This document shows, in pieces, positions 1-34,787 of a DNA stretch of 34,787 nt. Every line of letters starts with the position of its first letter. Position 1 is the first letter of the stretch. Location: positions 1-34,787 of the IMG/VR virus record IMGVR_UViG_3300044701_000357; one strand, given 5' to 3'. This DNA comes from a virus. The translations under genes and the position numbers were made by a program. Below the pieces are notes generated by a model. That model searched no databases, was not told the origin of the DNA, and was given only the letters and a program-made list of their open reading frames with translations.

Positions 1-217
1 ACCTAATTGCTCCACCAATCTTGAAATATTTACAACCTTGTTTAAGTGATCGATCACGCTCCAGTGTTGCCCCGCTCACACCCCAACGACGCTCAAGATA
101 TTCTTGGTCCACAAATACCGGCTCTTGATCTAGTGCTTGGCAGCAGTGCCCACACCGAGGACATTCAAAGTCAAGGTATGACTTATCCTTCTGATGTTCG
201 TTATGATCGCCGCTCAT
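1..217 (-). CDS. Zinc-motif plus helix-turn-helix DNA-binding protein (C-terminus beyond window)
   Basis: The reading frame starts at ATG 217 and runs off the left edge, so only the first 72 residues are visible. GGAGG lies a few bases upstream. Residues 19-26 form a CPRCGHCC cysteine cluster that could bind zinc. From about residue 35 the pattern VDQEYLERRWGVSGATLERD, then KYFKIGGAIR, is typical of the AlpA/excisionase-type (MerR-like) helix-turn-helix that phages use as repressors, excisionases or terminase-like binders. The ATG overlaps the TGA of the preceding gene (ATGA), so translation is probably coupled. Family assignment is from pattern recognition; the biological role is unknown. 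Confidence 0.75.
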   Translation of the reverse strand, partial: MSGDHNEHQKDKSYLDFECPRCGHCCQALDQEPVFVDQEYLERRWGVSGATLERDRSLKQGCKYFKIGGAIR

Positions 218-426
218 TTATCCACCTCCAATAACATCTTCTTCATCCGCTCGACTAACCACAGCACGGTGCCGCCATCAGAATAGGTTGACGCAAAATA
301 TTCTTCTCCGTCTGTTGTCCAGCCCATGATGACGACCCCTTCCAAAGTTTCTTTCGCTGCATCAAGTACCCTGTCTACGGGTAAATCTAGTTTCGTTATC
401 CCCGTAAAGTTAATGACGTTGCTCAT
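214..426 (-). CDS. Small conserved phage protein, 70 aa, unknown function
   Basis: Seventy residues, soluble, no signal peptide. The segment GEEYFASTYSDGGTVLWLVER is the most distinctive part and resembles a small conserved protein I associate with many tailed phages, without a known function. It is linked by 4-base start/stop overlaps both to the upstream gene (ATG inside the TGA of 423-608) and to the downstream HTH gene, so it is a firmly embedded member of the minus-strand operon. Coding assignment is strong because of this coupling; function cannot be inferred. Confidence 0.8.
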   Translation of the reverse strand: MSNVINFTGITKLDLPVDRVLDAAKETLEGVVIMGWTTDGEEYFASTYSDGGTVLWLVERMKKMLLEVDK

Positions 427-608
427 GCTCTATCTCCTTCTCTATCTCTCCAACTGTCATTGCCTTTGGTACGCTGCTCGTACACTTCCATCAGCAGTTC
501 CGCTGCTTCTTTAATCTTGAACTTCTCTGTTGTGCAGTGGTGAGGTAGTCCTTCGGCATAGCCCTCAAGCCATGCGGCAAGCATGGCGAACTTATAGTCA
601 GGACTCAT
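423..608 (-). CDS. Hypothetical protein, 61 aa
   Basis: A 61-residue, mostly helical-looking charged protein (FAMLAAWLEGYAEGLPHHCTTEKFKIKEAAELLMEVYEQ). No domain recognised. Start ATG 608 overlaps the end of the DUF3310 gene, and its TGA overlaps the ATG of the next gene, giving an uninterrupted chain of coupled genes. The protein looks like one of the small host-takeover or accessory proteins that accumulate in phage early operons; that role is inferred from context only. Confidence 0.75.
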   Translation of the reverse strand: MSPDYKFAMLAAWLEGYAEGLPHHCTTEKFKIKEAAELLMEVYEQRTKGNDSWRDREGDRA

Positions 609-847
609 TCCTCACTCCTCTTCATGAAGGGCGGTTCCTTTTCATCGCCTAATATCCGTGCAATCTCACGGTCGATATACCACCGTGCTTTGCGTAGGTC
701 TTCAACCTGCTCGCCTTTCAAGCCAGCTCTCCAAAGATATTTAACAGCATTGCCTATACAGAAATTCATGTGTTCGGTAATCTCTATACACTCCACCCCC
801 GAGGGGTGGTTCGTGTAATGTTTTGGATGATTGACAGGGTCGTTCAT
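605..847 (-). CDS. DUF3310 family protein
   Basis: Eighty residues matching the DUF3310 pattern well: VNHPKHY near the N-terminus, a GVECIEI segment, then GNAVKYLWRAGLKG, and EDLRKARWYIDREI. This family is widespread in phages, often beside nucleotide-metabolism or replication genes, and is sometimes labelled a nucleotide kinase-like protein, but its biochemical activity is not established. The full family length is present and nothing is missing. Start ATG 847 overlaps the TGA of a small upstream membrane-protein gene. Confidence 0.92.
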   Translation of the reverse strand: MNDPVNHPKHYTNHPSGVECIEITEHMNFCIGNAVKYLWRAGLKGEQVEDLRKARWYIDREIARILGDEKEPPFMKRSEE

Positions 848-987
848 GCTTTGTGCCCCTCTCGTATTTTCATAATGGCTTCAGCCACCAACGCTTGTGC
901 CTCGCGCACAATGCTTCGTCTTCCTTTGAGCACACCAAGCAAGTAGCCCACAAGGAACACACTAATCCAAGTTACAAAATCTTCCAT
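844..987 (-). CDS. Small membrane protein, 47 aa
   Basis: A 47-residue protein beginning MEDFVTWISVFLVGYLLGVL, i.e. one N-terminal membrane segment (about residues 5-20), followed by a basic helix (KGRRSIVREAQALVAEAIMKIREGHKA). The start at 987 is preceded by GAGG about seven bases upstream. Its TGA overlaps the ATG of the DUF3310 gene, and its start lies 16 bases inside the preceding gene. The ribosome site and coupling on both sides support it as a real gene. The topology suggests a single-pass inner-membrane protein with a cytoplasmic basic tail; function unknown. Confidence 0.75.
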   Translation of the reverse strand: MEDFVTWISVFLVGYLLGVLKGRRSIVREAQALVAEAIMKIREGHKA

Positions 988-1211
988 CCTTTCACCTCGT
1001 CTGTCCAATGTCTTTTCCACAATTGCATCGTCGTAAGACGTGCGCCTACTTCAATCATTTCAGTGGTGCTGTAAGTTTTCCGTTGATGGTCTCGTCCTGG
1101 GCCTACCCATCTATGTGACTTACCATAATCAGGCATGTACGGCACACCACGCAAAATGAACACAGGTTGCGTTACCGTTTCTGCTGGTTTATTTAGATTC
1201 ATCATCGACAT
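972..1211 (-). CDS. Hypothetical protein, 79 aa
   Basis: The frame is open further upstream (to 1382), but the start at ATG 1211 is preferred: it has AAGGAG eight bases upstream, and a longer version would lie wholly on top of the gene at 1189-1452. The resulting 79-residue protein contains RGVPYMPDYGKSHRWVGPG and a C-terminal TTEMIEVGARLTTMQLWKRH segment. No family recognised. It overlaps the preceding gene by 23 bases and the following small membrane gene by 16 bases. Confidence 0.65.
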   Translation of the reverse strand: MSMMNLNKPAETVTQPVFILRGVPYMPDYGKSHRWVGPGRDHQRKTYSTTEMIEVGARLTTMQLWKRHWTDEVKGWKIL

Positions 1212-1452
1212 CTTGTATTCTCCTTTTAAGCATGGCATCTGCCACACGGTATGCAAGATTAGAAAAAGTTTTTTCTGGGTGTTTGCTGTATCCCGTATAC
1301 TCACTATTAGCAAGTATTCCTGTGATGGCAGCTTTGGCAAACTCATCACGCAAGGCTGCTTCAAACTTCTCGGCCTCTGCAAAATCCTTGTGCATCCGTT
1401 CTATTTCCTCGTCTGTCATGCCTACATATACGGGATTCTTCCGATTACTCAT
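1189..1452 (-). CDS. Conserved small phage protein, 87 aa
   Basis: Eighty-seven residues, charged and probably helical: EEIERMHKDFAEAEKFEAAL, DEFAKAAITGILAN, and a C-terminal YRVADAMLKRR. The combination of a 'DxFAxxAxxGILAN' stretch with a terminal 'ADAMLxAR' motif recurs in small phage proteins of unknown function. Start ATG 1452 overlaps the TGA of the upstream 58-residue gene. The role is unknown; presence in the early operon suggests an accessory or host-interaction protein. Confidence 0.8.
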   Translation of the reverse strand: MSNRKNPVYVGMTDEEIERMHKDFAEAEKFEAALRDEFAKAAITGILANSEYTGYSKHPEKTFSNLAYRVADAMLKRRIQDVDDESK

Positions 1453-1625
1453 TTCACTTCTCCGTGAAGTCTTAATTTGATGCGCTCCATGTCCAGATCT
1501 GCGATACGCTTACGTTCAGCTATCACTTTAGGATCTTTCCACGGATAAGGTTGTTTAAGAAGCCGCCACTGCCGTTTGAACGTTTCTAGTACGTTTGTGC
1601 TTTCGCTTGTTGTTTTTATCTGCAT
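1449..1625 (-). CDS. Small basic protein, 58 aa, overlapping the upstream gene
   Basis: This short gene begins at ATG 1625 with AGGAG six bases upstream and ends in a TGA overlapping the next start. The protein (MQIKTTSESTNVLETFKRQW then RLLKQPYPWKDP) ends in a charged helix, VIAERKRIADLDMERIKLRL. Its first 71 bases lie inside the 3' end of the HTH gene at 1555-1986, in another frame. The good ribosome site and the coupled stop make it credible despite the overlap. No family recognised. Confidence 0.7.
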   Translation of the reverse strand: MQIKTTSESTNVLETFKRQWRLLKQPYPWKDPKVIAERKRIADLDMERIKLRLHGEVK

Positions 1626-1986
1626 CTCTTTCTCCTGTTATGTTAAATGGATCGCTGTAAAAAGGCTCGGGTAGGGTCACCCTTGCCTTGGCAAACTTTT
1701 TGGAATACAAACGGTCTTCTTGTTTCTGAAATAGCTTCTCCTGTTTTGTAGGTTCCATCGTTATGAATTTGTAGTGCCGCTCTGCCGTGATGTACGGCCT
1801 GTTGGGATCTTTCTTTAAGAAACTCTCAACACAACCCCACCGCACAAGTCTGGTCATAACAGCGTAAACAGTGCTCTTATCGAGCTTCGTCTGCAAGGCT
1901 ATGTCCCTGACAGTGGGCGGCGTCGCCCGCTTCTTCACATACTTGAGAACTTTGATCTGTTTATCGGTCAGGGGCTGTGGGGTCAT
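1555..1986 (-). CDS. Winged helix-turn-helix transcriptional regulator, 143 aa
   Basis: Residues about 5-60 form a winged helix: LTDKQIKVLKYVKKRATPPT, then VRDIALQTKLDKSTVYAVMTRLVRWGCVES, the classic 'recognition helix then wing' pattern of MarR/IclR-like regulators. The rest is basic and low-complexity, ending KNNKRKHKRTRNVQTAVAAS. That tail is encoded in the region where the next gene (1449-1625) overlaps in another frame, so its odd composition may reflect the double coding. It is one of three HTH proteins in this operon and probably regulates phage or host transcription. Confidence 0.75.
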   Translation of the reverse strand: MTPQPLTDKQIKVLKYVKKRATPPTVRDIALQTKLDKSTVYAVMTRLVRWGCVESFLKKDPNRPYITAERHYKFITMEPTKQEKLFQKQEDRLYSKKFAKARVTLPEPFYSDPFNITGERDADKNNKRKHKRTRNVQTAVAAS

Positions 1987-2143
1987 CGGTTCTCTCCTTC
2001 AACCATAAGATGCAGCAACGTGAATGAAACAAGGCTTCCTCTGCGTGGTGCAGTGCTTGCTCATAACGCCCTTCGTTAACATGCATGTACACATTTTTGA
2101 GTGCAGTGTTCACTTGCATGAGGTGTTTGCTTATATCTTCCAT
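1961..2143 (-). CDS. Hypothetical protein, 60 aa
   Basis: Start chosen at ATG 2143, which has AGGA four to eight bases upstream; a TTG 21 bases earlier is the alternative. The protein is short and helical (MEDISKHLMQVNTALKNVYM, EGRYEQALHHAEEALFH) and resembles a single helical hairpin, somewhat like a TPR unit, with two cysteines in SRCCILWL. It overlaps the HTH gene downstream by 26 bases. No family recognised and no function can be assigned. Confidence 0.65.
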   Translation of the reverse strand: MEDISKHLMQVNTALKNVYMHVNEGRYEQALHHAEEALFHSRCCILWLKERTDDPTAPDR

Positions 2144-2150
2144 GATGTTC

Positions 2151-2360
2151 CTAGAATGGTGCAAGGGGTACGTCTTCTAAGTCCTTGGTCTTATCCTTCC
2201 GATAAGCCTTGATGTCCTTGCGTTTGACTGTGATGTAGTCAGGGAACGGCCACCCGTCCGTGCGAGGAACCCTGATTAAGAGTTCACCCGCTCGTGATTC
2301 CTTAACGAAGTAGCCAATCTGACCTGTGGATTTAACAACGACCTTAGCGGGTGCGTCCAA
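2151..2360 (-). CDS. Small beta-rich protein, 69 aa, TTG start
   Basis: The sequence APAKVVVKSTGQIGYFVKES followed by ELLIRVPRTDGWPFPDYITV looks like a small beta barrel of SH3/KOW type. No ATG or GTG codon is available in the whole frame; the only workable start is TTG 2360, which overlaps the end of the preceding HTH gene by 17 bases, so it probably depends on translational coupling. The exact start is uncertain. Function unknown; a nucleic-acid or protein-binding module would fit the fold guess. Confidence 0.6.
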   Translation of the reverse strand: MDAPAKVVVKSTGQIGYFVKESRAGELLIRVPRTDGWPFPDYITVKRKDIKAYRKDKTKDLEDVPLAPF

Positions 2361-2712
2361 GGATATAAGTCAGACGGTTGTGGATTTCACGCAAGACGTG
2401 CATCTCGCGGGTCAACTCATCAAGCTCTTGATTGACCAAGCGAAGTTCTTCTTCTACTAGAACTTTTGCATCAGCCGCAACGGGACGTACGATAAGGTCA
2501 GACACATCCTCGGGGGATTTAATATTGACCTCATCAACTACCGCAAACAACTGCCCGTCTTTGTGGATGCGGCCTTGTTCAACCAGACGTGTTAGAACTT
2601 TATAAATAGTAGACGCTCTAGTGCCTAGTTGCGCTGCAACGGTTGAGGCTTTCATACCGCCAGACTTACCTAACATCTTTACAACTTTATCGTCATATAT
2701 AGACTTACGCAT
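2344..2712 (-). CDS. Winged helix-turn-helix protein with C-terminal coiled coil
   Basis: A 122-residue protein. Residues about 5-60 are a winged helix (VVKMLGKSGGMKASTVAAQL, TRASTIYKVLTRLVEQGRIH), and residues about 80-118 form a heptad-rich coiled coil (VEEELRLVNQELDELTREMH), suggesting a dimeric DNA-binding regulator. GGAG precedes ATG 2712, which lies 8 bases inside the VRR-NUC gene. It resembles the wHTH domain encoded at 1555-1986 (same 'STxYxVxTRLVxxG' pattern), so the two may derive from one regulator. Confidence 0.75.
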   Translation of the reverse strand: MRKSIYDDKVVKMLGKSGGMKASTVAAQLGTRASTIYKVLTRLVEQGRIHKDGQLFAVVDEVNIKSPEDVSDLIVRPVAADAKVLVEEELRLVNQELDELTREMHVLREIHNRLTYILGRTR

Positions 2713-3004
2713 TTACTGCTCCTTTTAGATAATGAACTAAGTGAACTACATTTTCCTCATTGATAACCAGACTCAGACCGCCACACTTCTCGATCTGTTC
2801 AAGGTTATCCAACTGTAGTGCAGTGGGCCTTTTGTTGCCCGACTTGCACTCGATACCAATAAACCTTCCGTTAAGACATACAAGAAAGTCAGGTGCGCCT
2901 GACCGACCAAACCCGCTTGTCACGGGTATGACGTAGTACGCACCAAGCGATTCCAGTACATTCTTTACTGACTTCTTGACTTTTGATTCCGGTGTGCTCG
3001 CCAA
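2705..3004 (-). CDS. VRR-NUC domain nuclease
   Basis: Ninety-nine residues matching the VRR-NUC family of PD-(D/E)XK-like nucleases: GFGRSGAPDFLV (catalytic Asp39), FIGIECKSG (Glu52, Lys54) and the Q of TALQ (Gln64) in the canonical spacing. Such phage proteins act on branched or recombining DNA; Fan1 is the best studied eukaryotic member. The start is TTG 3004, supported by GGAGG seven bases upstream; no nearby ATG gives a full domain. It overlaps the preceding gene by 40 bases. All key residues are present. Confidence 0.88.
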   Translation of the reverse strand: MASTPESKVKKSVKNVLESLGAYYVIPVTSGFGRSGAPDFLVCLNGRFIGIECKSGNKRPTALQLDNLEQIEKCGGLSLVINEENVVHLVHYLKGAVNA

Positions 3005-3462
3005 TAGAATTCCTCCAAGTAAGGCAACGAAGGTTCTGTTGGTGCTAGTACAAACCTTCCATCACCACGGTTATAAACTCTGTACTCTATTACAGATAAC
3101 TCATTATATTGACCTCCTTTCAAATAAGTCAAGTCTTTTGTTGGGATGACTACAATAAAAAGTTCCGATGTGACATACCACCCTATCTCATAGAAATTAC
3201 TGTGTCTAGGATGGTCATACATACTCGTCATAGATATGAAGTCTACGTTTGCATCTGGCGATTCCTGACCCGCACGTATCATGGTTATCAACGATTTAAT
3301 ATTGTCTGGTAGAGTCTCTGGGGTAAAGATGCGTACCATCCTGTCCCCAACATAGACTTCATACTTCCCATTGATAAACGCCACCGGAACACGATGATGG
3401 TCAGACATAGTCGCATGTTGTATCGGCGACAGTCTGGTTCTAACATCCTGCGGGTTTCTCAT
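2965..3462 (-). CDS. Hypothetical protein, 165 aa
   Basis: The frame is open to 3522, but ATG 3462 is preferred because AGGGG lies seven bases upstream and it leaves only a 23-base overlap with the preceding gene. The protein has alternating hydrophobic segments (VPVAFINGKYEVYVGDRMVR, LFIVVIPTKDLTYLKGGQYN, RVYNRGDGRFVLAPTEPSLP) that suggest a beta-rich soluble fold. No recognised domain. It follows two larger unknown genes of the chaperone island and may belong to the same functional block. Confidence 0.7.
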   Translation of the reverse strand: MRNPQDVRTRLSPIQHATMSDHHRVPVAFINGKYEVYVGDRMVRIFTPETLPDNIKSLITMIRAGQESPDANVDFISMTSMYDHPRHSNFYEIGWYVTSELFIVVIPTKDLTYLKGGQYNELSVIEYRVYNRGDGRFVLAPTEPSLPYLEEFYWRAHRNQKSRSQ

Positions 3463-4420
3463 CTGATGGCCCCTTTGCAATAAGAACGAAAGCATCTCTT
3501 TTAGTGACATTGTGATTGTCATACCGAGTCACAATGTCATAGTCCTCAAAGAAGTTGTCCGTCAGGGGAAACATCTTACTGATAGGTTGAGTTTCTTCTG
3601 CCGATTCATATTTCCTCAACTCATTCTCCGCGCCAACACGCCACATCTTTAACAGCGAAGCAGCGTTGTCAGGTAGATCAGAAACATCATTGACGATGCG
3701 CCAGTCCTCAACAGGTACATACATCATGTGCATACCCGCCGCAGTACTTATCTCCGCTTTACGCACCTCGGCAAAGACTACGGGAGATCGTTCTGACAAG
3801 TAGATTACATAGGCATTGTCGAAGTACGTGAGCCGCTCATTAAGCGCACTACGCTTGGTTTCTCGATCCACAAGTTTGACCATCCCCTCCTTGCATATAT
3901 TAAATACTTGCTGAGAAATTGGATCCCCGTTAATGATATGCCGTGTGATGTTTTCACAATCGCTTGTATCGAAGTTTAAGTAGAACCCACCATCAGTACC
4001 CTTAGCCAGTTTGTTACGGACATGATTCTTAGTGTGTTCGTACATCCTTGGTAGGTTGCCATACAGCTCGTTCAGCTTAGGCTTGAAGGCTGGCACTTCC
4101 TTCTTGAGTTGTGACATCAACATCTTCAGCAATCTGGATTTGCGTGTTAATCGACTAAGCTCGCCTCGACCTTTCTCCTTCTTGATCTTATTGTGTACGA
4201 CGTTGTAGCAGACATGAACGCCGTCATCATTTCTGACAGTCTCAACAAACGCCAAGCCGAACAACATGCCATTCGGATAGATAAGCGACATGCTGTCGAA
4301 CCTGTAGTTGTACGGATACACCCCATAGACGGCATGTAGCTCAGACACCAAGCGAGTAAGGTACTCTGACTCGCGTATAAATTTCTCAGCTTCAGGCTGT
4401 ATGAATCGATAAATTGACAT
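3440..4420 (-). CDS. Unknown protein of the chaperone island, 326 aa
   Basis: A 326-residue soluble protein with AGGAG upstream of ATG 4420, starting two bases after the stop of the 335-residue gene. I recognise no domain. Visible features are a basic central stretch (KIKKEKGRGELSRLTRKSRL, about residues 78-98) and a C-terminal half with Tyr/Asp-rich beta-like segments. Its fixed position after AAA+, VWA and the capsid-peptide protein suggests it works with them, possibly as a substrate, adaptor or effector. That is inference from operon order only. Confidence 0.75.
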   Translation of the reverse strand: MSIYRFIQPEAEKFIRESEYLTRLVSELHAVYGVYPYNYRFDSMSLIYPNGMLFGLAFVETVRNDDGVHVCYNVVHNKIKKEKGRGELSRLTRKSRLLKMLMSQLKKEVPAFKPKLNELYGNLPRMYEHTKNHVRNKLAKGTDGGFYLNFDTSDCENITRHIINGDPISQQVFNICKEGMVKLVDRETKRSALNERLTYFDNAYVIYLSERSPVVFAEVRKAEISTAAGMHMMYVPVEDWRIVNDVSDLPDNAASLLKMWRVGAENELRKYESAEETQPISKMFPLTDNFFEDYDIVTRYDNHNVTKRDAFVLIAKGPSDEKPAGC

Positions 4421-4422
4421 GA

Positions 4423-5430
4423 TTAGTTCTCCTGTTTATCTGTGTGAATGACATACCCCCAGTTGCCTGACGGTATGGGTTTACCTGCTTCGATGGTCTC
4501 TATCTTGAACGCTTGCTCTTGCTCATAAATATCATCCAAGATATGTTTCCTAGCCAGTTCAAAGAATCTACTTCTGTTGTTATCAATCAGCTCGTACAGA
4601 CGGTGCGGACGATGCTTGAAAGTCCAAGGCACGCAGTTCATCTCGACTCTTCTCACGACGCGTGAATACATATCGTTGTTACCCAAGTTGTAGTTAATAG
4701 TTGAACTCAAGCCGAGGGTCATATCTTCAACAATGTTCTGAGCACTTGCGGCCATGAAGAACCCCCTCGCGGCCTTGAACTCATCTTCGTACTTTTTCCG
4801 TATCAACTTCGTGAGCTTTGTGTCAAGACGTTTTACGTTAACGTAATAGTTGCAAGACTCATGCAGCCTCAGATCATTCAGATAAACACGTAGGCCAGGG
4901 AATACTGGATGGACAACACTACCGTTTTTCCCAAGCTGTGAATATCTGGTCAATGGTCTGTTAGTAAGTACCACCCCACCCCTACGTGAACTACTAAATA
5001 AACAAAACGACGGAAACAAACGATTGAGCATCACTTGATTACCGAAGTATGGCTTCAATCCAAACGTGAAGCTGTCGTCTGTATGCACGTAGCCAAGCAC
5101 CTGTTCATTGAGCTTGATCGTGACCGTGCCCTTGTTCTCGACGTAGTAGCGTCGACGACCGTAACGACGATGGCCCAGCGGAAACTCTTTGCCACCTGAG
5201 CCAGCGTAGGGTTTGTTCACCACTGTTTCTAGGCGTGGGGTTTCGTTTTGGTAAAAATATCTTCTGACTAGAGTTTTAAAAGACGGGTTCACAAAGTCCG
5301 CGTGTGATACACGCGGCACGATATCTGCGTAGCTCATAGTTTCTCCTGGTTTAAGGCGACGATATTTCAGGCCGAACAACTTGTTCAGCCCAGGTAAAAG
5401 TTCCTTGAGTAATTGCTTTCTAGTAATCAT
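4423..5430 (-). CDS. Unknown protein, 335 aa, with N-terminus copied from the capsid protein
   Basis: Start is ATG 5430, which overlaps the TGA of the VWA gene (ATGA); the frame stays open to 5562 inside that gene, but the coupled start is far more credible. Residues 2-24 (ITR-QLLKELLPGLN-LFGL-Y-R) nearly match residues 3-26 of the major capsid protein at 20953-21861. Most of the identical residues in the central block use different synonymous codons. The remainder (Arg/Tyr-rich segment GHRRYGRRRYYVENKGTVTI, then beta and helical segments) resembles nothing I know, and is not the HK97 fold by eye. It sits directly after AAA+ and VWA chaperone genes, so a capsid-linked adaptor, decoy or minor virion role is conceivable. 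Function unproven. Confidence 0.8.
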   Translation of the reverse strand: MITRKQLLKELLPGLNKLFGLKYRRLKPGETMSYADIVPRVSHADFVNPSFKTLVRRYFYQNETPRLETVVNKPYAGSGGKEFPLGHRRYGRRRYYVENKGTVTIKLNEQVLGYVHTDDSFTFGLKPYFGNQVMLNRLFPSFCLFSSSRRGGVVLTNRPLTRYSQLGKNGSVVHPVFPGLRVYLNDLRLHESCNYYVNVKRLDTKLTKLIRKKYEDEFKAARGFFMAASAQNIVEDMTLGLSSTINYNLGNNDMYSRVVRRVEMNCVPWTFKHRPHRLYELIDNNRSRFFELARKHILDDIYEQEQAFKIETIEAGKPIPSGNWGYVIHTDKQEN

Positions 5431-6692
5431 TCGTCCATGAAAACCTTCTTGCCGACAGGTACGGTCAAGTGTTTGTTCTGTGTGATAACCCACAGCAATG
5501 GGGCTGTGTGAGTCCATCTGATGTTGGGTTCGACATGACCATCGGTGAAGAGGATGACGCACTCGGCATTGATGTTTTCCTTAACTAGGTATTCACTGAC
5601 GCATGAAACTCTAGTACCGCCGCCACCCTTGGGCTTGAGCATATGCTGAAGTCCTGCATAGTTTCCCTGAAACACTTGTTCGCCATGCGTTTCTGCATCC
5701 CACCAGATAACTCTGACTTTTTCTGGCTCGACCGTTTCGCAGATAGAGACCAGTTCTGTAGCGAACGCGTTCAGCTCCTCCCCACCTATTGACCCGCTCG
5801 TATCGATGCCGACCACGATCTCACCGACAGTCTCACCCATTGCGACTGGGATATAGATGTCGTTTGCGACCATGCGACGGTTGTACCTACGCCAAGAATA
5901 TTCTTGCTTACCTACGCAGATAGAGCTGACGAACTCTCGCAAGACTTCCTTCCAGTCGATCTTGGCATCAAGCAAGTTGTCGATGTGTCGTGGTTTGTCC
6001 CCGCCAAGTATCCCTGCAAGGATGCCGCCTTGACGCAACGCACCATCGATCTTCTCGCCTAGCTTCTTGATCTCCTCTTCGCTCAACTTCTTGAAGTCAT
6101 GCTCGTCCATTGGCTTCTTGTCGTTGCGTAGCATGTCATCGATGTCAGTCGGCTCGCGGTTGTTGTTACCCTTGAGTTGGCCTTCATCGTCAGGTGAACC
6201 GCTATCTTGCCCACCCTCGTCACCTTGTCCACCGCCTTGCTCCTTCTCTTGGTCTATCCTATGTTGTTCTTTCTTCAGATAGTCATAGACTTGCGTGACA
6301 CTCCAGTCACGGAACATAGGATTCCACAGCCAGCCTTCCCCGATCTGAATGTCTGGTGTGTTCCAACGTACGATGATGTCATTGACGACAAAGTCTGCGG
6401 CAAAGTTCGCAAGCCTTGCGTCCTCTTTGAAGATGTGCATGTAGTGGCTAAGGTGACGTAAGTACTTGTGACCAACCTCGTGCATGATCGTCGCACGGAG
6501 TAGTGGCTCATCGCATCTCTCAAGATACTTCTCACCATAGACCACGTTAACGCCATCGGTGTAGGCAGTGGATACCTTCTTGTCCACCTTCGACTCACCC
6601 ATCACGATGATGCCTGAGAACAGCATAGTCTTCTCGTGTTTCATCAAGAAGATGTGGTTGCGTTTAAGCCTCTCGGCTTGAGATTCTTTCAT
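5427..6692 (-). CDS. VWA-domain putative metallopeptidase (CobT/DUF2201-like)
   Basis: The 421-residue protein starts at ATG 6692 (AGGAG seven bases upstream). N-terminal half: a zinc-protease-like HEVGH (residues 71-75) followed by ADFVVNDIIV, as in the DUF2201 putative metallopeptidase domain. Middle: acidic, Gly/Gln-rich linker (about 150-190). C-terminal half: a von Willebrand A domain with the metal-ion adhesion motif DTSGS (297-301), Thr360 in GGGGTR and Asp384 in FTDGH. Proteins of this type partner MoxR/CobS AAA+ ATPases encoded next door, as here, and are thought to direct the ATPase to its client. All signature residues are present. Confidence 0.88.
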   Translation of the reverse strand: MKESQAERLKRNHIFLMKHEKTMLFSGIIVMGESKVDKKVSTAYTDGVNVVYGEKYLERCDEPLLRATIMHEVGHKYLRHLSHYMHIFKEDARLANFAADFVVNDIIVRWNTPDIQIGEGWLWNPMFRDWSVTQVYDYLKKEQHRIDQEKEQGGGQGDEGGQDSGSPDDEGQLKGNNNREPTDIDDMLRNDKKPMDEHDFKKLSEEEIKKLGEKIDGALRQGGILAGILGGDKPRHIDNLLDAKIDWKEVLREFVSSICVGKQEYSWRRYNRRMVANDIYIPVAMGETVGEIVVGIDTSGSIGGEELNAFATELVSICETVEPEKVRVIWWDAETHGEQVFQGNYAGLQHMLKPKGGGGTRVSCVSEYLVKENINAECVILFTDGHVEPNIRWTHTAPLLWVITQNKHLTVPVGKKVFMDE

Positions 6693-6734
6693 AGCTTTCT
6701 CCTGATAAAGAGGGGGCAACGCCCCCGTGAATTA

Positions 6735-7844
6735 CTAACCAAGCAAGTGATGGTTAGCGATAGACCACTTGGTCACTGTCTCGTTGTAGCGAGCCAGTCG
6801 AGCCAGCTTTGAGCGAAGCAAGATCACAAACCACAGCGTCTGGATCTCGACTTGCTTGATGCGATTGACAAACATCTGAAACTTGTTGAGCTTGTCCTGC
6901 GAGTCGATGTGATCGAGAGCCTGGAAGATCATCAGCAAGAGCGGCGCAGTGTCGTTCTCGTCTGGCATCTTGATGCCCATCGGATCTTTGATGATGTTGT
7001 CAAACTTCTCAACCTTAGACTCCATCTGTACGAACGCAGACATATCACGGCCACCCCTCTCGCCAATCGTGCCACACAAAAGCCCAAGCGTTACTGCTTC
7101 TGGCAGCTTCGCTCTGATGATGGCATCACATTTCTCTAGTGAACGCGGCGAGACAAAGGACATCGAAGGCTTGCTCGGATGAAATATGTACGGATTGTCC
7201 TGTTGATCTGGGTCAAGGTACGACTTCAGCATACGGGGGTAGACCGCTACCGTAGCCTTCACGATGGGGTGAATGTCTCTGTCCTGTGCCCATATCAACC
7301 ACTCCTGCATACTCGGCTTCTGCATCTTGACGATGGTCAAGCGATTGGCAGTGTGAGCTGGCAACACATCTCCAACACCATCACTGGAGTTGTTCGACGT
7401 AGCGAGCACATACGATCCTGGTGTAAGCGGCCTGTCACCGACCGTCTTCTCCAAATACATTCTGGTATAGATCGGTTGCAAGAGTTTGGGAACCTTCAGC
7501 GCCTCGTCGATAAGCACAACCTTGGGACGTGGGTTGTCAAGGTTGAACAGACTCGACACGTAGTACTCCATCGACTTAGTCGTATGGTTGGGTATCGCTG
7601 CGGCCAAGTCCATCATCTCTTTGTTGGGGCCATCGATGTAGACGTAGTCGTACTTGTCATCTTCAAAGTAGTCACCCACCTTGCGCCACTGATCGCCGAA
7701 CATCTCAGCGAGTCCACGCAGGATAGAAGTCTTGCCGCACCCAGGCTCGGATAAGACAAGGACAGTGTTGGTCTGGCCGATAGCGGCAATAGCTTCAGTG
7801 GTCTGGCTGATAGTCAGGGTTGGATAGGTTGTAATTGCAGACAT
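6735..7844 (-). CDS. MoxR/CobS-type AAA+ ATPase
   Basis: A 369-residue AAA+ ATPase. Walker A is SEPGCGKTS (Lys38; the first position is Ser where most relatives have Gly), Walker B is VVLIDEA (Asp113, Glu114), and sensor 1 is LATSNN (Asn151) followed by an ADVLPAH-like DVLPAHTANR segment. MoxR-family ATPases act as ring chaperones that insert cofactors or remodel protein complexes together with VWA proteins; the VWA partner is the next gene. A DUF3150 gene precedes it, an arrangement also seen in some other phages with CobS-like ATPases. The phage client is unknown. Confidence 0.88.
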   Translation of the reverse strand: MSAITTYPTLTISQTTEAIAAIGQTNTVLVLSEPGCGKTSILRGLAEMFGDQWRKVGDYFEDDKYDYVYIDGPNKEMMDLAAAIPNHTTKSMEYYVSSLFNLDNPRPKVVLIDEALKVPKLLQPIYTRMYLEKTVGDRPLTPGSYVLATSNNSSDGVGDVLPAHTANRLTIVKMQKPSMQEWLIWAQDRDIHPIVKATVAVYPRMLKSYLDPDQQDNPYIFHPSKPSMSFVSPRSLEKCDAIIRAKLPEAVTLGLLCGTIGERGGRDMSAFVQMESKVEKFDNIIKDPMGIKMPDENDTAPLLLMIFQALDHIDSQDKLNKFQMFVNRIKQVEIQTLWFVILLRSKLARLARYNETVTKWSIANHHLLG

Positions 7845-7891
7845 GATATTTACCTGTGTGATTAATGTTTAATGGTTGAGTGAACTGCTGA

Positions 7892-8770
7892 TTAAAACTT
7901 CATGCCAAACTTCGACAGGATGTCATCCATACCATCTTTGACTGTAGCCTTCACAGCCTCAGAGTCACGGATGTCTTCGGCGGTATAGTTCGCAAGCACC
8001 TGTCGAGCCTGCTTGCGGATCGCCTCGATCTTCGGATCTTCAATGATGTTAAATGTTGCCAAGGTATCAATCAGCTCCCTGGCCCCCTGTATCGTAGACT
8101 CGTACACCTTGGGTCTACGCTTACCCTCTTCTGGTTCCGAACAGGCATGAGCAATCCTCTCGATGTAGTCCAACAATTGTTCACACGATGCGGCCATGAT
8201 CTCGTGGATCTGATCGTTCGCTTGTTGTGAGTAGTACTGATTCATATCCTCAATGATCTCTTGAGCCACAGCACAACGGAAGTCTGCAACAGGCACAGGT
8301 GCAATAAACAGCTTCATGCTGAAGCGATTCCGTACCTCCTGCTCAGACGGGTACAAAGTCTTGTCAAACATCGTGCCCTGACTGAACGCCATCTGTGCAA
8401 CGATTGAGGGATAGTGTGCGACAAAGTCATCTACAAGTGTGGCATGTTCAGTCTCAAGGTCACGGTACTCGGCCTTGGTCTTTTCAAGGCGAGCCATTGG
8501 CAACAGTCGCTGACTGCCAGCCCAGTCGTAGCTCAAACGCTTGAGCCAGTTGTAGACAGACTGACGATGCATGAGAATCTTTTTGTGACGGGGATCACCA
8601 GCAAGCAGGTTCTGGATGAACTTGCCAGCCTCACGGTCAGCGTTCTTTGCTGACGTAATCTCATCAGAGACAGAGCGATCTTGTCTTGTCGCTGACCAGA
8701 CTTTCACCTCCACGTTAATGAGTAATGAGGCAGTCGCCAAAGAGATTAGATAATCGGGTTTCTTAAACAT
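7892..8770 (-). CDS. DUF3150 family protein
   Basis: A 292-residue protein whose N-terminus (LINVEVKVWSATRQDRSVSD, then EITSAKNADREAGKF) fits DUF3150, a family often encoded beside MoxR/CobS-type ATPases in phages. The protein is mostly helical and charged, with Cys in HACSEPEE and a C-terminal KDGMDDILSKFGMKF. Start ATG 8770 has CAGGA nine bases upstream. It is the first gene of the three-gene ATPase–VWA block and may be an adaptor or substrate of the ATPase. Biochemical function is not established for the family. Confidence 0.8.
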   Translation of the reverse strand: MFKKPDYLISLATASLLINVEVKVWSATRQDRSVSDEITSAKNADREAGKFIQNLLAGDPRHKKILMHRQSVYNWLKRLSYDWAGSQRLLPMARLEKTKAEYRDLETEHATLVDDFVAHYPSIVAQMAFSQGTMFDKTLYPSEQEVRNRFSMKLFIAPVPVADFRCAVAQEIIEDMNQYYSQQANDQIHEIMAASCEQLLDYIERIAHACSEPEEGKRRPKVYESTIQGARELIDTLATFNIIEDPKIEAIRKQARQVLANYTAEDIRDSEAVKATVKDGMDDILSKFGMKF

Positions 8771-8799
8771 GATAACTATTCCTGTGTGTAAATACTGTG

Positions 8800-8880
8800 T
8801 TAGATGATATTAAGACCAATGAGTAGAACTAAACAGACTGTAATAAAAAACATACCCCAACCAACTAGAACTTCACGCAC
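8800..8880 (-). CDS. Very small membrane protein, 26 aa
   Basis: A 26-residue frame, MREVLVGWGMFFITVCLVLL plus IGLNII, starting at GTG 8880 with a perfect GGAGG six bases upstream and overlapping the TGA of the preceding gene. Apart from its first residues it is a single membrane-spanning helix. The strong ribosome site, the coupled start and the hydrophobic content argue for a real gene rather than chance. Such tiny single-span phage proteins often bind host membrane complexes. The target cannot be guessed. Confidence 0.6.
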   Translation of the reverse strand: MREVLVGWGMFFITVCLVLLIGLNII

Positions 8881-9055
8881 TCGTTACCTCCTTTTCATCT
8901 ACAAATTTTACTTCAATATCTCCGTAAGCACTGTGAGAATTTGTAAGATACTCATCTATCATTTTATCCTCAGCAGAGTTCTTATCATATGCCTCTACTT
9001 CTACGTGCATCTGATACGTGACTGTTACTACGCCTTTGTATTTCCTTATTCCCAC
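8873..9055 (-). CDS. Hypothetical protein, 60 aa
   Basis: Starts at GTG 9055 with AAGGAG six bases upstream. MGIRKYKGVVTVTYQMHVEV followed by EAYDKNSAEDKMIDEYLTNS and IEVKFVDEKEV reads as a beta–helix–beta fold in which the strands alternate hydrophobic residues. No named family. It overlaps the upstream gene by 10 bases and its TGA overlaps the start of the 26-residue membrane gene, so the three are translated as a chain. Confidence 0.7.
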   Translation of the reverse strand: MGIRKYKGVVTVTYQMHVEVEAYDKNSAEDKMIDEYLTNSHSAYGDIEVKFVDEKEVTSA

Positions 9056-9249
9056 GGTTCTCTCCTTTCTTGGTAATGTGCATTGAGCACCATTTGAATA
9101 TCAAAACTGTTGCCGTACATGTCCATCTTGTGTTTGATTGCATACTCAAGGGCTTCCTTCTCGGTGTCGAAGAAGCCGTACACATCTGCGGGTTCGTGTG
9201 GGAAGTAATTGAGGATTACCCACTTGCCCGTTTCTTCGTCGTTTTCCAT
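9046..9249 (-). CDS. Hypothetical protein, 67 aa
   Basis: Starts at ATG 9249 with GGAGG six bases upstream. Residues 8-35 (GKWVILNYFPHEPADVYGFF, DTEKEALEYAI) look like a small beta–alpha domain in which a strand pair is followed by an amphipathic helix, a pattern seen in small phage regulatory or inhibitor proteins. No family recognised. The upstream spacer carries the same AACTGGAGGATGAAATG leader used before the DUF2591 gene. Confidence 0.7.
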   Translation of the reverse strand: MENDEETGKWVILNYFPHEPADVYGFFDTEKEALEYAIKHKMDMYGNSFDIQMVLNAHYQERREPWE

Positions 9250-9251
9250 TT

Positions 9252-9268
9252 CATCCTCCAGTTAATTG
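9252..9268 (-). repeat. Leader repeat, diverged copy
   Basis: On the minus strand this short spacer reads AATTAACTGGAGGATGAAATG into the start codon of the 67-residue gene. It shares the TTAACTGGAGGATGAAATG core with the leader of the DUF2591 gene. It contains the ribosome binding site. Confidence 0.5.
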
Positions 9269-9493
9269 CTAATCAAACTCTGCACCGTCGTAACATCCTG
9301 CAAAGAAATGCGGACCGACGAACGCTCGCACGTAACCCACAGCCCATCTGCGGGTTGGTTTAGAACAGTCTTGTCGCCACTCCTTGTCAAGGCGTGACGT
9401 GGGCCATTCACGCTTGGGTTTCTCTAGCGCCCACGCCAACATCTTTCGCACCGTGGTGCGTTTGTTCTTGTAAAACGTTTTCTTGGTTCTCAT
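9269..9493 (-). CDS. Basic hypothetical protein, 74 aa
   Basis: The frame is open to 9556, but ATG 9493 is chosen because GGAG lies six bases upstream and it forms an ATGA overlap with the 40-residue gene upstream. The protein is strikingly basic and Trp/Arg-rich (MRTKKTFYKNKRTTVRKMLA, RRWAVGYVRAFVGPHFFAGC), which suggests nucleic-acid or membrane binding. No family recognised. Confidence 0.65.
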   Translation of the reverse strand: MRTKKTFYKNKRTTVRKMLAWALEKPKREWPTSRLDKEWRQDCSKPTRRWAVGYVRAFVGPHFFAGCYDGAEFD

Positions 9494-9612
9494 TTCACGC
9501 TCCATGTGATGCGTTCGTTTAGGGCTTTGCGTTGTTTCCAGTAGGGCAGTGCCCACGCAAGGTTTGTCTCTACGACAATCAACTTTCTATTCGAATACAC
9601 ATACATCCTCAT
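9490..9612 (-). CDS. Very small basic protein, 40 aa
   Basis: A 40-residue frame beginning at ATG 9612 with AAGGAG five bases upstream and ending in a TGA that overlaps the next start. The protein (MRMYVYSNRKLIVVETNLAW, ALPYWKQRKALNERITWSVK) is aromatic and basic. Its start is one base downstream of the stop of the 96-residue gene. The ribosome site and coupling on both sides support it. No similarity recognised. Confidence 0.65.
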   Translation of the reverse strand: MRMYVYSNRKLIVVETNLAWALPYWKQRKALNERITWSVK

Positions 9613-9613
9613 T

Positions 9614-9904
9614 TCATCTCCTTGATGGTGCGGTCAGTGCAATTTCAGTCAGCTCGTCGCGCAGCTTGTACTCGTCGTCGTAGGTGAACCCCTCAAGCTC
9701 ATGCCAATACACGCGGTACTCGTCAGCCCTGTCGTAGCAGTGCATGATGCTGTACTGGTCAAGCTCGCAACGCAGTGCGTAACAGACACCTCGGTCGGCA
9801 TCCACCATGTATACAACCTCTGGGGTTATCTGCTTTGCGGCGATGCGTTGACCGTGCTCGGTGTAGCTTCGCCCACTGTTGAATTTGATTGTGTTGGTTT
9901 CCAT
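9614..9904 (-). CDS. Conserved hypothetical protein, 96 aa
   Basis: Start ATG 9904, with GGAA upstream in a leader nearly identical to that of the DUF2591 gene. The N-terminus KFNSGRSYTEHGQRIAAKQI followed by VVYMVDADRGVCYAL is a pattern I associate with small phage proteins ('nGRxYTxxGQRIxA … VxFVDxDRGI'). The C-terminus is acidic and helical. It is probably a small single-domain soluble protein; function unknown. Confidence 0.72.
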   Translation of the reverse strand: METNTIKFNSGRSYTEHGQRIAAKQITPEVVYMVDADRGVCYALRCELDQYSIMHCYDRADEYRVYWHELEGFTYDDEYKLRDELTEIALTAPSRR

Positions 9905-9931
9905 TTCACGTTCCAGTTAAATGTTATTTAA
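9905..9931 (-). repeat. Leader repeat (stop codon to ribosome site), copy 2
   Basis: On the minus strand the end of the DUF2591 gene and the spacer before the 96-residue gene read AAATAACATTTAACTGGA, including the TAA stop. The identical stretch precedes the DUF2591 gene. This looks like duplication of an intergenic translation-initiation module. Confidence 0.6.
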
Positions 9932-10301
9932 GAAGCTCGTCAGGCACGTCCACCTCATTGGTGAACTGATCGCACAAGTTTCTTGCGACATAGCACCTCA
10001 TCGCGGCAATCAAAGGGGTTGTGCCTTGGCCTTCTGATAGCATCACGCCGCCGAATCTCTTGTCTTCGTGCTGGATGTTGGCAACCCATGTGCCTTCTTC
10101 CACGCCCCATGTGCCGTCCCAGCGTATGAGTTCGATTCTCTCGCGTTCGATGATCGGGCCACCTTGTATCCACAAGGTTGAAGGCGACACCGGATACTCC
10201 CGCCCGTAGTCGTCGTAAGCAAAAGGGAAAGGCAAGTCGGCGTACTTTGCCACTGCCCAGTCGAGGGCAGCACCTGTTAGTTTGTATACCTTGATCTTCA
10301 T
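9924..10301 (-). CDS. DUF2591 family phage protein
   Basis: A 125-residue protein matching the DUF2591 family: LTGAALDWAVAKY at the N-terminus, YPVSPSTLWIQGGPIIERER in the middle, and TPLIAAMRCYVARNLCDQFT with a final VDVPDELL. The family is common in phages and prophages, always short, with no known activity. It appears complete. GGAGG precedes ATG 10301. It is the second gene of the minus-strand operon, immediately after a small zinc-ribbon protein. Confidence 0.88.
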   Translation of the reverse strand: MKIKVYKLTGAALDWAVAKYADLPFPFAYDDYGREYPVSPSTLWIQGGPIIERERIELIRWDGTWGVEEGTWVANIQHEDKRFGGVMLSEGQGTTPLIAAMRCYVARNLCDQFTNEVDVPDELLK

Positions 10302-10328
10302 TTCATCCTCCAGTTAAATGTTATTTAA
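10302..10328 (-). repeat. Leader repeat (stop codon to ribosome site), copy 1
   Basis: Same minus-strand AAATAACATTTAACTGGA stretch as at 9905-9931, here continuing into GGATGAAATG at the DUF2591 start. It joins the end of one gene with the ribosome site of the next. Confidence 0.6.
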
Positions 10329-10533
10329 CAAGGCCACCCTTGTTGTTGAGGCCAGCAAGCAGGTCTTTGCTCGTGATGAGCATGTAGTTGGATTTGTGCA
10401 TGGGGGCAACGCACCAGAGCTTGCGGGCTTCGATGCTGTTGAGTTCGCGGCAGTCCCAACAGATACCGTTGTGGGTGTCGATGGGGTCGAGCAGATCGTG
10501 GCCGCAGTCACGGCAGTGCATGTAACGGATCAT
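10321..10533 (-). CDS. Zinc-ribbon-like small protein, first gene of the early operon
   Basis: Start chosen at ATG 10533 (CAGGT seven bases upstream, as for the AAA+ gene) rather than 36 bases earlier. The 70 residues contain CRDCG (about 8-12) and CWDC (about 27-30), a pair of CxxC knuckles forming a zinc ribbon. The rest is a helical tail ending LAGLNNKGGLVK. As promoter-proximal gene, downstream of the strong-looking promoter at 10623-10650 and a leader hairpin, it should be among the earliest expressed. The role, possibly transcription- or RNA-related, is unproven. Confidence 0.75.
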   Translation of the reverse strand: MIRYMHCRDCGHDLLDPIDTHNGICWDCRELNSIEARKLWCVAPMHKSNYMLITSKDLLAGLNNKGGLVK

Positions 10534-10562
10534 AGTGTTTACCTGATAAGAGTTTGTGGGTG

Positions 10563-10594
10563 GATTCACGTGGGCGTGAATCGCTAACTACGCG
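10563..10594. repeat. Double palindrome element, copy 1 (in operon leader)
   Basis: GATTCACG-TGGG-CGTGAATC (8-bp stem) directly followed by an imperfect CGCTAACTACGCG. This copy lies between the early promoter and ATG 10533, so it will be transcribed as a leader hairpin. Four related copies occur up to 12927. Confidence 0.65.
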
Positions 10595-10622
10595 ACAACA
10601 ACTACTGCGGTACTACATTATT

Positions 10623-10650
10623 ATTATACCACAATTATGTTCTAACACAA
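10623..10650 (-). promoter_or_regulatory. Probable promoter of the minus-strand early operon
   Basis: On the minus strand TTGTGT (10645-10650) is followed after 16 bases by TATAAT (10623-10628), and the latter is preceded by TG-G, an extended -10. The predicted start near 10615 gives a leader of about 80 bases before ATG 10533. It is the only near-consensus promoter found directly upstream of the 27-gene operon. Confidence 0.7.
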
Positions 10651-10729
10651 GGCTTATAACTAAGTTTTTTCAGCAGAGGATTGGGGGCAATTAGCGTTCT
10701 GCATGTTCCAAGGAAAAAAGGGGGGTTGA

Positions 10730-11028
10730 GAACGTTGGAACGTTGACGTGCGAGTTTGTAAGTTATTGATTTAATTAAATAAAAAAGAGTATATTTATAA
10801 TATATATAGTAGTAGAGGGCCGCGTTCCAGCTTTTTAGGGTATAAGTCCCCTTTTGAGCAAAATTAGGGGCGGACGGGTTTTGCAATTGCCGAGGACGTT
10901 CCGATGCCTGACTCCAAACGGCGATCCCCCCTCATACCTCAAAAACCTGGAACGTTGGAACGTAACGCTGTAAGTACTTGATTTTAAAAGGCGAACAACG
11001 TTCCACGTTATAAAATTCACTCGAACGT
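10730..11028. repeat. Cluster of GAACGTT / AACGTTC motifs
   Basis: The short motif GAACGT or its complement occurs at 10730-10736, 10737-10744, 10823-10828, 10896-10902, 10949-10963 (two tandem), 10997-11009 and 11023-11028. Two places carry tandem GAACGTTGGAACGT followed by a similar TGTAAGT-N2-TTGATTTTA context, so larger units were duplicated. Between them lies an almost pure A/T tract (10761-10810). The arrangement resembles iterons plus a DNA-unwinding element. Confidence 0.55.
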
Positions 11029-11043
11029 GAATCGCTATTTAGC
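11015..11043. repeat. Double palindrome element, copy 2
   Basis: ATTCAC-N6-GTGAAT followed by GCTATTTAGC. Same order of the two palindromes as the other copies; the first loop is six bases instead of four. Confidence 0.6.
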
Positions 11044-11061
11044 AGAACGTAAAAAAGGGTG

Positions 11062-11090
11062 TTGACAAAATTTTATTTTGTATGTATGCT
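11062..11090 (+). promoter_or_regulatory. Plus-strand promoter inside a large palindrome
   Basis: TTGACA (perfect -35) at 11062-11067, 17-base spacer, TATGCT (-10) at 11085-11090. A start near 11097 would be followed within about 35 bases by the terminator at 11111-11132, so any product is a very short RNA. No gene follows on the plus strand. Confidence 0.5.
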
Positions 11091-11114
11091 TCGCTACGAA
11101 GCATACATACAAAA
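11076..11114. repeat. Perfect palindrome with 18-bp arms
   Basis: Arms 11076-11093 and 11097-11114 are exact inverted complements separated by CTA. The left arm contains the -10 of the promoter at 11062-11090. It could be an operator, a cruciform at an origin, or an RNA hairpin in the minus-strand sense. Confidence 0.75.
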
Positions 11115-11132
11115 CCCCGAAAGGGGTTTTTT
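11111..11132 (+). terminator. Rho-independent terminator, possibly bidirectional
   Basis: AAAACCCC-GAAA-GGGGTTTT followed by TT: a compact GC stem with a GAAA loop and T run. The complement carries TTTT after the stem, so it may also stop minus-strand transcripts coming from the cassettes at 11.3-13.3 kb. Confidence 0.75.
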
Positions 11133-11159
11133 CACGTCCGCGTGAAACGCTATTTAGCG
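11130..11159. repeat. Double palindrome element, copy 3
   Basis: TTTCACG-TCCG-CGTGAAA (7-bp stem) immediately followed by CGCTATTTAGCG. It begins in the T run of the preceding terminator. This is the most symmetrical copy of the first palindrome besides copy 1. Confidence 0.7.
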
Positions 11160-11165
11160 GGGTAC

Positions 11166-11227
11166 ATCAATTTAAAATGAAATCTGAGATAGTTAAATTT
11201 ATCAATTTAAAATGAAATCTCAGATAG
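11166..11227. repeat. Two 27-bp direct repeats, period 35
   Basis: Copies at 11166-11192 and 11201-11227 are identical except for one base, the centre of ATCT-G-AGAT versus ATCT-C-AGAT. Thus the single difference is a strand flip of a short palindrome. Both are AT-rich. Possible initiator or repressor sites. Confidence 0.75.
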
Positions 11228-11230
11228 CCA

Positions 11231-11271
11231 CGCACACACAGCGCGCCCACAGAAAAATAACTGGCTTCAAT
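11231..11271. repeat. Intercassette spacer repeat, copy 1
   Basis: A 33-41 base block whose plus-strand core is CACAGAAAAATAACTGGC, preceded by CGCACACACAGCGCGC. Related blocks lie at 12066-12102 and 12928-12969, each just outside the terminator of a minus-strand cassette gene. Confidence 0.7.
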
Positions 11272-11281
11272 TGACAAGGCC

Positions 11282-11315
11282 AAAAAAAAGTGCTACCCTG
11301 CTTGCAGGGTAGCAC
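11282..11315 (-). terminator. Terminator of the 208-aa cassette gene
   Basis: On the minus strand GTGCTACCCTGC-AA-GCAGGGTAGCAC (12-bp perfect stem, 11290-11315) is followed by eight T residues (11282-11289). It starts a few bases after the stop codon at 11323. Confidence 0.92.
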
Positions 11316-11322
11316 CGAAAGA

Positions 11323-11949
11323 TTACCTGACCGACCAGTATGCCGCGATTCTGCGTTTGGTCAGTTCAACATTGGCTGATGGGTCATTGCCACGGGCATC
11401 AGCATTACGGACACGTTCAAGCATGGTGTCCATTGCCTTCTTTTCAAACTCTGCGAAGGCTAAAGCCTGGACACGTTCAGCCTTTATGCCAGCCCTTTCT
11501 TTCCAAATCTTCTTAGCCTTGCTAATCAAATCACCTAGGCGATTTGATACGTAGGCGTTTGTGTCTGTTCTCAAACCTTGGATTAATTGGAACCTGACCT
11601 TGTCTGAGGTTTTCATCTCATTTAACATTTGCTGGGTTACAGCGAACGCCACGTTCACGTTTAACGCGAACTTTTCAACGTTCAACTTTTCTATTTCCTT
11701 GGCAGACTTTTCAACATAGTTGCCATCAACAATGGCGAACAACCTTTCAGGCTTGATTGTTTCCCCATAGTGAAGGATATAACCTTCACTGAGTTGATCG
11801 CGCTGTTCTTTTGTGAATTGATCGCCACGGGAAAGGTCAGGGTTGCCAAGGGTCGGGATCGAGGCCATTGCATACCTTGCAACATCTTCAAGATTGCTGT
11901 TGATTTTGGCCTGTTGATACCCTGCGTCACGCAATGATTTGATGTTCAT
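11323..11949 (-). CDS. Paralogous cassette protein A, 208 aa
   Basis: A soluble, mostly helical protein. It shares its whole length with the 219-residue product of 12153-12812: SLRD-GYQQ at the N-terminus, IPTLG near residue 33, SNR-GDLI-KAK-I, and VRNADARGND near the C-terminus. The pair therefore arose by duplication. It is a single-gene unit with its own promoter (11998-12026) and a strong terminator. I recall similar proteins in other phage genomes without function. Independent expression suggests a product needed in quantity, for instance a nucleic-acid-binding or host-modifying protein, but nothing in the sequence proves it. Confidence 0.82.
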   Translation of the reverse strand: MNIKSLRDAGYQQAKINSNLEDVARYAMASIPTLGNPDLSRGDQFTKEQRDQLSEGYILHYGETIKPERLFAIVDGNYVEKSAKEIEKLNVEKFALNVNVAFAVTQQMLNEMKTSDKVRFQLIQGLRTDTNAYVSNRLGDLISKAKKIWKERAGIKAERVQALAFAEFEKKAMDTMLERVRNADARGNDPSANVELTKRRIAAYWSVR

Positions 11950-11997
11950 AGTGTCATCCTAGAAAAAATCGGCCACGGGATTGTGTCCGATGAAATA

Positions 11998-12038
11998 CTT
12001 ATACCCTTGTCCGATGATGTTGTACAGCATTTCACGGT
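11998..12038 (-). promoter_or_regulatory. Cassette promoter of the 208-aa gene
   Basis: Minus strand: -35 TGTACA (12021-12026), 17-base spacer, -10 TATAAG (11998-12003), then TAT. A 12-base block ACCGTGAAATGC (12027-12038) abuts the -35. The same arrangement with identical spacing occurs at two other cassette promoters. Predicted leader about 41 bases. Confidence 0.72.
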
Positions 12039-12060
12039 GGCGTTAACCGCTAATTAGCGG
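12031..12060. repeat. Double palindrome element, copy 4
   Basis: TTCACG-GTGG-CGTTAA (one mismatch) followed by a perfect 14-base palindrome CCGCTAATTAGCGG (12047-12060). It overlaps the conserved block just upstream of the cassette -35. Confidence 0.68.
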
Positions 12061-12065
12061 CACGC

Positions 12066-12102
12066 TCGCACAGCACGCGCACAGAAAAATAACTGGCATC
12101 AA
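12066..12102. repeat. Intercassette spacer repeat, copy 2
   Basis: Plus-strand core CACAGAAAAATAACTGGC as in copy 1, preceded by CGCACAGCACGCG. It lies between the terminator of the 219-aa gene and the promoter element of the 208-aa gene. Confidence 0.7.
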
Positions 12103-12109
12103 TGGGGCC

Positions 12110-12145
12110 AAAAAAAGAGCAGCAAGGCCGAAGCCCTGCTGCTCT
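12110..12145 (-). terminator. Terminator of the 219-aa cassette gene
   Basis: Minus strand: AGAGCAGCAGGGC-TTCG-GCCTTGCTGCTCT with one mismatch and a stable TTCG loop, followed by seven T residues (12110-12116). It begins a few bases after the TAG at 12153. Confidence 0.9.
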
Positions 12146-12152
12146 AGTCTTA

Positions 12153-12812
12153 CTAGCTCGCTGCTTTGAACGCCGCGATCTTTCGCTTGATCAACTCGAC
12201 ATCCGCCGTCAAGTCGTTGCCCCTAGCGTCAGCGTTGCGTACTCTAGTTAGTATGTCGTCTAGTGTTTCATCTAACCAGACGCCGAACACTTTCGCTTGC
12301 ACTCGCTCTTTTTTGACGCCTAACTGAGCGCGTCGGATCTCTTTTGCTTTGCGTATCAAGTCGCCGATACGATTACTAGCGTAAGCGTTAAAGTCGGTAC
12401 GCAACTCTTGGACTAGTTGATACCAAACTTTGTCATTCGACTTGAGATCGTTCATCGCGGCTTGCGTTATAGCGAAAACACCATGAACGTCAAGCTTTCG
12501 CTTTTCACCCTTGGAGCTTTCATAATCGCTGTCGTCTTGCGATTCGACTAGGTTACCGTCGGCGACTTTGAAGTAGCGCGGAGGCTTGACCGACTCGTTG
12601 AAGTACACCATATAACCAGAGCGAAGTTCTTCGCGTTGCTCTTTGTTCATCTGGTCTTCGCGGCTTGCGTCAAGATCGCCAAGAGTTGGGATGCGCGACA
12701 TGGCGAAGCGAGCAATGCTGAGGATGTTCGACTCAGTCTTGCCTTGTTGATAACCAACGTCGCGGAGGGATTGCAATTTAAAGTCTTGCTCGACTTTCAT
12801 GGGCTTAGCCAT
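12153..12812 (-). CDS. Paralogous cassette protein B, 219 aa
   Basis: Paralogue of the 208-residue product of 11323-11949, with an N-terminal extension MAKPMKVEQDFKLQ and an acidic insert near residues 90-105 (ESQDDSDYESSKGEKRK). Conserved blocks are SLRD-GYQQGKTESN, IPTLGDLDASR, ASNRIGDLIRKAKEIRR and VRNADARGNDLTADVEL. GGGG lies about ten bases upstream of ATG 12812. It is monocistronic, with promoter at 12865-12893 and terminator at 12110-12145. The differing inserts suggest that the two copies have diverged in partner or function. No activity is known to me. Confidence 0.82.
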   Translation of the reverse strand: MAKPMKVEQDFKLQSLRDVGYQQGKTESNILSIARFAMSRIPTLGDLDASREDQMNKEQREELRSGYMVYFNESVKPPRYFKVADGNLVESQDDSDYESSKGEKRKLDVHGVFAITQAAMNDLKSNDKVWYQLVQELRTDFNAYASNRIGDLIRKAKEIRRAQLGVKKERVQAKVFGVWLDETLDDILTRVRNADARGNDLTADVELIKRKIAAFKAAS

Positions 12813-12864
12813 AGTGTTTCCCCTTTGGGATGAAATGTCGGAACCCGCCGACTCGGTACTAATA

Positions 12865-12905
12865 CTTATACGCTTGCGCTATGACGTTGTCTAGGATCTC
12901 ACGGT
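12865..12905 (-). promoter_or_regulatory. Cassette promoter of the 219-aa gene
   Basis: Minus strand: -35 TAGACA (12888-12893), exactly 17 bases, -10 TATAAG (12865-12870), then TAT. The conserved block ACCGTGAGATCC (12894-12905) abuts the -35. The predicted leader is about 45 bases. Confidence 0.78.
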
Positions 12906-12927
12906 AACGTGAATCCCTAATTAGCGA
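12898..12927. repeat. Double palindrome element, copy 5
   Basis: TCACG-GTAA-CGTGA (12899-12912) followed by CCTAATTAGCGA with a CTAATTAG core. It overlaps the conserved block next to the cassette -35 and so could be the operator of this promoter. Confidence 0.65.
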
Positions 12928-12969
12928 CGCGCACACACAGCACGCGCACGGACACATAACTGGCATCAA
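12928..12969. repeat. Intercassette spacer repeat, copy 3
   Basis: Plus strand GCGCACACACAGCACGCGCA, then a diverged CGGACACATAACTGGCATCA. It is the most diverged of the three copies (GGACACATAA instead of AGAAAAATAA). Confidence 0.65.
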
Positions 12970-12981
12970 AGATGATGAGCC

Positions 12982-13010
12982 AAAAAAAGAGCAGGGGCCG
13001 AAGCCCCTGC
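12982..13010 (-). terminator. Terminator of the 75-aa cassette gene
   Basis: Minus strand: GCAGGGGC-TTCG-GCCCCTGC, a perfect 8-bp stem with a TTCG loop, followed by CTC and seven T residues (12982-12988). It starts five bases after the stop at 13015. Confidence 0.92.
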
Positions 13011-13014
13011 TTGG

Positions 13015-13242
13015 TTATGCTAGCGTTGCTCTGCTAGCTACTAACCGACCGAACCGCGTCGTGATCCGCACGATGTGCGGGCCGAAGTCAGTGCCGTAGC
13101 ACCTCATCCACTCAAGCGCATCGGCTTGAGTCCAAGCACGATGTACGATCTTGTTGTCATTCTCAAGATCGATAACCTCTACTCGGTAGGGTTTAGCGGC
13201 GGCGCGGAATGCTTGCTTGAGCAAGCTAGTGACTTTGACCAT
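13015..13242 (-). CDS. Small basic cassette protein, 75 aa
   Basis: AGGAGG lies five bases upstream of ATG 13242. The protein begins with a basic amphipathic helix (MVKVTSLLKQAFRAAAKPYR), followed by VEVIDLENDNKIVHRAWTQA and DALEWMRCYGTDFGPHIVRI, which looks like a beta–alpha–beta fold. It is not related to the two paralogues next to it but has the same type of promoter and terminator, so it occupies an equivalent cassette. It is the first gene on the minus side of the divergent 13.2-13.5 kb region. Function unknown. Confidence 0.75.
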   Translation of the reverse strand: MVKVTSLLKQAFRAAAKPYRVEVIDLENDNKIVHRAWTQADALEWMRCYGTDFGPHIVRITTRFGRLVASRATLA

Positions 13243-13305
13243 GATGGCCTCCTGTCATGTCAGACTCCCTCTGACTTGGGTTATGGGTCGTTTCCCATGA
13301 CTTTA

Positions 13306-13346
13306 CTTATACCTAACCCCACGGCCTTTGTCACGTATCCCACGGT
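13306..13346 (-). promoter_or_regulatory. Cassette promoter of the 75-aa gene
   Basis: Minus strand: -35 GTGACA (13329-13334), 17 bases, -10 TATAAG (13306-13311), then TAAA. The block ACCGTGGGATAC (13335-13346) abuts the -35. Third example of the shared promoter architecture. The predicted leader is about 56 bases. Confidence 0.75.
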
Positions 13347-13348
13347 AA

Positions 13349-13369
13349 CCCCACCCGCCCCCCACCCCC
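13349..13369 (-). other. G-quadruplex-type tract
   Basis: On the minus strand four runs of three or more G (five, six, three and four) are separated by single bases. The tract sits just upstream of the cassette promoter of the 75-aa gene in the divergent region. Whether it folds is untested. Confidence 0.5.
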
Positions 13370-13454
13370 TGGATCGGCCGCCTCGCTCGCACCCCCCTAC
13401 ACCCCATAATTTGCACAAACGATTTATAATTTTTCAAATATAGAAACACCCCCC

Positions 13455-13483
13455 TTGTCTTTTAGGTACCATACGTTTACATT
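13455..13483 (+). promoter_or_regulatory. Candidate late promoter ahead of the terminase genes
   Basis: TTGTCT (13455-13460), 17 bases, TACATT (13478-13483): four of six matches in each hexamer. The predicted transcription start lies only a base or two before ATG 13492, implying a leaderless mRNA unless another promoter further left is used. Only a moderate call. Confidence 0.4.
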
Positions 13484-13491
13484 ACGAACCT

Positions 13492-14082
13492 ATGCCAACA
13501 TATATGTTAGACATAGAACCCAATATCCCCCTGCCCGCCAACGCAGCAGAAGCCTTACCCCCTATGACTCCAAAAGAAGAATTGGAAGTCAGGGCGAGAA
13601 CTATAAAACTTATATCAGATCTCCAAGGCAAACCAATACATCCCAGCGATAAAGATAAAGACGAAGCTCGCGCATTGGCTAAGAAAATGGTTGAAGACCC
13701 CAGAGGACATATTCAATTTAGTAATTACAAGAATGAAACCCTTGCATACCTAGCTGGTATGGTGTCCCAATATGATCAAATGATTGTTAGGGATCTTGCT
13801 GACTTTAAAATATTTGTTGTTAATAAGCTTGTTGAACAGACTGAATCAGGAAGTGCCAAGGATGTTATTGCGGCATTGAAAGCATTAGGCGAAGTTGATG
13901 GCGTAGATGCCTTCAAGCGTCGATCAGAATTAACGGTGCAGGTCAAACCCATCGATCAGGTGGAAAAAGATCTGTTGGCTAAGCTGGAAAAACTTGAGCG
14001 ACTCACCAAATACGCCGATGCTCAAGACATAATTGATGTCGAACCAACTGAAACTAACACCTCAGAAGATAGCGGCCCTTAG
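13492..14082 (+). CDS. Terminase small subunit (putative)
   Basis: A 196-residue, largely helical acidic protein directly upstream of the large terminase gene, the canonical place of the DNA-recognition subunit. The N-terminus is Pro/Ala-rich and flexible; residues about 25-160 are helical (EELEVRARTIKLISDLQGKP, KDVIAALKALGEVDGVDAFK); the C-terminus is Asp/Glu/Thr-rich. No Shine-Dalgarno motif precedes ATG 13492 or the alternative ATG 13504. It overlaps the large subunit by 47 bases. The assignment rests mainly on position and size, as small subunits are poorly conserved. Confidence 0.65.
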   Translation: MPTYMLDIEPNIPLPANAAEALPPMTPKEELEVRARTIKLISDLQGKPIHPSDKDKDEARALAKKMVEDPRGHIQFSNYKNETLAYLAGMVSQYDQMIVRDLADFKIFVVNKLVEQTESGSAKDVIAALKALGEVDGVDAFKRRSELTVQVKPIDQVEKDLLAKLEKLERLTKYADAQDIIDVEPTETNTSEDSGP

Positions 14083-15559
14083 AAGACTATTGCCTCATGC
14101 ATCTCCAGACGAAAAACGGGAGATTTTGCGGGATTTAGAGTTCTGGGAGTCCAAGCAAGCCCAATCGCTAGGGCAAAAGAAGCTATTAGCCTTCGCAGAC
14201 CACGTATACCCAGGCTATAAAGTAGGCCCACACCACAAAAGGCTGGCTAAAATCTTTGAAGATATAGCCAACGGGGTCAAAAAGCGGGTAGTTGTGAACA
14301 TTGCACCCCGCCACGGCAAGTCAGAACTCATTTCTTACCTAGCTCCAGCTTGGTTTTTAGGTAAGTATCCACATAAAAAGATCATTATGGCTTCCCATAC
14401 GGCTGATTTAGCCGTAAATTTCGGTAGAAGAGTCCGAAATTTGGTGGCAAGTGACCCGTATAAGCAAATTTTCCCGCAGATCGAGTTACAACAAGACTCA
14501 AAATCGGCCTCTAGATGGGGTACTAACTTTAATGGCGAATATTTTGCTATTGGTGTTGGGGGTGCTCTTGCTGGTAGGGGGGCTGACCTTTTTATTATTG
14601 ACGATCCTCATTCCGAACAAGAGGCTAAACAAGGAAGAGCAGACGTTTTTCTTCCCGCTTGGGAGTGGTTTCAGTCTGGTCCTATTCAGCGTCTTATGCC
14701 TGGGGGCGCTATTATTATTGTGATGACTAGATGGTCGAAACTTGATCTAACCGGTCAGGTTATTAACCACATGTCTAAGAATGAAGATGCAGAACAGTGG
14801 GAGATCGTTGAATTCCCTGCCATTTTGCCAAGTGGCAACACACTTTGGCCTGAATTTTGGTCCGTAGAAGAATTAAATGCCAAGAAAGCCTCACTTGATC
14901 CACGATACTGGCAGGCCCAGTATATGCAGGACCCGACGGCTGAAGAAGGCGCGTTAATTAAGCGTGAATGGTGGAATATTTGGGAGAAAGACGACCCTCC
15001 CCAGTGCGAATACATCATTATGTCCCTGGATGCAGCACAAGAAACTAATAATAGAGCTGACTACAACGCTTTGACTATATGGGGCGTGTTCTTAAACGAA
15101 GAAGTCAACAACTACAACATCATATTACTTAATGCTATTAAGAAGCGGATGGAGTACCCCGAGTTAAAGAAGATGGTGTTTGAAGAATACAAAGAATGGC
15201 AACCGGATACTTTTATTGTTGAGAAAAAGTCCAACGGGTCTGCGCTTTACCAAGAAATCCGACGCATGGGCGTGCCTGTACAAGAGTTCACGCCAAGCAA
15301 AGGACAGGATAAGATTGCTAGGGTCAATTCAGTAACCGATTTATTTTCATCTGGGATCGTCTGGGCGCCCGATAAACGTTGGGCTAAAGAAGTTATGGAA
15401 GAATGCAATGACTTCCCCAGCGGTTCAAACGATGATTTAGTTGACTCCACGACCCAGGCTTTGATGCGTTTTCGTAACGGTGGATTTATTAGACTGCCGT
15501 CTGATGAGCCTGAAGAACCAGCAATGTTTAGGCGTAAAAACCAATACGCCTACTATTAA
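14036..15559 (+). CDS. terL: Terminase large subunit
   Basis: A 507-residue ATPase–nuclease motor that packages DNA into the prohead. The ATPase domain has Walker A IAPRHGKSE (Lys95), Walker B LFIIDDPHSE (Asp189/Asp190), and the coupling segment VMTRWSKLD. The C-terminal RNase H-like nuclease domain carries acidic residues Asp332 (IMSLDAAQ), the VEKKSNG segment (about 396-401) and NDDLVDSTTQAL near residue 466. Length is normal for the family. ATG 14036 is used (a TTG lies three bases upstream); with no clear ribosome site, translation is probably coupled to the small subunit gene that it overlaps. Confidence 0.95.
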   Translation: MSNQLKLTPQKIAALRRLLPHASPDEKREILRDLEFWESKQAQSLGQKKLLAFADHVYPGYKVGPHHKRLAKIFEDIANGVKKRVVVNIAPRHGKSELISYLAPAWFLGKYPHKKIIMASHTADLAVNFGRRVRNLVASDPYKQIFPQIELQQDSKSASRWGTNFNGEYFAIGVGGALAGRGADLFIIDDPHSEQEAKQGRADVFLPAWEWFQSGPIQRLMPGGAIIIVMTRWSKLDLTGQVINHMSKNEDAEQWEIVEFPAILPSGNTLWPEFWSVEELNAKKASLDPRYWQAQYMQDPTAEEGALIKREWWNIWEKDDPPQCEYIIMSLDAAQETNNRADYNALTIWGVFLNEEVNNYNIILLNAIKKRMEYPELKKMVFEEYKEWQPDTFIVEKKSNGSALYQEIRRMGVPVQEFTPSKGQDKIARVNSVTDLFSSGIVWAPDKRWAKEVMEECNDFPSGSNDDLVDSTTQALMRFRNGGFIRLPSDEPEEPAMFRRKNQYAYY

Positions 15560-15568
15560 GGATAGATC

Positions 15569-18085
15569 ATGGCTACAAGCTTTTTTGACAAAGCACTAAA
15601 TCAAGCACCCCTTGGGTTGCAGAACGAAGGTCTGGTCATGGAGCCAGATATCGAGATTGAGATTGAAGATCCTGAGTCAGTATCAGTGGGTCTTGGTGGT
15701 CTAGAGATTGTGATTGGCAAAGAAAAAGAAGAGGAAGGGTTTAACGACAACCTTGCCGAAGACATGGACCCCAAGGAGCTAGCCACCCTTGCTGAAGATC
15801 TGTGTAGTGATTTTGAAGATGACATCTCGTCCCGCAAAGACTGGATGCAGACTTATGTCGATGGGTTGGATCTGTTAGGACTAAAAGTTGAGGACCGCAC
15901 GGAGCCTTGGCCGGGGGCTTGTGGTGTGTACCACCCCTTGCTGACAGAAGCTGTGGTGAAGTTTCAGGCTGAGACCATCATGGAGACATTTCCAGCGCAA
16001 GGTCCGGTACGTACCAAGATTATTGGTGAAGAAACTAAAGAGAAGAAAGAGTCTGCTGTGCGTGTGCAGGCAGATATGAACCACCAGCTTACTGATGTGA
16101 TGATTGAGTACAGACCTGAGCACGAGAAGATGCTGTGGGGACTGGGGCTGGCGGGTAATGCGTTTAAGAAAATCTACTTTGACCCAGGGCTTGATAGACA
16201 GACGGCGATGTATGTCTCCGCTGATGATCTTGTAGTTCCTTATGGGGCGTCTAATATTGAGACAGCCGAGCGTGTTACGCATGTTATGCGTAAGACTAAA
16301 AATGAGCTGGAGCGGTTAATGGACAGTGGGTTCTACGTTGACGTAGAGCTTGAAGATCCTAGCGATTCGCTTGATGAAGTAGAGAAAAAGATTGCAGAAA
16401 AGATGGGGTTCAGGGCAACTACTGATAACCGGTACAAGCTCTTAGAAATGCACGTCACCTTAGATCTCCCAGGCTTTCCTGATAAAGATGAAGATGGTAA
16501 AGAGACTGGGCTGGCTGTTCCGTACGTTATTACCATTGAGAAATCAAACAGTAAGATCTTAGCGATTAGGCGTAATTGGAACCCTGACGACGAGTTAAAG
16601 AGAAAACGCCAGCACTTCGTACACTACCCCTATATTCCAGGCTTTGGCTTTTATGCCTTTGGGCTTATCCACCTCATCGGTGGGTTTGCTAAGTCGGGGA
16701 CATCAATTCTTCGACAGCTTGTTGATGCAGGCTCACTTGCCAATCTCCCAGGTGGATTTAAAACCAAGGGGATGCGGACTAAGGGCGATGACACGCCGTT
16801 TGCTCCGGCTGAATGGCGCGATGTGGATATAGCCTCGGGTGCTCTCAAAGACAACATCATGCCGCTTCCGTACAAGGAGCCGTCGCAGGTGTTGGCTGCG
16901 CTCATGGACAAGATCATTGACGAGGGGCGCAGGTTCGCCTCTGCTGCTGATCTTAAAGTCTCTGATATGTCGGCTCAGTCCCCGGTTGGGACTACGCTAG
17001 CGATACTAGAACGCACACTGAAGGTGATGTCGGCTGTTCAGGCGCGGATTCACTATTCGATGAAGCAGGAGTTCCGGCTCTTAAAGACCATCATTGCTGA
17101 TTACACACCTGAGACTTACGACTACGAGCCGATTGATGGTCGCCCCAGGGCTAAGAAATCTGACTATGACAACGTCGATGTAATTCCGGTCAGTGATCCG
17201 AACGCAGCGACAATGAGTCAGAAGGTTGTGCAGTACCAAGCAGTTATGCAGTTGGCTGCTACTGCGCCGCAGTTATACGACTTACCATATCTTCACAGGC
17301 AGATGTTAGAGGTGCTTGGTATCAAAAATGCCGAGAAGCTCGTGCCGATGGAAGATGATATGAAACCGACTGACCCTGTATCTGAGAACATGGACATGTT
17401 CCAAGGCAAGCCGGTCAAGGCGTTTATCTATCAAGATCACGCCGCACACATCACAGTGCATATGTCAGCACTGCAAGATCCGATTACTTCTCAAGTTCTT
17501 GGTCAGAGTCCAAACGCTCAGGCTATGCAAGCAGCATTTATGGCGCACATTGCCCAACACTTTGCCTTTCAATATCGTAAAAACATCGAAGATAAACTCG
17601 GGGTTCCCTACCCTGCACCCAACGAAGAACTGCCCGAAGAGATGGAGGTCGAGATCTCCAGACTTGCAGCCGCAGGAGCACAGAAACTCTTGCAGTCTAA
17701 TCAGGCGATGCTTCAACAACAGCAAGCTCAACAGCAGGCACAAGATCCGATTGTGCAGATGCAGCAACAAGAACTTCAGCTTCAGGCCCAAGAATTGCAA
17801 CGCAAGGCAGCTAAAGATCAGACGGATGCTCAACTTAAAGCAGCCCAGATCGAGACCGAGCGTATGCGGATTCAGTCACAGATGGAGATTGACGGTGCCC
17901 GACTGGGTGCTCAGATCGCCAAAGACCAGATGGAGCAGGAGTTCCAAGCAGGTGTCGAAGCTGTTCGTAATGAGATAGAGGGCACACGAATTGGTGCTGA
18001 TATCGCTAGGAATATTGCTGCGATGCAGCAACAACGCGAACAGACAACTGCTAAGGCTGTTGAACCTAAGAAGGGAACTAAATGA
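15569..18085 (+). CDS. Portal protein, P22-like, with long C-terminal barrel
   Basis: An 838-residue portal that forms the dodecameric DNA channel at the capsid vertex. The N-terminus is acidic (MEPDIEIEIEDPESVSVG). The central portal core includes DGLDLLGLKVEDRTEPWPGA, VRTKIIGEETKEKKESAVRV and the GGFAKSGTSILRQLVDAGSL region. From about residue 705 a Gln-rich coiled coil (AMLQQQQAQQQAQDPIVQMQ) extends to the end, as in the long helical barrel of P22 gp1. AAGGA precedes ATG 15569. The size and barrel distinguish it from the shorter T7-type portals. Its TGA overlaps the next start. Confidence 0.92.
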   Translation: MATSFFDKALNQAPLGLQNEGLVMEPDIEIEIEDPESVSVGLGGLEIVIGKEKEEEGFNDNLAEDMDPKELATLAEDLCSDFEDDISSRKDWMQTYVDGLDLLGLKVEDRTEPWPGACGVYHPLLTEAVVKFQAETIMETFPAQGPVRTKIIGEETKEKKESAVRVQADMNHQLTDVMIEYRPEHEKMLWGLGLAGNAFKKIYFDPGLDRQTAMYVSADDLVVPYGASNIETAERVTHVMRKTKNELERLMDSGFYVDVELEDPSDSLDEVEKKIAEKMGFRATTDNRYKLLEMHVTLDLPGFPDKDEDGKETGLAVPYVITIEKSNSKILAIRRNWNPDDELKRKRQHFVHYPYIPGFGFYAFGLIHLIGGFAKSGTSILRQLVDAGSLANLPGGFKTKGMRTKGDDTPFAPAEWRDVDIASGALKDNIMPLPYKEPSQVLAALMDKIIDEGRRFASAADLKVSDMSAQSPVGTTLAILERTLKVMSAVQARIHYSMKQEFRLLKTIIADYTPETYDYEPIDGRPRAKKSDYDNVDVIPVSDPNAATMSQKVVQYQAVMQLAATAPQLYDLPYLHRQMLEVLGIKNAEKLVPMEDDMKPTDPVSENMDMFQGKPVKAFIYQDHAAHITVHMSALQDPITSQVLGQSPNAQAMQAAFMAHIAQHFAFQYRKNIEDKLGVPYPAPNEELPEEMEVEISRLAAAGAQKLLQSNQAMLQQQQAQQQAQDPIVQMQQQELQLQAQELQRKAAKDQTDAQLKAAQIETERMRIQSQMEIDGARLGAQIAKDQMEQEFQAGVEAVRNEIEGTRIGADIARNIAAMQQQREQTTAKAVEPKKGTK

Positions 18086-18282
18086 ACGAAACCGAGAAAG
18101 TTTTACGACATTTGATTAGTCGTTGTGTCGATGAACAGAAGCATTTAGCCGAAGTTCTAGCGCAAGGGCTGGCAAAGGACCACGCGGATTATCGCTTTCA
18201 GTGCGGTGTGATGCGTGGAATTTCAGTGGCGCAAGGATATCTTGCCGATATGTTAGAAAGGATGAGTGACGACGATGAGTGA
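18082..18282 (+). CDS. Small conserved protein next to the portal, 66 aa
   Basis: The start overlaps the portal stop (ATGA). A short helical protein with KHLAEVLAQGLAKDHADYRF and QCGVMRGISVAQGYLADMLE, ending in the acidic MSDDDE. I associate this 'DYRxQCGxxRGxxxA … DMLERM' protein with the same position, between portal and the next head gene, in related phages; no function is known. It may be a small head or connector component or an assembly factor. Confidence 0.78.
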   Translation: MNETEKVLRHLISRCVDEQKHLAEVLAQGLAKDHADYRFQCGVMRGISVAQGYLADMLERMSDDDE

Positions 18283-18676
18283 ACTCCTAGTAGGGTCTAC
18301 AAGCGGCTCTGCGACGGTATTGCCTGAAACCGCCGAAGAAAAAGCGCGACAACTCCCTGATCCATCAGGTTATCGAATATTATGCACGATCCCAGAGATT
18401 GACGATAAGTTTGATAATGGCTTGATTAAAGCCGATGTCACGATGCACCACGAAGAATTACTGACGACGGTGCTTTTTGTCATCAAGATGGGGCCGGATG
18501 CGTACAAAGATGAGAAGCGATTCCCGTCTGGGCCGTATTGCAAAGTGGGTGATTTTGTATTGGTACGTCCGCACGCGGGTACACGACTGAAAATTCACGG
18601 TCGTGACTTTCGCATCATTAACGATGACTCTGTCGAGGGGGTTGTAGAAGATCCTCGCGGTATTAGTCGCGCATAA
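18275..18676 (+). CDS. GroES-like (Cpn10-fold) protein
   Basis: Start ATG 18275 lies inside the end of the preceding gene; a GTG nine bases upstream is possible. In the 133 residues the order PSGYRILCTIPEIDDKFDNG, then VLFVIKMGPDAYKDEKRFPS, KVGDFVLVRPHAGTRLKIHG, and DFRIINDDSVEGVVEDPRG follows the small beta-barrel plan of GroES, in which the glycine-containing strand and the final 'xxxIxxxDIxAVV' strand are diagnostic. Phage co-chaperonins such as T4 gp31 adapt GroEL to fold capsid protein; placement directly before scaffold and capsid genes fits that role. Assignment is by pattern, without an alignment. Confidence 0.68.
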   Translation: MSELLVGSTSGSATVLPETAEEKARQLPDPSGYRILCTIPEIDDKFDNGLIKADVTMHHEELLTTVLFVIKMGPDAYKDEKRFPSGPYCKVGDFVLVRPHAGTRLKIHGRDFRIINDDSVEGVVEDPRGISRA

Positions 18677-18687
18677 GGGGTTTAAAA

Positions 18688-19605
18688 ATGGCTGAGCAAG
18701 AAAACGCCAACACCGAGTTTGAAATCGAGATTGAAGACGACACTCCTCCCGAAGATCGTGGGCGGGAACCCTTACCCAAAGAGCTAGTCAAGGAGCTTGA
18801 GGAAGACGAACTCGAAGAGTATTCCGAGAAAGTCAAAACTCGCCTCAAGCAGATGAAGAAAGTCTGGCACGACGAGCGTCGTGAGAAAGAACGTGCGTTG
18901 CGTGAGCAGCAAACTGCGATTGAAATGGCGCAGCAGTTGCAAAACGAGATTAAAACGCTACGTTCTAAAGTGACTGAAAACGAAGGGCATTTAGTAAGCA
19001 CAGCTAAAAATGCTGTGGAATTAGAACTTAAAAACGCTGAGAAAGCCTACAAAGAAGCTTATGAAGCGGGAGATTCTGATAAATTATTAGAAGCCCAAAA
19101 GCAATTAACTGAAGCATCTTATAGACTTGAGCGGTTAAAAGGATACAAACCCCCTGTACAACCGCAAGGAACTGAAGTAAATTTACCTAATTCGCAGCCA
19201 CAGGCTCCGAGATTGGACCCAAAAACTGATTCATGGCGTAGACAAAATACGTGGTTTGGATCAGATGACGAAATGACCGCTGCCGCACTTGGCCTAAACA
19301 ACAAACTGCTTAGGGAACGCGGTGCAGCATTTGAGGGTTCTGACGAGTACTGGGAAATCGTTGATAAGACGATGCGTAAAAGATTCCCCGAGTATGAATG
19401 GGGCGATGAACCTGCTGAGCCTGAGACAAAATCACCTCCAGCACGTACAGAAAGACCAGCTACGATTGTGGCTCCCGTTTCTCGTAGTACGACTTCCAAA
19501 AAAGTCAAACTTAATCAATCCCAGCTTAACGTCATCAAAAAGATGGGAATAACTCCTGAGCAATATGTGAGGGAACAAATGAAATTGGAGCGTGCAAATG
19601 GCTGA
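18688..19605 (+). CDS. Scaffolding protein (putative)
   Basis: A 305-residue, highly charged protein. The N-terminus NTEFEIEIEDDTPPEDRGRE is acidic; residues about 32-155 form a long coiled coil (LEEYSEKVKTRLKQMKKVWH, AYKEAYEAGDSDKLLEAQKQ); the C-terminus contains a basic helix KVKLNQSQLNVIKKMGITPE and a terminal YVREQMKLERANG. A coiled coil with a basic C-terminal helix, encoded just before the capsid genes, is the usual form of internal scaffolding proteins. The acidic EIEIED motif also occurs near the start of the portal. AAGGGG precedes ATG 18688. Confidence 0.8.
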   Translation: MAEQENANTEFEIEIEDDTPPEDRGREPLPKELVKELEEDELEEYSEKVKTRLKQMKKVWHDERREKERALREQQTAIEMAQQLQNEIKTLRSKVTENEGHLVSTAKNAVELELKNAEKAYKEAYEAGDSDKLLEAQKQLTEASYRLERLKGYKPPVQPQGTEVNLPNSQPQAPRLDPKTDSWRRQNTWFGSDDEMTAAALGLNNKLLRERGAAFEGSDEYWEIVDKTMRKRFPEYEWGDEPAEPETKSPPARTERPATIVAPVSRSTTSKKVKLNQSQLNVIKKMGITPEQYVREQMKLERANG

Positions 19606-20047
19606 AAATCGTTTATCCAGAGAAGTTGAGAACCGTGAGAAGTTAGCTCGCCCTAAACAGTGGAAGCGTGCGGATGTCCTACCTGAAGTCGATCCAATGC
19701 CTGGATATGTACCCCGCTGGGTGCGTGTGTCCTCGCTTGGTAAGGCTGACCCCAAGAATATCTCTGCCAAACTCAGAGAAGGTTGGGAGCCGGTAAGGGT
19801 TGAAGAGCAGCCAAACCTTATGTTTATGCGCGATGAGAACAGCCGGTTTAAAGACAACATCGAGATTGACGGATTGTTGCTCTGCAAGATGCCTGAAGAG
19901 TTCGTTAAACAACGTACCGATCACTTCAACAATGTTGCCAAATCCAACATGGACGCTGTAGACAACAACTTTATGAAAGAGAGCGATTCCCGTATGCCAC
20001 TCTTCGCAGAGAAGCGTACCAAGGTTTCGTTCGGTAAAGGAACTTAA
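19598..20047 (+). CDS. Conserved head-region protein, 149 aa
   Basis: Start ATG 19598 with GGAG seven bases upstream, inside the end of the scaffold gene. The blocks VDPMPGYVPRWVRVSSLGKA, DPKNISAKLREGWEPVR, NIEIDGLLLCKMPEEFVKQR and MPLFAEKRTKVSFGKGT are typical of a conserved protein lying between scaffold and capsid in many environmental podovirus genomes. Its function is not established; a capsid-assembly or minor head role is likely from its invariable position. Confidence 0.78.
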   Translation: MAENRLSREVENREKLARPKQWKRADVLPEVDPMPGYVPRWVRVSSLGKADPKNISAKLREGWEPVRVEEQPNLMFMRDENSRFKDNIEIDGLLLCKMPEEFVKQRTDHFNNVAKSNMDAVDNNFMKESDSRMPLFAEKRTKVSFGKGT

Positions 20048-20064
20048 CTTAAACGAGGTCAAAA

Positions 20065-20940
20065 ATGGCTTATCCTGTCATTGATGCTCCTTACGGTTTT
20101 AAAGCTATTAATGAACTTAATGGCCTACCGTACGCTGGAGCAACGCGACAGTTCCCTATTGCCCGAAGCTACAACACGGATCTTTTTTATGGGGATCTAG
20201 TTCAGCTTCAGACAGACGGAACTCTGATTAAAACGTCTTACTCCGCCGCTTCCAGCCCCACTTCGGTGATCGCTGGTGCGATTGGCGTGTTTGTTGGCTG
20301 TCAGTTTACGAACCCAACGACTAAGCAGCTTCAGTTCTCGCAGTACTATCCTGCCAGCACTGCTGCAAACGACATCCTGGCATTTGTCATCGATGATCCG
20401 TCTGCTCTGTTTAAAGTCGTTATGGTTGGTCAAACTTCCAGCGAGAGCAACACTGTTTCTACGGTTGGCTACGCTAACCAGTCGTTCATTGGAACTAACG
20501 TGTATGCAGTTACCGGCGTTGCTGGTAGCACGACTACGGGTAACTCCAAGATGGCTGTGTCGGGTGATGGCCCAACGGATGGCACAGGTAACGTTCGCGT
20601 TGCCAGCAGTTCGTTGCCCTTCCGTGTGGTAAATGTTGTACCTGAGACTGCATACACTGTAGTTGGTACTGGAACTTCTTCTAGCACCACGATTACTTTG
20701 GATGCGGCTGTTACTGGACTTCAGGCTGGTATGGCTGTTGTTTGTGCTGCGGCTTCGGCTGGTGGACAACCCGGTGACTACAACTATGTTACTAATGTTA
20801 ACGGCACTACCGTTACTGTAGCTAAAACGCTTACGGCTGCTACTGCGGGTTCTCAGTTTACCTTTATTGGGTACCCTGAAGTTCTCGTTAAGTGGAACCA
20901 AGGCTGGCATAGCTATCAGTACGCTACTGCGCTTGCGTAA
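20065..20940 (+). CDS. Major structural protein, probable capsid decoration or second head protein
   Basis: A 291-residue protein, beginning MAYPVIDAPYGFKAINELNG, rich in Ala, Thr, Ser and Gly with alternating beta strands and very few charges, as expected for an abundant virion protein. QFSQYYPAS, FVIDDPSALFKVVM and a final PEVLVKWNQGWHSYQYATA look conserved with related phages; the region about 190-270 (YTVVGTGTSSSTTITLDAAV) resembles an inserted Ig-like beta domain. It stands between scaffold-region genes and the HK97-fold capsid gene. A decoration or cement role is inferred. Confidence 0.7.
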   Translation: MAYPVIDAPYGFKAINELNGLPYAGATRQFPIARSYNTDLFYGDLVQLQTDGTLIKTSYSAASSPTSVIAGAIGVFVGCQFTNPTTKQLQFSQYYPASTAANDILAFVIDDPSALFKVVMVGQTSSESNTVSTVGYANQSFIGTNVYAVTGVAGSTTTGNSKMAVSGDGPTDGTGNVRVASSSLPFRVVNVVPETAYTVVGTGTSSSTTITLDAAVTGLQAGMAVVCAAASAGGQPGDYNYVTNVNGTTVTVAKTLTAATAGSQFTFIGYPEVLVKWNQGWHSYQYATALA

Positions 20941-20952
20941 AGGGGAAACTAA

Positions 20953-21861
20953 ATGGCTATTTCACGCGCACAACTACTGAAAGAGCTTCTCCCCGGCCTG
21001 AACGCATTGTTCGGCTTGGAGTACGCTCGCTATGGCGAAGAGCACAAGGAAATCTACGAAACCGAGACTTCCGAGCGTTCGTTTGAAGAGGAAACCAAAC
21101 TGTCTGGATTCTCGGCCGCACCGGTCAAGAACGAAGGCAGCGCGATGGCCTACGATAACGCGCAAGAAGCTTGGACCGCTCGTTACGTCCATGAGACTAT
21201 TGTCTTAGGATTCTCGCTAACCGAAGAGGCTATCGAGGACAACCTGTACGACAATCTGGCTAATCGCTACACCAAGTCCTTAGCTCGCGCTATGGCATAC
21301 ACCAAGCAGACCAAAGCTGCTGCGGTTCTGAACAACGGCTTTAATACTGCCTACACGGGCGGTGATGGAGTTGCTCTGTTCTCGACAGCACATCCTTTGA
21401 TCTCTGGTGGCACCAACAGCAACACGCCCGCAGTTGCGGCTGACCTTTCTGAAACATCGTTGGAAGCAGCGGTTATTCAGATTGCAGCTTGGACTGACGA
21501 ACGTGGTCTGTTGATTGCAGCTAAGCCGAAGAAGCTGATCATCCCGTCTGCATTGCAGTTCGTTGCAACTCGTATTTTGGAAACGGAACTGCGCGTTGAC
21601 ACGGCAGACAACACGATCAACGCCTTGAAGAACAATGGCTCGATCCCCGAGGGTTACGCCATTAACCACTTCTTGACGGATACGGATGCTTGGTTCCTTA
21701 CGACTGACGTGCCCAATGGTATGAAGCACTTTGTCCGCGCACCTTTGACACAGGGAATGGATGGCGATTTCGATACCGGAAACGTTCGGTACAAGAGCCG
21801 CGAGCGTTATTCGTTCGGTTGGTCTGATCCGCTTGGGATGTTTGGTTCGCCCGGAGCATAA
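20953..21861 (+). CDS. Major capsid protein, HK97 fold, Mu gpT-like
   Basis: A 302-residue capsid protein. The N-arm starts with ISRAQLLKELLPGLNALFGL; then SERSFEEETKLSGFSAAPVK, the TARYVHETIVLGFSLTEEAI helix region, GVALFSTAHPLISGG, AAWTDERGLLIAAKPKKLII and a final SRERYSFGWSDPLGMFGSPG correspond to the Mu-type major head subunit family of the HK97 fold. It self-assembles on the scaffold to form the shell. AAGGGG precedes ATG 20953. A terminator follows immediately, closing the first late transcription block. The N-terminal segment recurs in the early-operon gene 4423-5430. Confidence 0.93.
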   Translation: MAISRAQLLKELLPGLNALFGLEYARYGEEHKEIYETETSERSFEEETKLSGFSAAPVKNEGSAMAYDNAQEAWTARYVHETIVLGFSLTEEAIEDNLYDNLANRYTKSLARAMAYTKQTKAAAVLNNGFNTAYTGGDGVALFSTAHPLISGGTNSNTPAVAADLSETSLEAAVIQIAAWTDERGLLIAAKPKKLIIPSALQFVATRILETELRVDTADNTINALKNNGSIPEGYAINHFLTDTDAWFLTTDVPNGMKHFVRAPLTQGMDGDFDTGNVRYKSRERYSFGWSDPLGMFGSPGA

Positions 21862-21891
21862 TAAAATCAAGGATTTAGCTTGGTTTGGAAG

Positions 21892-21918
21892 AGCCACCTT
21901 CGGGTGGCTTTTCTTTTT
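21892..21918 (+). terminator. Rho-independent terminator after the capsid gene
   Basis: AGCCACC-TTCG-GGTGGCT, a perfect 7-bp stem with a TTCG loop, followed by TTTCTTTTT. It lies 31 bases after the capsid stop codon. Confidence 0.93.
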
Positions 21919-21937
21919 GTGGGGTACATGATATAAT
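21909..21937 (+). promoter_or_regulatory. Extended -10 promoter of the HNH endonuclease gene
   Basis: TATAAT (21932-21937) preceded by TG-A is an extended -10; the -35 region (21909-21914, TTTTCT) is weak and overlaps the T run of the terminator. The start would be about 20 bases before the ribosome site AAGGAG of the endonuclease gene. Confidence 0.68.
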
Positions 21938-21964
21938 TCTCCGTATCGTAACTAAGGAGATGGA

Positions 21965-22567
21965 ATGGACACCACAAATTTACCCAAAACCCGACAAGAA
22001 GCTAAAGCCACAGGTGCCAAGTACTACTTCACTGGCGAGCCTTGTAAGCATGGGCACATTGCACCGCGCAAAACTAAAGGCTCATGCGTTGAATGTTTGA
22101 AAGTTGAATGGGAAAAAGCCAATACCACCAGAGCCGATTACTTCCGCGACTACAACAAATCAGAAGCGGGGCAACAAGCTAAGCGAAAGTATTACGAAGC
22201 AAACAAAGAAAACGTCATTGCGCGGGCACAGGCAAGACCAGACGAGGATAAACGCCGATATAAAAAAACTCATAAGGTCAACAACCCTGATATGTATAAA
22301 GAAATGACTAGCTTACGTCGTCGAAGATTTAGGGATGCCACGCCTAAATGGTTGACGGACACTCACAAAATGGAAATCAGGTTGAAATACAGGCTAGCTA
22401 TTGAACTTAGCCGTGCTACTGGAGAACGTCATGCGGTGGATCATATTGTCCCCCTTCATGGTGAAAACGTATGCGGGCTTCATGTGCCTTGGAACTTGCA
22501 AGTTTTAACCCAAAAAGACAACTTGCTTAAATACAATCGCATGGTTGACACACCCCTCACAACCTGA
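21965..22567 (+). CDS. HNH homing-type endonuclease
   Basis: A 200-residue protein. The N-terminal zinc motif YFTGEPCKHGHIAPRKTKGS with CVEC (cysteines 27, 41, 44) is followed by a long basic coiled linker, then an HNH nuclease: VDHIVPLHGENVCGLHVPWN (Asp159-His160, Asn177) and a final N-L-L-K-Y-N segment. It has its own terminator-insulated promoter and lies between capsid and downstream structural genes, the usual setting of a free-standing homing endonuclease inserted in a phage late operon. The AAGGAG site precedes ATG 21965. The catalytic motif looks intact. Confidence 0.9.
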   Translation: MDTTNLPKTRQEAKATGAKYYFTGEPCKHGHIAPRKTKGSCVECLKVEWEKANTTRADYFRDYNKSEAGQQAKRKYYEANKENVIARAQARPDEDKRRYKKTHKVNNPDMYKEMTSLRRRRFRDATPKWLTDTHKMEIRLKYRLAIELSRATGERHAVDHIVPLHGENVCGLHVPWNLQVLTQKDNLLKYNRMVDTPLTT

Positions 22568-22582
22568 TAAAACACTGATATT

Positions 22583-22641
22583 CCGGGGTTAGCCCGGTGT
22601 ATTAGACAGTCCCGGCTGACGACATGCAGACTAATACACCG
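22583..22641 (+). ncRNA. Structured RNA leader, possible pseudoknot
   Basis: CGGTGTATTAG (22595-22605) pairs perfectly over 11 bp with CTAATACACCG (22631-22641), enclosing a 25-base loop. CCGGG (22583-22587) can pair either with CCCGG at 22593-22597 or with the identical CCCGG in the loop at 22611-22615. The second choice leaves the long stem intact and forms an H-type pseudoknot. The element ends 20 bases before ATG 22662, close to its GAGG site, so it is probably a cis-acting leader or processed RNA. It is not a CRISPR, tRNA or terminator. Confidence 0.6.
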
Positions 22642-22661
22642 ATATCGCATGTGAGGATTAC

Positions 22662-23264
22662 ATGGCACGTACAACCTTCTCCGGGCCAGTAAAGTCGGAT
22701 AACGGCTTTGAGGGCAGCTTCATCGGCACCCTTGCAATTACTGAATCCGGTAATACCATCACCACCACAAACACTGCAACCAGCGGCACGTATCAGCCTT
22801 TGGTTGTTGACACCACGATGTCTGGCGCGGGCGCAGACGGCGGTCGTACTAAATTTTCGATGTCTACCAACGTGGCGTTGGGGTCGTTCTCCAACGCTCT
22901 AAAAGCTGAAGTCACCTACGGCGCTTCGGGCCGCACGACCGGTCTTGGTTCGGCGTTTGTTGCTGAGTTAAGCCTTTCGGCAGGTACTACTTCCGGTACT
23001 TATGCGCCCCTAGAGCTTGAACTTAATTGTGCTTCCGGTGACTCTACTGGTACGACAACGTCACTTATCTACGCTTCGGTCAACGGTACGGGCGCGGGCA
23101 CGGTCGATACCAACGGTGTTTTCATGAACATCCAAGGTTTGACGGCTGGGGCAGGAAAAATGCTGGTAGCTGGTACGACTTTGGGCACTGCTTACGGCGG
23201 TCTTCGCGTTAAGGTTGGTGCTACCAACTACTGGATTCCGCTCTACGCTGCTCAGCCCACCTAA
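22662..23264 (+). CDS. Virion structural protein, beta-rich, 200 aa
   Basis: Begins MARTTFSGPVKSDNGFEGSF; the rest is a Gly/Thr/Ser/Ala-rich beta protein with almost no charge, ending VKVGATNYWIPLYAAQPT. The N-terminal pattern is common to head-fibre or decoration-like proteins of many environmental phages. GAGG lies five bases upstream of the ATG. It follows the structured RNA leader and begins the second late block, so its dose may be set by that RNA. The exact location in the virion is unknown. Confidence 0.75.
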   Translation: MARTTFSGPVKSDNGFEGSFIGTLAITESGNTITTTNTATSGTYQPLVVDTTMSGAGADGGRTKFSMSTNVALGSFSNALKAEVTYGASGRTTGLGSAFVAELSLSAGTTSGTYAPLELELNCASGDSTGTTTSLIYASVNGTGAGTVDTNGVFMNIQGLTAGAGKMLVAGTTLGTAYGGLRVKVGATNYWIPLYAAQPT

Positions 23265-23437
23265 TGGAACTAACCAAAGAAACCTTGCTGGAAGTCAGAC
23301 AACAAGCCATAGCCAAACGGCAAAACTTGTTTGAGATGCTCCAGCAAGCTAACGGTGCAATAGATATGGTCGATTACTTGCTTCAGAAGATGGAGCAAGA
23401 AAAACCGGAGCAGCAGAATGGCGACGATGCAATATGA
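23264..23437 (+). CDS. Small coiled-coil protein, 57 aa
   Basis: ATG 23264 overlaps the stop of the preceding gene (TAATG). The protein MELTKETLLEVRQQAIAKRQ with NLFEMLQQANGAIDMVDYLL and QKMEQEKPEQQNGDDAI is one helical hairpin or coiled coil with an acidic end. Small proteins of this type (single coiled coil, 50-70 residues) are frequent in phage structural regions. Its stop lies 20 bases inside the next gene. No function known. Confidence 0.7.
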   Translation: MELTKETLLEVRQQAIAKRQNLFEMLQQANGAIDMVDYLLQKMEQEKPEQQNGDDAI

Positions 23438-23729
23438 TGTCTTTGCGACCCAACCGCTAACCTCGACTGGTGATTTTTTAAACCAAAACAGTTTGGCGGT
23501 TCCACGCGCAAGGATCAAAACGATCTATGCAGTAAATGGCACTGATGCTGGGTCTGTCGTTATTCGTGATGGAAGCGCAACGGGTCCAGTTTTGTTAACA
23601 GTTAATACAGCGGCAAAAGCCAATGCTGGGTATACCATCATCCCACTCCCCGGCGAAGGTATTTTGGCTTCTGTTGGGCTGCATGGCACTGTTACAAACA
23701 CTACGTCAATGGTGATCTTCTATGGCTAA
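23418..23729 (+). CDS. Small structural protein, 103 aa
   Basis: GGAG lies seven bases before ATG 23418. The protein MATMQYDVFATQPLTSTGDF followed by ARIKTIYAVNGTDAGSVVIR and GEGILASVGLHGTVTNTTSM is a compact beta protein resembling small capsid-decoration or tail-associated proteins of related phages. It overlaps both neighbouring genes slightly, typical of this densely packed operon. Virion location is inferred from context. Confidence 0.7.
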   Translation: MATMQYDVFATQPLTSTGDFLNQNSLAVPRARIKTIYAVNGTDAGSVVIRDGSATGPVLLTVNTAAKANAGYTIIPLPGEGILASVGLHGTVTNTTSMVIFYG

Positions 23730-23982
23730 GACTCCGGCATGGCAGCGTAAAGAAGGTAAATCTGAAAAAGGCGGACTCAACGCCAAAGGCAGAGCTTCAT
23801 ATAACGCAGCTAATCCGGGTAAGCCTGGGCTTAAACCCCCCGCTCCAAACCCAAAAACCGAGAAAGATGCTAACCGGCGTAAGTCTTTTTGTGCAAGGAT
23901 GAGTGGGATGCCTGGGCCAATGAAAGATGAAAAAGGGCGACCAACGCGCAAAGCGTTGTCGTTAAAGGCGTGGAAATGCTAG
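23722..23982 (+). CDS. DUF6321-like small basic protein, 86 aa
   Basis: MAKTPAWQRKEGKSEKGGLN followed by AKGRASYNAANPGKPGLKPP, APNPKTEKDANRRKSFCARM and SLKAWKC matches the DUF6321 pattern (hallmarks 'PAWQRKEGK-GGLN-KGR' and 'RRKSFCARM'). It is very basic, Gly/Lys/Pro-rich and probably disordered. Function unknown; first of a series of small basic proteins in this operon that may be packaged with DNA. The start lies 8 bases inside the preceding gene. Confidence 0.82.
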   Translation: MAKTPAWQRKEGKSEKGGLNAKGRASYNAANPGKPGLKPPAPNPKTEKDANRRKSFCARMSGMPGPMKDEKGRPTRKALSLKAWKC

Positions 23983-24383
23983 CCTGTACACGCTGTAAAG
24001 AGGAAAAACCAGAAACAATTGAGTTCTTCCCTCCACACAACAAAAAGCGTAACGGTTTAGATAGCTGGTGCCGTAGTTGTCGTGCAACGTATCGAAATGC
24101 AAACTGTCGTGGGCGGTTTCGTGATGTAATTACAGACGAAGCTTTAGCGGATATAAAAGCCACGGTTACACAGTGTGTTATTTGTGGGGATAACGGGCCT
24201 TTGGTTGTAGACCATGACCATGTAACCGGAGAAGTAAGAGGGATGCTCTGCAATCACTGTAATAGAGGGTTAGGGCATTTCCGTGATGACCCAATGTTGT
24301 TGGAGTTTGCCGCCCAGTATCTTTATGCTTCAGCAGATGCTCCTGAGTGGGATGCGTATAAAGTTAAGGCGGAGCAGTGCTAA
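23976..24383 (+). CDS. Recombination endonuclease VII-like nuclease
   Basis: Start ATG 23976 (a GTG is six bases earlier). The 135 residues begin MLACTRCKEEKPETIEFF and carry two zinc knuckles (CTRC … CRSC), then the His-Me finger: CVICGDNGPLVVDHDHVTGE and VRGMLCNHCNRGLGHFRDD. This is the endonuclease VII family. In T4 the enzyme resolves branched DNA before packaging, but small free-standing versions like this one are often mobile. Its insertion among small basic structural genes suggests a mobile origin. The key DHDH and CxxC residues are intact. Confidence 0.88.
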   Translation: MLACTRCKEEKPETIEFFPPHNKKRNGLDSWCRSCRATYRNANCRGRFRDVITDEALADIKATVTQCVICGDNGPLVVDHDHVTGEVRGMLCNHCNRGLGHFRDDPMLLEFAAQYLYASADAPEWDAYKVKAEQC

Positions 24384-24632
24384 ATGGATCCGATTATTCT
24401 TTGGAATCTCATTACGTCTATCTTAGTAGGGCTTGTGATGTTCATGCTTAAGAACTCGCATGAGGAACAGCAGCGCATCCAGATCCTACTAAACAAAACG
24501 AGGGAGGAAATCGCTCGTGATCACATCACTCGTGCAGAAGTTCGTGCGGACCTTGAAAAGATTATGGAACGCTTTGATACAGGCTTTGAACGGCTTGAAG
24601 CAAAGATTGATGCCCTCGCTAAAAAAGGATAG
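24384..24632 (+). CDS. Small membrane protein with coiled-coil tail, 82 aa
   Basis: N-terminal membrane segment PIILWNLITSILVGLVMFML (residues 3-22), then a charged coiled coil (EQQRIQILLNKTREEIARDH, RADLEKIMERFDTGFERLEA). GGAG lies nine bases upstream. Proteins of this shape are frequent in phage structural operons and could be a membrane-attached assembly factor or a lysis accessory. The ATG follows the preceding TAA directly. Confidence 0.75.
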   Translation: MDPIILWNLITSILVGLVMFMLKNSHEEQQRIQILLNKTREEIARDHITRAEVRADLEKIMERFDTGFERLEAKIDALAKKG

Positions 24633-24634
24633 TG

Positions 24635-24928
24635 ATGCCAGCAGTCAGCGAGAAGCAGAGAAGGTTCATGCAGGCAGTAGCGAACAATCCGAAGTTCGCA
24701 AAGAAAGTTGATGTCCCTCAATCCGTTGGAAAGGAATTTACGATGAAAAAGATGAACATGGGCGGCATGTCCGCAAGCAAGATGGGCGCAGTTAAGACCG
24801 CAGCTCCTAGCCGTGATGGTGTTGCTATGAAAGGCAAGACCAAAGGCAAGATGGTTGTCATGGCCGGTAACAAGATGGCTGGTGGTGGGATGGCTTACCG
24901 CAAAGGCGGGAAAGCAAAGAGCTGCTGA
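24635..24928 (+). CDS. DUF3008-like protein fused to a Gly/Lys/Met-rich domain, 97 aa
   Basis: The N-terminus MPAVSEKQRRFMQAVANNPK followed by VDVPQSVGKEF fits the DUF3008-like pattern ('MPAxSExQRRFMxA'). From residue 37 a second, Met/Gly/Lys-rich stretch follows (MKKMNMGGMSASKMGAVKTA, MVVMAGNKMAGGGMAYRKGG), a type of sequence I know as a separate small phage protein. Its internal ATG at 24743 has GGAA upstream, so a shorter second product is possible. Start at ATG 24635 rather than GTG 24632. Function unknown, strongly basic. Confidence 0.7.
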   Translation: MPAVSEKQRRFMQAVANNPKFAKKVDVPQSVGKEFTMKKMNMGGMSASKMGAVKTAAPSRDGVAMKGKTKGKMVVMAGNKMAGGGMAYRKGGKAKSC

Positions 24929-24929
24929 G

Positions 24930-25208
24930 ATGATGGCCTCACGCGGGATGGGGGCGATTCGCGCCTCCAAGATGCCCAAGCCGGTTACCAAAGCTAGGCG
25001 GGATGACACCGATTTCACGGCGTTTTCTAAAGGCGGCGAGTCCCGCGTGAACGAAGCTGGCAATTACACCAAGCCGGGGATGCGTAAAGCATTGTTCAAC
25101 AGCATTAAAGCTGGTGGTAAAGGTGGTGCGCCGGGGCAATGGTCCGCGAGGAAAGCTCAGATGCTTGCTATGAAGTACAAGCAAAAGGGCGGGGGTTATC
25201 GAGATTGA
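24930..25208 (+). CDS. Small basic phage protein, 92 aa
   Basis: Starts at ATG 24930, two bases after the preceding stop, although the frame is open to 24855. Sequence MMASRGMGAIRASKMPKPVT, RRDDTDFTAFSKGG, VNEAGNYTKPGMRKALFNSI, KAGGKGGAPGQWSARKAQML. The 'GGKGGxPGQWSARKAQ' block is a recurrent signature of an uncharacterised phage protein found with the DUF6321-like and DUF5872-like genes, as here. It is rich in Lys/Arg/Gly and may bind DNA inside the capsid. Confidence 0.75.
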   Translation: MMASRGMGAIRASKMPKPVTKARRDDTDFTAFSKGGESRVNEAGNYTKPGMRKALFNSIKAGGKGGAPGQWSARKAQMLAMKYKQKGGGYRD

Positions 25209-25450
25209 AAGCACCTCAGCAGAGTCTGAAGAATTGGACTGACCAGAAATGGAGAACCAAGAGTGGCAAACCTAGTACACAGGGTTCAAAAGCAACTGGC
25301 GAGCGGTATCTCCCAGAGGCGGCAATCAATGCTCTTACACCTGCTGAGTACGCTGCGACAACAAGAGCTAAACGCGCTGGAAAACGCTCGGGAAAGCAAT
25401 TCGTCAAACAACCAAAAGGCATTGCTGCTAAGACCGCGAGGTACAGATAA
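25205..25450 (+). CDS. DUF5872-like small basic protein, 81 aa, TTG start
   Basis: Start is taken as TTG 25205, overlapping the preceding TGA (TTGA); an ATG at 25139 would lie deep within the previous gene. The protein LKAPQQSLKNWTDQKWRTKS, GKPSTQGSKATGERYLPEAA, LTPAEYAATTRAKRAGKRSG, KQFVKQPKGIAAKTARYR shows the DUF5872-like plan ('LKxWTxQxW', 'RYLPxxA', 'ATTRAKRAG', 'KQFVxQP'). Very basic. Function unknown. The weak ribosome site and TTG suggest low, coupled expression. Confidence 0.72.
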   Translation: MKAPQQSLKNWTDQKWRTKSGKPSTQGSKATGERYLPEAAINALTPAEYAATTRAKRAGKRSGKQFVKQPKGIAAKTARYR

Positions 25451-25707
25451 TGGCTAAAAAGTTTCCTGATTTAACAGGCGATGGGGATGTGACCAAAGCG
25501 GACATTCTCAAAGGTCGTGGTGTAGAAGGTTTTAAAAGCGGTAAGTTTATTCAAGCTGCAATTAAGAAACCGGGAGCACTTCGTGAACAGCTTGGTATTA
25601 AAGGTAAAAAGCCGATTCCTGCGAAGATGCTTGATAAAGCTACTAAGGCTCCGGGCAAACTTGGGCAAAGAGCTAGGCTTGCTAAAACGCTCCGAGGGAT
25701 GAAGTGA
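25450..25707 (+). CDS. Small basic protein with EF-hand/dockerin-like calcium loop, 85 aa
   Basis: Begins MAKKFPDLTGDGDVTKADIL: residues 7-18 (D-L-T-G-D-G-D-V-T-K-A-D) fit a calcium-binding EF-hand or dockerin loop, with acidic or polar ligands at positions 1, 3, 5, 7, 9 and 12 and Gly at 6. The rest is Lys/Gly/Ala-rich helix (KKPGALREQLGIKGKKPIPA, KAPGKLGQRARLAKTLRGMK). The start overlaps the previous TAA. Probably a minor virion or internal protein; calcium binding is predicted only. Confidence 0.75.
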   Translation: MAKKFPDLTGDGDVTKADILKGRGVEGFKSGKFIQAAIKKPGALREQLGIKGKKPIPAKMLDKATKAPGKLGQRARLAKTLRGMK

Positions 25708-26414
25708 CAACAACTTCAGGCACGACAGTCTTTAATCTCGATCTAAACGAGATTATTGAAGAGGCATTTGAGCGGTGCGGGATTGAGGTGCGTACTGGGT
25801 ACGAACACCGTACGGCTCGTCGTTCCATGAATTTGATGTTTACTGAGTGGGCTAACCGGGGTATCAACCTGTGGACGATTGAGCAGGGCCAGATCGCCAT
25901 GACCACGGGTACGATTGTTTACAACTTGCCGGTAGATACAGTAGACCTCATTGAGCAGGTTATTCGTACGCAGACTGGAATCCCTCAGACGGATATCAAT
26001 ATCACGCGTATCTCAGTCGATACCTACGCCACGATACCAAACAAGAACGCCCAAGGCAGACCCATTCAGGTTTGGATCAATAGGCAGTCAGGGGTACTGA
26101 CACCTACTGGAATTGCGTACCCTACGATCAACGTCTGGCCTGCGCCAGATCAAGATAATTTTTACACCTTTGTGTACTGGCGATTACGTCGTATGCAGGA
26201 TGCTGGCGGCGGAGCCAACATTCAGGATGTGCCATTTAGGTTCATTAACTGCTTGGCTGCTGGGTTGTCGTACTACTTGTCACTGAAGATTCCCGAGGCC
26301 GCGCAGCGCATACCGATGCTGAAAGAGATGTATGACGAACAGTTAAGGCTTGCGTTAGACGAAGACCGCGAGAAAGCCCCCTTGCGGATCGCACCACGGC
26401 AGTTGTTCTACTGA
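25704..26414 (+). CDS. Head-to-tail adaptor, P22 gp4-like (putative)
   Basis: A 236-residue protein starting at GTG 25704, overlapping the preceding TGA. The N-terminal helices LDLNEIIEEAFERCGIEVRT and TARRSMNLMFTEWANRGINL, then a beta domain (QGQIAMTTGTIVYNLPVDTV), and a C-terminal helical part (FINCLAAGLSYYLSLKIPEA) are characteristic of the packaged-DNA-stabilising connector proteins that plug the portal in podoviruses. Related genes precede the second adaptor and fibre genes, as here. The assignment is by pattern and position. Confidence 0.72.
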   Translation: MTTTSGTTVFNLDLNEIIEEAFERCGIEVRTGYEHRTARRSMNLMFTEWANRGINLWTIEQGQIAMTTGTIVYNLPVDTVDLIEQVIRTQTGIPQTDINITRISVDTYATIPNKNAQGRPIQVWINRQSGVLTPTGIAYPTINVWPAPDQDNFYTFVYWRLRRMQDAGGGANIQDVPFRFINCLAAGLSYYLSLKIPEAAQRIPMLKEMYDEQLRLALDEDREKAPLRIAPRQLFY

Positions 26415-26415
26415 T

Positions 26416-26838
26416 ATGCCTAATCGGTTTGCATCGGGTAAGTGGGCCATATCGCAGTGCGATAGGTGCGGCTTTCGCTACAAACTGAAAGAATTGCGTG
26501 GTCTTGTTATCAAGACTAAGAACGTCAACATCATTGTCTGCCCTACTTGTTGGGAAGAAGATCAACCGCAGTTGCAGCTTGGTATGTATCCTGTGGACGA
26601 TCCACAGGCGTTGCGGAATCCTCGTCCTGATACGACGTATCGCGTTGCCGGTCTAAACGGGTTGCAGATCAATACAACGACGACGCAACTAGGTAGCGGA
26701 GACCCCTCTGGAGGTAGTAGAATCATTCAGTGGGGATGGGCACCTGTGGGTGGGGCAAGATCTTATGACACAGGTCTAACGCCGAACAATCTTGTGCTGG
26801 GCATCACGCTAGGCACTGTTACTGTAAATGTTACATAG
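26416..26838 (+). CDS. Zinc-ribbon structural protein, 140 aa
   Basis: MPNRFASGKWAISQCDRCGF with CxxC at 15-18 and CPTC at about 42-45 forms an N-terminal zinc ribbon. The middle has PRPDTTYRVAG and the C-terminus is a beta/Gly/Thr-rich stretch ending GTVTVNVT that may be flexible. This layout (zinc ribbon plus low-complexity tail) is known from proteins between adaptor genes of similar phages. It begins one base after the preceding stop. Function unknown. Confidence 0.72.
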   Translation: MPNRFASGKWAISQCDRCGFRYKLKELRGLVIKTKNVNIIVCPTCWEEDQPQLQLGMYPVDDPQALRNPRPDTTYRVAGLNGLQINTTTTQLGSGDPSGGSRIIQWGWAPVGGARSYDTGLTPNNLVLGITLGTVTVNVT

Positions 26839-26847
26839 GAGTCTATG

Positions 26848-27054
26848 ATGGACAAGAAAGACTTAGCCCAAGACAAGAAAATGATTGCTGGTGCAGTACA
26901 CAAGCATGAGAAAGCCAAGCACAAAGGTGCCCCACTGACCAAACTCCGTAAGGGCGGTAAGACTAACGCCGAAATGAAGACGCTAGGTCGGAACATGGCT
27001 AAGATTGCTAATCAGAAATCACCTTCTTTCAAATACAAGATGGGGGCGAAATGA
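26848..27054 (+). CDS. Small basic phage protein, 68 aa
   Basis: Two ATG codons lie in tandem (26845 and 26848); the second is at the better distance from AGGAG. MDKKDLAQDKKMIAGAVHKH, EKAKHKGAPLTKLRKGGKTN, AEMKTLGRNMAKIANQKSPS: strongly basic, helical, with the 'HEKAxHKGxPLTKLRKGGKTN' block that recurs in phages of this kind. Function unknown; together with neighbours it forms a set of small basic proteins likely to be packaged or to bind nucleic acid. Confidence 0.78.
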   Translation: MDKKDLAQDKKMIAGAVHKHEKAKHKGAPLTKLRKGGKTNAEMKTLGRNMAKIANQKSPSFKYKMGAK

Positions 27055-27197
27055 AACACAGCAAAATGCCAACACCGGTGCCCGTTAAAAACACAAATAA
27101 CGGTTACCCAAACAACATACCTAACACCCAGACGGTAAAGATTCGGGGAACCGGATGCGCCACAAAGGGTACAGGTGCTTCTAAGAAGATGGGCTAA
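27051..27197 (+). CDS. Small basic protein, 48 aa
   Basis: Starts at ATG 27051 overlapping the preceding TGA and ends in a TAA overlapping the next ATG, so it is coupled on both sides. MKHSKMPTPVPVKNTNNGYP then NTQTVKIRGTGCATKGTGAS and KKMG: no hydrophobic core, likely disordered. The 'VKxRGTGxATKGTGxSKKMG' end is a short motif I associate with tiny phage proteins in this position. Function unknown. Confidence 0.72.
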   Translation: MKHSKMPTPVPVKNTNNGYPNNIPNTQTVKIRGTGCATKGTGASKKMG

Positions 27198-27901
27198 TGA
27201 ACTACGCTACCCTTTTCAAAACGATTCAAGGTTATCTGGAGAACGACTTTCCGTCGTTTACTGGCGCTGATTCGTCTGGATCGGGTACAGCGACGTTGAC
27301 TGCCAAACAGCAGATTGATACGTTCATTACTCAAACTGAACAGCGCATCTATAACTCGGTACAGTTCCCGCAGTTTAGGAAAAATGTTACTGGGCAGATG
27401 ACCGCAGGGAATCGATACTTCCAACTACCTACTGCGTCTACTGTACCCCCATCTGATTTTTTGGCGGTGTATGAACTAGCTGTGATTAACCCAACAACGA
27501 GTGAGTACGAGTATTTACTCAATAAGGATGTTAGCTATATTCGCGCTTCGTATCCTAATCCAACAACGACTGGGATTCCTAAGTATTACGCGCTTTTTGA
27601 CCAAGATACTTTACTTTTAGGCCCGACGCCTCTGGCTAATTACACGGCTGAACTTCACTACTTCTACTACCCAGAATCCATCACTACAGCAAACACGACT
27701 TGGCTTGGCGATAATTTTGATTCGGTGCTTCTCTATGGCTCTTTGGTTGAGGGTTATACCTTTATGAAGGGTGAGGCTGATGTCATTGCTGGGTATATGA
27801 AACGATATGAAGAAGCCATGATTCTTGCTAAGCGTCTTGGTGATGGTATGGATCGCCGCGATGCTTACAGGTCTGGTCAGGTCAGGATGTCGGTGAACTA
27901 A
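27197..27901 (+). CDS. Second head–tail adaptor / tail tubular-like protein, 234 aa
   Basis: MNYATLFKTIQGYLENDFPS, then AKQQIDTFITQTEQRIYNSV, a beta region (NVTGQMTAGNRYFQLPTAST), GIPKYYALFDQDTLLLGPTP, and a helical end (LLYGSLVEGYTFMKGEADVI, KRYEEAMILAKRLGDGMDRR). The order helix–beta–helix is typical of connector proteins stacked below the portal adaptor (gp11/tail-tubular type) in podoviruses. It is separated from the first adaptor by three small genes. Role inferred from pattern and position. Confidence 0.7.
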   Translation: MNYATLFKTIQGYLENDFPSFTGADSSGSGTATLTAKQQIDTFITQTEQRIYNSVQFPQFRKNVTGQMTAGNRYFQLPTASTVPPSDFLAVYELAVINPTTSEYEYLLNKDVSYIRASYPNPTTTGIPKYYALFDQDTLLLGPTPLANYTAELHYFYYPESITTANTTWLGDNFDSVLLYGSLVEGYTFMKGEADVIAGYMKRYEEAMILAKRLGDGMDRRDAYRSGQVRMSVN

Positions 27902-28329
27902 TGGCCTTTATTGGAAACTACACATGCAACTCCTTCAAGCAGCAATTGTTTGAGGGGGATTTTGATTTTTCTTCGGGTACGACACAGACCTTTAAGATCG
28001 CGCTGTACACCAACGATGCCACCCTTGATCAAACCACAACGGCTTATACGACTACTGGCGAGGTTGTGGCTACGGGGTATACGGCGGGTGGAGAAGCCAT
28101 CACTCCTTCACTTGCTATTGATAGTTCCACAGGTATTGCTTATATTGACTTTTCTAATGCTTCTTGGAGTGGTGCTTTCACTGCTCGGGGTGCTTTGATT
28201 TATCGGGAAACAACTGGCAATCCAGCAATTTGTGTTCTTGATTTTGGTTCAGATAAGACTTCGACAACTACGTTTGTCGTTGAGTTTCCCCCCAATACCA
28301 GCACCGGCGCACTAATAAGGCTTTCATGA
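27901..28329 (+). CDS. Structural beta protein, 142 aa
   Basis: MAFIGNYTCNSFKQQLFEGD, then FKIALYTNDATLDQTTTAYT, TGEVVATGYTAGGEAITPSL, and RGALIYRETTGNPAICVLDF: a beta sandwich-like sequence rich in Thr/Ser. It appears distantly related to the product of 29203-29664, sharing the 'FKxALxT … GYxxGGxAL … AxLCxxDF' order, so the two may occupy neighbouring tail positions. The start overlaps the previous TAA by one base. Function unknown. Confidence 0.72.
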   Translation: MAFIGNYTCNSFKQQLFEGDFDFSSGTTQTFKIALYTNDATLDQTTTAYTTTGEVVATGYTAGGEAITPSLAIDSSTGIAYIDFSNASWSGAFTARGALIYRETTGNPAICVLDFGSDKTSTTTFVVEFPPNTSTGALIRLS

Positions 28330-29201
28330 TGGGTACCCCTGTCGGATTCTTTTCCGAACCACCAACCGTTGTAATTGCTCCGATCCCTCCCAAGGATGAT
28401 GAAACTTGGGTTGCTGCTGAAGAAGTGGAGATGGAGGGGTCGTTAAATATTGACTTGGAAGTTCTCAAAACTAACGTATCGCACAACATCAAATTGGGGT
28501 TTCAACAGATTGTTCCCCATCCTACGAATGATGTTGAAGTCATGATTGTTGGGGGCGGACCCTCACTTGCCGAACATATAGGCACAATCAAACAGCTACG
28601 GCAACAAGGCGTAAAACTTATTACGTTAAATAATGCGTATCAATTCTGTATTGATCACGGCCTTTTACCTTCTGCTTATTTTATGGTTGACGGTCGTGAG
28701 TTCAACAAACGCTTTTTGACATCGATCATTCCTACCTGTAAGTATTTTCTCTCTTCACAATGTCACCCAACTGTGTTTGAAGGGATGCCTAAAGAGCAAA
28801 CTTATATCTGGCACACCAGTGCAGAAGAGATCCAAGAGATTTTGGCAACCGAGTACAGAAATTGGTATGCGGTGCCTGGGGGTTCGACGGCATTGCTTCG
28901 GGCCATCCCTATGTTTAGAATGTTAGGGTTTAAGCGGTTTCACATCTTTGGATGCGACTCTTGTTTAGAAGACGGTAAGCATCACGCTTACGCGCAAGCA
29001 GAAAACGACGGTCTTCCTGTTGTGCCGGTAAAAGTTGGCGGAAAGCTCTTTTACTGTCATCCTTGGATGGTCTCGCAAGCAAGGGAGTTTATCGACCTGA
29101 TTAAGTTCATGGGCGATGAAATGGAACTTCAAATCTACGGCGGAATGCTTCATCAAATCTTAGTTACTGGGGCGTCGAACGCCGATATTAAGGAGTATTG
29201 A
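28326..29201 (+). CDS. DUF115/MptE-like protein
   Basis: A 291-residue protein. The central domain has VEVMIVGGGPSLAEHIGTIK (GGGPSL at 76-81), VKLITLNNAYQFCIDHGLLP, and AYFMVDGREFNKRF (MVDGRE at 120-125), the pattern of DUF115 (6-hydroxymethylpterin pyrophosphokinase MptE-like) proteins, which include flagellin-modifying Maf proteins. The C-terminal part has a GGSTALLRAIPMFRMLGFKR block and HIFGCDSCLEDGKHHAY. The typical glycine-rich nucleotide-binding and Asp motifs are kept. Encoded between tail genes, it may modify tail proteins or the host surface; that is inference. Confidence 0.82.
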   Translation: MMGTPVGFFSEPPTVVIAPIPPKDDETWVAAEEVEMEGSLNIDLEVLKTNVSHNIKLGFQQIVPHPTNDVEVMIVGGGPSLAEHIGTIKQLRQQGVKLITLNNAYQFCIDHGLLPSAYFMVDGREFNKRFLTSIIPTCKYFLSSQCHPTVFEGMPKEQTYIWHTSAEEIQEILATEYRNWYAVPGGSTALLRAIPMFRMLGFKRFHIFGCDSCLEDGKHHAYAQAENDGLPVVPVKVGGKLFYCHPWMVSQAREFIDLIKFMGDEMELQIYGGMLHQILVTGASNADIKEY

Positions 29202-29202
29202 A

Positions 29203-29664
29203 ATGGCCGCTTCCGCATGGCAGCTCTACAACGACGCCAAACGCTATATCGGCAATGGGACGATTCAGCTTGGTGTTAACAACTTTAGGATGGCGCTTTT
29301 TACAAGCGCAAGTAACACTTCAACGTTTACGTTAAGTACCTTTGGTTCACTTACTAACGAGATCGCAGCCACTGGAGGTTATGTCTCTGGTGGTAAAGCA
29401 CTCGTACCGGCAACGGGGCAGTGGACAACTGGAGCGTCTGCTAAGCAGATGAAGTTTACTTACTCGACGATTGGGCTGACGTTCACGGCTTCTGGTGCTT
29501 CTTTAACTAACGTTAAATATGCTGTGATTTTTCAATCGGCTGCTACGTTAGCTAACGGTAAGCTTGTGTGTTTCTGCCAACTTTCCTCTTCGCAGTTCAC
29601 GGTTTCTTCCCCTAACACGTTGACAGTGCTTCCTGCTGCAACGGGTGTATTTACCCTAACTTAA
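29203..29664 (+). CDS. Structural beta protein, 153 aa
   Basis: MAASAWQLYNDAKRYIGNGT, then FRMALFTSASNTSTFTLSTF, NEIAATGGYVSGGKALVPAT, and VKYAVIFQSAATLANGKLVC. Beta-rich, Thr/Ser-rich, uncharged core. Remote resemblance to the product of 27901-28329 (see there). AAGGAG lies seven bases upstream of ATG 29203. Likely a tail-associated virion protein. Confidence 0.72.
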   Translation: MAASAWQLYNDAKRYIGNGTIQLGVNNFRMALFTSASNTSTFTLSTFGSLTNEIAATGGYVSGGKALVPATGQWTTGASAKQMKFTYSTIGLTFTASGASLTNVKYAVIFQSAATLANGKLVCFCQLSSSQFTVSSPNTLTVLPAATGVFTLT

Positions 29665-29678
29665 ACTAGGGGGTCGCG

Positions 29679-30314
29679 GTGGCGACTACAGAAACAGGTT
29701 GGGGCCGAGGTACTTGGGGGTCGTATGAATGGGGGGTTGGTATCCTCATTACTCCCGATACTGGAGCTATCAGTGCAGTAGGTTATGCCCCCTCTAATGA
29801 TGCTGGCGTTGTACCCACTACAGGAACGGCAAATTTTGCCGGTGTAGCACCTCTAGTTGATCAAGGTATCGTACCGTCTAGTGGATCGCTTTCTTTTGTT
29901 GGACAGACACCCACCTCTGTTATTGGATCGGTTGTTACACCAACAGGTGGGGCGGTTATTGTGGGGTCTGCGCCTACGGTTGTTGTACGGGGCACAGTTA
30001 TTGTGCCTACAGTCGGTACAGTTGCTCTTGTTGGTGTTGCGCCCACATCAGTTGTTGGGGGTGTTATTACCCCTCCGGTTGGGGCGCTTCAGATCACAGG
30101 AGTGGCTCCCACACCTGTTAGGGGGTTAGTTGTTCGTCCTGGCTCTGGCACGTTGAGTTTAGTAGGTAGTGCGCCTACAATTAACAATCCTAACTGGACC
30201 AATATAGATGACTCGCAGACCCCCAACTGGACCAATATTAATGATTCGCAATCCCCTGGGTGGGGTGCAATAGATACTTCACAGACGCCAAATTGGTTGC
30301 CTGTAGCGGCTTAG
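29679..30314 (+). CDS. Repeat-rich tail-associated protein, 211 aa
   Basis: Starts at GTG 29679 with GGGGG upstream. The N-terminus has TGWGRGTWGSYEWGVG. From about residue 25 to 165 it consists of repeats of about 20 residues with the plan 'xxPxxGxxxxxGxAPTxxxGxV', then a second repeat type, NW(T)N(I)-DDSQTPNW, at the C-terminus (three tandem copies from about 172). The regular Gly/Val/Pro pattern suggests an extended beta stalk. It sits directly before the tail-fibre gene. Length variation by repeat slippage is likely. Confidence 0.75.
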   Translation: MATTETGWGRGTWGSYEWGVGILITPDTGAISAVGYAPSNDAGVVPTTGTANFAGVAPLVDQGIVPSSGSLSFVGQTPTSVIGSVVTPTGGAVIVGSAPTVVVRGTVIVPTVGTVALVGVAPTSVVGGVITPPVGALQITGVAPTPVRGLVVRPGSGTLSLVGSAPTINNPNWTNIDDSQTPNWTNINDSQSPGWGAIDTSQTPNWLPVAA

Positions 30315-30323
30315 GAGCAATTC

Positions 30324-33230
30324 ATGACTATCAATCGTACGACCCTTTTAGACCTTCCTCTTCCAGTTACCGGTACGGAACCTAATACGTGGGGGGATGT
30401 TGTCAACTACGGTCTAACCGAATATTTAGATATTTCAATTGCTGGGTCGTTAGATCTAAGTACCGATGCTGATGTATTACTTGCTTCTACGGAAGGCACA
30501 GCTATTGCTGACAATATTGGGGCTACTACAGCTCAGTACGCTGTTTTACGATGCACAGGCTCCAGAACTGTTACTCGAAACATCACTGCTCCAGCTTGGG
30601 CAATTAGTAGCGGTACGCTAACTGACTATAGTAAAACTTATATTGTTGTTAATGAAACAACAGGTGGTCAGAATATTGTTCTTAGAGCCACTAATTCGGT
30701 AACTCCTACGTATACAACTGGGGTAACTATTGTTCCTGGAGAACGCGCTGTTTGTGTTTGGAATGGCTCTGATTTTGTCAAAGCTGGTGGTGTAACTGGC
30801 GGGTCTAACACACAAGTCCAGTACAACAATGCTGGGGTTCTTGGTGGTATAGCTAACGCTACATCAGACGGCACAACATTATCAATGACTTCTCCCAAAG
30901 TCATTACCGGTATTAACGACACCAACGGTAATGAGCTTCTTAAGGTTACGGCGACCGGATCGGCAGTTAATGAACTTACGCTTGCTAATGCTGCAACAGG
31001 TAATGCGCCAACGTTATCGGCCACAGGTGACGATACCAATATCGGTATCAATATAACTCCCAAAGGTAGTGGTGTAGTAACCATCAGTAATCTTGCTGTC
31101 ACTACCATAGACGCAACCAACATCGAAGTCACCAACATCAAAGCCAAGGACGGTACGGCTGCGGCAAGTATTGCTGATTCCACAGGCGTTGTTTCTATAA
31201 CTGCTAACCCTGTCCTCTCAGGCGGCACCGCCAACGGAGTCCTGTACCTTGATGGCTCCAAGGTGGCGACAAGCGGGAGTGCGCTGACGTTTGATGGGAC
31301 GAATTTGGCGACAACTGGCACGGCAACCGCCACCAAATTGATTCCAACAGGCAACGTCACAGCTGGTAATGGGATGTATTTGCCAACTACTAATACGCTG
31401 GCTTGGAGCAACAACGGGTCGGAAACGATGCGCCTCGACTCCTCCGGCAACCTTGGTGTCGGTGTGACTCCGAGTGCGTGGAGTCAAGGCAGGGCTATCG
31501 AGTTGTTGGCTCCTGGAATGGGGCTGTTTAATGCTGGTTCATTGGGTGGTCCAAGCCTTATTTATTTAACTAGCAACGCATATGTCAATAGTGGTTTTAA
31601 GTACGGTGTTAATGGAGAGGCAAGCAGCTATTTACAGTGGCTAGGTGCTCATATTTGGTCCACCGCCCCCTCCGGCACAGCAGGTAATGCTATTACGTTT
31701 ACTCAGGCGATGACGCTGGATGCCTCCGGCAACCTGGGTATTGGGACGAGTTCTCCGACAAACAAGCTGTCCGTAGATGGCAATGCCAACATCACAGGCA
31801 ACACAACCCTTGGCGATGCCTCTACCGACACTGTGCAAGTGAATGGGTATATGGGGGTGGGTGGTGCTGCGAACCAAGTAAATGCACTTACTGTGTCAGG
31901 GGCTGTTACAGCAGGCACAACACAACGAGTAGCAAGTTTTTCGCAGACTCTTACCACTGCGGCGACCAATAATGGCACTGGTATTGCTGTTGGCCCAATC
32001 ACATTCAGCAATGGCTCTGGTATTACTTACGCTGAATATAGGGGGGTTGATGTTGTAAATCCGGCAAAAGCTGGCGTGTCAGACACCTTGACATCGCAAA
32101 GTGGCGTCTATATTCGTGACCTTACAACGGCCACAAACAACTACGGCATCACCAGCCTTGTCTCCAGCGGCACGAACAAGTGGAACATCTACGCCAGCGG
32201 GACAGCGGCGAACTATTTTGCTGGCAACGTGGGTATTGGGACGAGTTCGCCGACTACGGGCGACATGACTGGAACTCCTGCGCTTACGTTGCGTGGAACA
32301 AATGCTCGTGTCAATATTGGTACGGCTGCAACAGATATGGCAAACGGCGACATCGGGACGCTGTCCTTTGTTGCTGAGGACCCAAGAGCCGCTAGTGCTG
32401 TTGTAAGAAACATGGCAATGATTAAAGCTATTTACTCTGGAAGTAATACTACGCTAGATACAAGTATTGCATTTTATAATGCTTCTGGGTCAGCAAGTGA
32501 AATAGAACGTATGCGCCTCGACTCCTCCGGCAACCTCGGTATTGGGACGAGTTCGCCGGGTGAGCGTCTGCACGTTTATGCGAACGCTTCAGACGTTGCT
32601 TTGCAAGTGCAAAACAATACTCACGGGTCTTTTCTGCGTAGTGATTCAACTGGCACGCAGATTGGAACAAACTCAGCAAGCAAGCCAATTTATTTTTATG
32701 TTGGCGCAGCCGAACGCGCCCGTATCGACTCCAGCGGTAACTTGCTGGTGGGGACGACGAGTTTATCTGGATTTGCATCAGGTATTGTACTTGAAGCAAA
32801 AGCAGGCGGTGGGGTTTACTCAAGGCAAATTATAGGGCACTCAAGCAGTACAGGAGCCGGTGAGAAATATCTTGATTTTTTGTTTAATGGATCAACTATT
32901 GGCTCCATCACTCAAAATGGCACAACCGCAGTCACCTACAACACCTCATCCGACTACCGCCTCAAAAACATCACAGGCCCGATCACCACCTCTGGTGCGT
33001 ACATTGACAGCCTCAAGCCCGTTGAAGGCACATGGAAGGCTGATGGCTCCACCTTTGTTGGCTTGATTGCTCACGAGGTACAAGAGGTCAGTAGAACTAA
33101 AGTCGCAACTGGTGAGAAGGACGGTGAAGAGATGCAAGGCATGGATTACTCCAGTGCTGAGATCATTGCCAACCTCATCGCAGAAGTAAAATCATTGCGT
33201 ACCCGTGTTGCGGAGTTAGAAGCCAAATGA
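30324..33230 (+). CDS. Tail fibre/spike with C-terminal S74 intramolecular chaperone
   Basis: A 968-residue fibre. The N-terminus (TTLLDLPLPVTGTEPNTWGD, VVNYGLTEYLDISIAGSLDL) is the typical virion-anchoring segment of such phages. The shaft is beta-rich, with repeats of L-DSSGNLG(I/V)G(TS)SP from about 370, 463, 635 and 730, and a partial repeat near 795. The last ~95 residues form a peptidase S74 chaperone: SSDYRLKNITGPI with the expected self-cleavage at Ser876-Asp877 and Lys881, followed by FVGLIAHEVQEV and a coiled coil ending LRTRVAELEAK. The chaperone trimerises the fibre and then cuts itself off. AGGAG precedes ATG 30324. Confidence 0.9.
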   Translation: MTINRTTLLDLPLPVTGTEPNTWGDVVNYGLTEYLDISIAGSLDLSTDADVLLASTEGTAIADNIGATTAQYAVLRCTGSRTVTRNITAPAWAISSGTLTDYSKTYIVVNETTGGQNIVLRATNSVTPTYTTGVTIVPGERAVCVWNGSDFVKAGGVTGGSNTQVQYNNAGVLGGIANATSDGTTLSMTSPKVITGINDTNGNELLKVTATGSAVNELTLANAATGNAPTLSATGDDTNIGINITPKGSGVVTISNLAVTTIDATNIEVTNIKAKDGTAAASIADSTGVVSITANPVLSGGTANGVLYLDGSKVATSGSALTFDGTNLATTGTATATKLIPTGNVTAGNGMYLPTTNTLAWSNNGSETMRLDSSGNLGVGVTPSAWSQGRAIELLAPGMGLFNAGSLGGPSLIYLTSNAYVNSGFKYGVNGEASSYLQWLGAHIWSTAPSGTAGNAITFTQAMTLDASGNLGIGTSSPTNKLSVDGNANITGNTTLGDASTDTVQVNGYMGVGGAANQVNALTVSGAVTAGTTQRVASFSQTLTTAATNNGTGIAVGPITFSNGSGITYAEYRGVDVVNPAKAGVSDTLTSQSGVYIRDLTTATNNYGITSLVSSGTNKWNIYASGTAANYFAGNVGIGTSSPTTGDMTGTPALTLRGTNARVNIGTAATDMANGDIGTLSFVAEDPRAASAVVRNMAMIKAIYSGSNTTLDTSIAFYNASGSASEIERMRLDSSGNLGIGTSSPGERLHVYANASDVALQVQNNTHGSFLRSDSTGTQIGTNSASKPIYFYVGAAERARIDSSGNLLVGTTSLSGFASGIVLEAKAGGGVYSRQIIGHSSSTGAGEKYLDFLFNGSTIGSITQNGTTAVTYNTSSDYRLKNITGPITTSGAYIDSLKPVEGTWKADGSTFVGLIAHEVQEVSRTKVATGEKDGEEMQGMDYSSAEIIANLIAEVKSLRTRVAELEAK
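31431..32760 (+). repeat. Repeated fibre-shaft segments (DNA level)
   Basis: CGCCTCGACTCCTCCGGCAA followed by CCT occurs at 31431-31453 and 32514-32536. GGGTATTGGGACGAGTTC occurs near 31736, 32231 and 32540. A related, diverged unit ends near 32755. These blocks encode the repeated SSGNLGIGTSSP turns. Near-identity of DNA between distant units indicates gene conversion or recent copying and offers sites for recombination. Confidence 0.75.
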
Positions 33231-33607
33231 AGATGCTAACCGCAGAGAATGATTTCGGATATACAAAGCAAACGGTTGCTTTGGCTGACATTATGATCTC
33301 TGAAACTGAATCGGTGCTGGATAACAAGTGGGCCGAGTTTGATAGGCAACGGGCAGTCGCAGAGCATATTGCGGCAAACGGGTTGAAAAACCCAATCATC
33401 GTCGTTGCAGACGGAGACAAGTATCGGTTCACCGCTTCTGGCGCAAGACTTCAATTTGCAGTTAAAAACGGCTACACACACATTGACGCTATTGTTTTGA
33501 CTACTGAAGCAGATGTAAGACCTCTGATGGTAGAGCAAGCCAAGACCGAAGAGCAGTACCTTGATCCTAAATATATCCACCGCTGGTGGGAAGGAACCCA
33601 ACCATGA
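33227..33607 (+). CDS. ParB-like N-terminal domain protein, 126 aa
   Basis: The start overlaps the fibre stop (ATGA). VALADIMISETESVLDNKWA, RAVAEHIAANGLKNPIIVVA and YRFTASGARLQFAVKNGYTH follow the ParB/Sulfiredoxin plan: a 'VAEHIAxNGLxxPIxV' helix–strand and a 'G-A-R-L-x-F-A' motif corresponding to GERRxxA, followed by IDAIVLTTEAD. The second Arg of the GERR motif is replaced by Leu. No helix-turn-helix is attached. CTPase or nuclease activity cannot be judged. It is unusual directly behind a tail fibre gene. Confidence 0.72.
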   Translation: MKMLTAENDFGYTKQTVALADIMISETESVLDNKWAEFDRQRAVAEHIAANGLKNPIIVVADGDKYRFTASGARLQFAVKNGYTHIDAIVLTTEADVRPLMVEQAKTEEQYLDPKYIHRWWEGTQP

Positions 33608-33924
33608 TCACTTACAACTGGACAATCTCCGCACTCAACTGCATCCCTCAAACTGCTGAAGGTGCAGACTATGTAGTCACAGCACATTGGCAATGCACAG
33701 GCACTGATGGCACTTACACCGGCAGCGTCTACAGCACTTGCTCATTCCCGGTAACGCAAGGTGCTTTTACGCCTTACGCCAACCTGACTCAAGATCAAGT
33801 CTTGGGCTGGTGCTGGGCCAACGGTGTGGACAAAGACTCAGCCGAAGCAGCAGTGGCGCAGCAGATCCAGAATCAGATTGACCCGCCAATCACAACACCA
33901 CCCCTACCTTGGAGCCAAGCATGA
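33604..33924 (+). CDS. DUF7936-like protein, 106 aa
   Basis: ATG 33604 has AAGGA eight bases upstream; an earlier start at 33586 would overlap the ParB-like gene more. MITYNWTISALNCIPQTAEG, ADYVVTAHWQCTGTDGTYTG, SVYSTCSFPV, FTPYANLTQDQVLGWCW, EAAVAQQIQNQIDPPITTPP and LPW follow a pattern common in tail/lysis-region proteins (DUF7936-like): beta sandwich start, FTPYxxLTxxQVxGW centre, and a PP-rich end. Virion or tail-assembly role unproven. Confidence 0.75.
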   Translation: MITYNWTISALNCIPQTAEGADYVVTAHWQCTGTDGTYTGSVYSTCSFPVTQGAFTPYANLTQDQVLGWCWANGVDKDSAEAAVAQQIQNQIDPPITTPPLPWSQA

Positions 33925-34082
33925 ACGATCAAGACGTAACCGTAAAACTTTCCCTGATGAACAACATCATGGGGTATCTAGGCACACGGCCTTATGGCGA
34001 AGTATTTCAAATCGTACAAGCTATTCAAGAGCAAGTATCGCCACAGCTTCAAGTCGCCCCTGAAGTAAAAGCAGAGCAGTAA
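33921..34082 (+). CDS. Small protein, 53 aa, helical
   Basis: Starts at ATG 33921, overlapping the preceding TGA, and ends directly before the next ATG (34083). MNDQDVTVKLSLMNNIMGYL, GTRPYGEVFQIVQAIQEQVS, PQLQVAPEVKAEQ: a helical hairpin-like protein. The 'LNxxLxYLxTRPYxEVxxLxxxIQ' pattern recurs in small phage proteins of this region. No function known. Confidence 0.72.
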   Translation: MNDQDVTVKLSLMNNIMGYLGTRPYGEVFQIVQAIQEQVSPQLQVAPEVKAEQ

Positions 34083-34499
34083 ATGGACGACAAAACCCAC
34101 GAGTTAGCGGTCCTCAAGGCGCAGGCTAGGATTCGGCTTGAAGAGCTTAAAGCACAAGATTCGGCCAAAGAAGTTGCTGGCAAAGCGATTGGCGAAGATG
34201 GCTTACTGTATATCTTCCTAATCGTACTCGTGGGTGTTGGTGCGTCCCTCTTTTTAGACGGCGAAAAAATTGCTGCTGTTATGGGTTTGCTTGGCGCTTC
34301 ACTTACTGCACTTATTCAAATGCTCAACGGTATCGCTGGAACTGCGCCAAAGCAGGAAAAGCCTGAGTTTGAAGTCATCAAAGATTTGATCCACCGTCTT
34401 GACAAGCTAGACCGTGCCGAACAGCCCATGCAGGTAGACGTTGAAGGCAGCAAGGTAACGGTCAAAAAAGGCCAAGACATCGTAACGGCTAAGGGGTAA
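34083..34499 (+). CDS. Membrane protein of the lysis region, 138 aa, holin-like
   Basis: N-terminal charged helix, then two hydrophobic segments (LLYIFLIVLVGVGASLFL, about 41-58, and AAVMGLLGASLTALIQML, about 64-81), then a charged coiled coil (FEVIKDLIHRLDKLDRAEQP) and a basic tail (VEGSKVTVKKGQDIVTAKG). Two-span small proteins next to other membrane proteins in this position are candidate holins. A holin role is a guess; no endolysin is in view. Confidence 0.72.
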   Translation: MDDKTHELAVLKAQARIRLEELKAQDSAKEVAGKAIGEDGLLYIFLIVLVGVGASLFLDGEKIAAVMGLLGASLTALIQMLNGIAGTAPKQEKPEFEVIKDLIHRLDKLDRAEQPMQVDVEGSKVTVKKGQDIVTAKG

Positions 34500-34501
34500 T
34501 C

Positions 34502-34787
34502 ATGTTTGATCTGCTCAGTGGCGGTTTACTTGGCTCCATCTTCGGTGGCTTGTTCAGGCTTGCCCCTGAAGTCTTAAAGTTCTTGGACAAAAAGAACGAA
34601 CGCCAGCATGAACTGAGTATGTTCCAACTTCAGACTGATCTTGAGAAAATGCGCGGTGAGTTCAAGATGGAGGAGAAGTATGTTGACTACAGCGTTCAGC
34701 AGCTTGATACCATCAAAAGCGCGTTTCAAGAGCAGGCTGAAACGGCTAAAGCAGCGGGTTGGTTTGTGGCTGCTATCTCGGCGTTGG
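34502..34787 (+). CDS. Membrane/coiled-coil protein, holin-like region, truncated at window edge
   Basis: Starts at ATG 34502, three bases after the preceding stop, and runs off the right edge. MFDLLSGGLLGSIFGGLFRL has a glycine-rich hydrophobic segment; then APEVLKFLDKKNERQHELSM and a coiled coil (FQLQTDLEKMRGEFKMEEKY); a second hydrophobic segment begins at AAGWFVAAISAL. I associate this 'GGLLGxxFGGxFRLAPEVLKxxDxKxERxHE' start with phage proteins in the lysis neighbourhood that are often called holins. The C-terminus is missing. Confidence 0.75.
   Translation, partial: MFDLLSGGLLGSIFGGLFRLAPEVLKFLDKKNERQHELSMFQLQTDLEKMRGEFKMEEKYVDYSVQQLDTIKSAFQEQAETAKAAGWFVAAISAL

Follow-up and report, generated by a model that had tools for sequence, protein, structure and literature searches.

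Which proteins are carried inside phage heads is hard to predict from sequence, and the known signals, such as the capsid-targeting sequence (CTS) of T4 and that of P1 DarB, are short and phage-specific. The internal proteins of T4 are diverse accessory proteins that share only one short conserved targeting peptide, the CTS (PMC3012670), and in P1 the 30 N-terminal residues of DarB suffice for capsid targeting (PMC9024508). Short elements of this kind also occur in head assembly itself. SaPI1 CpmB and the 80alpha scaffold have a common RIIK motif with contacts at the capsid N-arm (PMC5644958), Rcm has been proposed as a competitor of scaffold (PMC12409344), and in SPP1 the N-terminal helix of the major capsid protein (MCP) is bound by the scaffold (PMC6813328). 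Here we describe a peptide that is found both in the N-arm of an MCP and at the ends of several non-capsid proteins.

The window analysed is a 34,787-nt IMG/VR virus record (IMGVR_UViG_3300044701_000357) with 619 ORFs, the relevant features of which are collected in Table 1. A preliminary description of this sequence had pointed to a likeness between the beginnings of a 335-aa protein, P0001, and the MCP, P0002, encoded on opposite strands about 15 kb apart. Both ORFs translate as claimed, and the spacing comes to 15.5 kb. The 19 identities that had been counted were also recovered, in an ungapped alignment of 24 positions, but the P0001 segment had to be extended by one residue, from 2-24 to 2-25, against MCP residues 3-26. 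Different synonymous codons are used at 10 of these 19 residues, again in agreement with the first count. The match is real and far above chance: MCP residues 1-30 against P0001 gave a BLOSUM62 score of 94, compared with 33 for the runner-up among all the window ORFs and a maximum of 42 over 2,000 shuffles of P0001, and in a search of the window record the P0001 query recovered the MCP N-terminus at E = 1e-6. A shared RNA element was rejected as the cause, since the codons differ at so many of the identical residues and C-terminal copies of the peptide exist. The MCP N-arm is the likely source of the P0001 segment, which is referred to below as the tag.

Table 1. Features of the window that bear on the shared peptide, with positions in nucleotides
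Feature	Position	Strand	Basis or remark
P0001, 335-aa protein	4423..5430	-	ORF and translation; early-operon
Tag, P0001 residues 2-25, ITRKQLLKELLPGLNKLFGLKYRR	5356..5427	-	Peptide matching MCP N-arm
Shine-Dalgarno-like site and internal start (codon 32), GGAGAAACT-ATG	5335..5346	-	Conserved in window and L001-L005
326-aa protein directly downstream of P0001	3440..4420	-	Accompanies P0001 in 5 relatives
DUF2201 metallopeptidase-like/VWA protein	5427..6719	-	PF13203 7e-22, PF09967 5e-18, phrog_1314 2e-78
AAA+ ATPase	6735..7844	-	phrog_1297 3e-38
GroES-like co-chaperonin, alternative partner	18266..18676	+	phrog_3188 1.5e-8; PF00166 0.002, under cut-off
Putative scaffold protein, 305 aa, candidate tag partner	18688..19605	+	Charged; just upstream of capsid genes
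MCP P0002, 302 aa, HK97 fold, Mu gpT-like	20953..21861	+	Pfam, PHROG, AlphaFold, Foldseek
MCP N-arm helix, residues 3-26, ISRAQLLKELLPGLNALFGLEYAR	20959..21030	+	AlphaFold helix 5-26

The MCP belongs to the Mu gpT-like/Phage_capsid_4 group both by its profiles (Pfam PF25209, Phage_capsid_4, 2e-13; PF10124, Mu gpT, 3e-9; phrog_371, major head protein, 2.5e-22) and by its fold, with an HK97-type AlphaFold model (mean pLDDT 72) whose best Foldseek matches are encapsulins and phage capsids. The first helix of this model, residues 5-26, is the tag segment, and in JBD30, the structural model for Mu gpT-like MCPs, the procapsid has a helix at N-arm residues 6-25, matching the one predicted here. The same MCP is found in named phages, including the Pelagibacter phages HTVC023P and HTVC027P, the Roseobacter phages CRP-901/902 and Synechococcus phage MinM2, and the segment is present in the sampled MCPs of this phage group. 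A degenerate DNA scan of IMG/VR with QLLK[EQ]LLPGLN gave at least 120 stretches, and among the matches listed all were MCP N-termini. A hyper-conserved N-arm was nevertheless rejected: in named phages found without the tag pattern, residues 3-26 are as conserved as the rest of the MCP (0.64 each), so that the near-invariance of the segment in pattern-found MCPs is partly a matter of ascertainment. P0001 and the other proteins that carry the tag have only the arm in common with these MCPs and match no capsid profile.

Within the head operon, the GroES-like gene sits between the portal gene and the putative scaffold gene, the product of which has a C-terminus weakly resembling that of the Mu-like I protein (PF10123 at 7e-4, under the curated cut-off) and falls in phrog_28737, a family with no assigned function. 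The presence of the GroES-like gene in this operon, together with the leucine-rich nature of the helix, would fit a chaperonin-client tag, where host GroEL and the phage GroES-like protein recognise the hydrophobic N-arm helix and the tag either routes proteins to this machine or occupies it. However, the 70-96% sequence identity of the peptide exceeds what GroEL binding should need, tagged proteins of 54-96 aa leave little to fold, and C-terminal copies would be unusual for such a signal, all of which makes a chaperonin role quite improbable. Two HNH-like proteins were also seen by eye in the structural operon (window 21965-22567 and 23970-24383), the first just after the MCP, as was a Maf/DUF115-type glycosyltransferase-like protein within the tail module (28326-29201).

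That the rest of P0001 is not visibly a capsid, as first suggested, is supported by our searches. P0001 matched no Pfam or PHROG profile, those of capsids included, its body (residues 32-335) matched no solved structure, and its AlphaFold model has a mean pLDDT of 34. Five relatives were found in IMG/VR (L001-L005), and then a sixth, the fragment L204. The segment is present in L001, L003, L004 and L204 and absent from L002 and L005, the bodies of which are 96% and 93% identical to that of P0001, respectively. In these last two, the VWA stop is followed by a different leader, and the apparent protein start is the ATG at P0001 codon 32. In the window the same ATG has GGAG five bases upstream, a strong ribosome-binding site, and the ATG that opens the tagged form shares bases with the stop of the VWA gene (ATGA). 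With a start for the tag and a retained internal site, P0001 would have two starts, and it is likely from this arrangement that a long tagged form of 335 aa and a short untagged form of 304 aa are made. The N-terminal part looks like a translated segment, being in frame, start-coupled and constrained in relatives: its frame is kept in 5 sequences despite a 3-nt insertion in L001, and the tag is under mild purifying selection, comparable to that on the P0001 body. The L002 leader before the tag-less orthologue contains a perfect 22-nt palindrome, AATAACTTATCGATAAGTTATT (L002 4410-4480), and the leader of L005 differs.

Comparison of the VWA genes indicates how these differences may have arisen. 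The most distant relative, L204 (84.5% nucleotide identity), is tagged, yet L002 and L005, which are 97% identical to the window, are tag-less. The simplest history is thus an ancestral tag that was probably lost in the L002 and L005 lineages, with recombination as a possible alternative. In G022-type phages the slot behind the VWA gene is taken by a remote P0001 orthologue (E = 2e-7 at 21% identity) that is tag-less as well, and the 326-aa protein downstream of P0001 has weak similarity to the same-slot gene of G022. Since P0001 persists tag-less in L002 and L005, the tag is not needed for the main function of the body, and with two close relatives and remote orthologues lacking it, the segment cannot be an obligatory part of P0001. 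The preliminary description had named homologues without the segment beforehand as what would refute it, and their existence counts against a role specific to P0001. As to the surroundings, window 5427-8770 encodes a DUF3150 protein with its AAA+ and VWA neighbours, a module that is also present in L411, G014 and G009. The PHROG label of the VWA protein, 'HNH endonuclease', is unsupported by its Pfam domains. A pair of neighbouring early proteins, 208 and 219 aa in length and apparently paralogues (11323-11949 and 12153-12812, minus strand), matched nothing in Pfam or PHROG and is conserved as a pair in G003 (L003).

The peptide is not confined to the capsid/P0001 pair described at first. In IMG/VR scans, the tag was found at the N- or C-terminus of at least eight non-capsid body types on 19 contigs, five of the sequences being P0001 itself (window, L001, L003, L004, L204). 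A 119-aa protein, found on three contigs when whole MCP-bearing contigs were searched, has a C-terminal copy after an EPEPSG linker (ending in KYRGQLVEELLPKLNALFGIEDKR and the stop codon; linker then peptide read EPEPSGVKYRGQLVEELLPKLNALFGIEDKR up to the stop). An HMM built solely from MCP tags picks this copy out of 57,000 ORFs at E = 2e-7. A scan requiring isoleucine after LFG, designed to skip most MCPs, yielded further small tagged ORFs. With neighbours named as read from the sequence and not from profile matches, the small carriers are an 86-aa protein directly behind the VWA gene, i.e. in the P0001 slot (L411, L426), an 82-aa protein between nuclease and DNA polymerase (L437, L438 and the variant L436), a 54-aa protein behind DNA polymerase (L412), a 67-aa protein behind a RecB-like exonuclease (L417, L439, L446) and a 96-aa protein in a similar location (L458). 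Another 67-aa protein has a CxxC motif and bears the tag in its C-terminal half (L450). The 119-aa protein and the other small carriers rule out a tag unique to the MCP and P0001.

Most carriers adjoin replication or VWA genes. Their bodies, about 30 to 304 aa, have no common domain, and the eight show no convincing relation to one another; a single pair, L411/L438, exceeded z = 3 in body comparisons, and only marginally (z 3.4). Carrier and MCP are on one contig in eight cases (window, G003, G004, G006, G031, G059, G106, G109), on opposite strands in 8/8, and the MCP on each of these contigs bears the tag; some other tagged contigs are fragments on which the MCP was not seen. We call the tagged genes early from their position and strand. 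On most of the other contigs that have this MCP and are largely complete, the peptide occurs in the MCP and nowhere else, which makes the carriers accessory and the tag sporadic. A combined HMM gave no further carriers over 5.5 Mb of these phages, the tag HMM matched no other window protein, including the putative scaffold, and in 12 phages searched over their whole records the tag was confined to the MCP (8/12). Searches of the phage collection by tblastn with tag-only queries returned nothing or MCPs only, which does not amount to absence, as the low-complexity filter presumably masks the leucine-rich tag. A bacterial host protein was rejected as the source: scanning 84,980 species genomes for the exact pattern gave 18 matches, every one of them an MCP. 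No paper containing the core sequence LLPGLNALFG was found in open-access full texts, and the shared tag is part of a wider pattern that is apparently undescribed. Sporadic, accessory spread and variable small carriers are common for anti-defence genes, and one could envision that the MCP N-arm is sensed by some defence or other factor of the host, with the tagged early proteins as decoys or inhibitors. An early decoy, though, could set off a capsid-sensing defence sooner, and no defence gene or target for such a mimic was found; we consider the odds of this reading slight.

Within the 67-aa carrier family, L417 and L439 differ in tag codons 3-24 by 7 synonymous and 0 nonsynonymous changes, compared with 4 and 17 in the body (Fisher P = 3e-4). 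The search pattern had fixed some tag residues, so the test was repeated on the 13 free codons, where the tag has 2 synonymous and 0 nonsynonymous changes against the same 4 and 17 (P = 0.06); counted as nonsynonymous codons, these are 0/13 in the tag and 17/42 in the body (P = 0.005). The earlier proposal of selection on the peptide itself is thus upheld, more weakly when the search-fixed codons are left out. The amino acids of the peptide are retained even as the bodies that bear it change or the tag itself is gained and lost. The absence of recent copying, also proposed earlier, extends to every sampled MCP. A recent duplication of the 5' end of the window MCP was rejected, the P0001 tag being identical to it at 44/66 nucleotides, and over about 190 sampled sequences the best identity was 50/66, with none above 76%. 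Moreover, the position of the conserved Gln7 in the sampled MCPs of the group is D or E in five carrier families, a difference suggestive of a separate tag lineage passing from one early gene to another.

These data also bear on the notion that the carriers are the product of non-functional spread, i.e. of MCP 5'-end fragments captured by recombination at gene junctions and persisting without a role. An intact body after loss of the tag, as in L002 and L005, would be expected in that case, as would matches that run slightly into MCP-like sequence (EYKTYG in L417). On the other hand, such fragments should not show amino acids conserved through synonymous change, such a distance in nucleotides from all sampled MCPs, C-terminal copies that are in frame to the stop, or D/E at Gln7 in carrier families with what seems to be their own tag lineage, and we find non-functional spread improbable.

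Considering our findings here, the best explanation, which we hold tentatively and at somewhat less than an even chance, takes the shared segment to be a portable imitation of the MCP N-arm helix that serves as a capsid-docking or encapsidation tag. The tag would bind the N-arm's own receptor in the procapsid, which may be the scaffold or a neighbouring shell subunit, the product of 18688-19605 being the candidate scaffold receptor. In this way, early proteins of an accessory kind could be brought up to the head during its assembly, or inside it. A docking or packaging tag was among the first suggestions for this peptide and fits the eight tagged body types, but the particular partner among those suggested (chaperone, scaffold, shell, bait target) is not established. 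Encapsidation rather than mere binding is argued by analogy with T4 and P1 only. A wider reading, possible but more doubtful, is that a tailed-phage group employs its shell N-arm as a general cargo address. Early accessory genes would gain the peptide at either end by gene fusion, and the encoded proteins would dock in procapsids and might then enter the next host by injection. A capsid-targeting tag could in that case be read straight from the capsid protein sequence.

The main rival relies on the same chemistry as docking. The early tagged proteins would then be regulators or competitors of assembly that sit at the N-arm site of the scaffold or shell and so slow or adjust the building of the capsid, in the manner of SaPI CpmB, a competitor of the phage scaffold by way of their common short motif. 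The docking logic is that of the best explanation, the carriers lie in early-type positions on the strand opposite to the MCP, and there are precedents in the RIIK motif and N-arm contacts of CpmB and scaffold (PMC5644958) and in the proposal for Rcm (PMC12409344). Nevertheless, CpmB and Rcm come from satellites and imitate the scaffold rather than the capsid protein, and bodies of about 30-304 aa without a common domain are unneeded for a simple competitor. Competition is thus unlikely in our view, with the chaperonin, host-facing and neutral-spread readings less likely still. Were it true, these phages would encode a control on the timing of head assembly. If instead the peptide is a docking tag that copies the capsid arm, genome sequences by themselves would suffice to list cargo proteins in an abundant aquatic phage group with relatives including Pelagibacter and Roseobacter phages. 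The tag also provides a simple way to ask how non-structural proteins are recruited through the binding sites of the N-arm.

By its anatomy the tag resembles a capsid-targeting sequence, although membership is not claimed. As with the T4 CTS, one conserved short terminal peptide is found on several unrelated bodies, here of eight types; unlike the CTS, to which no sequence relation is claimed, the tag copies the N-arm of the MCP itself and stands at either terminus. The likeness to P1 DarB is one of analogy, in that a short N-terminal region (about 30 residues in DarB) may serve as a capsid address; the P1 Dar proteins have no common consensus, whereas unrelated carriers and the MCP bear similar versions of the tag. 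As with CpmB, a short motif is common to a non-phage-structural protein and a head-assembly protein. However, CpmB copies the end of the scaffold and so carries the capsid-binding motif of the scaffold, whereas the peptide shared by the carriers described here is in the MCP, the arm of which it copies.
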